From assembly GCF_027924665.1 (NCBI RefSeq), contig NZ_AP027043.1, positions 1,116,001-1,180,000 on the forward strand: a stretch of DNA of 64,000 nt. Direction: 5' to 3'. The stretch's first letter is position 1, and each line of letters opens with the position of its first letter. This document shows positions 1-64,000 of the stretch, in pieces. The notes beneath the pieces are model-generated. The model did no database searches, was not told the DNA's origin, and saw nothing but the letters and a program-made list of their open reading frames with translations. Position numbers and translations under genes: made by a program. This stretch comes from Flavobacterium sp. GSB-24 (GTDB taxonomy: Bacteria > Bacteroidota > Bacteroidia > Flavobacteriales > Flavobacteriaceae).

Positions 1-2
1 AA

Positions 3-560
3 TATTTAATCGTAGGATTAGGAAATATCGGAGCCGAATATGTAAACACCAGACATAATATCGGGTTTAAAGTGCTTGATTTTTTAGCTAAAAAAGAAGG
101 TCTATCATTTGAAACTGTAAAACTCGGTTCAATGGCAGAATATAAGTTTAAGGGAAGAACTTTTTTTCTTTTAAAACCAAACACTTATATGAACTTAAGT
201 GGTAAAGCCGTAAAATATTGGATGGACAAAGAAAACATTCCGTTAGAGAATATTCTTGTCATTACAGATGATCTAAACCTTTCATTTGGAACCATCCGAA
301 TTAAGCCAAAAGGAAGCGATGGCGGTCATAATGGTCTTAAAAACATAAATTTAGTTCTGAATACACAACAATACACTCGTTTTAGATTTGGTATAAGTGA
401 TCAATTTAAAAAAGGGCAGCAAATAGATTATGTTTTAGGAGAGTGGAATGAAGAAGAAGAGTCAAAATTACCAGAACGTTTAGAGACTTCGGCAGAAATT
501 ATCAAAACTTTTGGGACAGCAGGATTAGAAAATACCATGACTACTTTCAATGGAAAATAA
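3..560 (+). CDS. pth: Peptidyl-tRNA hydrolase, 5'-truncated
   Basis: Releases tRNA from peptidyl-tRNA that drops off the ribosome, in the cytoplasm. The frame is open from base 3, and its first residues, LIVGLGN then IG, followed by TRHNIGF about 12 residues on, are the Pth N-terminal signature with the catalytic histidine in TRHN. Most Pth proteins have NPG where this one has NIG. Further family blocks are KPNTYMNLSG, the DDLNLSFG stretch and GGHNGLKN. A GTG at 72 could be read as a start but lies inside the signature, so the true start is before the window. The 185 visible codons mean only a short N-terminal part is missing. The stop is at 558-560. Identification is firm. Confidence 0.95.
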   Translation, partial: YLIVGLGNIGAEYVNTRHNIGFKVLDFLAKKEGLSFETVKLGSMAEYKFKGRTFFLLKPNTYMNLSGKAVKYWMDKENIPLENILVITDDLNLSFGTIRIKPKGSDGGHNGLKNINLVLNTQQYTRFRFGISDQFKKGQQIDYVLGEWNEEEESKLPERLETSAEIIKTFGTAGLENTMTTFNGK

Positions 561-655
561 AGATTTACAAGTGTTTATCTTCTAAAAAAGCAATTTATCG
601 ATTAATTAAATTGAATTATAACGAAATAGTATTTTCTATTCCAAAGTTAAATGTC

Positions 656-663
656 TAAATTTG
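656..663 (+). promoter_or_regulatory. Probable -7 element of the sodA promoter
   Basis: TAAATTTG matches the Bacteroidetes -7 consensus TAnnTTTG. It lies 36 bases before the sodA start, which leaves a leader of about 30 bases. The -33 region is only T-rich (TTTT at 632-635, spacing 20). Confidence 0.5.
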
Positions 664-699
664 GGATAAATTATTATAAACCATAAAAATCCTAATATC

Positions 700-1311
700 A
701 TGGCTTTTGAATTACCACAATTACCTTATGCATATGACGCATTAGAACCACATATTGATGCTCGTACAATGGAAATCCACCATACTAAACATCACAATGC
801 ATATACGACAAATCTTAATGCGGCTATCGCTGGAACAGATTTAGAAGGAAAAACAATCGAGAATATCTTGATCAACTTAGATAAATCTAATGCGGCAGTT
901 CGTAATAATGGTGGAGGTTTTTACAACCACAATTTATTCTGGACAGTAATGTCACCAAACGGAGGTGGATTACCAACAGGAGATTTATTAGAAGCAATTG
1001 AAGCTTCTTTTGGATCATTTGATGAATTTAAAGCAAAATTTGCTAAAGCTGGTGCAACACAATTCGGTTCAGGATGGGCTTGGTTAACAGTTCAAAAAGG
1101 AGGGAAATTAGAAGTTGTAGGTACTCCAAATCAAGATAATCCATTAATGCCAGAAGTTGCTGGAAACGGTGGAACTCCAATCTTAGGAATGGATGTTTGG
1201 GAACATGCTTACTATTTAAACTACCAAAACAGAAGACCAGATTATATTGAAGCTTTCTTTAGTGTAATTAACTGGACAGAAGTAGCTAGAAGATTTGCTT
1301 TAGACAAATAG
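700..1311 (+). CDS. sodA: Superoxide dismutase, Mn-type signature
   Basis: Converts superoxide to oxygen and hydrogen peroxide. The 203-residue length is normal for the Fe/Mn family. The metal ligands are visible as H27 (EIHHTKHH), H77 ([11 protein letters not shown]), D165 and H169 (DVWEHAYY). Second-shell residues favour manganese or a cambialistic enzyme: GGGFYNH near residue 71 and the glutamine of TPNQDNPL near 145 are MnSOD features, whereas FeSODs place the glutamine about 70 residues earlier. There is no signal peptide, so the enzyme is cytoplasmic. It appears monocistronic, with its own -7 element upstream and a strong terminator downstream. Metal preference is inferred from sequence only. 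Confidence 0.95.
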
Positions 1312-1335
1312 TCTATTCAAAGAAAATAGAATAAG

Positions 1336-1373
1336 AAAAGACGGATGATCGAAAGATTATCCGTCTTTTTTTT
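1336..1373 (+). terminator. Rho-independent terminator of sodA
   Basis: The hairpin AAAAGACGGAT / ATCCGTCTTTT closes on a GAAA-containing loop and is followed by a run of eight T. It separates sodA from the opposite-strand RNA array that follows. Confidence 0.85.
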
Positions 1374-1451
1374 GTCTATATTCTTTTATTTCTCTTTAGT
1401 CTATTTTCTGTAATCTATATTCTCATATCTTTTTTTCTCTTCTAAAAAAAA

Positions 1452-1522
1452 TAAAAAAGGTGGAATTTCTTCCACCCTTTTTGCCCCAAATCTACCATAT
1501 ACTTAACCTACTAATGTTATGG
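1452..1522 (-). ncRNA. Putative small RNA, array copy 1
   Basis: Read on the minus strand, this gives a ~71-nt RNA: a 6-bp hairpin (ACCAUA / UAUGGU) around a 16-20 nt loop, the linker AGAUUUGGGGCAAAAA, then a terminator hairpin GGUGGAA-GAAA-UUCCACC followed by UUUUUU. It differs from copy 4 at a single base within the transcribed part, an A opposite A at the top of the first stem. A -7-like TATATTTA lies at 1528-1535, about 6 bases before the expected 5' end, but a good -33 box is missing. The flank up to about 1600 is nearly identical to the flank of copy 2, so the unit was duplicated together with its promoter region. No ORF of note lies in it. Confidence 0.65.
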
Positions 1523-1630
1523 TGTAGTAAATATATAGAAGGTAGTTTTGTAAAAAAAACTTTTTAGATGAAAGGTAAGTAAATCCGATAAATGGAATGT
1601 AATTAATTGATTTTGTTAGATTTATTACAA

Positions 1631-1701
1631 TAAAAAAGGTGGAATCTCTTCCACCTTTTTTGCCCCAAATCTACCATAAACTTAACCTACTAATGTTATG
1701 G
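1631..1701 (-). ncRNA. Putative small RNA, array copy 2
   Basis: Same plan as copy 1, with a perfect first stem (CCAUAA / UUAUGG) and the same UUUGGGGC linker. The terminator hairpin GGUGGAA / UUCCACC carries a GAGA loop where copies 1 and 4 have GAAA. Both are GNRA tetraloops when read on the minus strand, which supports that orientation. The -7-like TACATTTA is at 1707-1714. A TTTG lies 15 bases upstream of it (shorter than usual), and a TTTT at the normal 20-base spacing. The distance to copy 1, measured at the GCCCC core, is 179 bases. Confidence 0.65.
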
Positions 1702-1813
1702 TTTAGTAAATGTATGGAAGGTAATTTTGCAAAAAAAACTTTTTAGATAAAAGGTAAGTAAATCCGATAAATGGAATAATCTGTTGTGATGTAAATACTT
1801 AAGTGTATTAACG

Positions 1814-1884
1814 AATAAAAAATCGGATTTTAATAAGCTTTTTTTTTGCCCCAATTTATTATAAACTTAATGTACTAATGTCTT
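1814..1884 (-). ncRNA. Decayed copy 3 of the small RNA array
   Basis: This unit keeps the TTGGGGCAAAA core (plus-strand GCCCC at 1848) and parts of the loop (CATTAGTA and TTAAGTTTAT on the minus strand). The first stem no longer pairs, and the terminator palindrome is replaced by an AT-rich sequence without a good hairpin. Spacing to copies 2 and 4 is 186 and 177 bases. It is best read as a degenerate member of the array and is probably not a functional transcript. The boundaries are approximate. Confidence 0.4.
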
Positions 1885-1993
1885 TGAATATATGTATGGA
1901 AAGTGTTCTCTGAAAAAACTTTGTAGTTAAAGGGAATAATTCGATCAAGATAAAGGTAATCTCTTGTTTTAGAAATATTTGAGTTTATTCCAA

Positions 1994-2065
1994 TAAAAAA
2001 GGTGGAATTTCTTCCACCCTTTTTGCCCCAAATCTACCATAAACTTAACCTACTAATGTTATGGT
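1994..2065 (-). ncRNA. Putative small RNA, array copy 4 (best promoter)
   Basis: This is the most complete copy. The minus-strand transcript would begin at about 2065 with ACCAUAA, pair it with UUAUGGU (7 bp, 16-nt loop CAUUAGUAGGUUAAGU), continue through AGAUUUGGGGCAAAAA and end in GGUGGAA-GAAA-UUCCACC plus six U. A consensus promoter sits at exactly the right distance upstream (2070-2101). The gene follows purF on the same strand, so its terminator would also stop purF read-through. No protein is encoded. Rfam covariance models such as Flavo-1 and published flavobacterial sRNAs should be compared, because I cannot tell from here whether the family has already been named. Confidence 0.75.
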
Positions 2066-2069
2066 CTCT

Positions 2070-2101
2070 CAAAAGTATTGTAGCTTTTCAATTTCACCAA
2101 A
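2070..2101 (-). promoter_or_regulatory. Consensus promoter of small RNA copy 4
   Basis: Minus-strand TTTG (2098-2101), 20 bases, then TACTTTTG (2070-2077). This is a full match to the flavobacterial housekeeping promoter. The predicted start, 5-7 bases on, falls at the foot of the first hairpin of the RNA. Confidence 0.75.
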
Positions 2102-2165
2102 CAAACAGGATGAACGGCAAAAAAAACCGATGAAATGCACTATTTAACCTTTTGTTAATACTTTT

Positions 2166-4064
2166 TTAATAAGCTCGAGCGTCTTTTCCTTCGTAAAAAT
2201 TCATAAAGGCACGATTTACAACTCTATTTCCGCCAGGAGTTGGGTAGTCTCCAGTGAAGTACCAGTCACCTAAATTTTTAGGACAAGCTTTGTGAAGATC
2301 TTCTACAGTTTGGAAAATAATTTTCACTTCAGCATTGATTTCTGGAGAGCTTAACATTTCTGCAATTTTATCTGAAATCTCCTCATCTGTAAATTGATCG
2401 TAAATTTCTGTTACATAATTTACAACATCAGAATCTGAGAAATTTTCTTGTGCTTTACATTTAGCATAAACTTCATCTACTATATGGTATAAGTTTCTTT
2501 CTTTTAATAAAGCAAGTGCTGCTCTAAAGGCAACTAAACCTTCTAGTTTTGCCATGTCAATTCCGTAACAATCTGGGTAACGAATTTGAGGTGCAGATGA
2601 AACAATAACAATACGTTTTGGTTTTAAACGATCCATCATTTTAATGATGCTCATTTTTAATGTAGTACCACGAACAATACTGTCGTCGATAATAACTAAG
2701 TTATCTTCTGGTTTAATTACGCCATATGTAACATCGTAAACGTGAGCTACTAAATCATCACGGCTGCTGTCTTCTGTAATAAAAGTTCTAAGTTTAGCAT
2801 CTTTAATAGCAACTTTCTCTGTACGTATTTTTACAGCTAAAAGCTCCTGAAGTGTTTCGGCAGTCAGTGTATTTCTGTTTTCTAAAATATAATTGTTTTT
2901 TCTCTGATTCAAGAAATCCTGTGCAGCTTCAACTAAACCATAAAATGAAGTTTCAGCAGTATTTGGAATATAAGAGAAAACAGTATTGTCTGTATCGCTG
3001 TCAATTGCTTTAAGAACAGCAGGTAAAATTAATTTCCCTAAATTTTTACGTTCTTGATAAATTTCAGCGTCACTTCCTCTAGAAAAATAAATTCTTTCAA
3101 ACGAACAAGCTTTTTTAACGGTTGGTTCCAAGATTTGATTCATAGAAACTTTACCGCTTTTCTTAATGATTAAAGCATTTCCTGGTTCAATTTCCTGAAC
3201 GCTTTCAAAAGGTACATTAAATACAGTTTGAATAACTGGTCTTTCAGAAGCTACAACAACTACTTCGTCGTCTTGGTAAAAATAAGCTGGACGAATTCCT
3301 GCTGGATCTCTAAAAACAAAAGCATCACCGTGGCCCAATAAACCAGCCATTGCGTAACCTCCATCTAAATTTTTAGCTGAACGAGCTAATATTTTAGCAA
3401 TATCCAAACGCTCAGCAATTACTGGAGAAGCTTCTCTTTTTGAGTAACCTTCTGTTTTACAGTCTTGATACAATTGCATTACTTCTTTGTCTAAGAAATG
3501 ACCAATTTTTTCCATTACCGTAACAGTATCCGCCATTTCTTTTGGATGCTGTCCAAGTTCAACTAGGTTTTCAAAAAGTTCTTTAACATTGGTCATGTTG
3601 AAGTTTCCTGCCAAAATCAAATTACGGTGCATCCAGTTGCTTTGACGTAAAAATGGGTGAACGCTTTCGATGCTGTTTTTCCCAAAAGTTCCGTAACGAA
3701 CGTGTCCTAAAAACAATTCGCCAACGTAAGGAATTTGTGATTTTATTTTATTGATGTCGTCACCAATTTCAGGCTGTGCTTTTAATTCTTCGCTGATTCG
3801 CTCATTGATTTGTTTAAAAACATCTTGTATCGGCTGTGCATGATTAGAACGAACTCTGCTGATGTAGCGTTGTCCAGGTTCTACATCCAATTTAATGCTT
3901 GCAAAACCAGCACCGTCTTGTCCACGGTTGTGCTGTTTTTCCATCATTAAATACATTTTCTGAATTCCGTAGAAAGCAGTTCCGTATTTTTCTTTATAAT
4001 ATTCAAGCGGTTTAAGAAGTCTAACTAAGGCTATACCACATTCGTGTTTTAAAGCGTCGCTCAT
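2166..4064 (-). CDS. purF: Amidophosphoribosyltransferase, large PurF-type
   Basis: PurF transfers ammonia from glutamine to PRPP, the first committed step of purine synthesis. Residues 1-8 precede C9 of HECGIA, which would become the N-terminal nucleophile after propeptide removal. The class II amidotransferase domain continues through HVRYGTFG (121-128), GNFN (153-156) and RDPAGIRPA (252-260). The PRPP-binding loop VIIDDSIVRGTT is at 457-468. At 632 residues it is about 120 longer than classical PurF, with extra sequence between the domains and at the C-terminus. As I recall, Bacteroidetes often carry such a long form beside a shorter PurF, so this may be the second enzyme. It lies downstream of a PfkB kinase on the same strand, but a terminator separates them. 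Confidence 0.88.
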   Translation of the reverse strand: MSDALKHECGIALVRLLKPLEYYKEKYGTAFYGIQKMYLMMEKQHNRGQDGAGFASIKLDVEPGQRYISRVRSNHAQPIQDVFKQINERISEELKAQPEIGDDINKIKSQIPYVGELFLGHVRYGTFGKNSIESVHPFLRQSNWMHRNLILAGNFNMTNVKELFENLVELGQHPKEMADTVTVMEKIGHFLDKEVMQLYQDCKTEGYSKREASPVIAERLDIAKILARSAKNLDGGYAMAGLLGHGDAFVFRDPAGIRPAYFYQDDEVVVVASERPVIQTVFNVPFESVQEIEPGNALIIKKSGKVSMNQILEPTVKKACSFERIYFSRGSDAEIYQERKNLGKLILPAVLKAIDSDTDNTVFSYIPNTAETSFYGLVEAAQDFLNQRKNNYILENRNTLTAETLQELLAVKIRTEKVAIKDAKLRTFITEDSSRDDLVAHVYDVTYGVIKPEDNLVIIDDSIVRGTTLKMSIIKMMDRLKPKRIVIVSSAPQIRYPDCYGIDMAKLEGLVAFRAALALLKERNLYHIVDEVYAKCKAQENFSDSDVVNYVTEIYDQFTDEEISDKIAEMLSSPEINAEVKIIFQTVEDLHKACPKNLGDWYFTGDYPTPGGNRVVNRAFMNFYEGKDARAY

Positions 4065-4110
4065 TGTTTTTTGTATTTGTGTTGTTGTAAGTTGTGTGTA
4101 TTAACGTAAT

Positions 4111-4138
4111 AAAAAAGCCCCGTTTTATCGAGGCTTTT
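4111..4138 (-). terminator. Terminator between the PfkB kinase and purF
   Basis: On the minus strand, AAAAGCCTCG / CGGGGCTTTT (one mismatch) is followed by six T. It lies just after the kinase stop and before purF, so purF expression needs read-through or its own promoter. Confidence 0.75.
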
Positions 4139-4143
4139 GCGCA

Positions 4144-5067
4144 TTATATTTCTATGTCAAACTGAGTTAACGACTTAAATTGCTGTAATCGAATCGCTAC
4201 TTCTCCTTTACTTAATGTTTCCATCCTTTCAGTTCCAAATTTCTCTACGCAGAACGAAGCTAAATTTGAGCCGTAAATAATTGCATTTTTCATGTTGCCA
4301 AACGAAATGTTTTCGCTTTGCGCAATAAATCCTGAGAAGCCACCTGCAAAAGTGTCTCCAGCTCCAGTTGGATCAAAAACCTCTTCTAATGGTAGAGCAG
4401 GTGCAAAGAATACTTCTCTGTTGTGGAATAAAAGTGCTCCGTGTTCTCCTTTTTTGATCACCACATATTTTGGTCCCATATCTTGGATTTTGGCAGCAGC
4501 TTTTACTAATGAATATTCACCAGAAAGTTGTCTTGCTTCTTCGTCATTGATTGTAATAACATCTACACGTTTAATAACGTCTAATAATTCTGGAAGAGCG
4601 CAGTCCATCCAAAAGTTCATTGTGTCTAAAACAACTAATTTTGGTTTTTTCTCCATTTGATCTAAAACACTGCTTTGTACCAACGGATGTAAGTTTCCTA
4701 ACATCACAACATCAGCATCTTTATAGTTTTGAGGAACTTTTGGCTGAAAATCAGCTAAAACGTTTAGCTCAGTAACCAATGTATCTCTAGAGTTTAAATC
4801 GTTATGATACAATCCGCTCCAAAAAAACGTTTTACCGCCTTTTACAATTTCGATACCAGAGATATCAATATTTTTTGAAGTCAATAAATCTAAATGTTCT
4901 TGAGGAAAATCGTCGCCAACTACAGAAACTATGGCCGATTGCAAGTTAAAAAATGAAGCTGATAAACCAATATACGTTGCAGCACCACCTAATATTTTAT
5001 CTGTTTTTCCGAAAGGAGTTTCGATCGCGTCGAAAGCAACTGTTCCAACAATCAATAATTTATTCAT
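4144..5067 (-). CDS. PfkB-family carbohydrate/nucleoside kinase
   Basis: A cytoplasmic ATP-dependent kinase of the ribokinase fold. The C-terminal PfkB signature DPTGAGDTFAGGF at residues 232-244 includes the anion hole GAGD (235-238), where D238 is the expected catalytic base. The N-terminal glycine pair GGAA at 27-30 is also typical. Length (307) is normal. The sugar or nucleoside specificity cannot be read from the sequence. Its place next to a purF-type gene suggests ribose or nucleoside metabolism, but this is an inference from context only. A consensus promoter precedes it. Confidence 0.85.
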   Translation of the reverse strand: MNKLLIVGTVAFDAIETPFGKTDKILGGAATYIGLSASFFNLQSAIVSVVGDDFPQEHLDLLTSKNIDISGIEIVKGGKTFFWSGLYHNDLNSRDTLVTELNVLADFQPKVPQNYKDADVVMLGNLHPLVQSSVLDQMEKKPKLVVLDTMNFWMDCALPELLDVIKRVDVITINDEEARQLSGEYSLVKAAAKIQDMGPKYVVIKKGEHGALLFHNREVFFAPALPLEEVFDPTGAGDTFAGGFSGFIAQSENISFGNMKNAIIYGSNLASFCVEKFGTERMETLSKGEVAIRLQQFKSLTQFDIEI

Positions 5068-5090
5068 TTTATGAATTTCGAATTAGGGTG

Positions 5091-5121
5091 CAAAGATACT
5101 CTATAAGTTACAATATTGCAA
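5091..5121 (-). promoter_or_regulatory. Promoter of the PfkB kinase gene
   Basis: Minus-strand TTG (5119-5121), 20 bases, TATCTTTG (5091-5098). It ends 24 bases before the kinase start codon. Confidence 0.65.
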
Positions 5122-5352
5122 CGGTTTAGGTTCTCAAAATTTTCTTAAAAAAATAATATCGATTTCGGATGTAATTATATTGTAAATGAGTGAATTATAT
5201 TTGATTTAATAGAGTGCTTAAAATATGATTTCCAGATTTAAATTGCAAGTTTTATTTTTGAAATATATCTAATTTTATCTGAGCTTTTAAAACAAGTAGT
5301 TTTTCTTTTTCAGATTAAAACGGAATATTTTTTTGAGTATGATTGGCCTTAT

Positions 5353-6255
5353 TTATTTTATGCCTTTAATCCATTTGATGGCATCTTTCATAGGTTCTTC
5401 AGAGTCTGAAAATGCGGTATTGTGACCCAAGTTTGGAAATAATTTATATTCATAATGTTTTCCTTTAGATTTTAATACATCAAGATATTCGATTGATAGC
5501 TTTACCGGGACTTGAATATCTTTACCGCCAAAAATCCAGATTCCTGGAATAGATAATTTAGCTAGAATGTCTTTGGGATCTGTATCAATAAACTCATATT
5601 TATCAGGGTCATTGAATACATGTTTTCTTGCCTCTTCTTCTGAGTGCGTATTCCAGAAATTTTGATCTCCATTGGTGAAAAATTGAAATCTCAATTGTTC
5701 TTTAACCGTTATAAGAGCGCCGCTAAATATTGTCATAAATTTAACTTTGTTGTTTTTTTCTGCGGTCAATGGAATTATCCATCCAGCTTGACTGCCTCCT
5801 ATTAAACCTATTGGTATTTTATCATTTGATAAATATTTAGACAAACTATTTACGGCAGCACTGGCATCTAAAGACAAAAGATTTAGATTGGAGAAATCAA
5901 CATTATTAGTTCCTACTTCAGGTCCGGCATATACACCGCCTGATTCTCCGACTCCGCGTTTGTCATACGTTAAAACTGCAATTCCATTATTAGCTAGAGT
6001 TGTAGCAAAGTTTATCATTCTTTTTTCTTGTCCAGATCCATGAATAATCACAACGGCTGCCTGTATATTTTTCGGTGTAAAAATAGTACCAGAGAGTGAA
6101 ATACCTTCACTAACAAATTTTATTTCCTTCTTAGTAAAGGCTGGCTGGATTGCTGATGCATAACCAGTAACAAAAAACAACAACAATAAAAGAGAATAGC
6201 TGCTTGTTTTTTTTGCTCTTAAAAAGTGTTTGAAAACTAACTTTTTATTTTTCAT
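5353..6255 (-). CDS. Exported alpha/beta hydrolase
   Basis: A serine hydrolase, probably an esterase or peptidase-like enzyme of unknown substrate. Residues about 1-35 form a long signal peptide (basic start, then SLLLLLFFVTGYASA). The oxyanion motif HGSG is at 72-75, the nucleophile elbow GGSQAG puts the serine at 155, the acid is probably D246 (GGKDIQVP), and H278 (NLGHNT) completes the triad. Length (300) is normal. It starts 2 bases after the preceding small membrane protein gene and is the third gene of the ECF sigma operon, so it is probably transcribed with the sigma factor. The substrate is not predictable. Confidence 0.85.
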   Translation of the reverse strand: MKNKKLVFKHFLRAKKTSSYSLLLLLFFVTGYASAIQPAFTKKEIKFVSEGISLSGTIFTPKNIQAAVVIIHGSGQEKRMINFATTLANNGIAVLTYDKRGVGESGGVYAGPEVGTNNVDFSNLNLLSLDASAAVNSLSKYLSNDKIPIGLIGGSQAGWIIPLTAEKNNKVKFMTIFSGALITVKEQLRFQFFTNGDQNFWNTHSEEEARKHVFNDPDKYEFIDTDPKDILAKLSIPGIWIFGGKDIQVPVKLSIEYLDVLKSKGKHYEYKLFPNLGHNTAFSDSEEPMKDAIKWIKGIK

Positions 6256-6257
6256 TT

Positions 6258-6653
6258 TTATAGTTGATATTTCTTATCAAAATAATTCTTTAAAACGCCA
6301 ACCTGAATCAAAATCATGAAAGGAACAATTAAAACAGCATACATGATATTTTTAGAGAAGTGAATTCCCGAAAAAGCAGGTGTAATTTTGTCTGTATATG
6401 CTTTTCCGATTTCCAGATTGTTTTCTGAAACTGAAAAGAAAGATAAATAAAGTACCAAAGCAAATAAGGCTGTTCCAATGAAAATCCAAACGGGTTTAGA
6501 AATCAAAGGCTTGTATGTTTTAAGTTTTCTTTGTTCTAAAACCAGAACTTCAGCCATGATTTTTGAAGTAAAATCTATTGATGGTGACTGCAGTTTGTCT
6601 TCAGCCATCATTTTATCAATAAGGTGTTCTATGTTTTTATCGCTCTCTTTCAT
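6258..6653 (-). CDS. Small two-helix membrane protein, possible anti-sigma factor
   Basis: I recognise no named family in this 131-residue protein. It has a hydrophilic N-terminal part of about 50 residues, a transmembrane helix at 54-73, a short loop and a second helix at 103-121. The gene overlaps the 3' end of the ECF sigma factor gene by 17 bases, which suggests translational coupling. That arrangement and the cytoplasmic N-terminal region are what one expects of an anti-sigma factor, but no zinc-binding (ZAS) motif HxxxCxxC is present, so the role is inferred from context. Confidence 0.7.
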   Translation of the reverse strand: MKESDKNIEHLIDKMMAEDKLQSPSIDFTSKIMAEVLVLEQRKLKTYKPLISKPVWIFIGTALFALVLYLSFFSVSENNLEIGKAYTDKITPAFSGIHFSKNIMYAVLIVPFMILIQVGVLKNYFDKKYQL

Positions 6654-7224
6654 AACATTCTATTATTTCTGGTTCTAACTGCTGTCTCAAAATTACGGCT
6701 AATTTTTGTCTGCTTCTAAATAATTTTACTTTCGCATTGTTTGCCGATATATTCATGATTTTTCCGATTTCTTCCAAATTCTGATCATCAAAATAAAATA
6801 AAGTCAAAAGGAAGTTTTCGTCACTTGGTAATAAATTTAAACATTTTTGAATCGTCTGCTTTCGTTCTTTTTCTTCCAAAGCGCTCAAAGCATTGTCCAT
6901 CGTTTTAATTAAATGGGAAGAAAAATCATCTATAGAAATATTTAAATCGTCTTTTTTACTTTTCTTCAATCTGTCGAGGCAGGTATTATAAGCAATTTTA
7001 TAAATCCATGTTGAAAATTTAGAATCGCCTTTAAATTTAGAAAGAGAACTATAGATCTTGATGAAAGTATCTTGTGCAACTTCTTCTGCCTCCTCTCTGT
7101 TTTTAACCATTTTGAGTGCCAAAGTAAAGATCATATCTTTATAACGATCTACAAGAACGGCAAACGAATTGGTGTCGCCTTGCAGAACTTTGTCGATATA
7201 ATGTTGATCATTTATTGTACTCAT
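6637..7224 (-). CDS. ECF-type RNA polymerase sigma factor
   Basis: An alternative sigma factor of the RpoE-like sigma-70 group, 195 residues. Region 2 covers about residues 20-90 (YKDMIFTLALKMVKNREEAEE, then DTFIKIYSSLSKF and FSTWIYKIAYNTCLDRLKK, all region-2 landmarks). Region 4 runs from about 125 to 180, with the helix-turn-helix around YFDDQNLEEIGKIMNISANN and KVKLFRSRQKL. It is the first gene of an operon with a membrane protein and an exported hydrolase. A near-perfect hairpin lies in the divergent upstream region (7318-7351). Its regulon is not known from this window. Confidence 0.92.
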   Translation of the reverse strand: MSTINDQHYIDKVLQGDTNSFAVLVDRYKDMIFTLALKMVKNREEAEEVAQDTFIKIYSSLSKFKGDSKFSTWIYKIAYNTCLDRLKKSKKDDLNISIDDFSSHLIKTMDNALSALEEKERKQTIQKCLNLLPSDENFLLTLFYFDDQNLEEIGKIMNISANNAKVKLFRSRQKLAVILRQQLEPEIIECYERER

Positions 7225-7317
7225 ATTATATAGGACGACAGTTTGTATGTTTAGGTTACAAGAATTTTAAAAAAATAAATTTCAATTTTTAAACTCCAAA
7301 TTCCAATTGGCTTTCTG

Positions 7318-7351
7318 AACTTGGCCAAAGTTTAAAAACTTTGACCAAGTT
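7318..7351. repeat. 16-bp inverted repeat between the ECF operon and a divergent gene
   Basis: The arms AACTTGGCCAAAGTTT and AAACTTTGACCAAGTT are reverse complements with one mismatch and a 2-base gap. The repeat lies between two divergent genes, about 95 bases from the sigma factor start and 150 from the other gene. It could be an operator, or another member of the palindromic repeats common in this DNA. No T-run follows on either strand, so it is not a typical terminator. Confidence 0.6.
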
Positions 7352-7500
7352 TGTACCGTGAAAATACATTCAAAATTAACTGATTATCAGTGTGTTTTGG
7401 GATTTGGGATTTAAAAATTAAAATTTTTCACTAAAACTTGTAACCTGAATTTGGAAAGCTTCGTCATATGGAGTATCAATCAATTAAAAACGTAAATATT

Positions 7501-7845
7501 ATGGACAAAATTTTTATTCCAATCAGCTTTTTTTTAATGATCTTCGGGATCGTTTATTTAATTTATTCAACTAGAAACAGAGAACGTTTGGCACTTATCG
7601 AGAAAGGTGTTGATGCCAGTATTTTTATGCAGGGAAAAGGAAGCGGAGTTCCAGCTTGGAAAATCTTCGTTGTAAATCTAGCATTCTTATTAATAGGAAG
7701 CGGAGTAGGGATCTTTATTGCCTTATTGATTACTACCTATACATCTTTGAATGACGGAGCAGTTTATCCTTCAATAATTTTCATAATGGCAGGTATCGGA
7801 CTTTTGATTGGATTTAAAACAGCAAAAGACTTAGATAAAGAATAA
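7501..7845 (+). CDS. Small membrane protein, DUF6249-like
   Basis: A 114-residue protein of unknown function with three hydrophobic helices (about 5-22, 54-79 and 89-105). A cytoplasmic segment between the first two carries STRNRERLALIEKG, a feature of the DUF6249-type proteins often found near ECF sigma genes in Bacteroidetes. An in-frame ATG at 7468 exists, but the ATG at 7501 gives a sensible membrane start (MDKIFIPISFFLMIFG) without a polar extension, so I prefer it. It is divergent from the ECF sigma operon and may belong to its regulon, but no shared promoter element is evident. Confidence 0.75.
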   Translation: MDKIFIPISFFLMIFGIVYLIYSTRNRERLALIEKGVDASIFMQGKGSGVPAWKIFVVNLAFLLIGSGVGIFIALLITTYTSLNDGAVYPSIIFIMAGIGLLIGFKTAKDLDKE

Positions 7846-7870
7846 GTAAAGTAAAAGTTTAAGTTAGTAC

Positions 7871-7905
7871 AAAAAAAACGCATCAAATACTTGATGCGTT
7901 TTTTT
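7871..7905. terminator. Bidirectional terminator
   Basis: AAAACGCATCAA / TTGATGCGTTTT, with A and T runs on the two sides, lies between two convergent genes and can serve both. Confidence 0.8.
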
Positions 7906-8380
7906 ATTCTTTAGATCCTATAGTTTCGTAGTAAACGTCTACAGAAAGTTTGGGCTGCATAGATGCCATAACGGCAAGTTCATCACAGCGTTCGTTTTGT
8001 GGATGATTGTTGTGGCCTTTTATCCATTTAAAATCGACCTGGTGTTTTCGGTAGGCAACTAAAAAGCGTTTCCATAAATCTGGGTTTTTTCTCCCGGCAA
8101 ATTTCTTTTTTTCCCAGCCTAAAACCCATTTCTTTTCAACAGAATCAACGACATATTTAGAATCAGAAATCACAAGGACTTTCATATTTGGCTTTTTCAG
8201 TTTTTCTAAACCAACAATTACAGCCAAAAGTTCCATTCTATTATTAGTAGTAAGCCGAAAACCTTCGTAAAATTCTTTTTTGTGAGGTGTTCCAACCAAT
8301 TCCATGACTACGCCGTAACCTCCATTTCCAGGATTTCCTTTTGCTGCGCCATCTGTATATATATGTACTTCGTGAGTCAT
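7904..8380 (-). CDS. rnhA: Ribonuclease HI
   Basis: Cuts the RNA strand of RNA-DNA hybrids, for example primers and R-loops. All four carboxylates of the active site are visible: D10 (YTDGAAKGNPGNGG), E50 (NRMELLAV), D73 (ISDSKYV) and D133 (NERCDELA). The basic-protrusion region (WEKKKFAGRKNPDLWKRF) and the HNNHPQN loop are also present. Its 158 residues match the bacterial type 1 enzyme. It is convergent with the upstream small membrane protein gene and shares strand with purN, 68 bases away. Confidence 0.95.
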   Translation of the reverse strand: MTHEVHIYTDGAAKGNPGNGGYGVVMELVGTPHKKEFYEGFRLTTNNRMELLAVIVGLEKLKKPNMKVLVISDSKYVVDSVEKKWVLGWEKKKFAGRKNPDLWKRFLVAYRKHQVDFKWIKGHNNHPQNERCDELAVMASMQPKLSVDVYYETIGSKE

Positions 8381-8394
8381 TTATTTAGAGTGTA

Positions 8395-8467
8395 GATTTT
8401 AGATTTTAGATTGCAGATTTCTGCGACCTAAAAATTGGAATTTGGAATTTAAATTTTGGAATTTGAA
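8395..8467. repeat. Intergenic repeat with GGAATTTGGAATTT words
   Basis: The spacer starts with an iterated AGATTTTAG pattern (about 8397-8420), followed by TTGGAATTTGGAATTT and TTTTGGAATTTGAA (8435-8467). The same words recur near 7300, 9466-9498 and 29329-29362. The repeat reaches into the purN gene and supplies its last codons and stop. Confidence 0.6.
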
Positions 8468-9027
8468 TCTTCCAGAATCTTATGGATAATCTCAGGAAAA
8501 TGTGTTTGTTCCAGCTCATGAATCTTTTCTGCAACAGTTTCTGGGGTGTCTTCGTCTGTTAAGGATATATTTGCTTGAAAAATAATACCGCCCTCATCAT
8601 AATTTTCATTTACATAATGAATAGAAATTCCAGTTTCTTTTTCTTTGTTATTTACTATAGCCCTGTGAATGTGCATGCCGTACATACCTTTACCGCCATA
8701 TTTAGGTAAAAGTGCAGGATGGATATTTATTATTTTATTTGGATATTGTTCGATTATGTTTTCAGGAAATTTCAATAAAAAACCTGCAAGTACGATCAAA
8801 TCCGGGTCGATTTTTTGTATTTTTTGTAATACATTTCGCTCTAAAAGTTCGTTTTTTGCGAAGATTTCGACTGGAATTTGATGATTTTTTGCTCTGTCAA
8901 TAACTTTTGCTGAGGCATTATTTGTAAAAACCGAAACCACCTTTGCAATTTCACTGTTCGAAAAATATTTTATAATGTTCTCTGCGTTAGTTCCTGATCC
9001 TGAGGCAAAAACGATAATTTTTTTCAT
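8449..9027 (-). CDS. purN: Phosphoribosylglycinamide formyltransferase
   Basis: Formylates GAR with 10-formyl-tetrahydrofolate in purine synthesis. The catalytic triad is visible as N101 and H103 (INIHPALLPKYGGKGMYG) and D144 (NYDEGGIIF). The N-terminal FASGSGTN phosphate loop is at 8-14. I start the gene at the ATG at 9027, which gives 192 residues beginning MKKIIVFASGSG as in other PurN proteins. A longer frame reaching 9126 would add an unlikely 33-residue hydrophobic extension. The last codons (about SNSKI) and the stop are made of the GGAATTT intergenic repeat, so the C-terminus may be species-specific. It is divergent from acpP. Confidence 0.92.
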   Translation of the reverse strand: MKKIIVFASGSGTNAENIIKYFSNSEIAKVVSVFTNNASAKVIDRAKNHQIPVEIFAKNELLERNVLQKIQKIDPDLIVLAGFLLKFPENIIEQYPNKIINIHPALLPKYGGKGMYGMHIHRAIVNNKEKETGISIHYVNENYDEGGIIFQANISLTDEDTPETVAEKIHELEQTHFPEIIHKILEDSNSKI

Positions 9028-9143
9028 AATAGAATTTATTTTGAGAATGCAAAAAACGGAATAAAAAACGAAAATAAATAGCTTTAAAAGACCTTTCTTG
9101 AAATTAATTTTATAAATTAGTGTCACATTTATAAACTAAATAG

Positions 9144-9172
9144 TTGTTTTAAAATAAAGTTTTTTATTTTTG
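9144..9172 (+). promoter_or_regulatory. Promoter of acpP
   Basis: TTG (9144-9146), 18 bases, TATTTTTG (9165-9172) matches the flavobacterial consensus. It leaves a leader of about 25 bases before the acpP start. Confidence 0.75.
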
Positions 9173-9202
9173 CCAACAAATTAAATTCTAAAATTAAAGA
9201 TT

Positions 9203-9439
9203 ATGTCAGACATTGCATCAAGAGTAAAAGCGATTATCGTAGACAAATTAGGTGTTGACGAAAACGAAGTTGTAACAGAAGCAAGCTTCACTAATGATTT
9301 AGGAGCTGACTCATTAGACACTGTTGAGCTTATTATGGAATTCGAAAAAGAATTTGATATTCAAATTCCAGACGATCAAGCAGAAAACATTGCTACTGTT
9401 GGTCAAGCTATTTCTTATATCGAGGAAGCTAAAAAATAA
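9203..9439 (+). CDS. acpP: Acyl carrier protein
   Basis: Carries growing fatty acyl chains on a phosphopantetheine arm in type II fatty acid synthesis. The attachment site is S37 in [10 protein letters not shown]. The protein is 78 residues, acidic, and predicted to be a four-helix bundle, all standard. It precedes fabF, the usual flavobacterial order, but the gap of 236 bases contains a long hairpin that may terminate or process the message and let acpP be made in excess over fabF. Confidence 0.97.
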
Positions 9440-9445
9440 TAATAC

Positions 9446-9548
9446 CACACCCGAATTTTAAAAATTCCAAATTTGAATATCCAAATTCCAAAATTGGAGT
9501 TTGTTTTTTAAAAATAGAAATTTTTAAAAGTCGGGTGTTATTATTTTT
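9446..9548 (+). terminator. Long hairpin after acpP
   Basis: An imperfect stem of about 20 bp (CACCCGAATTTTAAAAATT against AATTTTTAAAAGTCGGGTG) is followed by a T-run at 9543-9550. The loop itself holds a nested palindrome with GGAATTT-type words (CCAAATT / AATTGG). It is probably a terminator or processing site between acpP and fabF, grown from an intergenic repeat. Confidence 0.65.
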
Positions 9549-9675
9549 TTAAATTTAAATTTCGATTGATTTTCAATCAAAAAGATATATTTATATTGTA
9601 ATTCCCATGGCTCTTAAGTAACAATAAGTTAAGAAAGCGTGGGTTTTATTTGTTTAAAGTACAAAATACATATTT

Positions 9676-10929
9676 ATGGCATTAAGGCGAGTTGTTGTAA
9701 CAGGATTAGGTGCACTTACTCCTATCGGGAATAATATCCAGGATTATTGGAATGCACTTGTGAATGGGGTTAGCGGAGCGGCTCCTATAACATATTATGA
9801 TACAGAAAAGCATAAAACGAAATTTGCCTGCGAAGTAAAAAACTTCAACATTGAAGATTACATGGATCGTAAGGAATCTCGTAGATTAGATAAATTTGCG
9901 CAATATGCAATTGCTGCCAGTGATGAAGCTATTAAAGATGCTGGAATTACTAATGATAATGTAAACAAACAAAGAGTTGGTGTTATCTGGGGAGCAGGAA
10001 TTGGAGGTTTAGAAACTTTCCAAGACGAAGTTATGTATTATGCTAAAGGTGATGGAACTCCAAAGTTCAATCCGTTTTTTATCCCTAAAATGATTGCCGA
10101 TATCGCTCCTGCGCATATTTCTATGCGTAATGGTTATATGGGACCAAATTATACTACGGTTTCTGCATGTGCATCTTCTGCAAATGCATTAATCGACGCT
10201 TTCAACTACATTCGTTTAGGAATGTGCGATGTTATTGTTTCTGGAGGTTCTGAAGCTGCAGTTACAATTGCAGGTATGGGAGGATTTAGTTCAATGCACG
10301 CTTTATCTACAAGAAACGAAAGTCCAGAAACGGCTTCAAGACCTTTTGATGCAACCAGAGATGGTTTCGTTTTAGGAGAAGGAGCAGGAGCTTTGGTTCT
10401 TGAAGATTACGAACATGCTAAAGCTAGAGGTGCTAAAATTTATTGTGAAATTGGCGGTGGCGGAATGTCGTCTGACGCTTATCACTTAACTGCACCACAT
10501 CCAGAAGGAATTGGAGTAATTGCCGTAATGGAAAATACTTTGAGAGATGCTGGAATGAACCCTGAAGATGTAGATCACATTAATACTCACGGAACTTCTA
10601 CTCCATTAGGAGACGTTGCTGAGTTAAAAGCGATCAGTAAAGTTTTTGGAGAACATGCTAAAAACATCAACATCAACTCAACAAAATCAATGACAGGACA
10701 TTTACTTGGTGCTGCTGGAGCTATTGAAGCAATTGCTTCGATCTTAGCAATGCAACACGGAATTGTTCCTCCAACGATTAACCATACTGTTGTTGACGAA
10801 AATATTGATCCATCATTAAATCTTACTTTAAACAAACCTCAAAAACGTGAGGTAAATGTTGCAATGAGTAATACATTTGGTTTTGGTGGACACAATGCTT
10901 GTGTATTGTTTAAAAAACTAGTTGACTAA
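9676..10929 (+). CDS. fabF: 3-oxoacyl-[acyl-carrier-protein] synthase II
   Basis: Condenses malonyl-ACP with acyl-ACP in fatty acid elongation. The Cys-His-His triad is C165 (TVSACASSANAL), H306 (NTHGTSTPLGD) and H343 (KSMTGHLLGAAG, with K338). The C-terminal FGFGGHNACV block is also present. The length of 417 residues is normal for KAS II. It starts about 236 bases after acpP and is followed by rnc after 9 bases, so fabF and rnc are probably co-transcribed. Confidence 0.96.
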   Translation: MALRRVVVTGLGALTPIGNNIQDYWNALVNGVSGAAPITYYDTEKHKTKFACEVKNFNIEDYMDRKESRRLDKFAQYAIAASDEAIKDAGITNDNVNKQRVGVIWGAGIGGLETFQDEVMYYAKGDGTPKFNPFFIPKMIADIAPAHISMRNGYMGPNYTTVSACASSANALIDAFNYIRLGMCDVIVSGGSEAAVTIAGMGGFSSMHALSTRNESPETASRPFDATRDGFVLGEGAGALVLEDYEHAKARGAKIYCEIGGGGMSSDAYHLTAPHPEGIGVIAVMENTLRDAGMNPEDVDHINTHGTSTPLGDVAELKAISKVFGEHAKNININSTKSMTGHLLGAAGAIEAIASILAMQHGIVPPTINHTVVDENIDPSLNLTLNKPQKREVNVAMSNTFGFGGHNACVLFKKLVD

Positions 10930-10938
10930 TTTCTGTAT

Positions 10939-11679
10939 ATGAATATTATCAAAAAAATATTTTCTAAATCCCGTTCTCTAGAAGACGGGATTTTTTTTGA
11001 CACTATTCAGAAAATTCTTGGTTTTCAGCCTTCTAGCATCGATTTTTATAAGAGAGCTTTTACGCATCGCTCTTCTAATAAACTGGATCCAAATGGGCAT
11101 CCTATTAATTACGAACGCTTGGAATTTTTAGGAGATGCGATGTTAAGTGCCGTAATTGCCGCACATTTATTTAATAAAGCCCCAAATGGAGATGAAGGTT
11201 ATTTAACCAAAATGCGCTCAAAAATTGTGAGCCGCGAACATTTGAATGAATTAGGTAAAGATTTAAACTTAGTACAGTTTGTAGAAAGTAAAGTGCCAAT
11301 TCAGCACTTTGGCGAAAACATTCATGGTAATATTTTTGAATCTCTTATTGGAGCAATTTATTTAGATAAAGGCTATTCTTTTTGTGAAAAATTCATACAG
11401 AAAAGAGTAGTAACTCCTTATGTCGATATTGCTCGACTTGAAGGAAAAGTTATAAGTTATAAAAGTCTTGTTATTGAATGGTGTCAAAAAGAAAAAAGAG
11501 TTTTTCATTATGATATTTTTGAAGATAATGGTATAGACGGACAGCGTTTATTTGGTGTTAAACTTAGTATTGACGACAAAGTAGTTGCGAGAGCGAGAGC
11601 AACTTCAAAAAAGAAAGCCGAAGAGAAAGCATCTCAAAGAGCTTACTTTGCGTTTCAAGAAAAAATTGACAAGAAATAG
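10939..11679 (+). CDS. rnc: Ribonuclease III
   Basis: Cleaves double-stranded RNA in rRNA processing and mRNA turnover. The catalytic domain has the signature ERLEFLGDA at residues 59-67 (E59, E62, D66) and the second acidic cluster around GNIFESLIGAIYLD (E134). Where E. coli has D114, this protein has N131, a substitution I believe occurs in other Bacteroidetes. A double-stranded-RNA-binding domain fills the C-terminal 70 residues (GVKLSIDDKVVARARATSKK, then KAEEKASQRAY). The length is 246 residues. It is directly downstream of fabF. It could act on the long palindromic mRNA spacers described elsewhere in this window, which is an inference. Confidence 0.95.
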   Translation: MNIIKKIFSKSRSLEDGIFFDTIQKILGFQPSSIDFYKRAFTHRSSNKLDPNGHPINYERLEFLGDAMLSAVIAAHLFNKAPNGDEGYLTKMRSKIVSREHLNELGKDLNLVQFVESKVPIQHFGENIHGNIFESLIGAIYLDKGYSFCEKFIQKRVVTPYVDIARLEGKVISYKSLVIEWCQKEKRVFHYDIFEDNGIDGQRLFGVKLSIDDKVVARARATSKKKAEEKASQRAYFAFQEKIDKK

Positions 11680-11804
11680 CTGCAAAAATGTTGTAAGTAT
11701 CACAATGCTACAACGTTTTCGTTTATAATTTAACAAAACAACCATGTTATAACCGTTGAAGCTCCGTTTAGAAATAGTATATTTACAACTTGATTTTTCA
11801 AGAC

Positions 11805-12293
11805 ATGGCTATTCATAGATTGGATTTAGACGAATTTGACGAAATTGATTATTATTTAATGGCAATTCATACTTCATTAGAAGATTATCGATTAGCCTAT
11901 TTTATAAATAAAATCCTTCCGATAAACTTAAGTAAGAGCAAAAACGAGATCCATGCTCAGACTAAGGAAGGAGAAGCAAATTTTTCGAGATTCTATTATT
12001 ATGATTCTGAAAAAGCTGTTTCCTGGAATTTAATTCAGAATAAAAATGAAATCATTTCTGTGAGTACGAATGATTTTCAGAATTTGTTTTCTAATGAAAC
12101 AAGTGAGGTTTCGACAACAATTCATTTACTTCCTGAATTTAAAAAAGTCGATTTTTTCCTGAAAATAGACAATAGCGAAGAGGCGCTTAATTTTTCAGAA
12201 ATTCAACAAAAACTAAATACCATTGAAAGTATTGCAGCTATTTATGCTGTAGATACAGATAAAATAAAATCAAAAAACAATCTAATTTTTTAA
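11805..12293 (+). CDS. IPExxxVDY-motif family protein
   Basis: A Bacteroidetes protein of unknown function, 162 residues, usually encoded just before pyruvate kinase as here (gap 5 bases). The family-naming motif near the C-terminus appears as LLPEFKKVDFFLKI, a variant of IPExxxVDY. There is no signal peptide or membrane helix, so it is cytoplasmic. I start at the ATG at 11805; a TTG at 11790 would add only MIFQD. The close coupling to pyk suggests a link to glycolysis or simply operon position. No catalytic residues can be named. Confidence 0.8.
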   Translation: MAIHRLDLDEFDEIDYYLMAIHTSLEDYRLAYFINKILPINLSKSKNEIHAQTKEGEANFSRFYYYDSEKAVSWNLIQNKNEIISVSTNDFQNLFSNETSEVSTTIHLLPEFKKVDFFLKIDNSEEALNFSEIQQKLNTIESIAAIYAVDTDKIKSKNNLIF

Positions 12294-12298
12294 AAAAA

Positions 12299-13732
12299 AT
12301 GTTAACAAACAAGAAAACCAAAATTGTTGCTACACTTGGCCCGGCTTGTAGTACAAGAGAGATCATCAAAGATATGATCGATGCAGGGGTTAATGTGTTT
12401 AGAATCAATTTTTCGCATGCAGATTACGAAGGAGTAAAAGAAAAGATTAATATTATTAGAAGCCTTAACGATGAGTTTGGTTACACTACAGCAATCTTAG
12501 GAGATTTGCAAGGACCAAAACTTAGAGTAGGTGTAATGGAAGAAGGTACTGTAGTACATGATGGTGATGAAATCACTTTTACAACTGCAGAAGATATTAT
12601 TGGAACATCGAAAAAAGCCTTCATGAAATATCAAAATTTTCCAAATGATGTTAACGTTGGAGAGCGTATCTTGCTTGATGATGGTAAACTTATTTTCGAA
12701 ATTGTTTCTACAGATAAAAAAAGTGAAGTTGTTGCTAGAGTTATCCAAGGTGGAGAATTAAAATCTAAAAAAGGAGTTAATCTTCCAAACACAAAGATTT
12801 CTTTACCAGCTTTAACTGAAAAAGATATTGCCGATGCGATTTTCGCAATTGAGCAAAGAGTGGATTGGATTGCGCTTTCGTTTGTAAAAACACCACGCGA
12901 TTTACAAGACTTACAAGAATTAATCGCAAAGCATTCTGACGTTAAAATTCCAATTATTGCTAAAATTGAAATGCCGGAAGCTCTTGAGAACATGGATAAA
13001 ATTGTAGCGTATTGCGATGGTTTAATGGTGGCACGTGGAGATCTAGGAGTTGAACTTCCTGCTCACGAAGTACCGTTGGTTCAAAAAGATTTGATCCGCA
13101 GAGCAAAAACAGCTAGAATTCCTGTTATTGTTGCAACTCAAATGATGGAGACAATGATTACAAGTTTAACTCCAACAAGAGCAGAAGTTAATGACGTTGC
13201 TAACTCAGTAATGGACGGAGCAGATGCTGTAATGTTGTCTGGAGAAACTGCTACAGGAAATTATCCAGTACAAGTAATTCAAAAAATGGCACAAATTTGT
13301 GAGGCTGTGGAGAATTCACCACTAATCCAAGTTCCACAAAATACTCCGCAAATTAAAACAAAACGTTTTGTTACTAAAACAGTTTGCCACCAAGCAGCTT
13401 TATTAGCAAATGAAATCGAAGCTAAAGCAATATGTACTTTAACAAACAGCGGTTATACAGCTTTCCAAATTTCAGCTTGGAGACCAGCTTCTGCTCATAT
13501 TTTAGTATTTACTTCAAACAGAAGAATCTTAACACAATTGAATTTATTATGGGGAGTTAAATCTTTCTACTATGATAATGAAGAAAGTACAGATGATACT
13601 GTAACAGATGTAAATCAAATTGCAGTTGAAAAAGGTTATGCACAAAAAGGAGATTATTTAATTAATCTTGCTGCAATGCCAATCAAAGAAAAAGGAATGG
13701 TTAACACTATGAGAGTTTCTGAAATAGAGTAA
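12299..13732 (+). CDS. pyk: Pyruvate kinase
   Basis: Makes pyruvate and ATP from phosphoenolpyruvate and ADP, the last step of glycolysis. Recognised by NKKTKIVATLGPACS at the start, the RINFSHADYEG block, GDLQGPKLRVG, the catalytic-lysine signature PIIAKIEMPEAL, MVARGDLGVELP and the nucleotide-site region IVATQMMETM. The length of 477 is typical. The C-terminal effector domain is complete. It is the last gene of the rnc / IPExxxVDY / pyk run, followed by a strong terminator. Confidence 0.97.
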   Translation: MLTNKKTKIVATLGPACSTREIIKDMIDAGVNVFRINFSHADYEGVKEKINIIRSLNDEFGYTTAILGDLQGPKLRVGVMEEGTVVHDGDEITFTTAEDIIGTSKKAFMKYQNFPNDVNVGERILLDDGKLIFEIVSTDKKSEVVARVIQGGELKSKKGVNLPNTKISLPALTEKDIADAIFAIEQRVDWIALSFVKTPRDLQDLQELIAKHSDVKIPIIAKIEMPEALENMDKIVAYCDGLMVARGDLGVELPAHEVPLVQKDLIRRAKTARIPVIVATQMMETMITSLTPTRAEVNDVANSVMDGADAVMLSGETATGNYPVQVIQKMAQICEAVENSPLIQVPQNTPQIKTKRFVTKTVCHQAALLANEIEAKAICTLTNSGYTAFQISAWRPASAHILVFTSNRRILTQLNLLWGVKSFYYDNEESTDDTVTDVNQIAVEKGYAQKGDYLINLAAMPIKEKGMVNTMRVSEIE

Positions 13733-13753
13733 ATTATTCTATACATATATTTT

Positions 13754-13785
13754 AAAAGCCGCTTGATTCAAGCGGCTTTTTTTGT
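13754..13785 (+). terminator. Terminator of pyk
   Basis: AAAGCCGCTTG / CAAGCGGCTTT with a 3-base loop is followed by seven T. Confidence 0.9.
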
Positions 13786-13902
13786 TTTAAATCTTTTACT
13801 TACACATTTTTCACCTCTGGCTACAAAGATTTCTGTTTAATAGAATTAATTAATAGTCATTTTTACTATATGTAAAAAAGCGTTTTCTTCTATTTTTCAT
13901 TT

Positions 13903-13922
13903 ATCATTTTTATAAAAATGAT
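13903..13922. promoter_or_regulatory. 20-bp perfect palindrome, candidate operator A
   Basis: ATCATTTTTATAAAAATGAT is its own reverse complement. It shares the TCATTTT...AAAATGA plan with a second, 26-bp palindrome 28 bases downstream. Both precede a TAATTTTG -7-like box at 14018-14025 and the sulfatase gene. A dimeric regulator site is the simplest reading; an RNA hairpin is the alternative. Confidence 0.5.
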
Positions 13923-13950
13923 GCTTTTTGTTGCAAATTCCTCATTTATG

Positions 13951-13976
13951 TTGTTTCATTTTATAAAATGAAACAA
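13951..13976. promoter_or_regulatory. 26-bp perfect palindrome, candidate operator B
   Basis: The arms TTGTTTCATTTTA and TAAAATGAAACAA abut with no spacer and no mismatch. The inner core CATTTTATAAAATG is almost the core of palindrome A. Its centre is about 55 bases upstream of the candidate -7 box, where activators often bind. There is no T-run that would make it a terminator. Confidence 0.5.
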
Positions 13977-14017
13977 GCTCTCGCCAAATAAATACAATTA
14001 TTCGCTCATTTATTAGC

Positions 14018-14025
14018 TAATTTTG
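14018..14025 (+). promoter_or_regulatory. Possible -7 element of the sulfatase cluster
   Basis: TAATTTTG fits TAnnTTTG. No good -33 box is found at the usual spacing, which would be consistent with an activator-dependent promoter. The implied leader is about 170 bases. The rest of the gap 13786-14198 holds AT-rich sequence in which I see nothing else. Confidence 0.35.
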
Positions 14026-14198
14026 AGAAGCTTAAAAAAAAGTTAAAAAAATATCTCAAGTTTCTGGAATAAATCTTCCAAACCATATCAAAAAAATATA
14101 CTCCATTAATAAGTTTTTGAAAGCAGCATTTTACCCATTTTTCTTTCGGATTTACAAACTCATATAAATAACAAGATCATTAACGAATTTTTTTTATC

Positions 14199-15869
14199 AT
14201 GAAACAGAGTAAACTTAAAAATGCCATAATGCTTTTTGCATTTGTTTGCTTCACACTTATTGAAGCAAATGCTCAGAATAGTAAAAAACCAAATATTCTG
14301 GTGCTATGGGGTGATGATATAGGAACAACTAATATTAGTGCCTATAGTGATGGAGTTATGGGATATACCACCCCCAATATTGATCGTTTAGCGAATGAAG
14401 GAATGCGATTCTTACATTATTATGGAGAACAAAGCTGTACTGCTGGCCGTGCAGCGTTTTTAACAGGACAGCATGGTCTAAGAACCGGATTGACAAAAGT
14501 GGGTTTCCCTGGAGCACCAATGGGAATGAGTCAGTTAGATCCTTCTGTTGGAGGAATAATGAAAAGCCTTGGATATGCAACTGGACAGTTTGGTAAAAAT
14601 CATGTGGGAGATCGTAATGAGAGTTTACCGACAGTTAATGGTTTTGATGAATTTTTTGGAAATCTTTACCACCTAAATGCAGAAGAAGAGCCAGAATTGC
14701 CAGATTATCCAAAAGACCCAGAATATCTGAAAAAATTTGGACCTAGAGGAGTATTAAAATGTACTGCAACAAATGTTGATGACGGAACTACAGATCCTCG
14801 TTTTGGAAGAGTTGGAAAACAAAGAATCGAAGATACAGGACCTCTTACTAAAAAAAGAATGGAAACTGTAGATGACGAAACATCAGCAGCAGCCATCGAT
14901 TTTATTAAAAGACAAAATGCAGCGGGAAAACCATTTTTTTGCTGGTTTAATGCCACTCGTATGCACCTTCGTACACATGTTAGAGCAGAACATAGAGGCA
15001 GATATACACACGGCGATAGTGAATATATCGATGGTATGATCGAACATGACGAAACAATTGGTAGTATTTTGAAAGCCCTAGACGATTTAGGAATTGCTGA
15101 TAATACTATTGTTGTGTATTCTACAGATAACGGTCCTCATATGAATACATGGCCAGATGGCGCAATGACTCCTTACCGCTCAGAAAAAAATACAAACTGG
15201 GAAGGTGCTTTCCGCGTACCTTGTATTGTTCGCTGGCCAGGACATATTAAAGCAGGAACTGTAACTAATGAAATAATGAGCCATAACGACTGGATTCCCA
15301 CATTTGCTTCAATTGCAGGTGAGCCAGATATAATAAATAAACTTTTAAAAGGTTATTCTGCAAATGGAAAAACATATAAAGTGCATTTAGATGGTTTTGA
15401 TCAAAGTAAATTTTTAGAAGGCAAAACACCAAAAAGTGCCAGAGATAAATTCTTTTACACAGATGATGACGGACTTTTAGTTGGGTTGAGAGAAGGAGAT
15501 TATAAATATGTTTTTGCCGAACAAAGGTTAGGAGGAACATTAGGAGTCTGGGCAGAACCTTTCACCAAACTGCGTTTGCAAAAGATATTTAATTTATATC
15601 AGGATCCTTTTGAAAGAGCTGATATAACTTCAAATACTTTTTGGGATTATCAGTTGAATCATGTGCAACTAATGTATGGTGCAATTCAAGATGTCGTTGT
15701 ATTTGCAGAAACATTTAAAGAGTATCCTCCAAGATCAATTCCACCAAGTTTCTCTGCTTACACAATTATGGAAGAAGCGATGAAAGATATTAAAGCACAA
15801 AAATATATTGAGAAAAACGTTCTTCCTAAATTAAAAGAGGATGAAGCAGAAACAAAAAAGAAAAAATAG
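14199..15869 (+). CDS. Exported arylsulfatase (formylglycine type)
   Basis: Hydrolyses a sulfate ester outside the cytoplasm. Residues 1-26 are a signal peptide ending IEANAQ. The metal-binding DD of WGDDIG is at about 39-40. The formylglycine motif is C80 in SCTAGRAAFLTGQ, which fits CxAxR and requires a maturation enzyme not present in this window. Later blocks are FGKNHVGD, YSTDNGPHMNTWPDG and CIVRWPG. At 556 residues it is normal for the family. It is the first gene of the cluster with HAD, barrel, DUF1254 and DUF2252 genes. Sulfatases with this CTAGR motif are, as I recall, frequent next to DUF1254 genes. The natural substrate is unknown. Confidence 0.9.
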   Translation: MKQSKLKNAIMLFAFVCFTLIEANAQNSKKPNILVLWGDDIGTTNISAYSDGVMGYTTPNIDRLANEGMRFLHYYGEQSCTAGRAAFLTGQHGLRTGLTKVGFPGAPMGMSQLDPSVGGIMKSLGYATGQFGKNHVGDRNESLPTVNGFDEFFGNLYHLNAEEEPELPDYPKDPEYLKKFGPRGVLKCTATNVDDGTTDPRFGRVGKQRIEDTGPLTKKRMETVDDETSAAAIDFIKRQNAAGKPFFCWFNATRMHLRTHVRAEHRGRYTHGDSEYIDGMIEHDETIGSILKALDDLGIADNTIVVYSTDNGPHMNTWPDGAMTPYRSEKNTNWEGAFRVPCIVRWPGHIKAGTVTNEIMSHNDWIPTFASIAGEPDIINKLLKGYSANGKTYKVHLDGFDQSKFLEGKTPKSARDKFFYTDDDGLLVGLREGDYKYVFAEQRLGGTLGVWAEPFTKLRLQKIFNLYQDPFERADITSNTFWDYQLNHVQLMYGAIQDVVVFAETFKEYPPRSIPPSFSAYTIMEEAMKDIKAQKYIEKNVLPKLKEDEAETKKKK

Positions 15870-15887
15870 AAATAGTATTTAATAAAA

Positions 15888-15920
15888 AAAAGCTTGAGTT
15901 ACCCCATAACTCAAGCTTTT
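15888..15920 (+). terminator. Hairpin between sulfatase and HAD genes
   Basis: AAAAGCTTGAGTT / AACTCAAGCTTTT, a perfect 13-bp stem with a 7-base loop, is followed by only four T. It may be a partial terminator that lowers expression of downstream cluster genes. Confidence 0.65.
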
Positions 15921-15942
15921 CAATAACTTAAAAATCAATATC

Positions 15943-16965
15943 ATGATGTATAAGAAAATATATATATTGCCCTTATTTCTATTGTTGTTGGTTTCTTGCA
16001 AAAAAGCTGATACAGTTTCAACAACGACTTCTACTGCTTCTGACACTACAAAAATTGCCACAAGTTCTGATCCGCTGCCAAGCTGGAATGATACTCCGTT
16101 GAAAAAAGAAATTATCGATTATGTTACCAAAGTCACCAAAGAAGGAAGCGCCGATTTTATTCCTGTACAAAACAGAATTGCCACTTTTGATAACGACGGA
16201 ACGCTATGGGCTGAAAAACCTTATGTTCAAGAACTATTTGCTTTTTACCGTGTAAAAAAAATGGTGGAAGCCAATCCTTCTTTAGCACAAAAACAGCCGT
16301 TTAAAGCCGTTGTAGAAAAAGACAAATCTTTTTTTGAAAAAGGAGGCGATAAAGCGCTTATCGAATTAGTTGCTGCAACCCATACAGGAATGACCGAAGA
16401 CGAATTTGAAGCTTCTGCCAAAGAGTTCTTTGCCGGAGCCAAATATCCAGGCAAAAACGTTTCTCTAAAGCAAATTAGATACCAGCCTCAGTTAGAACTG
16501 CTGAATTATCTCCGTGCAAACGGTTTTAAAACTTTTATTGTGACCGGAGGAACCATAGAATTAGTCCGTGCGATTTCGGAAGATTTTTACGGAATTCCAA
16601 AAGATCAAGTAGTAGGAACTTCTTTTAAATACAAATTTGATGATGCCGCAAACAGTATAAAAAGAGAACCTGCTTTAGATCAATTTAATGATAAAGAAGG
16701 AAAACCTGTTGGCATACAATTGCATATTGGTCAAAGACCTGTTTTTGCCTGCGGAAACGAAGGCGGCGCTGGTGATCTTGCCATGCTTAGATATTCTCAA
16801 GGAAGTAAATATCCTTCATTCCAAATGATTGTAAATCACAATGATTCTATCAGGGAATATAACTATCAGGAAAAAGATAATTTATCACTAAATACGGCTG
16901 CTAAATATAAGTATCACGTAATAAGTATGAAAGACGACTGGAAAAAGATATTTCCAGACCAATAA
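15943..16965 (+). CDS. HAD-family phosphatase, predicted lipoprotein
   Basis: A hydrolase of the haloacid dehalogenase superfamily that appears to work outside the cytoplasm. The lipobox LLVSC places the lipidated cysteine at residue 19, followed by a Ser/Thr-rich linker. HAD motif I is FDNDGTLW, with D83 as the nucleophile and D85 as the general acid. Motif II is in FIVTGGT, and motif IV is the GDLAML region after FACGNEGG. Overall it resembles SerB-like phosphatases. It follows the sulfatase by 73 bases including a hairpin. Two ATGs are adjacent (15943 and 15946); either could start it. A sulfatase-phosphatase pair suggests removal of charged groups from one imported or surface substrate (inference). 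Confidence 0.82.
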   Translation: MMYKKIYILPLFLLLLVSCKKADTVSTTTSTASDTTKIATSSDPLPSWNDTPLKKEIIDYVTKVTKEGSADFIPVQNRIATFDNDGTLWAEKPYVQELFAFYRVKKMVEANPSLAQKQPFKAVVEKDKSFFEKGGDKALIELVAATHTGMTEDEFEASAKEFFAGAKYPGKNVSLKQIRYQPQLELLNYLRANGFKTFIVTGGTIELVRAISEDFYGIPKDQVVGTSFKYKFDDAANSIKREPALDQFNDKEGKPVGIQLHIGQRPVFACGNEGGAGDLAMLRYSQGSKYPSFQMIVNHNDSIREYNYQEKDNLSLNTAAKYKYHVISMKDDWKKIFPDQ

Positions 16966-17066
16966 TTTGAATTAGTGAAAAGTAAAATGAAACAGCTTTT
17001 AAAGTTGAAAGTTGTTTCATTTGATTTTCTGAGAATGATTACGAAATCCTTTTAAAGTCTCTGATT

Positions 17067-17897
17067 ATGAAATATGTATTAGCAAATAATAGCATCAAAT
17101 TATTCTCTACGGCGGTATTTTTTCTTTTAAATTTCGCTGCATTCGCACAAGAAGAACCTGCAAAACCAGGCTCAAGTGCTCAAGAATTAGCAGATAAATT
17201 AGCCAATCCGGTTGCTAGTTTAATTAGCGTTCCATTACAAAACAATCTTAGTTATGGTATTGGACCATTTAACGGATCAAAATATACTATAAATATACAA
17301 CCCGTAATTCCTTTTAAATTAAGTGATAATTTAAACTTAATTACGCGTTACATCCTTCCAGTAGTTGATCAACGCGATATAACTGGTGAAAACACGCACG
17401 AATTTGGATTAAGTGATGCAACTGTAACAGCCTTTTTCGCACCTAAAACGAAAGGACTTATTTTCGGAATTGGACCAGCGTTTTTAGTACCAACTGCAAC
17501 AGAGAAATTCTTAGGAACAGAAAAATTTGGTGTTGGGCCAAGTGTTTTGGTAATGCATCAAGGCAAAGGACTTTCGGTTGGTTTTATAGCCAATCAAATT
17601 TGGTCTGTCGCGGGCAATGAAGACCGTGCCGATTTCAATAGTTTTTATACACAAATCTTTCTTTCACACAGTTACAAAAGTGGAGCGAGTTTAGGCGTAA
17701 ATGCCGAAATTACTCAAAACTGGGAAGCCAATACTACTTTAATTTCCTTAAATCCATCCATTGGAGCCGTTACCAAATTAGGAGATCAAGTCGTTCAGTT
17801 TGCTGTTATGCCTCTGATACCAATTGTAGGGCCTCATGAAATTAAACCCGATTGGGGATTAAGAGCTGTTGTCGCTTTTGTATTTCCAGGCTCTTAA
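17067..17897 (+). CDS. Outer-membrane barrel protein, MetA-pathway/transporter-like
   Basis: A secreted protein of 276 residues with a signal peptide ending NFAAFAQ. The remainder alternates polar and hydrophobic residues with many aromatic strand ends (YGIGPFNGSKYTINIQPVIP and FKLSDNLNLITRYILPV), typical of a small beta barrel. The sequence resembles the proteins often labelled transporter or neuromedin U-like and the phenol-degradation MetA group, for which no firm biochemistry is known to me. Starting with the conserved PGSSAQELADKLANPVASLI segment, it is a regular neighbour of DUF1254 genes. It may form the outer-membrane channel of this cluster. Confidence 0.7.
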   Translation: MKYVLANNSIKLFSTAVFFLLNFAAFAQEEPAKPGSSAQELADKLANPVASLISVPLQNNLSYGIGPFNGSKYTINIQPVIPFKLSDNLNLITRYILPVVDQRDITGENTHEFGLSDATVTAFFAPKTKGLIFGIGPAFLVPTATEKFLGTEKFGVGPSVLVMHQGKGLSVGFIANQIWSVAGNEDRADFNSFYTQIFLSHSYKSGASLGVNAEITQNWEANTTLISLNPSIGAVTKLGDQVVQFAVMPLIPIVGPHEIKPDWGLRAVVAFVFPGS

Positions 17898-17943
17898 AAG
17901 GCTTCTTCATTTAAGATTATTTCTCATTTAAAAAAGTTATTCC

Positions 17944-19293
17944 ATGAAAAAAGCACTTCTAATTTTAGTTGCAGCAATTCTGTTTGTCAGCTGCAAAAAA
18001 GAAACATCAACTTCAGAAAAATCAACTTCCAATGTAGAAGCAGCAAATGCAGTTCCTTCAGATCAGGATATTGTAGATGCTTATACTTATTTATATGCAA
18101 GATATTTAGTACTGCAACAAGAAAATTATGATATCAATGTCGAGAAAATAGGATACAATAAAATCAAATACAATCCGCTGGGTTCAGCTCAGTTTGTAAA
18201 TCCAAATTTAGATGTCGCTTATCTAGAAGCTTGGATTGCTGTAGATAAGGATCATGCAGTTATTTTAAATGTTCCTAAAATTGAAGGACGTTATTATACC
18301 GCACAATTATTAGACGGCTGGGCCAATGTAATTGTCAATATCAACAACCGTAACTTTCCTAAAACTCCTTACGGGAAATTTGCTTTGGTTTTAAAAGGAT
18401 CAAATCCAACCATTCCTGCAGATGCTGTAAAAATAGAACTGCCGGCAGAAAAAGCAAAAATTCTGGCTCGTGTAGAATTAAAAGGAACTCCAGATATTGC
18501 ACAAAAACTGCAAAAACAATTTACGCTGACAGTTCCTGAAGGAATTAAAATTGCGCCTCCAGTTGCTATTCCAGATTTTACACCCAAAAAACCAATTGGC
18601 GGTGAAATATTTGACAAAGTCGAAGAAGTCCTAAATTCTTATCCTGACGTAATGCCAAAAGGAAAAGAGTATCAGGCCAAAGCAATCGCAATTGGAGAAT
18701 ATCGCAAAAAAGATGACAAAGCCAAAGCCCGTATCGATGAAATTGTTGAAACAAAAGCAATTCCAGGATTTTTAGCTGGAGCAAAAGGCTTTGGAACTCA
18801 AAAAGGAGGCTGGTCAGTATCATACGCGACAGGTAATTTTGGTGATGATATTTTGGCACGTGATATTATTAATTATGGAGGTTTATGGGCTAATAAAATT
18901 GATGAAGCCATTTATTTCATTGGATTAATTGACAGCAATAAACAGCCATTAAGCGGAGATAAAGTTTATGAAATCAGATTTCCAAAAGATGGACTTCCAG
19001 ACAAAGTGGTTAATGCATTTTGGTCAGCAACGGTTTACAGCGTACCTGATTATCGAGTAGTACCTAATAAATTAAAACGCTATAACCTTAATAATGTTTC
19101 GGGTTTAAAGAAAAATCCTGATGGTTCTTTAAGCATTTGGTTAGCTTCTTCATTGCCAAAAGATGCAATCGAAAGCAACTGGCTGCCAACTCCTGCAGGA
19201 AAAGGTTTTTCTATCAACTTTAGAACGTATGTTCCTAAGAAAGAAGTTCAGGATGGTAAATGGTTTCCTGCTCCTATTGAAGAGAAAAAATAG
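17944..19293 (+). CDS. DUF1254/DUF1214 lipoprotein, 449 residues
   Basis: A cell-envelope protein of unknown function. The lipobox LFVSC puts the lipidated cysteine at 17. The DUF1254 part (about residues 40-175) includes DIVDAYTYLYARYLV and NPNLDVAYLEAWIAVDKDHA; the DUF1214 part (about 330-440) includes FPKDGLPDKVVNAFWSATVY and SLSIWLASSLP with the LPTPAGKGFSINFRTY ending. Length is typical for the two-domain type. It is followed by a second, longer DUF1254 gene 28 bases on. The two are clearly diverged from each other, so they are probably not interchangeable. DUF1254 proteins tend to be single-copy or paired in clusters with sulfatases and barrels. Confidence 0.85.
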   Translation: MKKALLILVAAILFVSCKKETSTSEKSTSNVEAANAVPSDQDIVDAYTYLYARYLVLQQENYDINVEKIGYNKIKYNPLGSAQFVNPNLDVAYLEAWIAVDKDHAVILNVPKIEGRYYTAQLLDGWANVIVNINNRNFPKTPYGKFALVLKGSNPTIPADAVKIELPAEKAKILARVELKGTPDIAQKLQKQFTLTVPEGIKIAPPVAIPDFTPKKPIGGEIFDKVEEVLNSYPDVMPKGKEYQAKAIAIGEYRKKDDKAKARIDEIVETKAIPGFLAGAKGFGTQKGGWSVSYATGNFGDDILARDIINYGGLWANKIDEAIYFIGLIDSNKQPLSGDKVYEIRFPKDGLPDKVVNAFWSATVYSVPDYRVVPNKLKRYNLNNVSGLKKNPDGSLSIWLASSLPKDAIESNWLPTPAGKGFSINFRTYVPKKEVQDGKWFPAPIEEKK

Positions 19294-19321
19294 CACTTTT
19301 TAATACTCAAAAACAAAAGTT

Positions 19322-20812
19322 ATGAAAAACAAAAGCCTTATAATACTTGTAGTTTCTATGCTGATTTTAGCTGTTGGATGTGAAAAAAAGACAGTAATAA
19401 ATGAAACGTCACCATCTGACACAACAACAGTTGTGGCTTCTGAGTTTGGAACTCCAGTAAAAATGGATGGCGAACTGCCTTCAAAAGAATCGATTCCGGT
19501 TTTGTTTGATGAAATGGATTTTCAGCAGGCAACCCAATGTTATTTATGGGGATTGCCAATTGTGGCTTTCGCCGAATGGCAGCAAATTCATTACAAAACA
19601 TTTAATGCTACAAGTAATGACCTTGTTTTTTATAATACTTATAATGACCGTTTAGGAATTCTAACAGGAAATGCTACAACGCCTTATATTATGTCATTTA
19701 TTGACCTTGCTGCAAACGGACCAACGGTTATTGAAATGCCCGCAGGACACACAGCAGGCGGGCTTGGAGATTTTTGGCAGCGTGAGCAAGCCGTAATTGG
19801 TGAAATGGGACCTGATAAAGGGAAAGGGGGAAAATACATTTTAGTGCCGCCAACGATGAAAGATTTCAAACCAGCAGGATATTTTATAGTGCCGTGTACG
19901 ACAGTAAATATGTTTTTCGGATTCAGAGCATTAGATCCAGATCCAAAAGCGACTGAAACATTGGTAAAACAAGTAAAAATTTATCCATACGCACAACGCG
20001 CCAATCCAACACCTACAAAAGTGGTAAGTCCGCCGGCAGGAAAAAAATGGTACGGAATTCAGCCAACGGGAATCGCTTATTGGGAACGCCTTCATGCTAT
20101 TTTACAAAACGAACCAGTTGAAGAACGCGATCGTTTTTTCATGGCCTGGCTTAGAAATCTCGGAATCGAAAAAGGCAAACCTTTTACGCCAGACGAACGT
20201 CAGAAGAAAATTTTAATTGCCGCTGCTGCGAAAGGACAACAAATGGCCATGGCAAATTCTTTCAACAAAAGATTCAAAGATGTGAAACACTGGCCGGATA
20301 AAAAATGGGATTATGTAATGATCATCAAAGATCCCTCGCAGCATGCTGATAATTACGACGAATTCTTCGAAAGAACTTCTTATTTCTATGAAGCCGTTAC
20401 ATATTCAAAAGCTATGATTACCAAAATTCCAAATGTCGGTCAGGCGTATTTAGGCTCGTATTATGACAGTGAAGGCAACTGGTTAGACGGCGGTAAAAAT
20501 TACACGCTGAAAGTTCCGGCAAATCCACCTGCAGTCAATTTCTGGTCGATTACGATTTATGATACAGCAACACGATGTTTGATTGATAATCCGCAGAGAA
20601 ATGCTGATTTATCTTCCCGTAAGGATCTGATAAAAAATGCCGATGGCTCTGTTGATTTATATTTTGGACCAAAAGCTCCAGCAGGAAAAGAGAAAAACTG
20701 GGTGCAGACTTTACCAGGAAAACACTGGTTTACTTATATGCGCTTTTATGGACCGACAACAGCTTATTTCGATAAGAGTTGGAAAATGGATGATATTAAA
20801 GAAGTGAAGTAG
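19322..20812 (+). CDS. DUF1254/DUF1214 lipoprotein, 496 residues
   Basis: Second member of the pair, with a lipobox at LAVGC (C20). DUF1254 landmarks include YNDRLGILTGNATTPYI, FIDLAANGPTVIEMPAG, and the DFWQREQAVIGEMGPDKG stretch; DUF1214 features NPPAVNFWSITIYDTATRCL, DGSVDLYFGPKAPAGKEKNW and LPGKHWFTYMRFYGP at the end. The first half of this family is better conserved than in the upstream paralogue, and this is the more canonical DUF1254 protein of the two. It ends 14 bases before the DUF2252 gene, which points to one operon. The function is unknown. Confidence 0.88.
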   Translation: MKNKSLIILVVSMLILAVGCEKKTVINETSPSDTTTVVASEFGTPVKMDGELPSKESIPVLFDEMDFQQATQCYLWGLPIVAFAEWQQIHYKTFNATSNDLVFYNTYNDRLGILTGNATTPYIMSFIDLAANGPTVIEMPAGHTAGGLGDFWQREQAVIGEMGPDKGKGGKYILVPPTMKDFKPAGYFIVPCTTVNMFFGFRALDPDPKATETLVKQVKIYPYAQRANPTPTKVVSPPAGKKWYGIQPTGIAYWERLHAILQNEPVEERDRFFMAWLRNLGIEKGKPFTPDERQKKILIAAAAKGQQMAMANSFNKRFKDVKHWPDKKWDYVMIIKDPSQHADNYDEFFERTSYFYEAVTYSKAMITKIPNVGQAYLGSYYDSEGNWLDGGKNYTLKVPANPPAVNFWSITIYDTATRCLIDNPQRNADLSSRKDLIKNADGSVDLYFGPKAPAGKEKNWVQTLPGKHWFTYMRFYGPTTAYFDKSWKMDDIKEVK

Positions 20813-20826
20813 ATTAAAAACAGATT

Positions 20827-22227
20827 ATGGCTGAAGAATTTGAAAATAGAACTGACACTTCATTTGATGCTGCAGCTTCAAAAGCGGAACGTTTTGAGAA
20901 AGGCGCTGCCATTAGGAAAGTTACGTCCCGTTCGGTTCATCGGCAATTGAATCTCGCAGATGATCGCGAAGATCCTGTAGAGATTCTCATTAAAACAAGT
21001 ATTGGAAGAATCGAAAATCTATTGCCTATTCGATATAGCCGAATGATGGAGTCGCCTTTTGCATTTTTTAGAGGAGCCGCCGCAATTATGGCTGCCGATT
21101 TGGCTCACACGCCCAATACTGGAATTCATTTGCAGCTTTGCGGTGATTGTCATTTGATGAATTTTGGCGGATTTGCAACTCCAGAACGTAAACTGGTCTT
21201 TGATATTAATGATTTTGACGAAACATATCCAGGTCCGTGGGAATGGGATTTGAAAAGACTGGCTGCCAGTTTTGCAATTGCCGGGAGATGGAAAAAATTT
21301 TCGAACAAAACCTGTAAGGAATTTGCATGGAATGTCGCTGATAGTTACAAAAGGCACATGTTGGAATACAGTAAATTATCGGCACTTCAAATTTGGTACG
21401 CGCATATTGACCTGGCAGAATTAATAGAAAAAGGAGAAGACGAAGAAATAAAATCCTTTCAGCAAAAACGAATCAAAAAAGCAGCTGAATATACCGCACA
21501 CGAAAAAGAGTTTGCAAAAATGACTTATCACGAAGGTTCGCGCGCAAGAATAAAAGACGATCCACCTTTAATTTATCATCCAACGGGAGAAGAAGGAAAA
21601 CGAATTTTGAAAGAAGCCGAAATTGTGCACAAACGTTATATCGATTCTCTGCCAGATGATAAAAAGGTGCTTTTAAACCGTTACACTTTACACGATCTAG
21701 CTGTAAAAGTGGTAGGTGTAGGAAGTGTCGGTACAAGCTGCGGTATTAGTTTACTGATGTCGGCAACTGGTGAACCTATTTTTTTACAATTTAAAGAAGC
21801 CCGAAAAAGTGTACTCGAAGAAAATGTAAAAATTAAAAACAAGTATCCGCACGAAGGAGAACGAATTGTAATGGGACAAAAGCTGATGCAGTCTGCCTCG
21901 GATATGTTTTTAGGATGGACAAACGACAGCCAGAACAAGTTTTTTTACATCCGCCAGCTTCGTGATGCCAAAGTAAAACCAGTTCTTGAAATAATGAAAG
22001 AACAAAATATGAATGATTATGCCAAAGCCTGCGGATGGGCACTTGCAAGAGCGCACGCAAGAACAGGCGACCCATCTTTATTATCTGGATATATGGGCAA
22101 AAATGACGAATTCGCCGACGCAATTGCCAAGTTTTCCATTTTATATGCAGATCAAAATGAGTCAGATTACAATAAAATGGTCGAAGCTGTAAAAGCAGGA
22201 AGACTCCCAATTTCGCCAGAGATATAA
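20827..22227 (+). CDS. DUF2252 protein, kinase-like fold
   Basis: A 466-residue cytoplasmic protein (no signal peptide). CGDCHLMNFGG at residues 105-115 resembles the catalytic loop HGDxHxxN of aminoglycoside phosphotransferase-like kinases, and FDINDFDE at 125-132 resembles the metal-binding motif that follows it. The ESPFAFFRGAAAIMAADL segment at 75-92 and a DPSLLSGYMG segment near the C-terminus are family hallmarks. Substrate unknown. It is the only cytoplasmic enzyme of the cluster, and could phosphorylate a product taken up by the envelope proteins; that is an inference from the gene order alone. Confidence 0.85.
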   Translation: MAEEFENRTDTSFDAAASKAERFEKGAAIRKVTSRSVHRQLNLADDREDPVEILIKTSIGRIENLLPIRYSRMMESPFAFFRGAAAIMAADLAHTPNTGIHLQLCGDCHLMNFGGFATPERKLVFDINDFDETYPGPWEWDLKRLAASFAIAGRWKKFSNKTCKEFAWNVADSYKRHMLEYSKLSALQIWYAHIDLAELIEKGEDEEIKSFQQKRIKKAAEYTAHEKEFAKMTYHEGSRARIKDDPPLIYHPTGEEGKRILKEAEIVHKRYIDSLPDDKKVLLNRYTLHDLAVKVVGVGSVGTSCGISLLMSATGEPIFLQFKEARKSVLEENVKIKNKYPHEGERIVMGQKLMQSASDMFLGWTNDSQNKFFYIRQLRDAKVKPVLEIMKEQNMNDYAKACGWALARAHARTGDPSLLSGYMGKNDEFADAIAKFSILYADQNESDYNKMVEAVKAGRLPISPEI

Positions 22228-22316
22228 TTTTTAAATAACTGCATAGAGTAAAATAAATTTGAAATTTATGAATTTAACAAGGAGGAAAAAAAACAAGTAA
22301 GATTTTATTTATTTAA

Positions 22317-22347
22317 TTGAATTATTAAATAAAATGATTTATCTTTG
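22317..22347 (+). promoter_or_regulatory. Promoter before the DUF4136 gene
   Basis: TTG (22317-22319), 20 bases, TATCTTTG (22340-22347) matches the consensus well. The implied leader is about 140 bases. This shows the downstream genes need not belong to the sulfatase operon. Confidence 0.65.
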
Positions 22348-22490
22348 AGAGTAAGCTAAGTAATTGTTTAGTAGATACTTGTGTGTATTTAGGTCGTATT
22401 TAGCCATTCTAAGCCCTTCTATTCAAGATTTTAAGTTTTTAATACATTCTAGTTAAAAATAATTTAATTAACAATTTAAATACTACAAAA

Positions 22491-23066
22491 ATGATTAAAA
22501 GAACAAATCTTCGTATACTCCCAGTATTGTTTTTGGGATTAATTTACAGCTGTTCTCCAACTGTAAAAGTCACATCAGATTATGATCATTCTGCCAACTT
22601 TGGCGAATATAAAACCTTTGCGGTTTATGATTTAAAAGCACAGCAAGGCCAAGTTAATCAACTAAATGTTGATCGTGTAACAAAAGCTATTCGAAACGAA
22701 ATGCTTGCTAAAGGCTTTACAGAATCTAGTAATCCTGATTTAAAAGTAAATGCAGTTTCGATATTAAAAAATAAAACTTCTGTAAGTGCAAACACAGATT
22801 TTTATGGATACGGCGGTATGTATCGTCCGTACGGATATTGGGGCGGCGGCGCTATGATGGGAGGAGCCAATACAACATTCAATACCTACGATTATGTCGA
22901 TGGTTCATTGGTAATTGATATTGTCTCTACTAAAAGTCAAAAACTGCTTTGGCAGGGAATTGGAAATGCTGAAATTGACAGTAAACCAGATAATCCCGAA
23001 GAATTTATAAATGGTGCTATCAAAAAAATACTTGCTGATTTTCCTCCAGGATCAGCTAAAAAGTAA
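22491..23066 (+). CDS. DUF4136 lipoprotein
   Basis: A 191-residue envelope protein of unknown function. The lipobox LIYSC gives the lipidated cysteine at 21. The DUF4136 pattern is clear: VTSDYDHSANFGEYKTFAVYD at about 27-47 (quoted in part), DRVTKAIRNEMLAKGF, SNPDLKVNAVSI, a Gly/Tyr-rich segment (YGGMYRPYGYWGGG), and a C-terminal GSLVIDIVSTKSQKLLWQG followed by KKILADFPP. It has its own consensus promoter. The family is common in Bacteroidetes and Proteobacteria, and no biochemical role is established to my knowledge. Confidence 0.9.
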   Translation: MIKRTNLRILPVLFLGLIYSCSPTVKVTSDYDHSANFGEYKTFAVYDLKAQQGQVNQLNVDRVTKAIRNEMLAKGFTESSNPDLKVNAVSILKNKTSVSANTDFYGYGGMYRPYGYWGGGAMMGGANTTFNTYDYVDGSLVIDIVSTKSQKLLWQGIGNAEIDSKPDNPEEFINGAIKKILADFPPGSAKK

Positions 23067-23177
23067 ATAATCAATAGTACAGCTTTGTGCCTGTCAATTG
23101 AGGCAGGCTCGAAGCTTCTATTTGAATGCTCCCTTTCGCATTTTTAAGAGAAATAATGCTAATTAACCTTAAAAAAA

Positions 23178-24353
23178 ATGATCGATATATTACTTTCACT
23201 CTTCTTTTTTATAGCCACAATTGCAGGTCTGGCTACCTCAATTATGGTGCTTTTTTCCAAAAAAAACTATTCAAAAAGTTTCTTTTTAGGAATGTTTTTG
23301 CTGAGTCTTGCAGTGGTAAGTATTTACAATTTTTATCTGTCTGCCAATACCATTAAAAACTTTCCAGAACTATTCACTATTACAAAATCGTTTATTTTTT
23401 TAGCTGCCCCTTGTTCTTATTTATATGTTAGAAACATTTTATCTCTCAATAAAAGAATCAGGAAATACGATTGGCTTCATTTTCTGCCTTTTGTTATTTA
23501 TTTTGTATTGACACTTTTTGCATACGTTGGAAGTTTTACCAATCTAAAAGCGGCACATTATATTGCAATCAAAATCAAAAATCCATTTTCTATTTTAGCC
23601 TTGACGATTTGGCTGTCCTATGTCTTTTTTCAAACCATGTTGATTTTAAACTATGATCTGAAAAAATTTAAAGGAGATCAATTTCATCGAATTAAAGTAA
23701 TCAACTGGATCAAGATTTACAATCTTATGATTTTGTTTTTATTTTCTGCGCTTTTTGTTCATCACTTTCTGTTAAGAAAAATTGATGTTGTAGACATTTC
23801 CTGCTATTTCTTAATTTCATCAGTTTTGTTTTTTACTGTGGGATGGCTTTATTTCAAACCTCAAATTTTTCATGATGAAGAAGAAACATTCGATTTTATA
23901 AGCGACAATACGGTTGCTGTAAAATCAAAAGAAATCAAGAATAATCTTCTCATAACATATGAGTTAACACCCGAGAAAAAAGAAGATTATTTATTAAAAC
24001 TAGATTATGTTTTAAATGCTAAAAAGCTTTTTTTAAAGAAAGATTTTGTAATCAGAGACTTGTCTGATGAAACAGGAATATCTGTTCACCATTTATCCAA
24101 TTTAATTAATTCTGAATTTGGACTTCATTTTCAGGATTATGTAAACCTCAAAAGGATAGAATATTTTAAAGATAAAATAAACGATCCAGAATGGAAAGAT
24201 TTGTCTCTAGAAGGAATGGCTTGGGATTCTGGTTTTAAATCCCGTACAACCTGTTTTAGAGCATTTATAAAGCATACTGGGAAATCACCATCAGAATATT
24301 TTAAAACCATTAGAATAAATCCTGATCGTACAAGTGCTTACTATTTTAAATAA
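23178..24353 (+). CDS. Membrane-anchored AraC-type transcriptional regulator
   Basis: 391 residues. The first 225 or so contain about seven hydrophobic helices (starting LLSLFFFIATIAGLATSIMV), and the C-terminal 100 form an AraC helix-turn-helix pair: LSDETGISVHHLSNLIN (first HTH) with FQDYVNLKRIEYFKD, and MAWDSGFKSRTTCFRAF (second HTH) followed by HTGKSPSEYFK, the standard AraC ending. This design suggests sensing at the membrane with direct DNA binding. It precedes two outer-membrane protein genes and follows the DUF4136 gene, so either could be a target. It could also control the palindrome-bearing sulfatase promoter, although AraC proteins usually bind direct repeats and not palindromes. 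Confidence 0.88.
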   Translation: MIDILLSLFFFIATIAGLATSIMVLFSKKNYSKSFFLGMFLLSLAVVSIYNFYLSANTIKNFPELFTITKSFIFLAAPCSYLYVRNILSLNKRIRKYDWLHFLPFVIYFVLTLFAYVGSFTNLKAAHYIAIKIKNPFSILALTIWLSYVFFQTMLILNYDLKKFKGDQFHRIKVINWIKIYNLMILFLFSALFVHHFLLRKIDVVDISCYFLISSVLFFTVGWLYFKPQIFHDEEETFDFISDNTVAVKSKEIKNNLLITYELTPEKKEDYLLKLDYVLNAKKLFLKKDFVIRDLSDETGISVHHLSNLINSEFGLHFQDYVNLKRIEYFKDKINDPEWKDLSLEGMAWDSGFKSRTTCFRAFIKHTGKSPSEYFKTIRINPDRTSAYYFK

Positions 24354-24425
24354 GAAATAGCTGTTGTATAAAATCAGTTATGATTAGCGCTCGTAAAGTC
24401 TTAATTAATTTTAAAACATTTCGAT

Positions 24426-25391
24426 ATGAAAGCAAAAATTAGTAATTCGAAAAAAGCATTACAATCAATTTTCACCATTATATCATTAGCCATTTCCTTT
24501 CACAGCACGGCACAATTAAAAGGAGGACATATTCTTGGCGCCATGGGACTTCAATCAGGAACTCAAGCTCCAGAAAATACTTTAGCAGTATATATTCCAG
24601 GTTATATTTATACGGCATCTTCGTTAAGGAATGGTGACGGGGACAAAATTGGCAATCCAGATTTGACTATGTTTATAACTGGGGCAGGAGCCTCTTATGT
24701 AAGCGACTTTAAAATTCTGGGGGCCAATTATGGTGCAACTATTTTATTAGCAGGTGCTTCTAATACTATTCAAGGAAGTTATATCGATTCAAAAAGTGAT
24801 TTTGCGTTTACAGATATGTATGTACAGCCCATTCAGCTGGGCTGGCATAACAAAAGAGCCGATTTTATTTTTACTTACCAAATGTATCTTCCAACAGGAA
24901 AATATGAACTTGGCGGAAGTAATAACAGCGGTTTAGGAATGTTTATGAATGAGTTTTCAGCAGGAACAACTTTGTTCTTTAATGATAAAAAAACATTTCA
25001 TTTTTCAGCATTAGCCTCTTACGAAATTAATGGAAAGAAAAAAGATACCGATATCAAAACAGGTGATATCCTTAGTGTTGAAGGAGGTCTCGGGAAAACT
25101 TTTTATTGTATGAATGCTGAAAAAACAGCACCAAAAGGAATATTAAATGCAGGTTTAATTTATTATTTCCAATACAAAGTTTCTGATGATAAAATTCCAG
25201 TAGGAAGCCTATTGCTTGAGCCAGATAAAGATCATGTCGGCGGACTTGGCGCTGAGATTAATTACCTTCATATTGGCTGTATGACTTCTGCAGGATTGAG
25301 ATGGATTGGAGAAGTTAACGCTGTAAATAGATTTCAAGGAAATACCTTCTTCATTACGCTGGCACATGTTTTCGAGTTCAAGAAAAAGTAA
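24426..25391 (+). CDS. Outer-membrane barrel protein, phenol MetA-degradation type
   Basis: 321 residues with a signal peptide ending FHSTAQ. GGHILGAMGLQSGTQAPENTLAV-type start, the DLTMFITGAGASYVSDFKIL segment, IQPIQLGW and YQMYLPTGKYELGG, and the closing FFITLAHVFEF aromatic strand identify the MetA-pathway barrel group (Pfam Phenol_MetA_deg as I recall). Such barrels are thought to let hydrophobic compounds cross the outer membrane. It is a distant relative in type of the protein at 17067-17897. It lies 72 bases after the AraC regulator and 65 before the next barrel gene, probably one operon. Ligand unknown. Confidence 0.75.
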   Translation: MKAKISNSKKALQSIFTIISLAISFHSTAQLKGGHILGAMGLQSGTQAPENTLAVYIPGYIYTASSLRNGDGDKIGNPDLTMFITGAGASYVSDFKILGANYGATILLAGASNTIQGSYIDSKSDFAFTDMYVQPIQLGWHNKRADFIFTYQMYLPTGKYELGGSNNSGLGMFMNEFSAGTTLFFNDKKTFHFSALASYEINGKKKDTDIKTGDILSVEGGLGKTFYCMNAEKTAPKGILNAGLIYYFQYKVSDDKIPVGSLLLEPDKDHVGGLGAEINYLHIGCMTSAGLRWIGEVNAVNRFQGNTFFITLAHVFEFKKK

Positions 25392-25456
25392 TTAAGAGAT
25401 TTCGGAACTTTAAGAATACGGTAATTTTTAAATGTAAAACGATTCAGCTTCTTTAT

Positions 25457-26617
25457 ATGAAAAACAAAAAAACACCACCAAAAATTATCCTATTCTTGCT
25501 TGGATTTCTATTGTCATTTAATGTTATAAATGCACAAAAACAGCATATAAGTGCAAAAGATTCTCTAGACGGAGCGTTTGATTTAAGTGATTATATTATT
25601 TACGCACACGGATTTCTGGTCGTTCCAACCGTAATTACAGAACCAGCTTTAGGAGGAATTGGAGGTGCAATCGTGCCTGTTTTCTTAAAAAAACATGCAC
25701 CAATTGTAGACGAAAATGGTAAAAAGCGTTTTATAAATCCAGATATCACGGGCGGAATCGGGATGTATACAGGAAATAAAAGCTGGATGGTTGGGGCTTT
25801 TCGTTCAGGAACGCTTATTAAACCCAAAATATTATACAGAGTTATGGCTGGCTATGGCGATATGAATTTATCATTTTATGCTAACAACAGACCAAATCTG
25901 CCAGATCAGGAATTTAAACTCAATTTTAAATCTACTATTTTTTATACACAATGGCTCAAGCAGTTTAATAATCCAAAATGGAGTGCAGGACCACAATATC
26001 TTTTTTTAAATTCTAAAATAAACCTGCCTGATGTTAATCTTCCCCCGCCATTTGTAGATCCAAAAGATATTAAAAGTACCATAAGCCAGCTCGGATTAGC
26101 AGTGCAATTCGACGGACGTGATAATATTTTTACACCAGATAAAGGAATTAGGCTTCAATCAGATTTCTTCTGGTCAGATAATATTTTAGGAAGTGATTAT
26201 GATGCCTGGCGCGTCAATTTATCTGCAATTGGATTTTATCCCTTAACTAAAAAATTAATCGGCGGGCTGAGGATTGAAGGGGAACAGGCGTTTGGTAACC
26301 CGCCTTTTTATCTTTTGCCGGGAATTAATTTAAGAGGAATTCCAGCCGCACGATACCAAGGAAAAACAAGTATTGTAACAGAAGCCGAATTAAGATGGGA
26401 TTTTTACCGACGATGGAGTATAATGGGTTATGGAGGTCTAGCAAGTGCTTTTAACGATTGGGACGATGCTTTTGCAAAACCAGTTGTTTATAGTTACGGA
26501 ACAGGTTTCAGATATTTACTGGCCAGAAAGTTTAAACTCAGAATGGGTGTTGACGTTGCAAAAGGACCAGAAGATTGGGCTTACTATATCGTTTTTGGAA
26601 GTAATTGGTTGCGATAA
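25457..26617 (+). CDS. BamA/TamA-type outer-membrane protein without POTRA domains
   Basis: 386 residues with a signal peptide ending NVINAQ. The body looks like an omp85-type barrel: GGIGMYTGNKSWMVGAF, the LGLAVQFDGRDNIFTPDKG motif with the barrel-interior RD, RGIPAARYQGKTSIVTEAEL near the C-terminal third (RGxP..RYxG...E is characteristic of surface-antigen D15 barrels), and the last strand YIVFGSNWLR. There is no room for POTRA repeats, so it is the single-barrel class. It probably is the third gene of the AraC/MetA/barrel run and is followed by a strong terminator. Function unknown. Confidence 0.75.
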   Translation: MKNKKTPPKIILFLLGFLLSFNVINAQKQHISAKDSLDGAFDLSDYIIYAHGFLVVPTVITEPALGGIGGAIVPVFLKKHAPIVDENGKKRFINPDITGGIGMYTGNKSWMVGAFRSGTLIKPKILYRVMAGYGDMNLSFYANNRPNLPDQEFKLNFKSTIFYTQWLKQFNNPKWSAGPQYLFLNSKINLPDVNLPPPFVDPKDIKSTISQLGLAVQFDGRDNIFTPDKGIRLQSDFFWSDNILGSDYDAWRVNLSAIGFYPLTKKLIGGLRIEGEQAFGNPPFYLLPGINLRGIPAARYQGKTSIVTEAELRWDFYRRWSIMGYGGLASAFNDWDDAFAKPVVYSYGTGFRYLLARKFKLRMGVDVAKGPEDWAYYIVFGSNWLR

Positions 26618-26667
26618 ATTAAAAGCAAAAAACTTGTAAGAAGTTGATTTATAAAAAAATAATTTTG

Positions 26668-26702
26668 AAAAGCCTCAATATTGCATTATTGAGGCTTTTT
26701 GT
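26668..26702 (+). terminator. Terminator after the BamA-like gene
   Basis: AAAAGCCTCAATA / TATTGAGGCTTTT forms a 13-bp stem with a 6-base loop, followed by a T-run. Confidence 0.85.
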
Positions 26703-26837
26703 CGTAAATAACCTAATAATTATATTCATTAAGAAAACATTAACAATTAAACATTACACAAATTCTATAATATTTAATTGTTTTGTAACAAATTAGAAAC
26801 ATTAGAGACTAATTTTATTAAACTTTAAACATAAATT

Positions 26838-28034
26838 ATGAATACATTTTCATTCAAATCAGTGTTTGCAGCTTCAGTATTTTTAGCTGGAACAGCAGGC
26901 TGTTTTGCGCAAGACGTGTTAGTAAATTCACTTAAACTAAACGCTAGCGACAAAAGTAAAGAGAACTTTAAATTTACAGAAGTAATTAACTTAGGTACAA
27001 CCTCAGTAAAAACTCAAGGTTCATCTGGAACTTGCTGGAGTTATTCAACAAACTCATTCTTAGAGTCGGAAATGATTCGTTTAGGAAAACAGCCAGTAGA
27101 ATTATCTCAAATTTACTCTGCAAGAAATGTATATGTTGACAAAGGTGTAAATTATGTTCGTATGCACGGAGCAATTACCCTTGGAGACGGAGGAGCTTTG
27201 CACGATGTAATAAATATGTACAAAAAATACGGAACTGTTCCTAGAGAAGTTTACACAGGATTAAACTACGGAACAGATAAAAATAAATTTGGAGAAATGG
27301 CTGCTCTAATCGAAGGAGTTTTGGCAGCTGTTGTTAAAAACCCGAACGGAGAATTGACACCAAACTGGCAAAAAGCTTACACAGCAGTTATTGATTCTTA
27401 TTTAGGAAAAGTGCCTGATAACTTCAATTACAAAGGAAAAAACTATACGCCGCAATCTTTTGCAAAAGAAGTGGTTGGAATTAACCCAGATGATTATGTA
27501 GAAATGTCATCTTTCACAACATCTCCGTACTATCAAAAAACTACAATGATGGTGCCAGACAACTGGTCATTGGATCAAGTTTACAACGTAAAAGTAAACG
27601 ATATGACAGATGTTATAGACAATGCTTTGAAAAAAGGATATACTGTAGCTTGGGCAACAGATGTTAGCGAGAAAAGCTTCAGCTGGAAAAATGGTGTAGC
27701 TTATGTTGCATCTAAAAAATTCGACGATATGACGGCTGAAGAAAAAGCAGACATGTTTAACGGACCAAAAGCAGAACCAGAAATTACTCCAGAAATGCGT
27801 CAGGCTGCGTTTGATAACTACGCAACAACAGACGACCACGGAATGCACATTATTGGTTTAGCAAAAGATCAAACTGGAAAAGAATACTATATCGTAAAAA
27901 ATTCTTGGGGAGAAACAAACGACTACAAAGGTTTCTTGTTTGTAACTAAGAACTTCGTAAAATATAAAACTACAGCATTATTAGTAAACAAAGGAGGAAT
28001 TCCAACTGAGATTGCTAAGAAGTTGGGGGTTTAA
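26838..28034 (+). CDS. Exported C1 (papain-like) cysteine peptidase
   Basis: A bleomycin-hydrolase/aminopeptidase C-like peptidase of 398 residues, with a signal peptide ending GCFAQ. The catalytic triad is visible as C66 (QGSSGTCWSYSTNSFLESE), H337 (DDHGMHIIGLA) and N355 (VKNSWGE). The glutamine of QGSSGTCW forms the oxyanion hole. The GTVPREVYTGLNYG segment is typical of the PepC group. Because it is exported, it is more likely to act on periplasmic peptides than as a cytoplasmic aminopeptidase. It is monocistronic, with terminators on both sides. Confidence 0.88.
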   Translation: MNTFSFKSVFAASVFLAGTAGCFAQDVLVNSLKLNASDKSKENFKFTEVINLGTTSVKTQGSSGTCWSYSTNSFLESEMIRLGKQPVELSQIYSARNVYVDKGVNYVRMHGAITLGDGGALHDVINMYKKYGTVPREVYTGLNYGTDKNKFGEMAALIEGVLAAVVKNPNGELTPNWQKAYTAVIDSYLGKVPDNFNYKGKNYTPQSFAKEVVGINPDDYVEMSSFTTSPYYQKTTMMVPDNWSLDQVYNVKVNDMTDVIDNALKKGYTVAWATDVSEKSFSWKNGVAYVASKKFDDMTAEEKADMFNGPKAEPEITPEMRQAAFDNYATTDDHGMHIIGLAKDQTGKEYYIVKNSWGETNDYKGFLFVTKNFVKYKTTALLVNKGGIPTEIAKKLGV

Positions 28035-28060
28035 TTACTCTGAGTTTTTAAATAAATAGG

Positions 28061-28094
28061 AAAGCGCTGCAATGAAAATTGCGGCGCTTTTTTT
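28061..28094 (+). terminator. Terminator of the C1 peptidase gene
   Basis: AAAGCGCTGCAAT / ATTGCGGCGCTTT (one mismatch) with a GAAA loop and a T-run of seven. Confidence 0.85.
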
Positions 28095-28296
28095 ATTGAT
28101 TAATTATATATTTTTCATTAAGCCATTTTTCCTATAAACAATTTAAGGAACCTTTTTCCCTAATCAGGAACACTTAAAAGAAAAGAAGCGCTTCAACGTT
28201 TTTTCTAGTTATTTGCGGAGAATATTAATCGTAACGGCTTGAATGGCATATATTTAATAAAATTTTAAGGCGATCCATTAATTTTATTGAATATTT

Positions 28297-28968
28297 ATGA
28301 AAAAGCTCGAAGCGTTTTTAAGCGCATTTTTAATAATAGTATCTCTTAATTGCTTTGCACAACAAACTGCAAATGCCCAGGGATCTTCCGCTAACGGAAA
28401 AACTATAATTTTAACCGACAATCTTGCTTCAAACAGTGATTATGTTATAAAATCATATTATGTAGAAGAGAGAATCAATAAACTTTTTGGAGGCAGAATT
28501 ACAACTTATGAGGTAACTAAATTGGATATGGTTTATACCAACGATTTAGGACCAAATAATACTAGAACTATTATTCCGAGATATGTCAAGCGAAAACAAA
28601 AAGGAGCAAGTATGACACAGCCTGAAGTTTCTATTGAAAGTATAACAGCCTATTCAGAGCCAGTTGTGGTTAAAGTTCCAGCTGAGCCTGAAAAATATGT
28701 CAAAGTAGATGTAACGAGAACTTATGAAAGAGTGCTGGAAAAAGGATATAAATCTCCAGAAATGCTTCAAAAGGTTGCGGATCGACTTTACTTCGAAGGA
28801 AACTTTAATACAGCGGCAGGATATTATGAGCAATTGTTTAATCTCGTTAAAGATCCAGATGTTATTTATTATTACAGATACGCCCAGTCTTTAAAATCAG
28901 TCAACCAAATCGAAAAAGCTGATTTGTTGATGAAACGATTTAAAAGCGAGACCTTGGTAGTGAAGTAG
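28297..28968 (+). CDS. Exported TPR-like protein, unknown function
   Basis: A 223-residue secreted protein. The signal peptide ends LNCFAQ. The middle is polar. The last 60 residues contain a helical tetratricopeptide-like pair: ADRLYFEGNFNTAAGYYEQL and VIYYYRYAQSLKSVNQIEKA. This resembles the N-terminal TPR part of OmpA-family envelope proteins of Bacteroidetes, but the OmpA peptidoglycan-binding domain is absent. It may therefore be a scaffold protein or a trimmed relative. The gene stands alone and no partner is encoded next to it. Confidence 0.75.
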   Translation: MKKLEAFLSAFLIIVSLNCFAQQTANAQGSSANGKTIILTDNLASNSDYVIKSYYVEERINKLFGGRITTYEVTKLDMVYTNDLGPNNTRTIIPRYVKRKQKGASMTQPEVSIESITAYSEPVVVKVPAEPEKYVKVDVTRTYERVLEKGYKSPEMLQKVADRLYFEGNFNTAAGYYEQLFNLVKDPDVIYYYRYAQSLKSVNQIEKADLLMKRFKSETLVVK

Positions 28969-28974
28969 ATTTTG

Positions 28975-29025
28975 TTAGCCGCAGATTTTAACCGCAAAGA
29001 CACTAAGAAAAAGCGCAAAGGTTAA
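28975..29025. repeat. GCGCAAAG-type intergenic repeat fragment
   Basis: The words AACCGCAAAGACACTAAG and AAAGCGCAAAGG recur at 43660-43800 and 49490-49588 as long palindromes. Only one arm is present here. Confidence 0.5.
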
Positions 29026-29167
29026 TTAGATCTAATTTTATAGATTTTGAAAATCAATATTAAAAAAAAGGTGAACAGTTGAAACCAAAGGCTATGTTAA
29101 TTTGATAATTTAAACAAAATGGTTTACATAAATCAAAAAATCAAGCATGTTATTAGATATCTTGTTT

Positions 29168-29275
29168 GTCATCTCGAGGGGCCAGAGATCAATGGTTTGT
29201 CGACATAGATTGGCAATTTAAATTGTGTAGTTTCTTGCGTGATTTCTTCCTTTGGTCGAAATGACAAAATTGGCG
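29168..29275. repeat. MITE-like element with GTCATYTCGA ends
   Basis: A 108-bp segment starts GTCATCTCGAGG and ends TGGTCGAAATGAC, an imperfect terminal inverted repeat, with inner arms AGAGATCA and TGATTTCT also pairing with one mismatch. There is no transposase. From memory, similar palindromic elements with GTCATTTCGA ends are dispersed in Flavobacterium genomes. No clear target-site duplication was found. The rest of 28969-29365 holds only AT-rich sequence and the GGAATTT word at 29329-29362. Confidence 0.55.
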
Positions 29276-29365
29276 CTTTTTGCGTAAAACCCTGCGCCTT
29301 TACTATTAAAATAATCAGTCCTAAAGTATTGGAATTTGGAATTTTTTAAACTTTGGAATTTGACA

Positions 29366-29400
29366 AAAAAAAAGACGATCAAATTGATCGTCTTTTTTTT
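29366..29400 (-). terminator. Terminator of the tRNA-Asn pair
   Basis: The palindrome AGACGATCA / TGATCGTCT, flanked by A and T runs, lies directly after the second tRNA in the minus direction. Confidence 0.8.
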
Positions 29401-29403
29401 AAG

Positions 29404-29477
29404 CTCCCCCTCTTGGGCTCGAACCAAGGACCCTCTGATTAACAGTCAGATGCTCTAACCAACTGAGCTAAGGAGGA
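29404..29477 (-). tRNA. tRNA-Asn (anticodon GTT), copy 1
   Basis: On the minus strand, the acceptor TCCTCCT pairs with AGGGGGA (one G-T), the D-arm holds AGCTCAGTTGGTTAGAGC, the anticodon loop CTGTTAA presents GTT between the stem strands CTGA and TCAG, and the T-arm is CTTGGTTCGAGCCCAAG. Discriminator base G, as usual for tRNA-Asn. CCA is not encoded. Length 74. Confidence 0.96.
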
Positions 29478-29515
29478 ATCACCTTAAAGGTAAATATGTT
29501 TGCTAAAAAAAGTTG

Positions 29516-29589
29516 CTCCCCCTCTTGGGCTCGAACCAAGGACCCTCTGATTAACAGTCAGATGCTCTAACCAACTGAGCTAAGGAGGA
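29516..29589 (-). tRNA. tRNA-Asn (anticodon GTT), copy 2
   Basis: Identical in all 74 positions to the copy at 29404-29477 and 38 bases upstream of it on the same strand, so the two are one transcript with a shared terminator. Confidence 0.96.
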
Positions 29590-29672
29590 AGTTGTTGCTC
29601 TTTTTAGCGAGTGCAAATATAAAACTATTTTTAGTTTCTCAAAAACATTTTCACTCTTTTTATTAAATATTT

Positions 29673-31016
29673 TTACTTGCCTACAATTGCTTTGTAAATG
29701 TCGTTTCCGTTAGCAAATAGTAATAGTGAAATAAGTAAAACAAAACCAACCATTTGCGCATTCTCTAGGAATTTATCACTTGGTTTTTTACCGCTGATCA
29801 TTTCATACAATAAAAACATTACGTGACCACCGTCAAGTGCTGGAATTGGCAATAAATTCATAACTCCAAGCATAATTGACAATAAAGCCGTGATTGACCA
29901 AAATACTTCCCAGCTCCAAGAAGTAGGGAAAATATTGAAAATTGCTGCAAAACCGCCAACTTGTTTGTAAGCTTTAGTTTCTGGATTAAAAATCATTTTC
30001 AATTGTTTTCCGTAACCTACTAATTGATCTTTACCTTTTTCAAGACCAACCGGAATAGATTCGAAGAAACCATATTCTTTAGTACTGATTTTATAGTAAC
30101 CTAGTTTTTCTAATGATTTCATGTCTAAACCTCCTGCAACCACACCTAGTTTTCCTTCGTTATTAACTTTTAAGGTAATTGGAGTTTCTTTTAAATCACG
30201 TAAAACAACAGCTGGAATTGATTTGCCTTTATTAGCTTCTAAAACTGTTTTAGCTTCATCAAAGTATTTAATCTTTTGTCCATTTAAAGAAAGAACCAAG
30301 TCTTTTGGTTTTAAGTTTTGATTAGGAGATTCTTCCGCAACTTTACCAATTGCAAAAGGAGTACGAATACCAATAAGAAGTCCTTTTTCTGTTTTAGAAA
30401 GTTGGTCTACAAAATCAGTCGGCATTGTTATAGTCTGCTGTTTTCCGTCTCTTTCAATTAAAACATGTTTTGCCATGATAACATTCATGTTCATATCACT
30501 GTCGTAATTTTCTACAGCTTTTCCGTCAATAGAAATAATTTTATCGCCAGTTTTAAAACCAGCTTTAATCATAGCAGGATTTTCAATTGCAACACCATCC
30601 TTTAAATCGGCATTAGCAATATAAGTATCTCCGTAGGCAAAAGCCATTCCGATATAAATAATAAAAGCCAGAATAAAGTTTACAGTAACGCCGCCAAGCA
30701 TAATAATTAAACGCTGCCAAGCTGGTTTAGTACGAAATTCCCAAGGCTGTGGAGGCAGAGCCATTTGCTCTTTGTCCATACTTTCATCAATCATTCCAGA
30801 AATTTTCACATAACCTCCAAGCGGAAGCCATCCGATACCATATTCTGTTTCTCCTATTTTCTTTTTGAAAAGTGAATATTTAACATCAAAAAACAAATAA
30901 AATTTTTCGACTCTTGTTTTAAACAATTTTGCAGGGATAAAATGCCCTAATTCATGAAGAATAATAAGTAAAGATAAACTCAATAGAAATTGAGAGAGTT
31001 TGATAACTATATCCAT
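29673..31016 (-). CDS. rseP: Site-2 protease, RseP family (M50)
   Basis: An intramembrane zinc metalloprotease that cuts anti-sigma factors or remnant signal peptides. The zinc motif HELGH at residues 21-25 lies in the first transmembrane helix, and the third ligand region NLLPIPALDGGHVMF is near the C-terminus. Two PDZ-like segments occupy about 145-215 and 230-310 (KAGFKTGDKIISIDGKAV and PKDLVLSLNGQKI). The length of 447 is normal. It has a -7-like box 29 bases upstream. The ECF sigma factor with a candidate membrane anti-sigma protein in this window is a possible but unproven client. Confidence 0.94.
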   Translation of the reverse strand: MDIVIKLSQFLLSLSLLIILHELGHFIPAKLFKTRVEKFYLFFDVKYSLFKKKIGETEYGIGWLPLGGYVKISGMIDESMDKEQMALPPQPWEFRTKPAWQRLIIMLGGVTVNFILAFIIYIGMAFAYGDTYIANADLKDGVAIENPAMIKAGFKTGDKIISIDGKAVENYDSDMNMNVIMAKHVLIERDGKQQTITMPTDFVDQLSKTEKGLLIGIRTPFAIGKVAEESPNQNLKPKDLVLSLNGQKIKYFDEAKTVLEANKGKSIPAVVLRDLKETPITLKVNNEGKLGVVAGGLDMKSLEKLGYYKISTKEYGFFESIPVGLEKGKDQLVGYGKQLKMIFNPETKAYKQVGGFAAIFNIFPTSWSWEVFWSITALLSIMLGVMNLLPIPALDGGHVMFLLYEMISGKKPSDKFLENAQMVGFVLLISLLLFANGNDIYKAIVGK

Positions 31017-31044
31017 TTTTTATTTTTAGTTCGTATTTAACGCA

Positions 31045-31052
31045 CAAAAGTA
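31045..31052 (-). promoter_or_regulatory. Possible -7 element of rseP
   Basis: The minus-strand TACTTTTG fits TAnnTTTG and ends 28 bases before the start codon. No -33 box at the usual distance. Confidence 0.4.
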
Positions 31053-31263
31053 GCGTTTTCTTATTTAATTTAAGACCGCAAGATAATGTTTAAGGTTTTA
31101 AATGTTTGTTAATAATTGACCTTACTTTTCAATAAAGTAAATATTGTTCGTTTGTTAGTAACATTTTTGATTATTTGTTACAAATATCTTCGGCAAGTAT
31201 TTGTAAAATGAGCTTTTATTCTTTGGTTATAAATAAAAAACAGTAAATTTCGGAAAAAAAATA

Positions 31264-32166
31264 TTGAGAACAATCTTACATTATTTGTTTTTGGTTCGTT
31301 TTAGAAAATTAGTTTCTAAAGATGATAATCTGGCAGTATTTCTAATTATAGCAATCCATTTTGTCAGCGCATTTTTAATTTATAAAAACTTCGAAAAGTT
31401 CAGGAGTTATGTTCCCCTCCTTTTCTTGGAGATAGTGGTTTATCATTTGCAGAGGTTAGATGTAGAGCTTCTAAAAATGAAAAAAAATTATAAATTAATT
31501 CTATTTATAGAATACCTTATTTATTCATCTCCATTTTATTTAGTACTCTTATTAAAGAATGAATTTATTTTTATCGCAGCAATTATTTTGTTTAAGATTC
31601 TATTAATCAATGCTCCTAAATTCAATTTAAAAATCATTAAATATCCTTTTGATACATTTAATATCTACTGGCATATCTCGTTTAGAAAATACAAGCTGAT
31701 TTATATTCTTCCAATTTTGATTACCATTATTTTTATGGCGGTAAACAGTAAAAATCAAAATCTATTGTATGCGGTTTTTTTAGGTTTGTCTTTAATAACC
31801 TGCATTCCATCCTTTGAAAGAGAAACAATAGAAGAAATAAAACAGAATCCTTTTAGTGCCAAAAAATACTTGATTTTTCAGTTTAAAAATTCAATTATTA
31901 ATACTGCTTATTTAGTGCTTCCAGTAGCTCTAACATTGTGTTTCTTATTGCAGTGGGAGAAATTAATATTTCTCATTTTTATATTTATTGTTCCTCTTTT
32001 AAATCTTCTGTTCAAGTATATCTATTTTAATAACAATTATTTACAGCAGATTTTCTTTACTCTTTTTATAGCTTCAAGTATTTTTTTATTTGGAGTTCCA
32101 TTGTTGGCAACACCTTTTATTTATAAAAAAACGATTCAAAACTTAAACGAATTAAAAACATGCTGA
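31264..32166 (+). CDS. ABC transporter membrane subunit, unknown substrate
   Basis: A 300-residue integral membrane protein with about eight hydrophobic segments, basic residues between them (for example FEKFRSYVPLLFLEIVVYHL and YWHISFRKYKLIYILPILIT). I recognise no named family. It overlaps the following ABC ATPase gene by 7 bases, which strongly suggests the two form one exporter. The frame begins with TTG at 31264 because no ATG occurs in a suitable place near the start, so the true start is somewhat uncertain. It resembles the small two-gene ABC systems of Bacteroidetes, in which substrates are unknown. Confidence 0.7.
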   Translation: MRTILHYLFLVRFRKLVSKDDNLAVFLIIAIHFVSAFLIYKNFEKFRSYVPLLFLEIVVYHLQRLDVELLKMKKNYKLILFIEYLIYSSPFYLVLLLKNEFIFIAAIILFKILLINAPKFNLKIIKYPFDTFNIYWHISFRKYKLIYILPILITIIFMAVNSKNQNLLYAVFLGLSLITCIPSFERETIEEIKQNPFSAKKYLIFQFKNSIINTAYLVLPVALTLCFLLQWEKLIFLIFIFIVPLLNLLFKYIYFNNNYLQQIFFTLFIASSIFLFGVPLLATPFIYKKTIQNLNELKTC

Positions 32167-32807
32167 AGATTATTATTGATCAGAAAAAATATAAAGACAA
32201 ATCAATATTAGAAAACATTAATATCAGTATTGATCAACCTGGAATTTATGGTGTTATTGGTAAAAACGGTCAAGGTAAAACAACACTTTTTAAATGTATT
32301 TTAGGTTTAGAAAAGTTTAATGGAAGCTGTTCCATTAATGAAGAAAAAGTAGTACTGCAAAATGCAGGCTGGGTTCCAACAGATCCTCCAATTTATGGAG
32401 AACTTACTGCGGTCGAATTTTACGATTTTTATGCCCATTTAGTAGATGTAAAAAGAAAAAACACGGAACAAATATTTGAAGTTCCAAGTAATCAATTAAT
32501 ACGCGAGTTTTCTACAGGAATGAAAAAGAAAACGTATCTGAATGCCGTTTTTCAAAAAGAGTTTTCAATTTATATTTTAGACGAACCTTTTAACGGTCTC
32601 GATTTAGAATCAAATTATTTGTTGATGAACCATATTAGAGCACTTTCAAAAAAGAGTATTATTTTTATTTCTTCGCATATTTTAGAGATACTTTACAGGG
32701 ATTGTGGCAAAATTTTTCTACTTCAAAATAAGAACATTACTCAGTTTGAAAAAAGCCAATATTCAGAAATTGAGAAAGAATTGTTTGCGATAAATAATAT
32801 TGAATAG
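32160..32807 (+). CDS. ABC transporter ATP-binding subunit
   Basis: 215 residues. Walker A is GKNGQGKTTL near 38-47. Walker B with the catalytic glutamate is IYILDEPFNGLD. The signature is FSTGMKKK, a variant of LSGGQ seen in ABC-2-type export systems. The switch histidine is in IFISSHILE. The Q-loop lies near VVLQNAGWVP. It is slightly shorter than usual (about 220-240). Overlap with the upstream membrane gene indicates one operon and one complex. Confidence 0.92.
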   Translation: MLKIIIDQKKYKDKSILENINISIDQPGIYGVIGKNGQGKTTLFKCILGLEKFNGSCSINEEKVVLQNAGWVPTDPPIYGELTAVEFYDFYAHLVDVKRKNTEQIFEVPSNQLIREFSTGMKKKTYLNAVFQKEFSIYILDEPFNGLDLESNYLLMNHIRALSKKSIIFISSHILEILYRDCGKIFLLQNKNITQFEKSQYSEIEKELFAINNIE

Positions 32808-32934
32808 AATTTGGTTTAAATGTTTGTTAATTAATAAACATTTCAATTTCACGTTTTAACAAGATGCCGTAACTTTACTTTTTAAACTGCTGTCATTTTC
32901 AATTGGTAGCATAAAATCTTCAAAAGTTACAATT

Positions 32935-34005
32935 ATGGCTTCACAATTATTTTCTCCATTAACTATAAAAAAAATTACATTAAAGAATAGAATTGCAATT
33001 TCTCCAATGTGTCAATATTCTGCAGAAGACGGTTTTGCAAACGATTGGCATTTGGTTCATCTAGGAAGTCGAGCGACTGGAGGTGCTGGATTAATTATTC
33101 AGGAAGCGACTGCAGTTTCTCCAGAGGCAAGGATTTCTCCTTCAGATCTTGGAATTTGGAAAGACGAACATATCGAAAAATTGAAGCAAATCAACCAATT
33201 CATTATTTCTCAAAATTCAATTCCGGGAATTCAATTGGCGCATGCGGGACGAAAAGCAAGTGTTTCGGCTCCGTGGCTTGGCAATAAAAAATTAGATTTC
33301 GCTCAAGGCGGATGGCAGACCGTTTCTGCAAGTGCGATTCCGTATCATGATGACGAACCATTTTTTCCAGAAGCTTTGGATAAAAACGGAATCCAAAAAG
33401 TAATTTCAGATTTTAAAGCAGCAACCAAAAGAGTAGTAGAAGCGGGATATAAGGTTTTAGAAATTCATGGCGCGCACGGATATTTGCTGCATCAGTTTTT
33501 ATCTCCATTGACAAATGTGAGAACAGATGAATATGGAGGAAGTTTTGAAAATAGAATTCGTTTTACTTTAGAAATTGTAGAAGCAGTTCAAACCGAATGG
33601 CCATCTGATTTACCATTATTTGTTAGAATATCAGCAACTGACTGGGCAGAAAACGGATGGAATCCTGAAGAATCTGTACAGCTTTCAAAAATATTAAAAG
33701 AAAAAGGAGTAGATTTAATCGACGTTTCATCAGGTGGATTGGTTTCGTATCAAAAAATTACGCTTGGTCCAGGTTATCAAGTTCCTTTTGCCGAAAAAGT
33801 AAAAAAAGAAGCTAATGTTTCAACTGGAGCAGTTGGTTTAATTACCGAAGCCAGACAAGCCGAAGAAATACTAAAAAACGGTCAAGCCGATTTAATTTTA
33901 TTCGCCAGAGAATCTTTGAGAAATCCGAATTTGCCTTTAGATTTCGCTAAAGAATTAGACAGCGAAATTCAATGTCCAAAACAATACGAACGAGCTAAGA
34001 TTTAA
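32935..34005 (+). CDS. namA: NADPH dehydrogenase, Old Yellow Enzyme family (YqjM/NamA type)
   Basis: An FMN enzyme that reduces the double bond of activated alkenes with NADPH. The features include ISPMCQYS (22-29, with the FMN-near cysteine C26 of the YqjM class), HAGRKAS at about 103-109, EIHGAHGYLLHQFLSPLTN and RTDEYGGSFENRIRF (170-205), and the FMN phosphate-site region near STGAVGLI. The length of 356 is typical of the thermophilic-like OYE class. The gene is alone, with a short gap to a Gfo/Idh gene. The physiological substrate is unknown. Confidence 0.9.
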   Translation: MASQLFSPLTIKKITLKNRIAISPMCQYSAEDGFANDWHLVHLGSRATGGAGLIIQEATAVSPEARISPSDLGIWKDEHIEKLKQINQFIISQNSIPGIQLAHAGRKASVSAPWLGNKKLDFAQGGWQTVSASAIPYHDDEPFFPEALDKNGIQKVISDFKAATKRVVEAGYKVLEIHGAHGYLLHQFLSPLTNVRTDEYGGSFENRIRFTLEIVEAVQTEWPSDLPLFVRISATDWAENGWNPEESVQLSKILKEKGVDLIDVSSGGLVSYQKITLGPGYQVPFAEKVKKEANVSTGAVGLITEARQAEEILKNGQADLILFARESLRNPNLPLDFAKELDSEIQCPKQYERAKI

Positions 34006-34084
34006 AATTTATTAGCTACAGATTTCAAAGATTAAAATGATTTCTTTTTAATGTTTTTCGATACGAATTTCAGGAATTATTTTA

Positions 34085-34170
34085 AACTTGTAAAGCAACG
34101 ATTTGTGTAAATTCGTGAAATTCGCGGCAAAAAAAATCCTTTTTAATCACATTAATCTGTGGCAAAAAAC
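34085..34170. repeat. AATTCGTGAAATTCG intergenic repeat
   Basis: The TTTGTGTAAATTCGTGAAATT word with GCGGCAAAAAAAATCC, then TTAATCTGTGGCAAAAA, is the same theme as the palindrome at 45757-45836 (CACGAATTTCAC / GTGAAATTCGTG). It lies upstream of the Gfo/Idh start and argues against the longer start at 34103. Confidence 0.5.
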
Positions 34171-34180
34171 TAAAAATAAC

Positions 34181-35221
34181 ATGCAAAAAATAAAAACAGC
34201 ACTTTTATCATACGGAATGTCGGGAAAAGTTTTTCACGCACCGTTTCTAGATATTCACGAAGGATTTGAATTATTAGGTTCTTGGGAAAGAAGCAAAAAG
34301 TTAATCCAAGAAGATTATCCATACGTTAAAAGTTACGCTTCGATAGAAGAATTATTAAACGACGATGTAGATTTAGTAATTGTAAATACCCCTGTAGGAA
34401 CACATTATGAATATGCTAAAAAAGTCCTTTTGGCAGGTAAACATGCAGTTGTAGAAAAGGCTTTTACAACAACAGTTGCGGAGGCAAAAGAACTGGCAGC
34501 AATCGCAAAAGAAAAGGGATTGAAATTAGCCGTGTTTCAAAACAGAAGATGGGACAGTGACTTTAAAACAATCAAGAAAATTATCGACGAAGGAGTTTTA
34601 GGCGATTTGATAGAAGCAGAATTTCATTTTGACCGCTATAATCCTTTATTGAGCCCGAAGGCACATAAAGAAACGGCAAATGACGGTGCTGGAGTTTTAA
34701 AAGATTTAGGTCCGCATTTAATAGATCAAGCGGTGAGTTTATTTGGCTGTCCGAAATCGGTATTTGGAGATATTCGAGTAACCAGAGAAAATTCTGTTGT
34801 AGACGACTGGATCGATTTGACATTGTTTTATTCTAATTTCAGAGTAAGATTAAAAGCAGGTTTTTTTGTGAGAGAAGCCAATCCAGCATATACGATTCAC
34901 GGTAAAAAAGGCTCTTTCTTAAAACCTCGAGGAGATGTTCAGGAAGATGATTTAAAAATCGGAAAAAAGCCAAATTTAGAATCCTGGGGAACAGAAGACG
35001 CAAATCTCCAAGGACTTTTACACACAGAAATTGATGGTAAAATAGTAAGAGAAAAAATCCCGACACTTCAAGGTAATTATTTTAGTTTTTTTGATGGAGT
35101 TTATGATTCTATCGTAAACGATAAAAAGGAACCTGTTACTGCAGAAGATGGTGTAAAAGTGATGCAGGTTATAGAAGCTGCAATTGCAAGTAATGCCCAG
35201 CAAAAGGTAATAAGTATATAA
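34181..35221 (+). CDS. Gfo/Idh/MocA-family oxidoreductase
   Basis: An NAD(P)-dependent oxidoreductase of sugars or related compounds, 346 residues. The Rossmann domain starts with KTALLSYGMSGKVFHAPFL, a glycine-poor variant of GxGxxG with the YGMSG typical of the YdgJ/YvaA-like subgroup. VEKAFTTTVAEAKELA holds the catalytic-region lysine (usually EKP). The C-terminal domain contains RYNPLLSPKAHKETA and KDLGPHLIDQAVSLFG, with the conserved HLIDQ histidine. I start at ATG 34181 because it gives the expected N-terminus; a longer frame from 34103 would translate repeat DNA. Exact substrate unknown. Confidence 0.88.
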   Translation: MQKIKTALLSYGMSGKVFHAPFLDIHEGFELLGSWERSKKLIQEDYPYVKSYASIEELLNDDVDLVIVNTPVGTHYEYAKKVLLAGKHAVVEKAFTTTVAEAKELAAIAKEKGLKLAVFQNRRWDSDFKTIKKIIDEGVLGDLIEAEFHFDRYNPLLSPKAHKETANDGAGVLKDLGPHLIDQAVSLFGCPKSVFGDIRVTRENSVVDDWIDLTLFYSNFRVRLKAGFFVREANPAYTIHGKKGSFLKPRGDVQEDDLKIGKKPNLESWGTEDANLQGLLHTEIDGKIVREKIPTLQGNYFSFFDGVYDSIVNDKKEPVTAEDGVKVMQVIEAAIASNAQQKVISI

Positions 35222-35237
35222 TAAGTATGTAATTAAA

Positions 35238-35395
35238 TGTTTCGTCGGTAAAAAATATAATGTTCAGTCGCATTTACGTTCCATAGGAACGTTTGATTTT
35301 GTTGTCATTTTTATAATCTAAATGTATCAAACGTTCCTACGGAACGTAAAATATCGCAACGATATAATTTTTCTACCGACGAAATGTTCCTATGG
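35238..35395. repeat. Large palindromic repeat element with ACGTTCC arms
   Basis: Outer arms TTTCGTCGGTA (35240-35250) and TACCGACGAAA (35374-35384) are exact reverse complements. Inner arms of 24 bases (35274-35297 and 35326-35349) pair with one mismatch, and each contains a smaller palindrome ACGTTCC-ATA-GGAACGT. A further half GTTCCTATGGAAC follows at 35386-35398. No transposase and no credible ORF. Together it forms a double-level cruciform of about 150 bases. The remainder of the gap to 35644 holds AT-rich sequence in which I see no other feature. Confidence 0.7.
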
Positions 35396-35644
35396 AACAG
35401 AGAAATATAAGTACAAAGGGGTTTTCTCGAAAGTTGAGATTGCTCCTTTTTTTGTTTTTAAAAAAAATGACGCAGATTATAATTCTACTAAACGCGAAAA
35501 GTTGTAATTTTAATAAGAAGATTTCAATTGAAAACCTTCGAATTTATAAACAATAACGTTGTATATTGAGCATAACAATAGGTTTTATGTGCTTTGACAA
35601 GTGTTTTTAGTATTTTTGAAAATATCATTTATTAAAAATTAAAT

Positions 35645-36865
35645 ATGCTGATAAATTTTAATCCATTAGCGCTTTTTCAGACCAAAGGTAAAATCAAGAA
35701 AGTATTTAGAGAAGCAAAGGCTTCCTATTTAAATCGGATTCGTTTTGCCGTTGGAATGTTTTATTTCGGAATGGGTTTAAGTTTTGCAACATGGGCAAGC
35801 AGGATTCCAGATATTAAAACGGCTTTGCATTTAACAGAAGGCGATTTAGGTTCTATACTTTTTGCCCTTCCAGTTGGACAATTAGTGATTATGCCCTTTT
35901 CGGGAAAAATGGTTACCAAGTGGGGAAGTCACCGCATTTTGATTTTCTCTTTAATAATGTACGTTTTCTGCTTAATTAATTTGGGTTTAGCAACAACAGC
36001 ATTACAATTATCACTTGGGTTATTTTTATTTGGCCTGTTTGGAAATCTAGCCAATATTGCTGTAAACACACAGGGAGTTTATACGGAAGTTTTGTTCAAA
36101 AAAACAATCATGTCAGCATTTCACGGAATGTGGAGTTTTGCAGGATTTACAGGAGCATTAGTCGGTTTAGGTATGCTTGCTTTAAAATTAAGTCCATTAC
36201 ATCATTTTCTAATTGTTGCTGGAATAGTTTTGCTTATGGTTGCTTTTAATTTTAAATTTTTGGTGCGAGCCAAAGAAAAAGTAAAAGTAAAACAAGAAGG
36301 CAAAAAACTATTTGTAAAACCAGACACAGCTTTACTTTGGCTGGGAGTAATTGGGTTTTGCAGTATGGCAAGCGAAGGCGTTATGTTCGATTGGAGTGGT
36401 GTTTACTTTAAAGATATTGTACAAGCGCCTGGCGCGTTAGTAGTTTTAGGCTACACTTCTTTTATGATTATGATGGCTGGCGGAAGATTTTTGGGTGACG
36501 GATTAATCAATAAATTTGGTCGTGAACGCGTTATGCAGATTAGCGGCGTTATGATTTCTGCGGGACTTTTTACAGCTGTTTTTCTTCCTTATATTATTCC
36601 GTGTACAATCGCTTTTATGTTCGTTGGTTTGGGCGTTGCCACTATCGTTCCAACCGTATATAGTATCGCTGGGAAAAATCCAACCGTGCCAGCAGGAGAA
36701 GCCCTAACGATTGTTTCGAGTGTAAGTTTCTTAGGTTTCTTGATGGGACCTCCTGTAATTGGGCATATTGCACAAAGTTTTGGTCTTCAATTCTCTTTTG
36801 CTTTTATCGGAATATTTGGAGTTTTGATCGCTTTTATGGTTTCTAAAATTCGCACTACAGCTTAA
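35645..36865 (+). CDS. MFS transporter
   Basis: A 406-residue major facilitator with about 12 hydrophobic helices in two halves. The first half contains the cytoplasmic loop motif GKMVTKWGSHRILI (a form of GxxxDRxGRR), and the second a similar GRFLGDGLINKFGRERVM. The N-terminal 35 residues are polar. The best resemblance is to the MFS proteins that carry sugars or small ions (YbjJ-like), with an SRIPDIKTALHLTEGDLG segment typical of that group. No neighbour points to a substrate. Confidence 0.85.
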   Translation: MLINFNPLALFQTKGKIKKVFREAKASYLNRIRFAVGMFYFGMGLSFATWASRIPDIKTALHLTEGDLGSILFALPVGQLVIMPFSGKMVTKWGSHRILIFSLIMYVFCLINLGLATTALQLSLGLFLFGLFGNLANIAVNTQGVYTEVLFKKTIMSAFHGMWSFAGFTGALVGLGMLALKLSPLHHFLIVAGIVLLMVAFNFKFLVRAKEKVKVKQEGKKLFVKPDTALLWLGVIGFCSMASEGVMFDWSGVYFKDIVQAPGALVVLGYTSFMIMMAGGRFLGDGLINKFGRERVMQISGVMISAGLFTAVFLPYIIPCTIAFMFVGLGVATIVPTVYSIAGKNPTVPAGEALTIVSSVSFLGFLMGPPVIGHIAQSFGLQFSFAFIGIFGVLIAFMVSKIRTTA

Positions 36866-37066
36866 GCTATCGCTTATGAGTACTTAATTAGCTTTTCATT
36901 AATTAAAATAAATTTGAAAGAATTTACTTATATTTAAATATTTTACCTATTTTTGAATTTATAGCCTCACCGCTAAAACTTAGAATTTCTTTTCCAAAAA
37001 CCAATTTTATCTTTTGAATAAGGATTGCGATCCTAAACTATTTTCAAAAATAAATTGGAATTTTTA

Positions 37067-39886
37067 ATGGTAAAAAAATACTTAGCAGCTTTAATTTTAA
37101 TGGCCTTTACTTTTGCGTCGGCACAGCAGCAAGAAATAACTGTTACTGGAATCGTTATTGATGCGCGAACTCAAAATCCGCTGGAAAATGTAGTCGTGAC
37201 GATACAGAATACAGCAGTGATGCAGCTCACGTCAAAAGATGGAAAATTTGAACTTCATATATTTCCGCAAAAAGAACAATTACTTTTGCTGAGAAACCAA
37301 GGATACAAAGATTATATTTTAAAAATCCAATCTTCAAAACAAAACATTAATCTAGGAACTTTACAGATCGAAGATACTTATTCGGATGAAGTTCCAGCTG
37401 CATTGATTACTTTGTCTGATAATGATTTTTCTGAAGATAACAGCTCCTCAGAAATGACATCTGGACTTTTACAATCTTCAAAAGATGCCTTTATGCAGGC
37501 ATCTGCGTTTAATTGGGGTCAAGCTCGGTTTAGAATTCGCGGTTTAGACAGTGAAAACGGAACCATGATGCTCAACGGAATGACAATGAACAAAATCTAC
37601 GACGGAAGACCGCAGTGGAACAATTGGGGAGGCTTAAATAATGTATTGCGTAATCAAGAATTTTCGGTTGGAACGGCTGCATCAAATTATACTTTCGGTG
37701 GAATTTTAGGGACACAGCAAATAACAACTCGAGCTTCCTTATACCGAAAGGGAATATCACTTACATTTTCTGGAAGCAATACAACATACACTTGGCGTGC
37801 AATTGGAACATATGCATCTGGAATGAATTCTTCTGGTTGGGCTTATGCGGTTGCAGCTGGAAAAAGATGGGCGGATGAAGGTTACTTTGAAGGAACAAAT
37901 TTCAATGCAGATTCTTTTTTCATTAGTGTCGAAAAGAAATTAAACAACAGAAATTCTCTGAATTTTACAGGGTTTTATACTCCGAATTCGCGCGGAAAAA
38001 ATTCGGCAAATACAAGTGAAGTGACCAGTTTAATGGGCGAAAAATACAATTCGTACTGGGGATTACAGAATGGTGAAAAACGAAACGCAAGAGTTAAAAA
38101 TGTTGAAGAACCATTAGTAATGCTGAATCATTATTTTAAAATTGATGCTAAAACAAACCTGAATTCGAGCGTTATGTATCAATTTGGGAAAGTCGGAAAC
38201 AGCAGTATAGATTATCAAAATGCAGATAGTCCAGATCCCGTTTATTATAAAAAAATGCCAAGTTATTTTAGTTCGCTTTATGCGAAAGATCAAGGACAAT
38301 TTTCAGGTGAGTTTACTCCAGATTATGAAAATGCAGCAAAAAATACAATTGCACTTCTAGAAAATCCTCAGATTGATTGGGAGTCAATGTATCTTGCTAA
38401 TCAAAATCCAACGGAAAATGGTTATGAACCTGCCAAAAGTAAATATGTTCTTTATGAAGACCGAACAGACGATAAGACGTTTGCAGTAAATTCAAACTTA
38501 AACACGCAGATTACTCCAAATATTTCATTTGATGGCGGATTCACTTTCCGAAAATTAAAATCACATAATTTTCAGTATTTGCTGGATCTTTTAGGCGGAG
38601 AATATTTTGAAGATATTGATCCATTTTACAAAGGAAATCTTTCACAATCAGATTTACAGCATCCAGATCGAAAAGTTAAGAAAGGAGATATCTATGGGTA
38701 TAATAATAATTTGCTTGCTAATACTTTAGATGTTTTCACGCAGTTTAAATTTACTTATAATAAAACAGAATTTTATCTGGCACAATCATACGCAATGTCG
38801 GATTATCAAAGAGAAGGATTGTATCAAAACGGACTTTATCCAACTTCTTCACTGGGAAAAAGTGATAAGGTTAACTTTGAAAATTTTGGTTTCAAAGGCG
38901 GATTTACGTATAAAATCTCTGGAAAGCAGCTGTTGTTTTTTAATGCAGCGCATTTGACAAGAGCTCCTTCTCTTAGAAATACATTTTCAAATTCACGATT
39001 AAATAATTCGATAGTTAATGGAATTGAAAGTGAAAATATTAGCAGTGCTGAAGCTAATTATGTTTATCGTTCACCAAAACTTAAAATGCGTTTTACGGCT
39101 TATTATACTTTAATAAAAAACACTTCAAAAATTTCTTTTTTCTATGCCGAAGGAATTTTCGATAACGGAGCAGGTTATGATGCTACAGATGCTTTTGTAA
39201 GTCAGACTTTAACGCATTTAGACAAGAAAAATACTGGAGCAGAATTAAGTTTAGAATATCAATTTTCATCGACAGTAAAAGCGACCTTGTCTACAGCGTA
39301 CGGAAATTATGTTTACAGCAGTAATCCAAACGTATCAATTACAAATGATGCAAACGCAGCAAAAGATGGTGCGCAGACTACCTTTGATTTTGGTCAAGCC
39401 TATCTTAAAAATTACAAACAGCCAGGAACTCCGCAGCAGGCTTATTCGTTTGGAATGGAATATCGCGATTCAAAATTTTGGTGGCTGGCTGCTAATATTA
39501 ATTATTTGGCAGAAAGTTATATCGATGTTTTGCCAATTTCAAGAACTTCCCAGTTTTACATAAATCCAGCCAATAATTTTCCTTTTCCTGAAGCAACTTC
39601 AGAAAGAGGAAATGAATTATTAAAACAAGAAAAGTTTGATCCAGTATCATTATTAAATATAAGTGGAGGAAAGTCATGGCGCATTCGTAAAAAATATATA
39701 GGTCTTTTTGCCAGCGTTAATAACGTTTTCAATTCAATATATAAAACTGGAGGTTTTGAACAGGCGCGGAATGCAAACTTCAGAGCTTTAAATCAAGATA
39801 TTTCCAGCGGAACTCCATCCTTTGGTCCTAAATATTATTATGGTTACGGAAGAACTTATTTTTTAAATCTCACCATTGGATTGTAA
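37067..39886 (+). CDS. TonB-dependent outer-membrane receptor
   Basis: Imports a bulky ligand across the outer membrane with energy from TonB-ExbBD. 939 residues from the ATG at 37067 (an upstream TTG gives an unlikely MEFL extension). The signal peptide ends ASAQ, followed by a carboxypeptidase-regulatory-like domain (about 25-95: ITVTGIVIDARTQNPLENV), a plug domain (about 135-230, RFRIRGLDSENGTMMLNG and TFGGILGTQQIT) and a large barrel ending YFLNLTIGL. The next gene, 11 bases on, is a DUF5689 lipoprotein and no SusD homologue is present, so this is a non-SusCD receptor pair of the kind often linked to protein or metal uptake. Ligand unknown. Confidence 0.9.
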   Translation: MVKKYLAALILMAFTFASAQQQEITVTGIVIDARTQNPLENVVVTIQNTAVMQLTSKDGKFELHIFPQKEQLLLLRNQGYKDYILKIQSSKQNINLGTLQIEDTYSDEVPAALITLSDNDFSEDNSSSEMTSGLLQSSKDAFMQASAFNWGQARFRIRGLDSENGTMMLNGMTMNKIYDGRPQWNNWGGLNNVLRNQEFSVGTAASNYTFGGILGTQQITTRASLYRKGISLTFSGSNTTYTWRAIGTYASGMNSSGWAYAVAAGKRWADEGYFEGTNFNADSFFISVEKKLNNRNSLNFTGFYTPNSRGKNSANTSEVTSLMGEKYNSYWGLQNGEKRNARVKNVEEPLVMLNHYFKIDAKTNLNSSVMYQFGKVGNSSIDYQNADSPDPVYYKKMPSYFSSLYAKDQGQFSGEFTPDYENAAKNTIALLENPQIDWESMYLANQNPTENGYEPAKSKYVLYEDRTDDKTFAVNSNLNTQITPNISFDGGFTFRKLKSHNFQYLLDLLGGEYFEDIDPFYKGNLSQSDLQHPDRKVKKGDIYGYNNNLLANTLDVFTQFKFTYNKTEFYLAQSYAMSDYQREGLYQNGLYPTSSLGKSDKVNFENFGFKGGFTYKISGKQLLFFNAAHLTRAPSLRNTFSNSRLNNSIVNGIESENISSAEANYVYRSPKLKMRFTAYYTLIKNTSKISFFYAEGIFDNGAGYDATDAFVSQTLTHLDKKNTGAELSLEYQFSSTVKATLSTAYGNYVYSSNPNVSITNDANAAKDGAQTTFDFGQAYLKNYKQPGTPQQAYSFGMEYRDSKFWWLAANINYLAESYIDVLPISRTSQFYINPANNFPFPEATSERGNELLKQEKFDPVSLLNISGGKSWRIRKKYIGLFASVNNVFNSIYKTGGFEQARNANFRALNQDISSGTPSFGPKYYYGYGRTYFLNLTIGL

Positions 39887-39897
39887 ATCAAAATCTC

Positions 39898-41247
39898 ATG
39901 AAAAACATATTTTTAAATTCATTTTTTGGACTATCATTATTTATTATCACGAGTTGCAGTACCGAAGTCGAAACGCCGAAATTAGTCTGTACACAGCCAG
40001 ATTTCACAGTAAATAAGAATGTAGAAAAAGTATATGAACTCTCAAATAATACAGCCAAACAATATTTGTATGATGATATAATCGAAGCGTATGTAGTTTC
40101 TAGTGACGAAGACGGTAATTTTTTTAAGACGATTTCATTGCAGACAGTGCCAACTTCCCAAACTCCCTCGATTGGTTTTAGCGTTCCAATAGATGCTTCA
40201 AATACCTATATTGATTATCGCATTGGAAATAAAGTTTATGTAAAACTTAAAAACCAATTTACAGACTTATACTATGGCGGATTAAGAATTGGAAGCTTAT
40301 ATGTGAGCAATGCCGGCGATCCAACAATTGGCAGGATTTCTCAAAATGATTATAAAAATGTACTGAATGCTTCCTGTACAATAATTGATGAAAATACTTT
40401 GGTGGAATCGCTTTCTATAGAAGAGGCTCTTAAGGACAATAAATTAAACACATTAATAGAACTAAATGATGTCGAATTTACAGAGGCAGCTTTAGGGCGC
40501 CATTATTTTGAAGAATCAAATAATGTGGGCGGATCAACCAATTGGAATTTGCGAGATAAAACCGGAAACCAAATTATTTTTAGAACCAGCAGTTATGCAA
40601 AATTTGCAGATCATTTTGTGCCGGAAGGAAGTGGAAAAGTAAGAGGGGTTTTAACCAAATTTGGCACAGATTATCAATTGATGGTAAGATCTGACAGTGA
40701 TATTGATATGAATGGAAAAAGAAATGTCCCATTTTTTGCAGAAGATTTTCAATCGGTTAAAAACAATGTCAATTTTGCGCTTCCAGGTTGGAGCAATATT
40801 GTAGAAAAAGCAACTAAACTGTGGAAGAGTATGGTGTACGCTGGAAATGGCTACGCAGAGTTTAATACCACAAGTACGACAGCAGCCGAAAATATTGCAT
40901 GGCTTGTTTCTCCTAAAATTAATTTAGCAGGATATAAAAATGCCGTGCTTTCTTTTAGAAGTGCACAGCACGATTTAAAAATGGATTCGCCTTTAAATAC
41001 GTTAGAAATTTATGTTTCAACCAATTTTGATGGTTCGAATGTTACCAAGGCAAAATGGACAAAATTAGAAGCTAAAGTTCCTTCTTTAGCAACACCAACA
41101 CGTGAATTTATAAGCTCTGGAGGAATTGATCTCTCGGCGTATTCTGGAAATATTCATATTGCATTTAAATACATCGGTTCTGGAAAAGATAAAACTTTAA
41201 ACGGTGCTTTTATGGTTGATGATATTAAGATTTTTGGAGAAAAATAG
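39898..41247 (+). CDS. DUF5689 lipoprotein, partner of the TonB receptor
   Basis: 449 residues with lipobox IITSC (C20). The DUF5689 region (about 60-265) includes IIEAYVVSSDEDGNFFKTI, NKVYVKLKNQFTDLYYGG and RHYFEESNNVGGSTNWNLRD with QIIFRTSSYAKFAD. The C-terminal 170 residues form a jelly-roll/choice-of-anchor-like domain: FFAEDFQS, FALPGWSNI, GYAEFNT, AWLVSPKINL, FRSAQHDLKM, IHIAFKYIGSG and FMVDDIKIFGEK. It follows the TonB-dependent receptor after 11 bases and is probably its surface partner, with the C-terminal domain binding carbohydrate or protein (inference). Confidence 0.85.
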   Translation: MKNIFLNSFFGLSLFIITSCSTEVETPKLVCTQPDFTVNKNVEKVYELSNNTAKQYLYDDIIEAYVVSSDEDGNFFKTISLQTVPTSQTPSIGFSVPIDASNTYIDYRIGNKVYVKLKNQFTDLYYGGLRIGSLYVSNAGDPTIGRISQNDYKNVLNASCTIIDENTLVESLSIEEALKDNKLNTLIELNDVEFTEAALGRHYFEESNNVGGSTNWNLRDKTGNQIIFRTSSYAKFADHFVPEGSGKVRGVLTKFGTDYQLMVRSDSDIDMNGKRNVPFFAEDFQSVKNNVNFALPGWSNIVEKATKLWKSMVYAGNGYAEFNTTSTTAAENIAWLVSPKINLAGYKNAVLSFRSAQHDLKMDSPLNTLEIYVSTNFDGSNVTKAKWTKLEAKVPSLATPTREFISSGGIDLSAYSGNIHIAFKYIGSGKDKTLNGAFMVDDIKIFGEK

Positions 41248-41383
41248 GACGTAATTTTTAAATTCAAAATTAAATAGTTGATTTTTAGAGCTTTATTTAA
41301 AAGTTTGTAGTTTTCGTATTTCAAATTCCTGAAATTTAATTGAATTTTGTATTTTGGTCATCCCAAATCAATACAAATACCTC

Positions 41384-42244
41384 ATGAAAACCTACTTTCT
41401 TGCCATCTTGATGATGGTTTTTCCATGTTTACTGCATAGTCAGGACGCTCCTGTTAAATTGAAGCAGATCAATATTGTTAAAACAAATTACCAAAATTCT
41501 AAAGACGGTGAAATTGTAAATAAAACAATGGTCTTTAAAGATGGTAAACTTCAAACCGTAACAACTTCAGACGTTGTACAGCATTTCTTTTACAACAAAA
41601 ATGGTTTGCTTGATATGACTGTTAAGGATAAGGTTGGAAGCGACTGGAAAGAAGTCGTAAATTATACTTATGATGCTGACAACAATATTACAAAGTTTGT
41701 CAAAAAATATCAAGAAGGACCAAATTATATTACTAAAGTGGTTTCATTTGTTTATGAAGGTGCAAGGATTAAAGTTACTACAAAAAAGAGCACGAATCAC
41801 CAGAATTTAGTAGATGATATCGAATATCTTGTTGAAAACGGAATCATTGTAAGACGTACTTCACGCGATAGAAATAAACAAATTATTGGAAAACTTGAAT
41901 ACGTTTATGTAAACGATAATGTATCTAAACACAAAGGATTGGTTGGAGATAAAATTTCTAAGACCTACACTTACGATGATAAAAAATCGGTGGATCAATT
42001 AATTGTTCAAAGCTTGTTTGGTGATAATTACAAAGTAATTGTACCAATGATTTCTTACCATGAAGACGAATTTGCCTTTGAATCGATTTCATACAATAAT
42101 GAAATGAATTTTAGTCCTTCGTCTACAGCTTTAGTAGCGGTAAGCAGAAAATACAAATACAACAAACTAAACTTTCCGATTTCTTGTTCGCAAATTGAAG
42201 AAAACGGAATTGTAAAAACAGAAAAAACGTTTATTTACGAGTAA
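41384..42244 (+). CDS. Exported protein of unknown function with YD-like repeats
   Basis: 286 residues from ATG 41384 (signal peptide MKTYFLAILMMVFPCLLHSQ). The middle part consists of short beta repeats of the type FFYNKNGLLDMTVKDK, YTYDADNNITKFVKK and FVYEGARIKVTT, which resemble RHS/YD repeats but are few. It has no lipobox. The preferred start removes a nonsense extension from a TTG at 41354. I recognise no family with a known role. It is followed by a terminator, so it is probably monocistronic. Confidence 0.75.
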   Translation: MKTYFLAILMMVFPCLLHSQDAPVKLKQINIVKTNYQNSKDGEIVNKTMVFKDGKLQTVTTSDVVQHFFYNKNGLLDMTVKDKVGSDWKEVVNYTYDADNNITKFVKKYQEGPNYITKVVSFVYEGARIKVTTKKSTNHQNLVDDIEYLVENGIIVRRTSRDRNKQIIGKLEYVYVNDNVSKHKGLVGDKISKTYTYDDKKSVDQLIVQSLFGDNYKVIVPMISYHEDEFAFESISYNNEMNFSPSSTALVAVSRKYKYNKLNFPISCSQIEENGIVKTEKTFIYE

Positions 42245-42268
42245 ATATTTCAAATTTAGAAATTATTC

Positions 42269-42314
42269 AAAATGGAATTTTGTTGAGGTAAGCTTAACAG
42301 AATTCCATTTTTTT
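42269..42314 (+). terminator. Terminator after the YD-repeat protein
   Basis: AAAATGGAATTTTGTT / AACAGAATTCCATTTTT forms an imperfect stem of about 15 bp, ending in a T-run. Confidence 0.7.
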
Positions 42315-42368
42315 ATAATTTGCTGTAAAAGCAGTTGTAGATATAAATTTAAAAACGAAATTGTATAA

Positions 42369-42398
42369 TTGATTGTAGCTTACAAATGATTAAATTTG
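42369..42398 (+). promoter_or_regulatory. Promoter of hflX
   Basis: TTG (42369-42371), 19 bases, TAAATTTG (42391-42398), a full match to the flavobacterial consensus. Leader about 10-12 bases. Confidence 0.75.
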
Positions 42399-42414
42399 CA
42401 ACTTATTCAAGACT

Positions 42415-43653
42415 ATGTTAGAAAAAGAAGTTATAAATTTTGAGAGAACAGTAATTGTTGGAATTGTTACTCAAAATCAAAGTGAAGAAAAACTAAATGA
42501 ATATTTGGACGAATTAGAGTTTTTGACATTTACCGCAGGAGGTGAAGTTATTAAACGCTTTTCGCAGAAAATGGAACGTCCGAATCCGAAGACTTTCGTG
42601 GGTACGGGAAAAATTGATGACATCAATCTTTTTGTAAAAGAAAACAAAATATCGACAGTAATTTTTGATGATGAATTAACGCCTTCACAGCAAAAAAATA
42701 TTTCGAGAATTATTGATTGTAAAATTCTGGATAGAACCAATTTGATTCTGGATATTTTTGCGCAGCGAGCTGAAACTTCATATGCAAGAACTCAGGTAGA
42801 ATTGGCTCAATGTCAGTACTTACTTCCAAGACTTTCTGGTTTATGGACACACCTTGAGCGTCAAAAAGGGGGTATTGGTATGCGTGGACCTGGAGAAACA
42901 GAGATCGAAACCGACAGACGTATTGTGCGTGACAGAATTTCGTTGTTGAAAGATAAAATCAAAACCATTGACAAGCAAATGAGCATTCAGCGTAGTAATC
43001 GCGGTGCGATGGTTCGTGTGGCTTTGGTTGGTTACACAAACGTTGGGAAATCGACTTTGATGAATGCAATAGGTAAAAGTGATGTTTTTGTTGAGAACAA
43101 ATTGTTTGCAACTTTGGACACTACAGTTCGAAAAGTGGTGATTAAAAACTTACCTTTTTTGCTTTCTGATACCGTTGGTTTTATTCGAAAACTGCCAACC
43201 CAATTGGTTGATTCTTTTAAAAGTACACTAGATGAGGTTCGTGAAGCAGATTTGCTTTTGCATGTTGTAGATATTTCACATCCAGATTTTGAGGATCATA
43301 TCGAATCTGTAAACAAAACGTTGCAGGAAATTAAAAGTAATGATAAGCCAACGATCATGGTTTTCAATAAAATCGATGCTTACCGTCATCTCACTATTGA
43401 AGAAGATGATTTAATTACCGAAAGAACCCGCAAACATTATACACTCGAAGAATGGAAACAAACTTGGATGAATGATGTAGGAGAAGGCAAAGCTTTATTT
43501 ATCTCAGCAAGAGAAAAAGAAAACTTTGAAGAATTTAGAGAAACGGTTTATGAAGCTGTTCGACAAATTCATATTACTCGTTTTCCTTATAATAAATTCT
43601 TGTATCCAGATTATAAGGATGCGATTGAGAAGGAAGAAGAAAATGAGGAATAA
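42415..43653 (+). CDS. hflX: Ribosome-associated GTPase HflX
   Basis: A GTPase that splits stalled or hibernating 70S ribosomes. 412 residues. The N-terminal HflX domain carries PNPKTFVGTGKIDDI and RTNLILDIFAQRAET-YARTQVELAQ, then the coiled-coil region with GGIGMRGPGETEIETDRR. The GTPase domain begins near 200: G1 GYTNVGKSTLMN at about 206-217, G2 DTTVRKV, G3 DTVGFIRKLP, G4 NKID. The C-terminal end is acidic. It has its own consensus promoter and is convergent with the DUF3078 gene. Confidence 0.95.
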   Translation: MLEKEVINFERTVIVGIVTQNQSEEKLNEYLDELEFLTFTAGGEVIKRFSQKMERPNPKTFVGTGKIDDINLFVKENKISTVIFDDELTPSQQKNISRIIDCKILDRTNLILDIFAQRAETSYARTQVELAQCQYLLPRLSGLWTHLERQKGGIGMRGPGETEIETDRRIVRDRISLLKDKIKTIDKQMSIQRSNRGAMVRVALVGYTNVGKSTLMNAIGKSDVFVENKLFATLDTTVRKVVIKNLPFLLSDTVGFIRKLPTQLVDSFKSTLDEVREADLLLHVVDISHPDFEDHIESVNKTLQEIKSNDKPTIMVFNKIDAYRHLTIEEDDLITERTRKHYTLEEWKQTWMNDVGEGKALFISAREKENFEEFRETVYEAVRQIHITRFPYNKFLYPDYKDAIEKEEENEE

Positions 43654-43656
43654 TAA

Positions 43657-43800
43657 TTTTTTTACCGCAAAGAGCGTTAAGATTTTTATATTATAGTATC
43701 ATAAAAAACAAAGTTCGCAAAGCTAAATAACATCCAGCTTTGCGAATTTTTATTTTATAAAATTGAGCTTTGAAAAAACTTTGCCTCTTTGCGGTAAAAT
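43657..43800. repeat. Palindromic intergenic repeat with CCGCAAAG ends
   Basis: TTTTACCGCAAAGAG (about 43660-43674) and CTCTTTGCGGTAAAA (43785-43799) pair almost perfectly as outer arms. AGTTCGCAAAGCT and AGCTTTGCGAATT form an inner pair. The element lies between hflX and a convergent gene, and could serve both as a terminator. Confidence 0.65.
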
Positions 43801-43818
43801 ATGATAAGACTTTATAGA

Positions 43819-44769
43819 TTAAAATCCGAAGTTAACTCCTAAACCAAATACTTCTCGAGTTTGGAGACCTTCAAAAGCGTTATCATCGTAAATTGCTTGG
43901 AATGCTAAGTTAGCAGATAAGAATTTGTTTATTTTCATAATGATATTCAAAGAGTAATTGATATCAACATTTTGAGGATGTTCTAAATAATTAGAGTATA
44001 AATTCAATGTGTTTTCTGCAGTTACATTGGTCATAATAGCCAATTTGTAATAAAGTGAAGCATAAAAACCTAGTTCATAGCGCATCGTTTTGCCTTCGTC
44101 AACTCCAAAATAATCGCCATCTACATAAGGCAGACCTGTAAATCTATCAATTCCGCTTGTATAAGCATTGTCTACAAAAGTGAATTTTGAAGTAAGCGGT
44201 GCAAAATTTATTTTCAGATTTTCATCTTTAGACCAGTAAATACCAGGTCCAGTAGTTAGATATCCAGGTGACATGAATTTAGTCTGCTCAGTTCTAATTT
44301 CTTTTCCGTTAGCATCCTGACCGTAAATATAACCCGTTGTAAATTGCGTTCTAAAGTTTAAAAAGAAAGAGTAGTACCACTCGCCAAAAGCTCTTTTCCC
44401 TACAATTGAATTAAACTCTAATCGGTCATCGGTTTTTTTTCCGAAGTCGGTATTTTTAGTTTGTAAAAGTCCGTAAGAAGCAAGGATTTTATTATCCCAG
44501 GTTACATCGTCTTTTTTATAATTAAAGTCATAGTTTATTCCTAAAGTTCCAGAAAAACTATCTTCACCACCAGCGATCCAGTTGTTGAAGCTTGATTGGT
44601 TTAACAAAAGAGATACTGTTCCTTTTGCTTTCCAGCCTTCTCCTTCAATAGTATCATTAATTTTTTTTACTGCTTTTTCGGTATTCTGAATTAATTCTTT
44701 TTCTGAATTTTGTGCCTGAACAATAGCAAAGTTCGCTAAAATGCATAGTAATAACGCCAGCTTTCTCAT
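43819..44769 (-). CDS. DUF3078 protein, outer-membrane barrel
   Basis: 316 residues with a signal peptide ending AIVQAQ. The DUF3078 hallmark is GEGWKAKGTVSLLLNQSSF-NNWIAGGEDSFSG-TLGINYDFNYKK, followed by alternating strand segments and a final FGLGVNFGF aromatic strand. Such proteins are predicted outer-membrane barrels of unknown function. It is the last gene of the minus-strand suf region; in Flavobacteriaceae I recall it often sitting there. Its connection to Fe-S cluster assembly is not known. Confidence 0.85.
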   Translation of the reverse strand: MRKLALLLCILANFAIVQAQNSEKELIQNTEKAVKKINDTIEGEGWKAKGTVSLLLNQSSFNNWIAGGEDSFSGTLGINYDFNYKKDDVTWDNKILASYGLLQTKNTDFGKKTDDRLEFNSIVGKRAFGEWYYSFFLNFRTQFTTGYIYGQDANGKEIRTEQTKFMSPGYLTTGPGIYWSKDENLKINFAPLTSKFTFVDNAYTSGIDRFTGLPYVDGDYFGVDEGKTMRYELGFYASLYYKLAIMTNVTAENTLNLYSNYLEHPQNVDINYSLNIIMKINKFLSANLAFQAIYDDNAFEGLQTREVFGLGVNFGF

Positions 44770-44846
44770 GGTTGTTTAGTTTAAGTGTATTATCAAATAT
44801 ACTAAAAACCAATTGAAACTAGATAATTATCGCTTGTAATTGCAGG

Positions 44847-45356
44847 TTATTTCTTAGATTCTTTGTATAAAGGTACTGCAGAGCATGCTTCGCCATACAT
44901 TATGCTGCGAGCAAATGGCTGTAAATAATTTGCAGCTAAAATATAAGCACGCATAGGAACGGGTTTTCTAGAACATCCTTTTACAATTACGGGTTTGCTT
45001 TTGTAAACAGAATAATCAATTTTACTTAAAATCTCTTCGTAAAGACTTGCATCAAGATCTTCGATTGTTCCGTTAACTACTTTTTTGGCATACGGAGCCA
45101 AATGAACACTAACCAGAATTAATGCCCAAGCTGGAATAATAGCATCTGTACTGCAATGTACAGCAACATATTGATCCTGATATTGCGACCAATCATGATT
45201 TTTTAGGTGCTCTCTAAAGTCTTTTTCTTTCAATAAAAATCCTTCCAAAAGCCATTGCGAAATGTCAATTTGCACACGCATTCCTTTTGGATAATAATCC
45301 TCTAAATCAAAAACTTCTAAAGCACTATTGGCAACTTTATTGATAATTTCTTCCAT
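44847..45356 (-). CDS. DUF2480 family protein
   Basis: A 169-residue cytoplasmic protein of unknown function. DUF2480 blocks are IDISQWLLEGFLLKEKDFR, HLKNHDWSQYQDQYVAVHCSTDAIIPAWA (quoted in two parts) and KGCSRKPVPMRAYILAANYL. There are conserved cysteines (C in HCSTDA, KGCSRK and EACSAV), which might bind a metal or cluster. It regularly sits beside the SufT-type gene in Bacteroidetes. A CAGTCACAGT-type palindrome separates it from that gene. Confidence 0.85.
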   Translation of the reverse strand: MEEIINKVANSALEVFDLEDYYPKGMRVQIDISQWLLEGFLLKEKDFREHLKNHDWSQYQDQYVAVHCSTDAIIPAWALILVSVHLAPYAKKVVNGTIEDLDASLYEEILSKIDYSVYKSKPVIVKGCSRKPVPMRAYILAANYLQPFARSIMYGEACSAVPLYKESKK

Positions 45357-45426
45357 GGTTATTAGTTTTCAGTCACAGTTCTCAGTCACAGTAAAAACTG
45401 AAACTGAGACTGTAAACTGTACACTT
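45357..45426. repeat. CAGTCACAGT palindromic spacer
   Basis: CAGTCACAGTTCTCAGTCACAG-type left arm and ACTGAAACTGAGACTG-type right arm pair imperfectly. The words CAGTCACAGT occur twice in the left arm. It fills the gap between two suf-region genes. Confidence 0.55.
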
Positions 45427-45750
45427 TTAAAGCATTCCTAATTCTAATTTCGCTTCTTCACTCATTAAATCTTTACTCCAAGGTGGATCAAAAGTAATTT
45501 CTACTTCAACATCTTTAATGTGCTCGATTGTTTTTACTTTCTCTTCAACTTCACGTGGTAAGCTTTCTGCAACTGGGCAGTTTGGAGATGTAAGAGTCAT
45601 TAGGATTTTCACTTCGTAATCTGTATTTACCATTACGTCATAAATTAATCCTAACTCGTAAATATCAACAGGGATCTCAGGATCGTAAATTCCTTTTAAA
45701 ATTTTTACGATTGATTCTCCTAATTCGTTTGTGTCTATTTCTTGTTCCAT
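45427..45750 (-). CDS. sufT: SufT/PaaD-like Fe-S maturation protein (DUF59/MIP18)
   Basis: 107 residues. It helps mature Fe-S proteins, probably at a step after the SufBCD scaffold. The DUF59 signature reads IVKILKGIYDPEIPVDIYEL (quoted start) with the DPEIPVDI core, LGLIYDV, and the conserved cysteine in LTSPNCPVAESLP. It ends with DPPWSKDLMSEEAKLELG, a very typical tail. It stands in the suf operon between sufE and DUF2480. The gene symbol follows usual usage and is not proof of function. Confidence 0.85.
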   Translation of the reverse strand: MEQEIDTNELGESIVKILKGIYDPEIPVDIYELGLIYDVMVNTDYEVKILMTLTSPNCPVAESLPREVEEKVKTIEHIKDVEVEITFDPPWSKDLMSEEAKLELGML

Positions 45751-45756
45751 TGTTTT

Positions 45757-45836
45757 TATTTGTTTTTTGCCACGAATTTCACAAATTTCCCGAATTAAAA
45801 TTTGTGTTAATTCGTGAAATTCGTGGCAGAAGAAAT
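45757..45836. repeat. CACGAATTTCAC palindromic spacer
   Basis: TTGCCACGAATTTCACAAATTT pairs with the later AATTCGTGAAATTCGTGGCA; the outer 14 bases match almost perfectly. It lies between sufE and the sufT-type gene, and shares its words with the spacer at 34085-34170. Confidence 0.65.
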
Positions 45837-46262
45837 TTAATTTTTGTTTTTTGAATCAAATGCTAAAGCATACATTTTGATGTTTTTAATCATCGAAACC
45901 AAACCGTTAGCACGTGTTGCTGATAAATGCTCTTTTAAGCCGATTTCATCAATAAAATCGACATCAGCTTCAAGAATATCTTTTGCTTTTTGATTAGAGA
46001 AAGCACGAATTAAAATTGCAATTATTCCTTTGGTCAAAATAGCGTCGCTATCTGCCGTGAAAACAATTTTATCGTCTTGTTCTTCACCTTGTAACCAAAC
46101 TTTTGACTGACATCCTTTAATTAAATTCTCATCGGTTTTATATTCTTCTTTAATCAGCGGAAGCGTTTTTCCTAGCTCGATGATGTATTCATAACGCTGC
46201 ATCCAGTCGTCGAACATTGAGAATTCATCTATTATTTCGTTTTGTATTTCTTTTATTGTCAT
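45837..46262 (-). CDS. sufE: SufE sulfur acceptor
   Basis: Accepts persulfide sulfur from SufS and delivers it to SufBCD. 141 residues. The active cysteine is C51 in LIKGCQSKVWL, the family motif. Other marks are WMQRYEYIIELGKTLP near the start and KGIIAILIRAFS with ARANGLVSMIKNIK near the end. It lies directly downstream of a small lipoprotein gene and two genes away from sufS, as expected for a partner of SufS. Confidence 0.95.
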   Translation of the reverse strand: MTIKEIQNEIIDEFSMFDDWMQRYEYIIELGKTLPLIKEEYKTDENLIKGCQSKVWLQGEEQDDKIVFTADSDAILTKGIIAILIRAFSNQKAKDILEADVDFIDEIGLKEHLSATRANGLVSMIKNIKMYALAFDSKNKN

Positions 46263-46264
46263 AA

Positions 46265-46690
46265 TTATTCTTTAACAAAATCAACTAATAAATTTACTAG
46301 TTTTTCGATTTCTTTAGGAGGAAAACCATTGTCGAAACCTTGTGTTTCATAGATTTTTCCATCTTTTGTAATTTTTAAATTTCCTATCGCAGCACCATCG
46401 TATGTACGTTTGTCAGTTGGTGCTTTTAAAGAAGAAAGATTGTCTAAATTAACTTTAGAAAATGCAGTAACAATTTCGTTCCATTTTGCATCATCAATAT
46501 TAATTTGCACAGGTTCAGCATTACGTGCTGTAGTAACCAAAACCGATTTGTTTTGTGCTACGATAGTTTTGTAATAACCTCTTGAGTGTGCAGAATATTC
46601 AATTTGTGTTGAAGTCATATCTGTTTTTTTTTGACTGCAGCATCCAGTTGCAATAAAAAGCGTTAAAAGCAATAAAGACAATATTCTCAT
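46265..46690 (-). CDS. Small predicted lipoprotein in the suf operon
   Basis: 141 residues. The lipobox is ATGC (C17), followed by a second cysteine (GCCSQKK). The rest is a mixed soluble domain (YYKTIVAQNKSVLVTTARNA and WNEIVTAFSKVNLDNLSSLK). I recognise no named family. Its place between sufS and sufE, 2-14 bases from each, is tight, so it is co-transcribed, but why an envelope lipoprotein should sit inside a cytoplasmic Fe-S operon is not obvious. Confidence 0.8.
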   Translation of the reverse strand: MRILSLLLLTLFIATGCCSQKKTDMTSTQIEYSAHSRGYYKTIVAQNKSVLVTTARNAEPVQINIDDAKWNEIVTAFSKVNLDNLSSLKAPTDKRTYDGAAIGNLKITKDGKIYETQGFDNGFPPKEIEKLVNLLVDFVKE

Positions 46691-46704
46691 AAAAATAGTT
46701 TTTT

Positions 46705-47919
46705 TTAGCTTAGCATTGTTTGTGCTTTTTTAACGGCATCAACCATTAAATCAATTTCTTCTTTAGTATTATAAAAAGAGAAAGAAGCACGAATTGTTCC
46801 AGGAATACAGAAGAAACTCATAATTGGCTGTGCACAATGATGTCCGGTTCTTACGGCAATTCCTAATTTATCTATAATAGAACCAATATCATACGGATGA
46901 ATTCCATCAATATTAAACGAAACTACAGATGCTTTATTTTTCCCCGTTCCGTAGATTCTCAAACCTTCTATTTCAGATAAACGTTTTGTGGCGTATTCCA
47001 AAAGTTCGTGTTCGTACTCTTGAATATTTTCGAAACCAATAGTATTCAAATAATCAATTGCAGTTCCAAGAACAATTCCGCCGGCAATATTTGGTGTACC
47101 TGCTTCAAATTTATGAGGCAAATCTGCGTAAGTAGTTTTCTCGAAAGTAACTTCTTTGATCATTTCGCCGCCGCCTTGATAAGGAGGAAGTTTGTTTAAC
47201 CATTCTTCTTTTCCGTATAAAATTCCAGTTCCGGTTGGACCGCACATTTTATGTCCTGAAAAAGCATAGAAATCGCAATCCAATTCTTGAACATCTGGTT
47301 TTAAATGCGGAACTGCCTGAGCACCGTCAATTAAAACAGCGGCACCAACAGAGTGCGCTTTATCAATTATATATTTTATCGGATTAATGATTCCAAGTGC
47401 ATTTGAAATATGGTTAAGTGTAACCACCTTTGTTTTTTCCGAAAGCAAAGCATCAAACTCTTCTAGAATTAATTCTCCGTTTTCATTAATTGGAATTACT
47501 TTTAAAACCGCCCCTGTTTTTTCACACAACATCTGCCAAGGCACAATATTACTGTGATGTTCCAATGACGAAACAATTACTTCGTCACTTGGTTTTAAAA
47601 TTGAAGCAAAACCATTGGTTACTAAATTAATACCATGAGTTGTTCCAGAAGTAAAAAGCACTTCATGAGCATGTTTTGCGTTTATATGTTCTTTTACTTT
47701 ACCACGAGAAACCTCGTAAGCGTCAGTAGCTAACTGGCTTAAAGTGTGAACGCCACGGTGAATATTGGCGTTGATTTCTTGATAATATTTTACTTCCGCA
47801 TCGATCACAACTTGTGGTTTCTGAGAAGTAGCTCCGTTGTCGAAATATACTAAAGGTTTTCCGTTAACTTTTTGGTTAAGAATTGGAAAATCAGCTCTTA
47901 TTTTTTGAATATCTAGCAT
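46705..47919 (-). CDS. sufS: Cysteine desulfurase SufS
   Basis: A PLP enzyme that takes sulfur from cysteine for Fe-S clusters. 404 residues, class II desulfurase. The PLP lysine is in FSGHKMCGPTGTGILYG; the catalytic cysteine is in VRTGHHCAQPIM. FDNGATSQKP, HRGVHTLS and TSGTTHGINLVT are other family blocks. It begins the downstream part of the suf operon; the gene upstream on this strand (sufD) is separated by an opposite-strand gene, so sufS needs its own promoter, a candidate for which is present at 47945-47952. Confidence 0.96.
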   Translation of the reverse strand: MLDIQKIRADFPILNQKVNGKPLVYFDNGATSQKPQVVIDAEVKYYQEINANIHRGVHTLSQLATDAYEVSRGKVKEHINAKHAHEVLFTSGTTHGINLVTNGFASILKPSDEVIVSSLEHHSNIVPWQMLCEKTGAVLKVIPINENGELILEEFDALLSEKTKVVTLNHISNALGIINPIKYIIDKAHSVGAAVLIDGAQAVPHLKPDVQELDCDFYAFSGHKMCGPTGTGILYGKEEWLNKLPPYQGGGEMIKEVTFEKTTYADLPHKFEAGTPNIAGGIVLGTAIDYLNTIGFENIQEYEHELLEYATKRLSEIEGLRIYGTGKNKASVVSFNIDGIHPYDIGSIIDKLGIAVRTGHHCAQPIMSFFCIPGTIRASFSFYNTKEEIDLMVDAVKKAQTMLS

Positions 47920-47944
47920 GTCTTATTTAGAAAAAATCTATTTA

Positions 47945-47952
47945 CAAAAGTA
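47945..47952 (-). promoter_or_regulatory. Probable -7 element of sufS
   Basis: Minus-strand TACTTTTG matches TAnnTTTG and stands 25 bases before the sufS start codon. The -33 region is weak. Confidence 0.5.
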
Positions 47953-48136
47953 CTAAAACTAAATTTGTTTATACAGGAATTCTATAATTTCCTTTTATGG
48001 CATCATTGTTACAAGGCGTAAATGCTGATTCTGTAAAAATCGGTTAACTTTTCTGAATTATCTGAATCAGATTTATAATTTGACTCCTAAAAACGTGAAC
48101 ATAAATTATTTATATTGCAATAAAAATAACGTATCA

Positions 48137-49486
48137 ATGAAAAAATTTCTCAAAGTATTTCTGCTTGTAGTTGTTCTGGCTTTTTTATATTTCGGATTTA
48201 CAACTTACCCTAAACTGGATTTGATTTCTGGATTTTCTGCCAAGAGTATTGCATCAGGACATTTTATAGATAATCGTTCGAAAGAATTAATTGAAAAAAC
48301 CGACAATGATATCGACATGATTGATTTGGCAACGAATGCAATTGATGATGCAGGAAAATTTGCAACTTCAAATGTTTATGGTTTAAAAGAAAGAAAAGCG
48401 ATTTACAGAGAAGGTTTAGGTGCTGTTTTGATTAATGATGATTTTGATGTTTCGAAACCGTATCTGCTGCCAAAGAGAACCAAATTGGTTAATAATCTTC
48501 CTTTTCCTTACGGTAATAAGGAGCCAAAAGATACCGCATTTTCGAATATTGATTATTCCAAATTAAAAAAAGCGGTTGATAATGCTTTTGATAAACCTAG
48601 TGGCGGAACAAAAAGAACCCGTGCAGTTGTGGTTTTATATAAAGACAAATTAATTGCCGAAAAATACGATAAAGGTTTTAATAAAGACAGCAAAATTTTA
48701 GGCTGGTCGATGACAAAAAGTATCACAAGTTCGGCTTTTGGTGTTTTGGCAAAACAAGGAAAAATCGATATTTACAAACCGGCACCAGTTAAAGAATGGC
48801 AAAATGACGAACGCAAAAATATTACGCTTAACGATTTGCTTCACATGAATTCTGGTTTAGAATGGGAAGAGAATTACAGTACAATCTGCGATGCCACAAA
48901 AATGCTTTTTCAGGCTGAAGATATGGGGAAAGTGCAGTTGGATAAACCAGCTCAATTTAAACCCAATACACATTGGAATTATTCTTCTGGAACAACCAAT
49001 TTATTATCCCTGATTTTAAGAAGACAATTTAAAACACAGCAAGAATATCTTGATTTTTGGTACAGCGCTGTAATCGACAAAATAGGAATGAATTCGATGA
49101 TTGTAGAGCAGGATATGAGTGGAACTTTTGTAGGTTCATCATACGGATGGGCAACACCGCGCGATTGGTCAAAATTTGGATTGTTATATCTAAGAAAAGG
49201 AAATTGGAACGGCGAACAAATCCTTGACGAAAGCTGGGTTAAATATACCGCAACACCAACAAATACTTCTGAAGGAAAATACGGTGCGCAATTTTGGCTA
49301 AACGCAGGAGGGAAGTTCCCTGATGTTCCTCGTGATATGTTTTACTGCAGTGGTTATCAAGGCCAGATGGTAGCGATTATTCCGTCTCTGGATATGGTAA
49401 TTGTGAGAATGGGAGTGAGAGAAGGTGATAAAAGTTTTGACTTTAATGGGTTTTTGAAAGAGGTTATTTCTTCAGTAAAAAAATAA
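48137..49486 (+). CDS. Membrane-anchored serine hydrolase, class C beta-lactamase-like
   Basis: 449 residues from ATG 48137 (a longer frame from 48080 would add a polar 19-residue extension). Residues 1-25 form an N-terminal membrane anchor (KVFLLVVVLAFLYFGF). The catalytic SxxK motif is S191-MTK in GWSMTKSITSSAFG. The second tyrosine motif appears as WNYSSGTTNLL, and FWLNAGGKFPDVPRDMFYCSGYQGQM replaces the third KTG-like box (HxG form). The substrate may be a D-amino peptide or ester. It lies on the opposite strand between sufD and sufS and has no visible link to Fe-S assembly. Confidence 0.88.
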   Translation: MKKFLKVFLLVVVLAFLYFGFTTYPKLDLISGFSAKSIASGHFIDNRSKELIEKTDNDIDMIDLATNAIDDAGKFATSNVYGLKERKAIYREGLGAVLINDDFDVSKPYLLPKRTKLVNNLPFPYGNKEPKDTAFSNIDYSKLKKAVDNAFDKPSGGTKRTRAVVVLYKDKLIAEKYDKGFNKDSKILGWSMTKSITSSAFGVLAKQGKIDIYKPAPVKEWQNDERKNITLNDLLHMNSGLEWEENYSTICDATKMLFQAEDMGKVQLDKPAQFKPNTHWNYSSGTTNLLSLILRRQFKTQQEYLDFWYSAVIDKIGMNSMIVEQDMSGTFVGSSYGWATPRDWSKFGLLYLRKGNWNGEQILDESWVKYTATPTNTSEGKYGAQFWLNAGGKFPDVPRDMFYCSGYQGQMVAIIPSLDMVIVRMGVREGDKSFDFNGFLKEVISSVKK

Positions 49487-49489
49487 AAT

Positions 49490-49588
49490 TTTAGCGCAAA
49501 GACCCCAAGTAAAAAGCGCAAAGTTCGCAAATTTTATATAAAAAACTTTGCGAACTTTGCATAACCTTTGTGTCTTTGCGCTAAAACC
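49490..49588. repeat. GCGCAAAG palindromic spacer
   Basis: TTTTAGCGCAAAGAC and GTCTTTGCGCTAAAA are exact outer arms, and AAAGTTCGCAAA pairs with TTTGCGAACTTT inside. It lies between the convergent serine hydrolase and sufD genes. It belongs to the same theme as 43657-43800. Confidence 0.7.
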
Positions 49589-49591
49589 TGA

Positions 49592-50908
49592 CTACAAATC
49601 AAATCCTAAATTCACGCCCAATTTCATGGCAATGATTTTAGTAATTCTTTGTTTTAATTCTGGTATTTTGATGCTTTCGATAACGGCATTTGAGAATGCG
49701 TACATCAATAAAGCTTTTGCTTCTTTTTTCGGGATACCACGAGACTGCATGTAGAACATTGCTGTTTCATCTAATTGTCCAACAGTACATCCGTGAGAAC
49801 ATTTTACGTCATCTGCAAAAATCTCTAATTGTGGTTTTGCGTTGATAGTTGCTTTGTCACTCAATAAAATGTTGTTGCTTTTTTGGAAAGCGTTTGTTTT
49901 TTGAGCTTCTTTTTCTACCAAAACTTTTCCGTTAAAAACTCCTGTTGAGCGATCAGAGAAAATTCCTTTATAATCTTGGAAACTTTCGCAGTTTGGTGTT
50001 GCGTGGTTTACTAAAGTGTAATGGTCAACGTGTTGTTTGTCGTTTAAGATAGAAATTCCGTTAAGCGTACTTGTCAATCTTTCTCCAAAATGGTAAAAAT
50101 TTAAGTTGTTACGAGTTAGATTTCCTCCAAACGAAAATGTATGAACAGAAGCGTGACTTTCTTGTTGCTGAGAAACATAAGTGTTGTCAACTAAGTTAGC
50201 TTCGCTATTATCATTTTGAATTTTGTAATAGTCAACAATCGCACGTTTTTGAGCAAAAATCTCAGTAACAGAATTTGTTAAAACTGGATTTTCATTCAAA
50301 CTTTGGTGACGTTCGATAATTTGAACATGTGAATTTTCACCCACAATAACCAAGTTTCTTGGCTGAACCATTAACGCAGCTTCATTTCCTGTTGAGAAAT
50401 ACATAATTTCAATTGGTTTGTCAGCTACTTTTTTCTGTGGGATATTGATAAAAGCACCTTCAATTGCAAAAGCTGTATTCAATGAAGTCAAGCTGTCATC
50501 TTTACTTGCTATTTTATTGAAGTAAGTATCAATAACCATTTTGTATTTTGGTTTGGTCAATGCCGATGACATCAAACAAACATCGATTCCGTCGTGAGTT
50601 GTAGAAGATAAATGTGAACTAAAAACACCATCAATAAACACTAATTTATAAGTGTCAATTTCGTGTAAAAAGTATTTTTTTACCTGATTAAATTCAATTG
50701 CATTTTCCTGCTTAGGAAAAACCGTAAAGTCATTTTTTAAGATGGCATTTAGCGATGTATATTTCCAAGCTTCTTCTTTTTTGGTTGGGAAACCTTTATT
50801 TTCGAAGTTTTTTAAAGCATTTGTGCGTATGTCGTGTAAATCTGAATGTACATCGACACGCTCTTCAAAAGCCATAAAAGACGATACTAATTTTTCTTTT
50901 AAATCCAT
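49592..50908 (-). CDS. sufD: SufD subunit of the SufBCD scaffold
   Basis: 438 residues. SufD completes the SufBC2D scaffold complex on which clusters are built. Typical are the N-terminal KKEEAWKYTSLNAIL segment, the beta-helix body, and the C-terminal VKCSHGCTVGQLDETAMFYM with the QSRGIPKKEAKALLMYAF motif shared with SufB. It is followed on the same strand, after the GCGCAAAG repeat, only by the opposite-strand hydrolase, so sufD is the last gene of the upstream suf transcript. A four-helix-bundle gene lies between it and sufC. Confidence 0.95.
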   Translation of the reverse strand: MDLKEKLVSSFMAFEERVDVHSDLHDIRTNALKNFENKGFPTKKEEAWKYTSLNAILKNDFTVFPKQENAIEFNQVKKYFLHEIDTYKLVFIDGVFSSHLSSTTHDGIDVCLMSSALTKPKYKMVIDTYFNKIASKDDSLTSLNTAFAIEGAFINIPQKKVADKPIEIMYFSTGNEAALMVQPRNLVIVGENSHVQIIERHQSLNENPVLTNSVTEIFAQKRAIVDYYKIQNDNSEANLVDNTYVSQQQESHASVHTFSFGGNLTRNNLNFYHFGERLTSTLNGISILNDKQHVDHYTLVNHATPNCESFQDYKGIFSDRSTGVFNGKVLVEKEAQKTNAFQKSNNILLSDKATINAKPQLEIFADDVKCSHGCTVGQLDETAMFYMQSRGIPKKEAKALLMYAFSNAVIESIKIPELKQRITKIIAMKLGVNLGFDL

Positions 50909-50924
50909 TGTTCTTTTTAGTCTT

Positions 50925-51040
50925 AAAGTCGAAAGTCGAAAGTCGAAAGACTTATGATTGTCGACTGTTTTTGCCTAAGGTCAAGAATTAAAGCATAAAG
51001 TTTTTGACTTTATGACTTTCGACTTTATGACTTTGGGCTC
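50925..51040. repeat. GTCGAAA repeat, left flank of the four-helix-bundle gene
   Basis: Three tandem copies of AAGTCGA occur at 50930-50948, then GACTTTATGACTTTCGACTTT and similar at 51007-51034. The segment can fold on itself, and it also pairs with the right flank at 51400-51431. Confidence 0.65.
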
Positions 51041-51393
51041 AAATATTTAATGAAACCACTTAGCAACTTCGATATTTCTGTTATCGATTCTAAAAGCATT
51101 TCAAATTCTTCTTTTATAATATATTCTAAATCAAAAGCTAAATATAATTGAGATCTGACTTCTCCTGCGGATGCTTTGGCTACATATAAAAAATAAACAA
51201 ATTCTTTATCTGTATTTCTCTCAAAACCCTCTGCTATATTTGATGATATAGAAAGGGATGCACGTCTTATTTGTCTAACAAAATCAAAGTCTTTTTTAAA
51301 ATTAGAATTTTCAGTAATCAAATATATTTTCTTATTGAAGATTCGAGATTTTTGCCAAGAATTTATTTCTTCAAAAGATTTAAATTTACTCAT
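51025..51393 (-). CDS. Four-helix-bundle protein (23S rRNA intervening-sequence type)
   Basis: 122 residues, all alpha-helical, with the family marks FEEINSWQKSRIF, FVRQIRRASLSISSNIAEGFER and FVYFLYVAKASAGEVRSQLYLA. The family is known from proteins encoded inside intervening sequences of some bacterial 23S rRNA genes, which are cut out by RNase III, and also as free genes; function unknown. Here it sits inside the suf operon between sufC and sufD, enclosed by inverted GTCGAAA/TTTCGAC repeats. The gene uses the same strand as suf and therefore is carried in the suf mRNA. It has no homologous neighbour. Confidence 0.92.
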   Translation of the reverse strand: MSKFKSFEEINSWQKSRIFNKKIYLITENSNFKKDFDFVRQIRRASLSISSNIAEGFERNTDKEFVYFLYVAKASAGEVRSQLYLAFDLEYIIKEEFEMLLESITEISKLLSGFIKYLSPKS

Positions 51394-51399
51394 TGCTCT

Positions 51400-51431
51400 A
51401 TTTTCGACTTTTGACTTTCGACTTTCAGACT
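51400..51431. repeat. TTTCGAC repeat, right flank of the four-helix-bundle gene
   Basis: TTTCGACTTTTGACTTTCGA with CTTTCAGAC. It is the reverse complement, within a few bases, of the AAGTCGA triplet at 50930-50948, and so both ends of the insert can pair in RNA. Confidence 0.65.
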
Positions 51432-51434
51432 ATA

Positions 51435-52181
51435 TTAATTCTCCGCTTTAATCCAGTCGTATCCTTTTTCTTCCAATTCGTAAGCCAATTCTTTTCCTCC
51501 AGATTTTACAATTCTTCCGTTGTAAAGAACGTGAACGAAATCTGGAACGATATAGTCTAACAAACGTTGGTAGTGAGTAATAACGATAATTGCGTTTTTG
51601 TCGCTTTTCAATTTGTTAACTCCGTTTGCAACGATTCTTAAAGCATCGATATCAAGACCAGAATCGGTTTCGTCAAGAATAGCCAATTTTGGTTCCAACA
51701 TTGCCATTTGAAAAATTTCGTTTCTTTTTTTCTCTCCTCCAGAAAAACCTTCGTTTAAAGAACGAGATAAAAATTTACGGTCGATTTCTAATAATTCAGA
51801 TTTCTCACGAATTACTTTCAACATTTCGTTTGCCGGCATTTCTTCCTGACCGTTTGCTTTACGAGTTTCGTTGATAGCAGTTTTCATAAAGTTAGTTACA
51901 CTAACTCCTGGAATTTCTACCGGATATTGGAAAGAAAGAAAAACTCCTTTGTGAGCTCTTTCTTCAGGAGCTAAATCAGCAAGATCTTCTCCGTCAAGAA
52001 TTACCTCCCCGTCTGTAACTTCGTAGTTTTCGTTTCCTGCAATAACAGCAGAAAGTGTACTTTTTCCAGAACCGTTTGGTCCCATAATAGCGTGAACTTC
52101 TCCAGCTTTAACTTCTATATTAATTCCTTTAAGGATTTCTTTATCACCAATTGAGGCGTGAAGGTTTTTTATACTTAACAT
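51435..52181 (-). CDS. sufC: SufC ATPase
   Basis: 248 residues. The ABC-type ATPase of the SufBCD scaffold, soluble in the cytoplasm. Walker A is GPNGSGKSTLS, the signature FSGGEKKRNEIFQ (LNEGFSGGEKKR is SufC-specific), Walker B LAILDETDSGLD, and the switch histidine in VITHYQRLLDY. The YQRLLDYIVPDFVHVL segment and the C-terminal GYDWIKAE tail are SufC hallmarks. It stands between sufB (166-base spacer) and the four-helix-bundle gene. Confidence 0.97.
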   Translation of the reverse strand: MLSIKNLHASIGDKEILKGINIEVKAGEVHAIMGPNGSGKSTLSAVIAGNENYEVTDGEVILDGEDLADLAPEERAHKGVFLSFQYPVEIPGVSVTNFMKTAINETRKANGQEEMPANEMLKVIREKSELLEIDRKFLSRSLNEGFSGGEKKRNEIFQMAMLEPKLAILDETDSGLDIDALRIVANGVNKLKSDKNAIIVITHYQRLLDYIVPDFVHVLYNGRIVKSGGKELAYELEEKGYDWIKAEN

Positions 52182-52187
52182 GTTATT

Positions 52188-52347
52188 TTTGTTTAAAGTT
52201 TAAAGTTTCAAATTCTTAGTTTTAAGAAATGCTACTTTAAAATCTTTTTTTGTTTAAACTATTTATTTTTCAATTTAGGTTTTGTGAAAAGTTTCTATTT
52301 TAAGGATCAAAGCATTTGTAAAACTTGAAACCTGAAACTTTAAACTT
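52188..52347. repeat. TTTAAAGTTTAAAGTTTCAA palindromic spacer
   Basis: The left arm (52193-52212) and the right arm TTGAAACCTGAAACTTTAAA (52325-52345) are inverted repeats with few mismatches. It fills the whole gap between sufC and sufB. Confidence 0.6.
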
Positions 52348-53796
52348 TTATCCCACAGATCCTTCTAAAGAAATCTCTAATAATTTTTGAGCTTCTACAG
52401 CAAATTCCATTGGAAGCTTATTCAATACATCTTTACTGAAACCGTTTACAATTAAGGCAATCGCTTTTTCAGTTGGAATACCTCTTTGGTTGCAGTAAAA
52501 AACTTGATCTTCTCCAATTTTACTTGTAGTTGCTTCGTGCTCGATTTTTGCTGATGGATTTTTACTTTCGATATAAGGGAAAGTATGCGCACCGCAATTG
52601 TTACCCATTAACAATGAGTCACATTGCGAAAAGTTTCTTGCATTCTCTGCTCTTGGAGAGATTTGCACTAAACCACGGTAACTGTTTTGTGATTTTCCAG
52701 CAGAAATACCTTTAGAAATAATAGTCGATTTAGTATTTTTTCCTAAATGGATCATTTTAGTTCCCGTATCAGCTTGTTGGAAATTATTAGTAACAGCAAT
52801 TGAATAAAATTCTCCTACCGAATTATCTCCTTTAAGTACACAAGAAGGATATTTCCAAGTTACAGCAGAACCAGTTTCAACTTGTGTCCAAGAAATTTTA
52901 GCGTTTGTTTCGCATAAACCTCTTTTGGTTACGAAGTTGTAAACCCCGCCTTTTCCTTCTTTGTTTCCAGGGAACCAGTTTTGAACAGTAGAATATTTAA
53001 TTTCAGCATCATCTAAAGCAATTAATTCAACTACAGCAGCGTGCAATTGGTTTTCATCACGGCTTGGAGCTGTACATCCTTCAAGATATGAAACATAACT
53101 TCCTTCATCTGCAATAACAAGGGTTCTTTCGAATTGTCCTGTTCCTGCCTGATTGATTCTGAAGTAAGTAGAAAGTTCCATTGGACAACGAACGCCTTTT
53201 GGAATATAGCAGAAACTTCCATCAGAGAAAACCGCTGAGTTTAATGCTGCATAGAAGTTGTCTTTTTGAGGTACAACAGTCCCTAAATATTTTTTTACTA
53301 ATTCAGGATGTTCTTTAATAGCTTCAGAAATCGGACAGAAAATAATTCCTTTTTCAGCCAAAGTTTTCTTGAAAGTTGTTGCTACAGAAACAGAATCGAC
53401 CACAATATCCATTGCGACATTGTTCATCATTTTTTGTTCATCAACAGAAATTCCTAACTTTTTGTACATCTCTAAAAGTTCTGGATCAACATCATCCAAA
53501 GTTTTATTAGGATCTACTTGTTTTGGAGCTGAATAATAAGAAATTGCCTGAAAGTCTGGTTTTTCGTAATTTACGTTTGCCCATTCTGGCTCGATCATTT
53601 CTTTCCAAGCACGGAAAGCCTCGATGCGCCATTCGGTCATCCATTCAGGTTCTTCTTTTTTAAGCGAAATAGCTCTAACAATCTCTTCGTTTAAGCCAAT
53701 AGGGAAAGTCTCAGATTCTATATTGGTATAAAATCCGTACTCATATTCTTTTGTTTCCAGTTCGATTTTTAAATCGTCTTCGGTGTATTTGCTCAT
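52348..53796 (-). CDS. sufB: SufB scaffold subunit
   Basis: 482 residues. The central scaffold protein for Fe-S cluster assembly. The family marks are [23 protein letters not shown] N-terminus, [52 protein letters not shown], and near the end [19 protein letters not shown], with conserved cysteines in YLEGCTAP and SCVLKGD. The two repeated beta-helix halves are both present. It is the second gene of the minus-strand suf transcript after the A-type carrier gene. Confidence 0.97.
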
Positions 53797-53814
53797 TATT
53801 TTTTTATTGTCTAA

Positions 53815-53880
53815 ATAGTTTTAAAGTCTAAAGTTCGAAAGTCATTTTAAGTCCTCACGACTTACGACTTTCAGCTTTGA
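53815..53880. repeat. AAAGTC/GACTTT palindromic spacer
   Basis: AAAGTCTAAAGTTCGAAAGTC (about 53823-53843) pairs imperfectly with GACTTACGACTTTCAGCTTT (53859-53877). It is of the same theme as the repeats around the four-helix-bundle gene. Confidence 0.55.
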
Positions 53881-54210
53881 CTAAAGAGAGAATGATTCTC
53901 CGCAGCCACAAGTTCTGCTTGCATTTGGATTATTGAAAACAAATCCTTTTCCGTTTAATCCGCCAGAAAATTCTAAAATTGTTCCAGCTAAATATAGAAA
54001 TGATTTTTTTTCAACAGCAATTTGGATATCATTGTCTACGAATATTTTGTCGTCTTCTCCTTTGGTTTTGTCAAATTTTAAATCATAAGACAAGCCAGAG
54101 CATCCACCGCTTTTCACTCCTACTCTTACGTAGTCGCTTGCGGCGTCAAAACCATCGTCAGTCATCAAGTCGATGATTTTCTTTTTGGCAGTATCAGAAA
54201 CTTTTATCAT
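53881..54210 (-). CDS. sufA: A-type Fe-S carrier (SufA/IscA-like)
   Basis: 109 residues from ATG 54210 (an upstream in-frame start at 54240 would add LIKNKHLRT-like residues without homology). HesB-type fold with the three conserved cysteines, one in GGCSGLSYDLKFD and two in SRTCGCGESF. It transfers clusters from SufBCD to target proteins. It is the first gene of the suf transcript. Confidence 0.94.
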   Translation of the reverse strand: MIKVSDTAKKKIIDLMTDDGFDAASDYVRVGVKSGGCSGLSYDLKFDKTKGEDDKIFVDNDIQIAVEKKSFLYLAGTILEFSGGLNGKGFVFNNPNASRTCGCGESFSL

Positions 54211-54308
54211 TGTTCTTAGATGTTTGTTTTTAATAAGCATTTCTTGTCTGTAATTAATTTAGTACAGATTTAAAGCGCTAATTTTCAATGTTAAATAGAA
54301 ATTATCTG

Positions 54309-54316
54309 CAAAGATA
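54309..54316 (-). promoter_or_regulatory. Probable -7 element of the suf operon
   Basis: Minus-strand TATCTTTG fits TAnnTTTG, 98 bases upstream of sufA, with a weak -33 region. The rest of 54211-54543 is AT-rich. I found no clear IscR/SufR-type operator in it. Confidence 0.45.
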
Positions 54317-54516
54317 CGACTTAAAAACCTTTTTCCATAACGGTTCACATTATTATAACAAATGTGAAAATAGATATTAGTTATTTTGATAAAATCAACC
54401 TGAAAAAAGAGGCTAATAATTCGAATAAATTAATTTTACGATTTTAAATTGAATTTATTGCCTATAAATGTTAAAAAACAAGTATTTATACTCAATTACA
54501 ACCCATGCTTTATTGG

Positions 54517-54524
54517 TACTTTTG
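54517..54524 (+). promoter_or_regulatory. Possible -7 element before the coiled-coil gene
   Basis: TACTTTTG ends 19 bases before the start codon at 54544, which gives a leader of a few bases only. No good -33 box. Confidence 0.4.
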
Positions 54525-54543
54525 CAATAAATTGTGAGTAATT

Positions 54544-55458
54544 ATGAAAAAACAACAGAAAAATAATTGGGTAAAAATCTTTTTTGCAGTTTTTTTTGTT
54601 TTTGGAGTAGGTGCTGCAGTACTAGTTTTTAGCAATGAGTCTGATAAAAATGAAAATAAGGTTAAAAAAGAAAGTACTTCCAAAATTCCATTTGTTAATA
54701 CAGAAAACACGGAACAAAAAAATATTTTAGATTCTCTAAATACACTCAAGGCCGCATACGATGTTGCTATTTTAGAAAATACGGCGCTATCTCAAGAGTT
54801 GGAACTAGAGCGTAAGAATGTTGAGAATTTAATGGAAATCATTAAGGCTTCTCAAAATCCATCTGCTGCTCAAATTAAAATATTTAGAAATCAACTTTCA
54901 GATTTGAATTTTTCTTTAGAAGGAAAAGTGTTAGAAATTAAGAAATTGAAATCTCAGAATAAAAATTTATTGACAGAAATTGAAAGTCAGAATGTTGTAA
55001 TGTACAACCAAAAAGCAGAAAATGATACACTTATTTCTAAACAAAAGAAATTAGAGTCTACCTTAAAAGATGCATCAAAACTTTCTCTAAGCAATTTTAA
55101 AGTAATTGCTCTGCGCGAAAAAAGCTCGGGAGCAGAACTGGAAACTACAAAGGCAAAAAGCACAAAAAAACTTAAAGCTATTTTTACTGTTAATGGAAAT
55201 GTTGTTGCAAAAACAGGAAAAAGAATCTTTTACATTCAAGTACTCGACCAGAAGAATAATGTTTTGGGTGATAATAAATTGATTGAATTTGGAAATGATA
55301 AAGCTCTGGTATATAGTTTTATTGTGAGCACAGATTTTCAGGGTAAATCGGTAAATGTGTATGGAATTCTAAATGACCAGTTTAAAGAAGGAACCTATTT
55401 TGTCAATTTCTTCGACAAGCAGGAAATAATGGGAAGCGCTTCGATTACCTTAGAATAA
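54544..55458 (+). CDS. Membrane-anchored coiled-coil protein
   Basis: 304 residues. A basic start (MKKQQKNN) is followed by one transmembrane helix (about 10-30), a charged linker, a long coiled coil (about 55-180, with heptads such as LENTALSQELELERKNVENL) and a compact C-terminal domain of about 115 residues (KLKAIFTVNGNVVAKTGKR and KALVYSFIVSTDFQGKSV). Similar genes are sometimes labelled chromosome-partitioning protein in Flavobacterium, but no ParA-like motif is present. Role unknown; a cell-envelope scaffold is possible. Confidence 0.75.
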   Translation: MKKQQKNNWVKIFFAVFFVFGVGAAVLVFSNESDKNENKVKKESTSKIPFVNTENTEQKNILDSLNTLKAAYDVAILENTALSQELELERKNVENLMEIIKASQNPSAAQIKIFRNQLSDLNFSLEGKVLEIKKLKSQNKNLLTEIESQNVVMYNQKAENDTLISKQKKLESTLKDASKLSLSNFKVIALREKSSGAELETTKAKSTKKLKAIFTVNGNVVAKTGKRIFYIQVLDQKNNVLGDNKLIEFGNDKALVYSFIVSTDFQGKSVNVYGILNDQFKEGTYFVNFFDKQEIMGSASITLE

Positions 55459-55502
55459 GCGTTTTTTAAAAATAAATTGTAGTAAAAGGATTTTGTATTT
55501 GC

Positions 55503-55510
55503 TAGCTTTG
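55503..55510 (+). promoter_or_regulatory. -7 element of the MBL-fold hydrolase gene
   Basis: TAGCTTTG, with TTG at 55477-55479 (spacing 23). It ends 21 bases before the preferred start at 55532 and supports that start, because a start at 55493 would lie inside the promoter. Confidence 0.55.
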
Positions 55511-55531
55511 TTCTTTTACAAAATCAAACTC

Positions 55532-56389
55532 ATGAAACTTTACCCAATCGAATCTGGAAATTTTAAATTAGATGGCGGTGCTATGTTTGGTGTTGTTCCA
55601 AAGACAATATGGAACAAAACAAATCCTGCTGACTCTAATAATCTCATTGATATTGCCGCACGCTGTTTATTGATCGAAGACGGAAATCGTTTGATTTTAA
55701 TTGATACAGGAATGGGCGATAAGCAATCGGAAAAGTTTTTTGGTTATTACTCACTTTGGGGATCTCATTCTATAGATAAATCTCTAGCCAAATATGGTTT
55801 TAACCGAGATGATATTACAGATGTTTTTATGACGCATCTTCATTTTGATCATTGCGGCGGAAGCGTTCAATGGAATTCTGATAAAACAGGATATGAACCA
55901 GCTTTTAAAAATGCAAAATTCTGGACAAATGAAAATCATTGGGAGTGGGCTACAAAACCAAATCCAAGAGAAAAAGCGTCTTTTTTATCTGAAAATATTC
56001 TACCAATGCAGGAGAGCGGACAATTGAATTTCATCGAAAGACGAGAAACCGATTTTGGATTTTCAAAAGAAATGGGCTTTGAAATTTTCTACGTAGACGG
56101 CCACACCGAAAAACAAATGATTCCTTATATCAAATACCAAGATAAAACAATCGTTTTTTGTGCCGATTTATTAGCGACTGCCGGACACATTCCACTTCCT
56201 TATGTTATGGGCTACGATACAAGACCTTTGCTAACAATGCCTGAAAAATCAAAATTCTTGAATTTGGCAGCAGACCAAAATCATTATTTGTTTTTAGAGC
56301 ACGATGCTCATAATCAAATTATAACGGTCGAACATACCGAAAAAGGAGTTCGATTAAAAGAGGTTTTTACCTGCGAGGAGATTTTTTAA
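55532..56389 (+). CDS. Metallo-beta-lactamase-fold hydrolase
   Basis: 285 residues. A zinc hydrolase of the MBL superfamily, with the metal-binding motif HLHFDH at about 101-106, followed by GGSVQWN. Other ligands are D68-like in LIDTGMGDK, the histidine of YVDGHTEKQMIPY, the aspartate of VFCADLLATAGH, and the last histidine in FLEHDAHNQ. It resembles the quorum-quenching lactonase and AHL-lactonase-like subgroup, but the substrate is unknown. A second, decayed copy of its 3' end lies at 59289-59401, on the other side of the LRR gene. Confidence 0.88.
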   Translation: MKLYPIESGNFKLDGGAMFGVVPKTIWNKTNPADSNNLIDIAARCLLIEDGNRLILIDTGMGDKQSEKFFGYYSLWGSHSIDKSLAKYGFNRDDITDVFMTHLHFDHCGGSVQWNSDKTGYEPAFKNAKFWTNENHWEWATKPNPREKASFLSENILPMQESGQLNFIERRETDFGFSKEMGFEIFYVDGHTEKQMIPYIKYQDKTIVFCADLLATAGHIPLPYVMGYDTRPLLTMPEKSKFLNLAADQNHYLFLEHDAHNQIITVEHTEKGVRLKEVFTCEEIF

Positions 56390-56406
56390 GATAGAAATTA
56401 AACTAT

Positions 56407-56445
56407 AAAAAATCCCATTTTCAACTGAATGAAAATGGGATTTTT
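56407..56445. terminator. Bidirectional terminator between MBL hydrolase and LRR gene
   Basis: AAAAATCCCATTTTCA / TGAAAATGGGATTTTT, a perfect 16-bp stem with a loop of about 7 bases. It serves both convergent genes. Confidence 0.9.
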
Positions 56446-56463
56446 AATTTTTACGAATAGTGA

Positions 56464-59070
56464 TTATTCTACAATTACTTTTTTCGCAGAAGCGGCATCT
56501 CCATTGATTAAATAAACATAATAAACTCCTTTAGGTAAACCAGATAAATCGATCGTATTATTTGTATTGGCATTATTTAAAGTAAAAGATTTTACCAATT
56601 GGCCCAATGAATTGTAAACTGTTGCTTTGTCTAATGAAGTATTATCAATAGTTATTTCTCCTTTTGTTGGGTTTGGATGAACTACTACTTTGTCGAAAAC
56701 AGAATCTTCAACACCTAAAGTAGTACAGTTTGTTGAATAAACGGTTGTTGGGTCTTTTCTTTCTGCCCAGTTTGTATTTGAATAATTTTCATCATCGACC
56801 TGAATGCATTTTAATTCTGGGTTGTCTAAAATTGAGATATCGGTCAATAAAGTGTTGTTTCCATTTTTTATATTTAATGAAGTCAATTGATTACTATTGA
56901 TATTTAACCAATATAATTTTGCATTTAAAGGAAGGTCTAATGTTGTTAATTCGTTTTCATTAAGTATTAAATATTGGAGTAAAGTTTGCGCTTTTAGATC
57001 TATATTTTGTAATTTATTTTTAGAAGCTAATATTCCAATCAATTTTGTATTTGAAGAAATATCCAATGTTGCTAATTCGTTGTCACTAAGTGATAAATGT
57101 TGTAATAAAGTATTTGTATTAATATTTATATTTTTTAATTTATTTCCAGAAGCATGCAATCCAGTCAATTTTGAATTGGAAGAAACATCTAGTGTTGTTA
57201 ATTGGTTTTTATTAAGTAATAAAAATTCTAATAAAGTGTTTGCTCTAAGATCTATATTTTTTAACTGACATTCTTCTGCACTTAATGACAGCAGCTTTGT
57301 ATTTGAGGAAAGGTTTAATGACAGCAATTGATTATCGTCCACATTTAAGTTGACTAATTCTTTAAATGCTTCAATTCCTGTTAAATCGGTAATTTCAGAT
57401 CCTTTTACATCTAATTCTTTAATAGGTGCAATATTGATAGTTAGCACTTTTCCATCGGGAATTCCAGAATCTAGGCCTAAACTAATTAATTTAGTTTCAA
57501 AATTGATATCTGGAATTAATGTAACAGCGTTACAGTCTTTAGTGAGACTCGCAGTGGCATCTTTTGTAATGCTCCAGTTTTTGAAGGCATAAGCTACATC
57601 ATCAACCAGAATACAGTTCAGATTATTAGAGGCACAGCTTAACGATGTTAATGTAGTGTTATTGGTAAGATCTAAACTAGTTAATAGATTTCGATCACAA
57701 TTTAATGAAGTTAAATTTAAATTAGAGTATAAATCTAAATTTGTCAATTTATTTGAAGAAATCCATAATGTATTTAATGCTAAATTTTTAGATAAATCAA
57801 TTGATGTTATTTGATTTTCATTACAATATAAGTTTTTCAACGCCAAATTATTCGATATATCTAGACTCGTGAGGTTATTGTTGTAAAGTCCTAACGTATT
57901 TAGTGCTAAATTCTTAGAAACATCAATTGTAATCAATTTATTGGAAGACAAAGACAAATCTTGCAAATCTATATTCCTTGATATATCGATAGTCGTTAAT
58001 TTATTCTGAGTACATCTCAAATTAATTAATTTTATATTTTTTGAAAGATCTAAAGTGGTAATTTGATTATTAGAACAATCTAGGGTTGTCAAACTGGTAA
58101 AATCCTGAATTCCTGTCAAGTCAGCAATTGAATTCCCATAAATATTTAATGTTGTTATTGAAGCAACATTTGAAGTCAAAACTTTTCCGTTAACACCATC
58201 TCGGTCAATTCCAAGTGTAATGAGTTTGTTCTCAAAATTGACATCTGGAATTAATGTGTACGCTCCGCAGTCTGTGCTGAAGCTTGTCATGGGATCTTTT
58301 ACTTGAGACCAGATTTTATTAGCATCTTCTACGTTATCCACCTGAATGCATTCCAGGCGATTGCCATAAAATGTGGCATAAGAAGCATTAGGATTGAATA
58401 AATAATTGGCTCCGTTTTTTATATTTAAATAAGTTAACAAATTTGAGTGCGCTGTCATCACACTCAGTTTATTATTTTTACTCAGATCGAGACTTTTTAG
58501 TAAATTATTATTACACCATAAGCGATCAAGTTTCAAATTAGTGGAGACGTCGAGAATTTTGATGTTATTATATCTACAATCTAAGCCTTCCAGCAATAAC
58601 TGTTGAGAAACATCTATGCTTGTAAGCTGATTGTGGTTACAGTCAATAATTTTTATTGCTGTATTGTTAGAAAAATCAAGCGATGCTAAGTTATTATTTG
58701 CACATTGCAGGCTACTTAAGAGAGGATTATTAGTAAGATTTAATGTTGTTAACAGATTATTACCACACTCTAAATTGGTTAATGCGGTGTTTTGAGATAA
58801 GTTTAATTGAGTCAATCTATTATTATTACAATTGAAGTATCTTAACGCAGTAAAATCTTCAATTCCTGTAATGTCAGTAATAGAACTGTTGCTAACATTC
58901 AAAAAAGTCAAAGTAGCTACATTGGAAGTCAAAACCTGACCGTCTGGAGCACCTGAATCAATACCCAAGCTGATTAATTTGTTTTCAAAATTAACATCTG
59001 AGATAGTAGTATACTGTCCATAAATACAAAAATTTGCCAATAGCAATAATAAGAGTAATTTTATTTTCAT
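56464..59070 (-). CDS. Leucine-rich-repeat protein with T9SS sorting domain
   Basis: 868 residues from the ATG at 59070, with a signal peptide (IKLLLLLLLANFCIYGQ). Three modules of about 245 residues follow. Each starts with an N-cap such as IPDVNFENKLITLGID, runs through LRRs of the type LTTLDLSNNTxL..L.C..N and ends with a C-cap such as ECIQVDNVEDANKIW plus a late cysteine. The last 75 residues are a type IX secretion C-terminal domain (VVHPNPTKGEITIDN, VYNSLGQLVKSF, LPKGVYYVYL). It is therefore predicted to be secreted or attached to the cell surface and to bind proteins or host surfaces. It lies between a gene and a decayed duplicate of that gene's 3' end. Confidence 0.92.
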   Translation of the reverse strand: MKIKLLLLLLLANFCIYGQYTTISDVNFENKLISLGIDSGAPDGQVLTSNVATLTFLNVSNSSITDITGIEDFTALRYFNCNNNRLTQLNLSQNTALTNLECGNNLLTTLNLTNNPLLSSLQCANNNLASLDFSNNTAIKIIDCNHNQLTSIDVSQQLLLEGLDCRYNNIKILDVSTNLKLDRLWCNNNLLKSLDLSKNNKLSVMTAHSNLLTYLNIKNGANYLFNPNASYATFYGNRLECIQVDNVEDANKIWSQVKDPMTSFSTDCGAYTLIPDVNFENKLITLGIDRDGVNGKVLTSNVASITTLNIYGNSIADLTGIQDFTSLTTLDCSNNQITTLDLSKNIKLINLRCTQNKLTTIDISRNIDLQDLSLSSNKLITIDVSKNLALNTLGLYNNNLTSLDISNNLALKNLYCNENQITSIDLSKNLALNTLWISSNKLTNLDLYSNLNLTSLNCDRNLLTSLDLTNNTTLTSLSCASNNLNCILVDDVAYAFKNWSITKDATASLTKDCNAVTLIPDINFETKLISLGLDSGIPDGKVLTINIAPIKELDVKGSEITDLTGIEAFKELVNLNVDDNQLLSLNLSSNTKLLSLSAEECQLKNIDLRANTLLEFLLLNKNQLTTLDVSSNSKLTGLHASGNKLKNININTNTLLQHLSLSDNELATLDISSNTKLIGILASKNKLQNIDLKAQTLLQYLILNENELTTLDLPLNAKLYWLNINSNQLTSLNIKNGNNTLLTDISILDNPELKCIQVDDENYSNTNWAERKDPTTVYSTNCTTLGVEDSVFDKVVVHPNPTKGEITIDNTSLDKATVYNSLGQLVKSFTLNNANTNNTIDLSGLPKGVYYVYLINGDAASAKKVIVE

Positions 59071-59288
59071 AAAAATTTGTTTACAATAATCAGATTTATA
59101 AATAAAATAATATTTTATCTGCAAAAATAAATAAAAACGACCATAATTATAAGTTTTTACATGTTAAAATTTAGAATAATTTATTATCTTAAACTGATTA
59201 AGTTTTAAAAAAGAATTGATGTTTCAATCTAAGATACTACGGTCCATTCAATAAGTATCTGATTCAAATTCCATTATATCAACTCATA

Positions 59289-59401
59289 TCATATTATTTG
59301 TTTCTGGAACATGATGCACACAACCAAATAATAACAGTTGAACATACGGATAAAGAAGTTCGATTAAAAGAGGTTTTTACCTGCGAGGAGATTTTTTAAG
59401 C
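59289..59401 (+). pseudogene. Decayed copy of the MBL hydrolase 3' end
   Basis: Translating the remnant gives SYYLFLEHDAHNQ, then IITVEHTDKEVRLKEVFTC and the EEIF end, matching the end of the gene at 55532-56389 in about 34 of 36 residues. The last 44 bases (59357-59400) are identical to 56347-56390, while the part before differs mostly at synonymous positions. Upstream the similarity fades in AT-rich sequence without an open frame. It marks a duplication or recombination edge next to the LRR gene. The rest of the gap 59071-59705 shows nothing else. Confidence 0.85.
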
Positions 59402-59705
59402 GGAGGTTTATTTACTAATAGATTAAGTTTTATATTCATTCATTTTTTTAAATATGATTCTCTAAATCATTTAATATAGTTGTAAGCTTTTTTGATAAGT
59501 GGACAATTATTCACGTTATTCTTTTTTAATATAGAGTTTTTAATATGTAGATGCTTTACAATGATTTGAATTTTAATTGTTTATGCTAATTTTCATGATG
59601 GTAAATTTTAATTAAAATTTCATAACACATTGTTAACAGTTAGTTTTTTGTAACAAAAAAGCATAATTTAGACCCATCTTTTAACTTTACTTATATAATA
59701 GATAC

Positions 59706-61343
59706 ATGAGTCATATAAAACCTCTTAAATTATCTGCTTTTGCATTACTTGTTTTAGCAGGATGCAGTGCAAGTTTGCAAGCGCAAAAATCAGTGCCAAA
59801 ACAACCAATTGTTGCTCCTTTAGCAGTTGTTAAAAAAGCACCAGTTAGTGAAAACGAACTAAAAAGATGGAGTCATCTTGATTTAGTAAAAGATTCTATC
59901 CCAGGAATGAGTGTTGATAGAGCTTTAACTGAATTGCTTCAAGGTAAAAAAGGCAATAAAGTTATTGTTGGTATTGTAGACTCTGGTGTAGATATCGAAC
60001 ATGAAGATCTGCAGGGAATGATCTGGACTAATGCAAAAGAAATTCCTGGAAACGGAATCGATGATGATAAAAACGGATTTATTGATGATGTTCACGGATG
60101 GAATTTCCTTGGAAATGCTGTTAATGAAAATCTTGAAATGACACGTATTGTCAAAAAAGGAGACGATGGTTCTGCTCAATACAAAGAAGCTTTAGCCCAA
60201 TACAACGAGAAATACGAAAAAGCTCTAAAAGATAAAGAACAAGTTGATTTTTTATTAGATATTCATAATACTATCAAAAAAGAACTAAATAAAACAGATT
60301 ATAAAGTTGAGGATTTAGCATCTATTACGTCAACAGATTCAAAAGTTGCTAGAGCAAAAGCAATAATGACTCAAATTTTTACAAATGCTGGTCCAACTTT
60401 TAACCCAGAAGCTGATTTTGGAGAATATAAAGAGCAAGTTTACGATCAATTGAATTATAATTTAAATAAAGAATTTGACGGAAGAAAAGTCGTAGGCGAT
60501 AATCCAGAAGATATTAAAGACAATCATTATGGAAATAATGTTGTTTTTGGTCCAGATAAAGAAAAAGCACTTCACGGAACTCACGTTGCTGGAATCATTG
60601 CACAAATCCGTGGAAACAATTTAGGAGGAGACGGAGTTGCTTCGCCAAACGTTGAGATTCTGACTGTGAGAGCTGTTCCAGACGGTGATGAGTATGATAA
60701 AGATATCGCTTTAGCAATTCGTTACGCAGTAGATAATGGTGCAAAAGTAATTAACGGAAGTTTCGGAAAAAGCTTTTCTCCGCACAAACAATGGGTTTAC
60801 GATGCTATTAAATATGCAGCTAAAAAAGACGTTTTAATTGTACATGCTGCTGGAAACGACGGATACAATATCGATGAGACAAAAAACATCAATTATCCAA
60901 ATGATTCTGAAGACAACGTAAAAGAATTTGCTGATAATGTAATCACAATTGGAGCAATCAATAAAGAATACGGAGAAACGGTTGTTGCACCATTTTCTAA
61001 CTTTGGAAAAATTAATGTTGACGTATTTGCTCCAGGTGAAGAAATCTACGCAACAGTTCCAAACAATAAATACAAATATTTACAAGGAACTTCGATGGCA
61101 TCTCCAAATGCAGCGGGTGTTGCGGCTTTAATTCGTTCTTACTACCCAAAATTAAAAGCTGCTCAAGTTAAGAAGATTTTGATGGATTCTGGAGTTGCAC
61201 TTCCTTCTAAAGTCATTTTGGGAGAAAATCCAAATCCAAATGAAAAACCAGTAGCGGTTTCTTCTGCAGAATCATCAAAAACTGCAAAAATGGTAAATGC
61301 TTATAACGCTTTATTAATGGCAGAGAAGATGTCTAAAAAATAA
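59706..61343 (+). CDS. Subtilisin-like serine peptidase (S8), lipoprotein
   Basis: 545 residues. The lipobox LAGC (C20) makes it a predicted envelope lipoprotein. The triad is D92 (VGIVDSGVDIEHEDL), H290 (LHGTHVAGIIAQ) and S463 (GTSMASPNAAGVAAL), with the oxyanion asparagine region HAAGNDGYN. An unusual long insert of about 150 residues lies between D92 and H290 and contains a helical, highly charged stretch (YKEALAQYNEKYEKALKDKE). Such inserts are common in S8 peptidases of Bacteroidetes. It is followed after 64 bases by an M1 peptidase gene, so the two may form a peptide-degrading pair. Confidence 0.92.
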   Translation: MSHIKPLKLSAFALLVLAGCSASLQAQKSVPKQPIVAPLAVVKKAPVSENELKRWSHLDLVKDSIPGMSVDRALTELLQGKKGNKVIVGIVDSGVDIEHEDLQGMIWTNAKEIPGNGIDDDKNGFIDDVHGWNFLGNAVNENLEMTRIVKKGDDGSAQYKEALAQYNEKYEKALKDKEQVDFLLDIHNTIKKELNKTDYKVEDLASITSTDSKVARAKAIMTQIFTNAGPTFNPEADFGEYKEQVYDQLNYNLNKEFDGRKVVGDNPEDIKDNHYGNNVVFGPDKEKALHGTHVAGIIAQIRGNNLGGDGVASPNVEILTVRAVPDGDEYDKDIALAIRYAVDNGAKVINGSFGKSFSPHKQWVYDAIKYAAKKDVLIVHAAGNDGYNIDETKNINYPNDSEDNVKEFADNVITIGAINKEYGETVVAPFSNFGKINVDVFAPGEEIYATVPNNKYKYLQGTSMASPNAAGVAALIRSYYPKLKAAQVKKILMDSGVALPSKVILGENPNPNEKPVAVSSAESSKTAKMVNAYNALLMAEKMSKK

Positions 61344-61407
61344 AGAATAACACACTATTAATCTAATGGAAGAGTTCGCGCTCTTCCATTTTCTATTACA
61401 TATAAAC

Positions 61408-63288
61408 ATGCGAAAAATTATTTTACTTTCTTTCCTGAGCTTTGGTTTAAACACAGCTTTTGCCCAAAACACCTCATATTGGCAGCAGCACGCCGATTAC
61501 AAAATGGAGGTTTCAATGGATGTAAAAAACTATCAGTATAAAGGAAAACAAGAATTGGTTTACACCAATAATTCTCCTGATACTTTAAGAAAAGTATTCT
61601 ATCATTTGTTTCCAAATGCTTTTCAGCCAGGAAGTGAAATGGATGCGCGTCTTCATTTTATCAAAGATCCAGACGGAAGAATGGTAAATAAAGTAAAAGG
61701 TGCAGACGGAAAAGATGTAAAACAAAGCCGAATTGAAACTTTAAAACCAAATGAAATTGGATTTTTAAAAATCACAAATTTTAAGCAGGATGGTACTGCA
61801 GCTCAAACAAGAGTTTCAGGAACTATTCTAGAAGTTACTTTGGCTAAACCAATTTTACCAAATTCAAAAACTACTTTCACATTAGATTTTGACGGACAAG
61901 TTCCAGTGCAAATTCGTCGTTCGGGAAGAAATAATTCGGAGGGAATTGAACTTTCGATGTCACAATGGTATCCAAAATTAGCTGAATTTGATTTCGAAGG
62001 CTGGCACGCAGATCCGTATATTGCGAGAGAATTTCACGGTGTTTGGGGAAATTTTGATGTAAAAATTACAATCGATAAAGAATACACAATTGGAGGTTCT
62101 GGATATTTACAAGACAAAAATTCAATTGGACACGGTTACGAAGATGCTGGTGTGACGGTTACTTATCCTAAAAAAGCAAAAACGTTGACATGGCATTTTA
62201 TTGCTCCAAATGTTCACGATTTTACATGGGCAGCAGACAAAGAATATGCACATGATATTGTAAAAGGACCAAACGATGTTGATTTGCATTTTTTCTATAA
62301 AAACACTCCAAAAGTGGCAGAAAACTGGAAACAATTAGAGCCATTAATGGTAAAAGTAATGGATTATTACAACCAAAGAGTTGGAGCTTATCCGTACAAA
62401 CAATATTCATTTATTCAAGGTGGAGACGGTGGAATGGAGTATGCAATGTGTACTTTAATGCTAGGAAATGGAAAACTGGAAGGAATTCTTGGGACTGCAA
62501 CACACGAATTAGGACACTCTTGGTTTCAGCATATTTTAGCTTCAAACGAATCCAAACATCCTTGGATGGATGAAGGTTTTACAACTTACATTGAAGACAG
62601 CGCTTTGAACGAATTAAAGGGAGATAAAAAAGAAGTAAATCCATTTAAGGGCAATTATGCTGCTTATTATAGTTTAGTAAATTCTGGAAAAGAACAGCCG
62701 CAAAGTACACACGGAGATCGCTATGACGAAAATCGTCCTTATAGTATTTCTTCTTACGTAAAAGGAAGTATTTTTCTTTCTCAATTAGAATATGTAATTG
62801 GAAAAGAAAATGTTGATGCTACTTTAAAAAGATATTTCAACGATTTTAAATTCAAACATCCAACTCCAAATGACATCAAAAGAACAGCAGAAAGAGTTTC
62901 TGGAGCTGAGCTAGATTGGTATTTAACAGATTGGACGCAAACATTAAATACGATTGATTACGGAATTAAAGACTTTGCTGATAATGCAGGAAAAACAACT
63001 GTAACTTTGGAGAGAATTGGAAGAATGCCAATGCCAATCGACTTAAAAGTAGATTATACTGACGGAACCTCTGAGAACTTCTACATTCCGTTAAGAATGA
63101 TGAATTTTATTAAACCGAATCCAAATCCAAATCAAAAAAGAACTGTTTTAGAAGACTGGGCTTGGGCACAGCAAAACTATAGTTTTACAATCGATAAAAA
63201 CAAAACTGCAATCAAAAAAATCACTATTGATCCGAGCGGATTAATGGCTGATGTAAAAGCTGCAAACAATGTTTTTGACGTGAAATAA
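61408..63288 (+). CDS. Exported M1-family metallopeptidase
   Basis: 626 residues from ATG 61408 (signal peptide ending NTAFAQ; a longer frame from 61366 adds only 14 unlikely residues). It is a zinc aminopeptidase of the gluzincin type. The zinc motif HELGHSWFQ is at about 365, the second glutamate is in WMDEGFTTYIE, and the exopeptidase signature GGMEYAMCTLM (GxMEN-like) precedes it. The upstream beta domain is complete. It follows the S8 peptidase gene at 64 bases. Substrates are presumably peptides in the periplasm or outside the cell. Confidence 0.9.
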   Translation: MRKIILLSFLSFGLNTAFAQNTSYWQQHADYKMEVSMDVKNYQYKGKQELVYTNNSPDTLRKVFYHLFPNAFQPGSEMDARLHFIKDPDGRMVNKVKGADGKDVKQSRIETLKPNEIGFLKITNFKQDGTAAQTRVSGTILEVTLAKPILPNSKTTFTLDFDGQVPVQIRRSGRNNSEGIELSMSQWYPKLAEFDFEGWHADPYIAREFHGVWGNFDVKITIDKEYTIGGSGYLQDKNSIGHGYEDAGVTVTYPKKAKTLTWHFIAPNVHDFTWAADKEYAHDIVKGPNDVDLHFFYKNTPKVAENWKQLEPLMVKVMDYYNQRVGAYPYKQYSFIQGGDGGMEYAMCTLMLGNGKLEGILGTATHELGHSWFQHILASNESKHPWMDEGFTTYIEDSALNELKGDKKEVNPFKGNYAAYYSLVNSGKEQPQSTHGDRYDENRPYSISSYVKGSIFLSQLEYVIGKENVDATLKRYFNDFKFKHPTPNDIKRTAERVSGAELDWYLTDWTQTLNTIDYGIKDFADNAGKTTVTLERIGRMPMPIDLKVDYTDGTSENFYIPLRMMNFIKPNPNPNQKRTVLEDWAWAQQNYSFTIDKNKTAIKKITIDPSGLMADVKAANNVFDVK

Positions 63289-63303
63289 TCTTCATTTAAA
63301 GAA

Positions 63304-63345
63304 TAAAAAAAGTCCCGTTTAAATTAATAAACGGGACTTTTTATT
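63304..63345. terminator. Bidirectional terminator between M1 peptidase and tdh
   Basis: AAAGTCCCGTTT / AAACGGGACTTT with flanking A and T runs; the two genes converge here. Confidence 0.9.
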
Positions 63346-63361
63346 TTTAGATCATTAAGGT

Positions 63362-64000
63362 TTAACTCAAATGCTCGATCATATCTTTTGTCATAGATTC
63401 CAGATCAAATTTATGATTCCAGTTCCAGTCTTCTCTGGCAGAACTGTCGTCAATACTTGCCGGCCAGCTGTCAGCAATTTTTTGACGGAAATCTGGATTA
63501 TAAGTGATTTCAAAATCAGGAATATGTTTCTTAATCTCATTCGCAATTTCTGTCGGAGTAAAACTCATTGCAGCCAAATTATAAGAAGAATGTATTTTAA
63601 TCTGCTCAGCAGGAGCTTTCATAATATTAATTGTTGCATCAATAGCGTCATCCATATACATCATCGGCATTTTGGTTTCAGACGATAAAAAGCATTCGTA
63701 TTTTTTATCAGCAATGGCTTTGTAAAAAATATCAACAGCATAATCTGTAGTTCCGCCGCCTGGAGGAGTGGACCAGCTGATTAAACCAGGATAACGAATA
63801 CTTCGAACATCAACACCATAAATATTATGATAATACTCGCACCATCTTTCTCCAGCTTGCTTGCTGATTCCGTAAACTGTTGAAGGTTCCATTACAGTAT
63901 ATTGTGGCGTGTTTTCTTTTGGAGTCGTTGGTCCGAAAACCGCAATACTCGAAGGCCAGAAAATTTTCTGAATCTTTTTTGCTTTCGCTAAATTTAAAAC
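63362..64000 (-). CDS. tdh: L-threonine 3-dehydrogenase, SDR/epimerase type (C-terminal part)
   Basis: Oxidises threonine with NAD to 2-amino-3-ketobutyrate. The visible 212 codons include FWPSSIAVFGPTTPKENTPQ, the catalytic YxxxK in TVYGISKQAGERWCEYYH, and RYPGLISWSTPPGGGTTDYA, a close match to the short-chain type TDH described from Flavobacterium frigidimaris rather than the zinc-dependent type. The frame runs off the window end, so the N-terminal Rossmann part is missing here. An in-frame ATG at 63892 is internal, since conserved sequence continues upstream of it. Confidence 0.88.
   Translation of the reverse strand, partial: VLNLAKAKKIQKIFWPSSIAVFGPTTPKENTPQYTVMEPSTVYGISKQAGERWCEYYHNIYGVDVRSIRYPGLISWSTPPGGGTTDYAVDIFYKAIADKKYECFLSSETKMPMMYMDDAIDATINIMKAPAEQIKIHSSYNLAAMSFTPTEIANEIKKHIPDFEITYNPDFRQKIADSWPASIDDSSAREDWNWNHKFDLESMTKDMIEHLS

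Follow-up and report, generated by a model that had tools for sequence, protein, structure and literature searches.

The 854-bp gap between sodA and purF in the genome of Flavobacterium sp. GSB-24 contains, on its minus strand, three near-identical RNA units of ~72 nt and one decayed unit (Table 1). The gap lies in a 64-kb window, the whole stretch of DNA that was analyzed. The array begins ~100 nt downstream of purF and is encoded on the same strand. Each intact unit, called here copy A, B, or C in the order in which they follow purF, consists of an ACCATAA-loop-TTATGGT hairpin (ATATGGT in copy C) and a terminator hairpin of 13 pairs, joined by the linker AGATTTGGGGC; the terminator combines a G+C-rich stem with an A tract and a U tract. 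There are exactly three occurrences of the 16-mer CTACTAATGTTATGGT, against a chance expectation of 0.02 matches at two or fewer mismatches. For each intact copy, 0 of 200 dinucleotide shuffles fold as well as the native sequence. A DNA search of the rest of the 5.35-Mb genome revealed no further copies, so that all three reside at one locus.

Table 1. Positions of the array, its promoter elements, its neighbors, and the candidate regulator gene (window coordinates unless stated otherwise)
Feature	Position	Strand	Remarks
sRNA copy A, purF-proximal	1993..2067	-	R1 105.9 bits; fold -23.3 kcal/mol, z -4.19
Parts of copy A	5' hairpin 2059-2065 with 2036-2042; linker AGATTTGGGGC 2025-2035; terminator 1995-2024	-	
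Decayed sRNA copy	1815..1885	-	R1 27.3 bits; fold z -0.04; without terminator hairpin; without upstream box
sRNA copy B, intact	1630..1704	-	R1 107.3 bits; z -4.22
sRNA copy C, sodA-proximal, intact	1451..1525	-	R1 101.7 bits; z -4.07
LytTR-type direct repeat, copy A	2105..2140	-	GCATTTCATC 2129-2138 and GCCGTTCATC 2109-2118, period 20; profile score 41.9
LytTR-type direct repeat, copy B	1742..1777	-	Profile score 32.1
LytTR-type direct repeat, copy C	1563..1598	-	Profile score 34.2
-7 box TACTTTTG, copy A	2070..2077	-	Fits the flavobacterial sigmaA -7 consensus TAnnTTTG
-33 TTTG, copy A	2098..2101	-	20 nt before the -7 box
purF, co-directional upstream neighbor	2166..4064	-	Best NCBIfam match TIGR01134, 131.9 bits, below the cut-off of 350
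sodA (Fe/Mn superoxide dismutase), convergent neighbor	700..1311	+	PF02777, PF00081
L216 gene	G000:C1 about 3,077,078-3,077,776, outside the window	-	Between what we take to be priA and rpsF-rpsR

The original prediction, made from the letters alone, described four minus-strand RNA genes spaced 179, 186, and 177 bases apart, three of them near-identical and composed of a 5' hairpin, a linker, and a terminator. Those three copies are indeed present, scoring 101.7–107.3 bits with fold z values of -4.07 to -4.22, and the measured start-to-start distances of 179, 185, and 178 agree with the predicted ones to within 1. The count is what changes. Because the unit at 1815–1885 is a decayed copy, we recognize three genes rather than four, and the idea of a tandem family in which every gene has its own terminator applies to three of the four units. 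With respect to the terminators, a consensus scan of the minus strand listed that of copy C alone, and the other terminator hairpins come from folding. The GNRA terminator loop, likewise part of the original prediction, is a local feature: other genera read TCTC, ATCT, TTTC, ACTC, and so on.

Whether the units correspond to an Rfam family, Flavo-1 for example, had been left open. At gathering score, the array matches no Rfam 15 family, Flavo-1 included. STnc40, sraA, HrrF, and FopS give weak matches, far below gathering, and were rejected as identities. Across the whole window only two tRNAs reach the gathering score, and no family does so in four distant loci. The two tRNA genes are themselves in tandem (29404–29477 and 29516–29589) and have equal Rfam scores.

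The RNA is widespread in Flavobacteriaceae. A plain DNA search finds it in 165 of the 199 genomes of the genus. For the family-wide search that the original prediction had proposed, a covariance model, R1, was made from 23 of 60 distinct units at 30 genus loci. At E<1e-6, R1 has matches in 312 of 397 genomes of the family, representing 194 genera. At E≤0.01, the tally is 329 of 397 genomes and 208 of 237 genera; 17 of these 329 lie above 1e-6, may be noise, and are left out of the former count. Even the weakest matches in the family that look genuine reach 45–50 bits, and in a sample of 196 genomes from the order, no score above 36.5 bits, the noise level, was obtained outside the family. Exact matches in named genomes, among the matches listed (80 loci of 120 stretches), belong to Flavobacterium species or to metagenome bins, one of which is labelled Lentimicrobium.

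Both structure and genomic position are conserved. Specifically, 39 sources supplied 87 units, which we fitted to the model and which give 74 distinct rows. In this fitted 74-row alignment, the terminator stem covaries, with 9 of its 13 pairs changed on both sides somewhere, and it contains 111 compensatory cells, versus 26.2 in shuffled alignments and at most 25 when the pairing is slid. The terminator loop is not conserved across the alignment, and the linker is better conserved than the terminator stem. The 5' hairpin is predicted in all three intact copies and is kept in 90.9% of alignment cells; no pair of this helix 1 shows a two-sided change, and an inner pair fails to form in 44 of the 74 rows. 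A core of ~45 nt, ACCATAACATAAGTAGGTTAAGTTCATGGTAGATTTGGGGCAAAAA, hardly varies in the 87 units, the exceptions being changes such as an A inserted after GGTA or GGGAC for GGGGC. Variants in two genomes, G396 and G563 (L319, L321, and L324), have a rebuilt 5' part and retain AAGTAAAGTTCATGGTA and ATTTGGGGC. Together, these variants and the little-changing core point to AAGTT(C/T)ATGGTA(A)GATTTGGGGC as the working part.

Regarding position, PurF and SodA homologs both flank the RNA at 32 of 39 loci taken from the family and order searches, four of which belong to the genus of the window; PurF alone is present at two loci and neither at five. Among the 80 named loci listed, the corresponding numbers are 63 with both, nine with PurF only, three with SodA only, and five with neither, and in the small-genome set both neighbors occur in 19 of 27 rows, with three others cut by contig ends. 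Five loci (L041, L045, L052, L056, and L063) have intact copies of the RNA with no PurF or SodA within ~1.5 kb. Copy number per locus ranges from one to at least six (L206), and 80 of 191 neighboring spacings fall at 180–190. The array is, by these computations, a member of an RNA family with a common structure and a common genomic setting.

Each intact copy has a predicted promoter of its own in addition to its intrinsic terminator, as judged by a -7 box, an upstream direct repeat, and the folded hairpin. The flavobacterial sigmaA -7 consensus is given as TAnnTTTG in PMC9723704. The original prediction included a perfect promoter, TTTG-N20-TACTTTTG, and this does lie upstream of the purF-proximal copy; copies B and C lack it, having TTTT at the -33 place, one base off, and TACATTTA or TATATTTA at -7. 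New here, and absent from the original prediction, is a direct repeat that precedes each intact copy. The repeat, of GCATTTCATC with a 20-bp period near -60, exceeds the 99% level of shuffled flanks in 355 of 377 distinct units from 186 loci, as scored by a profile trained on the same units. A half-site distance of 20 bp is by far the commonest, with 173 cases in the genus set (next, 12) and 37 in the family set (next, 8). The repeat is also rare elsewhere. Specifically, the copy A repeat is the genome's only match without mismatch to the two-half-site pattern, and the window contains three profile matches of at least 15 in all, each preceding a different intact copy. Outside the window, 800 kb of the same genome contain four such matches, of which one, before the gene L222, reaches 22.6, the lower-quartile level of the units. 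In 400 kb of genome G321 there is no match of at least 15.

The arrangement resembles that of promoters controlled by LytTR regulators. According to PMC4847170, LytTR sites are two direct or inverse repeats of 9–11 nt that lie 11–13 nt apart and have no common consensus, and YpdB of E. coli binds a direct repeat of GGCATTTCAT. The predicted site before the array, GCATTTCAT plus 11 nt with a period of 20, follows this spacing rule, and its half-site GCATTTCAT has nine of the ten letters of the YpdB site. The -33 element is distributed unevenly. Among first copies of a locus in the genus set, 131 of 148 have a perfect TTTG 19–21 nt ahead of the -7 box; of 145 later copies, 24 have it and 112 are one base off. 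The family set has a perfect element in 6 of 84 cases. Thus, the first Flavobacterium copy may be active at a basal level too, and later copies and those of other genera look activator-dependent. That the copy A promoter looks complete without an activator counts against LytTR activation.

The activator of the array is most likely L216, a protein with a receiver and a LytTR domain (PF00072 and PF04397). The GSB-24 genome has 19 LytTR matches. The L216 gene is bordered by genes that we presume, from our own reading of the open reading frames, to be priA, rpsF, and rpsR, and this order is kept at 48 of 53 loci and also in G218, G363, and G495. Of 67 ordinary genomes that have the RNA, 65 possess an L216 ortholog at E<1e-55, the exceptions being G277 (81% complete) and G286 (87%); 13 odd or small genomes are excluded from this count, and with them it becomes 68 of 80 at the same threshold. 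Among genomes that lack the RNA, 8 of 68 have an ortholog, five by E value (G310, G439, G490, G540, and G590) and three by synteny (G333, G293, and G495), where the 68 exclude 12 genomes with noise-level RNA matches, include some that are incomplete, and were checked for synteny in part. Three of those 12 (G208, G529, and G348) have an ortholog as well, and in 21 other genomes without the RNA or with noise-level matches, the best L216 matches (L334–L354) are not syntenic. Fisher's exact test for RNA versus regulator gives 1e-26, with kinship between genomes ignored. In one genus, represented by G208, G439, and G590, the regulator is there and the RNA is not above noise; the RNA may have diverged or been lost.

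Small genomes tie the direct repeat to the same regulator. Of 20 small genomes that have the RNA, 17 possess at least one LytTR match, ten of them exactly one, and L216 is the best GSB-24 match to the LytTR genes of most. The L216 ortholog lies beside priA and/or rpsF in 16 of the 17, the exception being G362, whose sole LytTR gene is L220-like. Of 15 small genomes with the regulator at this place, 13 have a box, that is, a direct repeat, above the shuffled 99% level (scores 5.3–30.0), and none of the four small genomes without it does; G548 is not among the 15, because its contig stops within the box region. The four are G362 together with G384 and G554 (one genus) and G263, which have the RNA and neither a LytTR match nor a box. 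In G364, the box passes in a wider search window only, ~ten bases further upstream. G358 has a box shifted in the same way that scores 3.6 versus a threshold of 3.7, and in G363, which has the regulator, no box was found. By the stricter count, 12 of 15 versus 0 of 4, p is 0.009. RNA, repeat, and regulator therefore co-occur in these genomes.

No kinase gene was found among the immediate neighbors of L216 in the GSB-24 genome, and a LytS-type partner was rejected because nine small genomes in which the L216 ortholog is the only LytTR gene contain no PF06580 kinase. The phosphate-accepting Asp is retained in 42 of 54 aligned L216-type proteins, with the 12 losses in genomes of 1.3–2.2 Mb; in L331–L333 and in small-genome L216 orthologs it is replaced by E, S, K, A, or Q. 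Together with the missing PF06580 kinases, these losses suggest that the DNA-binding output of the regulator outlives the phosphorelay.

We propose that the array is probably the locus of a LytTR-activated, multicopy family of trans-acting sRNAs. Each intact copy would be its own transcription unit with a sigmaA-type -7 box and a -33 element, and two direct half-sites (GCATTTCATC, 20-bp period, centered near -60) would be its activator site, through which L216 would activate the promoter. The ~72-nt RNA would begin close to the base of the 5' hairpin and end at the intrinsic terminator, and the nearly invariant AAGUU(C/U)AUGGUA(A)GAUUUGGGGC, partly inside the 5' hairpin, would pair with mRNAs. 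We infer transcription, activation by L216, and base pairing from sequence. More tentatively, and with some hesitation on our part, a one-regulator/one-RNA circuit could be ancient in the family. If so, the array would be almost the only conserved output of the priA-rpsF LytTR regulator, making the sRNA the effector of a whole signaling pathway, and reduced genomes without the kinase would keep the circuit with a degenerate receiver.

Base pairing is our best guess for the mode of action, and we favor it with reasonable confidence. A usual design of multicopy trans-acting sRNAs combines tandem near-identical short RNAs with activator sites and a linker that is conserved and unpaired. Strong predicted pairing of the segment occurs at translation starts about twice as often as in shuffles in two genomes (43 versus 21.4 of 635 and 35 versus 15.7 of 285; none of 30 shuffles reaches the observed count in either genome). 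Coding windows are also raised, at 61 versus 38 in the GSB-24 genome and 45–48 versus 32–38 in G321, as is antisense pairing in G321 (27 versus 15.8), and because these controls are raised, we regard the enrichment at starts as suggestive only. The strongest predicted pairing in the GSB-24 sample, -24.4 kcal/mol, is at the start of a DUF4369 protein gene (L394:11121-11889). The neighbors of the array were rejected as targets: mean seed z is -0.61 for 45 sodA leaders, -0.57 for 115, and -0.11 for 87 purF leaders, at most 4% of sodA or purF leaders have z < -2, and the raw duplex list for these leaders is misleading.

The foremost competing possibility, unlikely in our estimation yet deserving of attention, is that the RNA binds a protein instead of an mRNA, as CsrB does, which acts by titrating a protein. 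Conservation of stem and loop would then reflect protein recognition. Helix 1 hardly covaries and is conserved in sequence on both strands, multicopy arrays suit titration, and the pairing evidence is weak, all of which are compatible with this idea. Against it, a linker that is long, conserved, and unpaired is what one expects of a seed, and the G396 and G563 variants alter the 5' part yet retain AAGTAAAGTTCATGGTA and ATTTGGGGC.

For the regulator, a rather improbable alternative accepts both the sRNA family and the box and assigns control of the array to another LytTR protein, L222 or several of the 19, with L216 co-occurring simply because it and the RNA are both core genes of the family. 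A box lies upstream of L222 and none upstream of L216 in the GSB-24 genome, an observation that counts against L216. However, the small genomes that have kept a LytTR gene have kept the L216 ortholog in its place in nearly every case, as described above. Moreover, six large genomes that lack the RNA (G200, G214, G223, G231, G311, and G317) have 6–16 LytTR genes and no L216 ortholog at E<1e-55. Relatives of L222 (45–56% identity, DNA-binding domain) occur in 20 of 99 other family genomes with no box nearby, and L222 was rejected as the general regulator on this ground.

The remaining explanations fare poorly. That the units are 3'-UTR hairpins of purF, serving mRNA decay or termination without a trans function, would fit their position ~100 nt past purF on the same strand and the terminator that closes each intact unit. 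We nonetheless judge it very unlikely, given that each intact copy has a -7 box and a direct repeat of its own, that the linker is better conserved than the terminator stem, and that five copies have neither PurF nor SodA within ~1.5 kb. A REP/MITE-like transposable or repeat element would explain the array differently; the original prediction had named a transposable element as a potential refutation. It would explain near-identical tandem copies and is highly improbable: the GSB-24 copies are all at one locus, the purF/sodA synteny of that locus is kept across the family, and the 30-letter core pattern has no exact match in IMG/VR viral contigs. Equally implausible is a small protein or leader peptide read from a conserved AUG (MVDLGQK...), whose seven-codon start is conserved because the RNA is conserved and whose frame varies in length between 5 and 66 codons across 84 family-level units, the start shifting between MVDLGQK and MVRFGEK through an inserted A.

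LytTR-activated sRNA arrays of the kind we propose have parallels among known systems. RNAIII is an RNA output of AgrA, and Qrr, the CiaR csRNAs, and LhrC are each encoded by several near-identical sRNA genes under common control, the latter three not being known to be related to the array RNA in sequence or regulator type. The array RNA could work like FopS and like AgrA–RNAIII, and is no FopS member. Specifically, the FopS model RF04319 gives 19.1 bits (E 3.2) over 1628–1686, the 3' part of copy B, versus a gathering score of 56, and FopS lacks the 5' hairpin. According to PMC11697453, which also names LhrC1-7, FopS of Bacteroides is likewise a multicopy Bacteroidota sRNA with a 71-position Rfam model that ends in an intrinsic terminator. 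In that account, the seed of FopS lies in a single-stranded 5' stretch that is followed by the terminator, and its 14 copies, described within Bacteroidaceae, are classed as intergenic, antisense, or 3'-UTR, whereas the array RNA begins with a hairpin, is in tandem, and belongs to another family. Rfp18 of F. psychrophilum, as described in PMC9723704, is similarly a Flavobacterium sRNA conserved in the genus; it is said to pair via a third stem-loop, which does not fit the two hairpins of each array unit, although a transcript spanning two units may exist and Rfp18 may be homologous to the array RNA. That study places 5' ends from uniquely mapped reads, a procedure that could under-report identical tandem copies. 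Among LytTR regulators, AgrA has promoter-proximal repeats centered near -60, as PMC4227749 states, and thus shares with the proposed circuit the regulator type, the two direct repeats near -60, and an RNA as an output; YpdB shares the regulator type and, by the site given in PMC4847170, the half-site GCATTTCAT. Unlike in these two systems, the output of the array would be a tandem short sRNA in Bacteroidota, and no kinase gene stands beside L216.

To our knowledge, few Bacteroidota sRNAs outside Bacteroides have an assigned function. Our searches of open-licence PMC text found no paper with the core strings of the array RNA and no account of this RNA or of a Bacteroidota LytTR–sRNA link; the supplementary sRNA tables of PMC9723704 and PMC5395568 are outside that scope and may hold its expression. 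The RNA combines presence in ~194 sampled genera (E<1e-6) with a near-constant core, a place beside purF, and one accompanying regulator. If our reading is right, it would be one of the phylum's widely conserved sRNAs and an entry point to a LytTR–sRNA pathway there, and the regulator, the promoter box, and the RNA are all testable in a tractable strain.

Finally, two additional boxes in the GSB-24 genome merit mention. L222 (G000:C1 ~754 kb) is a second LytTR response regulator, and the box upstream of it scores 24.8; its upstream ORF reads like a glycyl-tRNA synthetase, and downstream is an ORF of 81 aa that starts like a signal peptide and matches nothing in Pfam; cross-talk or a peptide-linked circuit is possible. 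At L232 (G000:C1 ~781 kb), a box with a score of 28.8 begins 142 bp ahead of an ORF whose start resembles a signal peptide, a possible member of the regulon.
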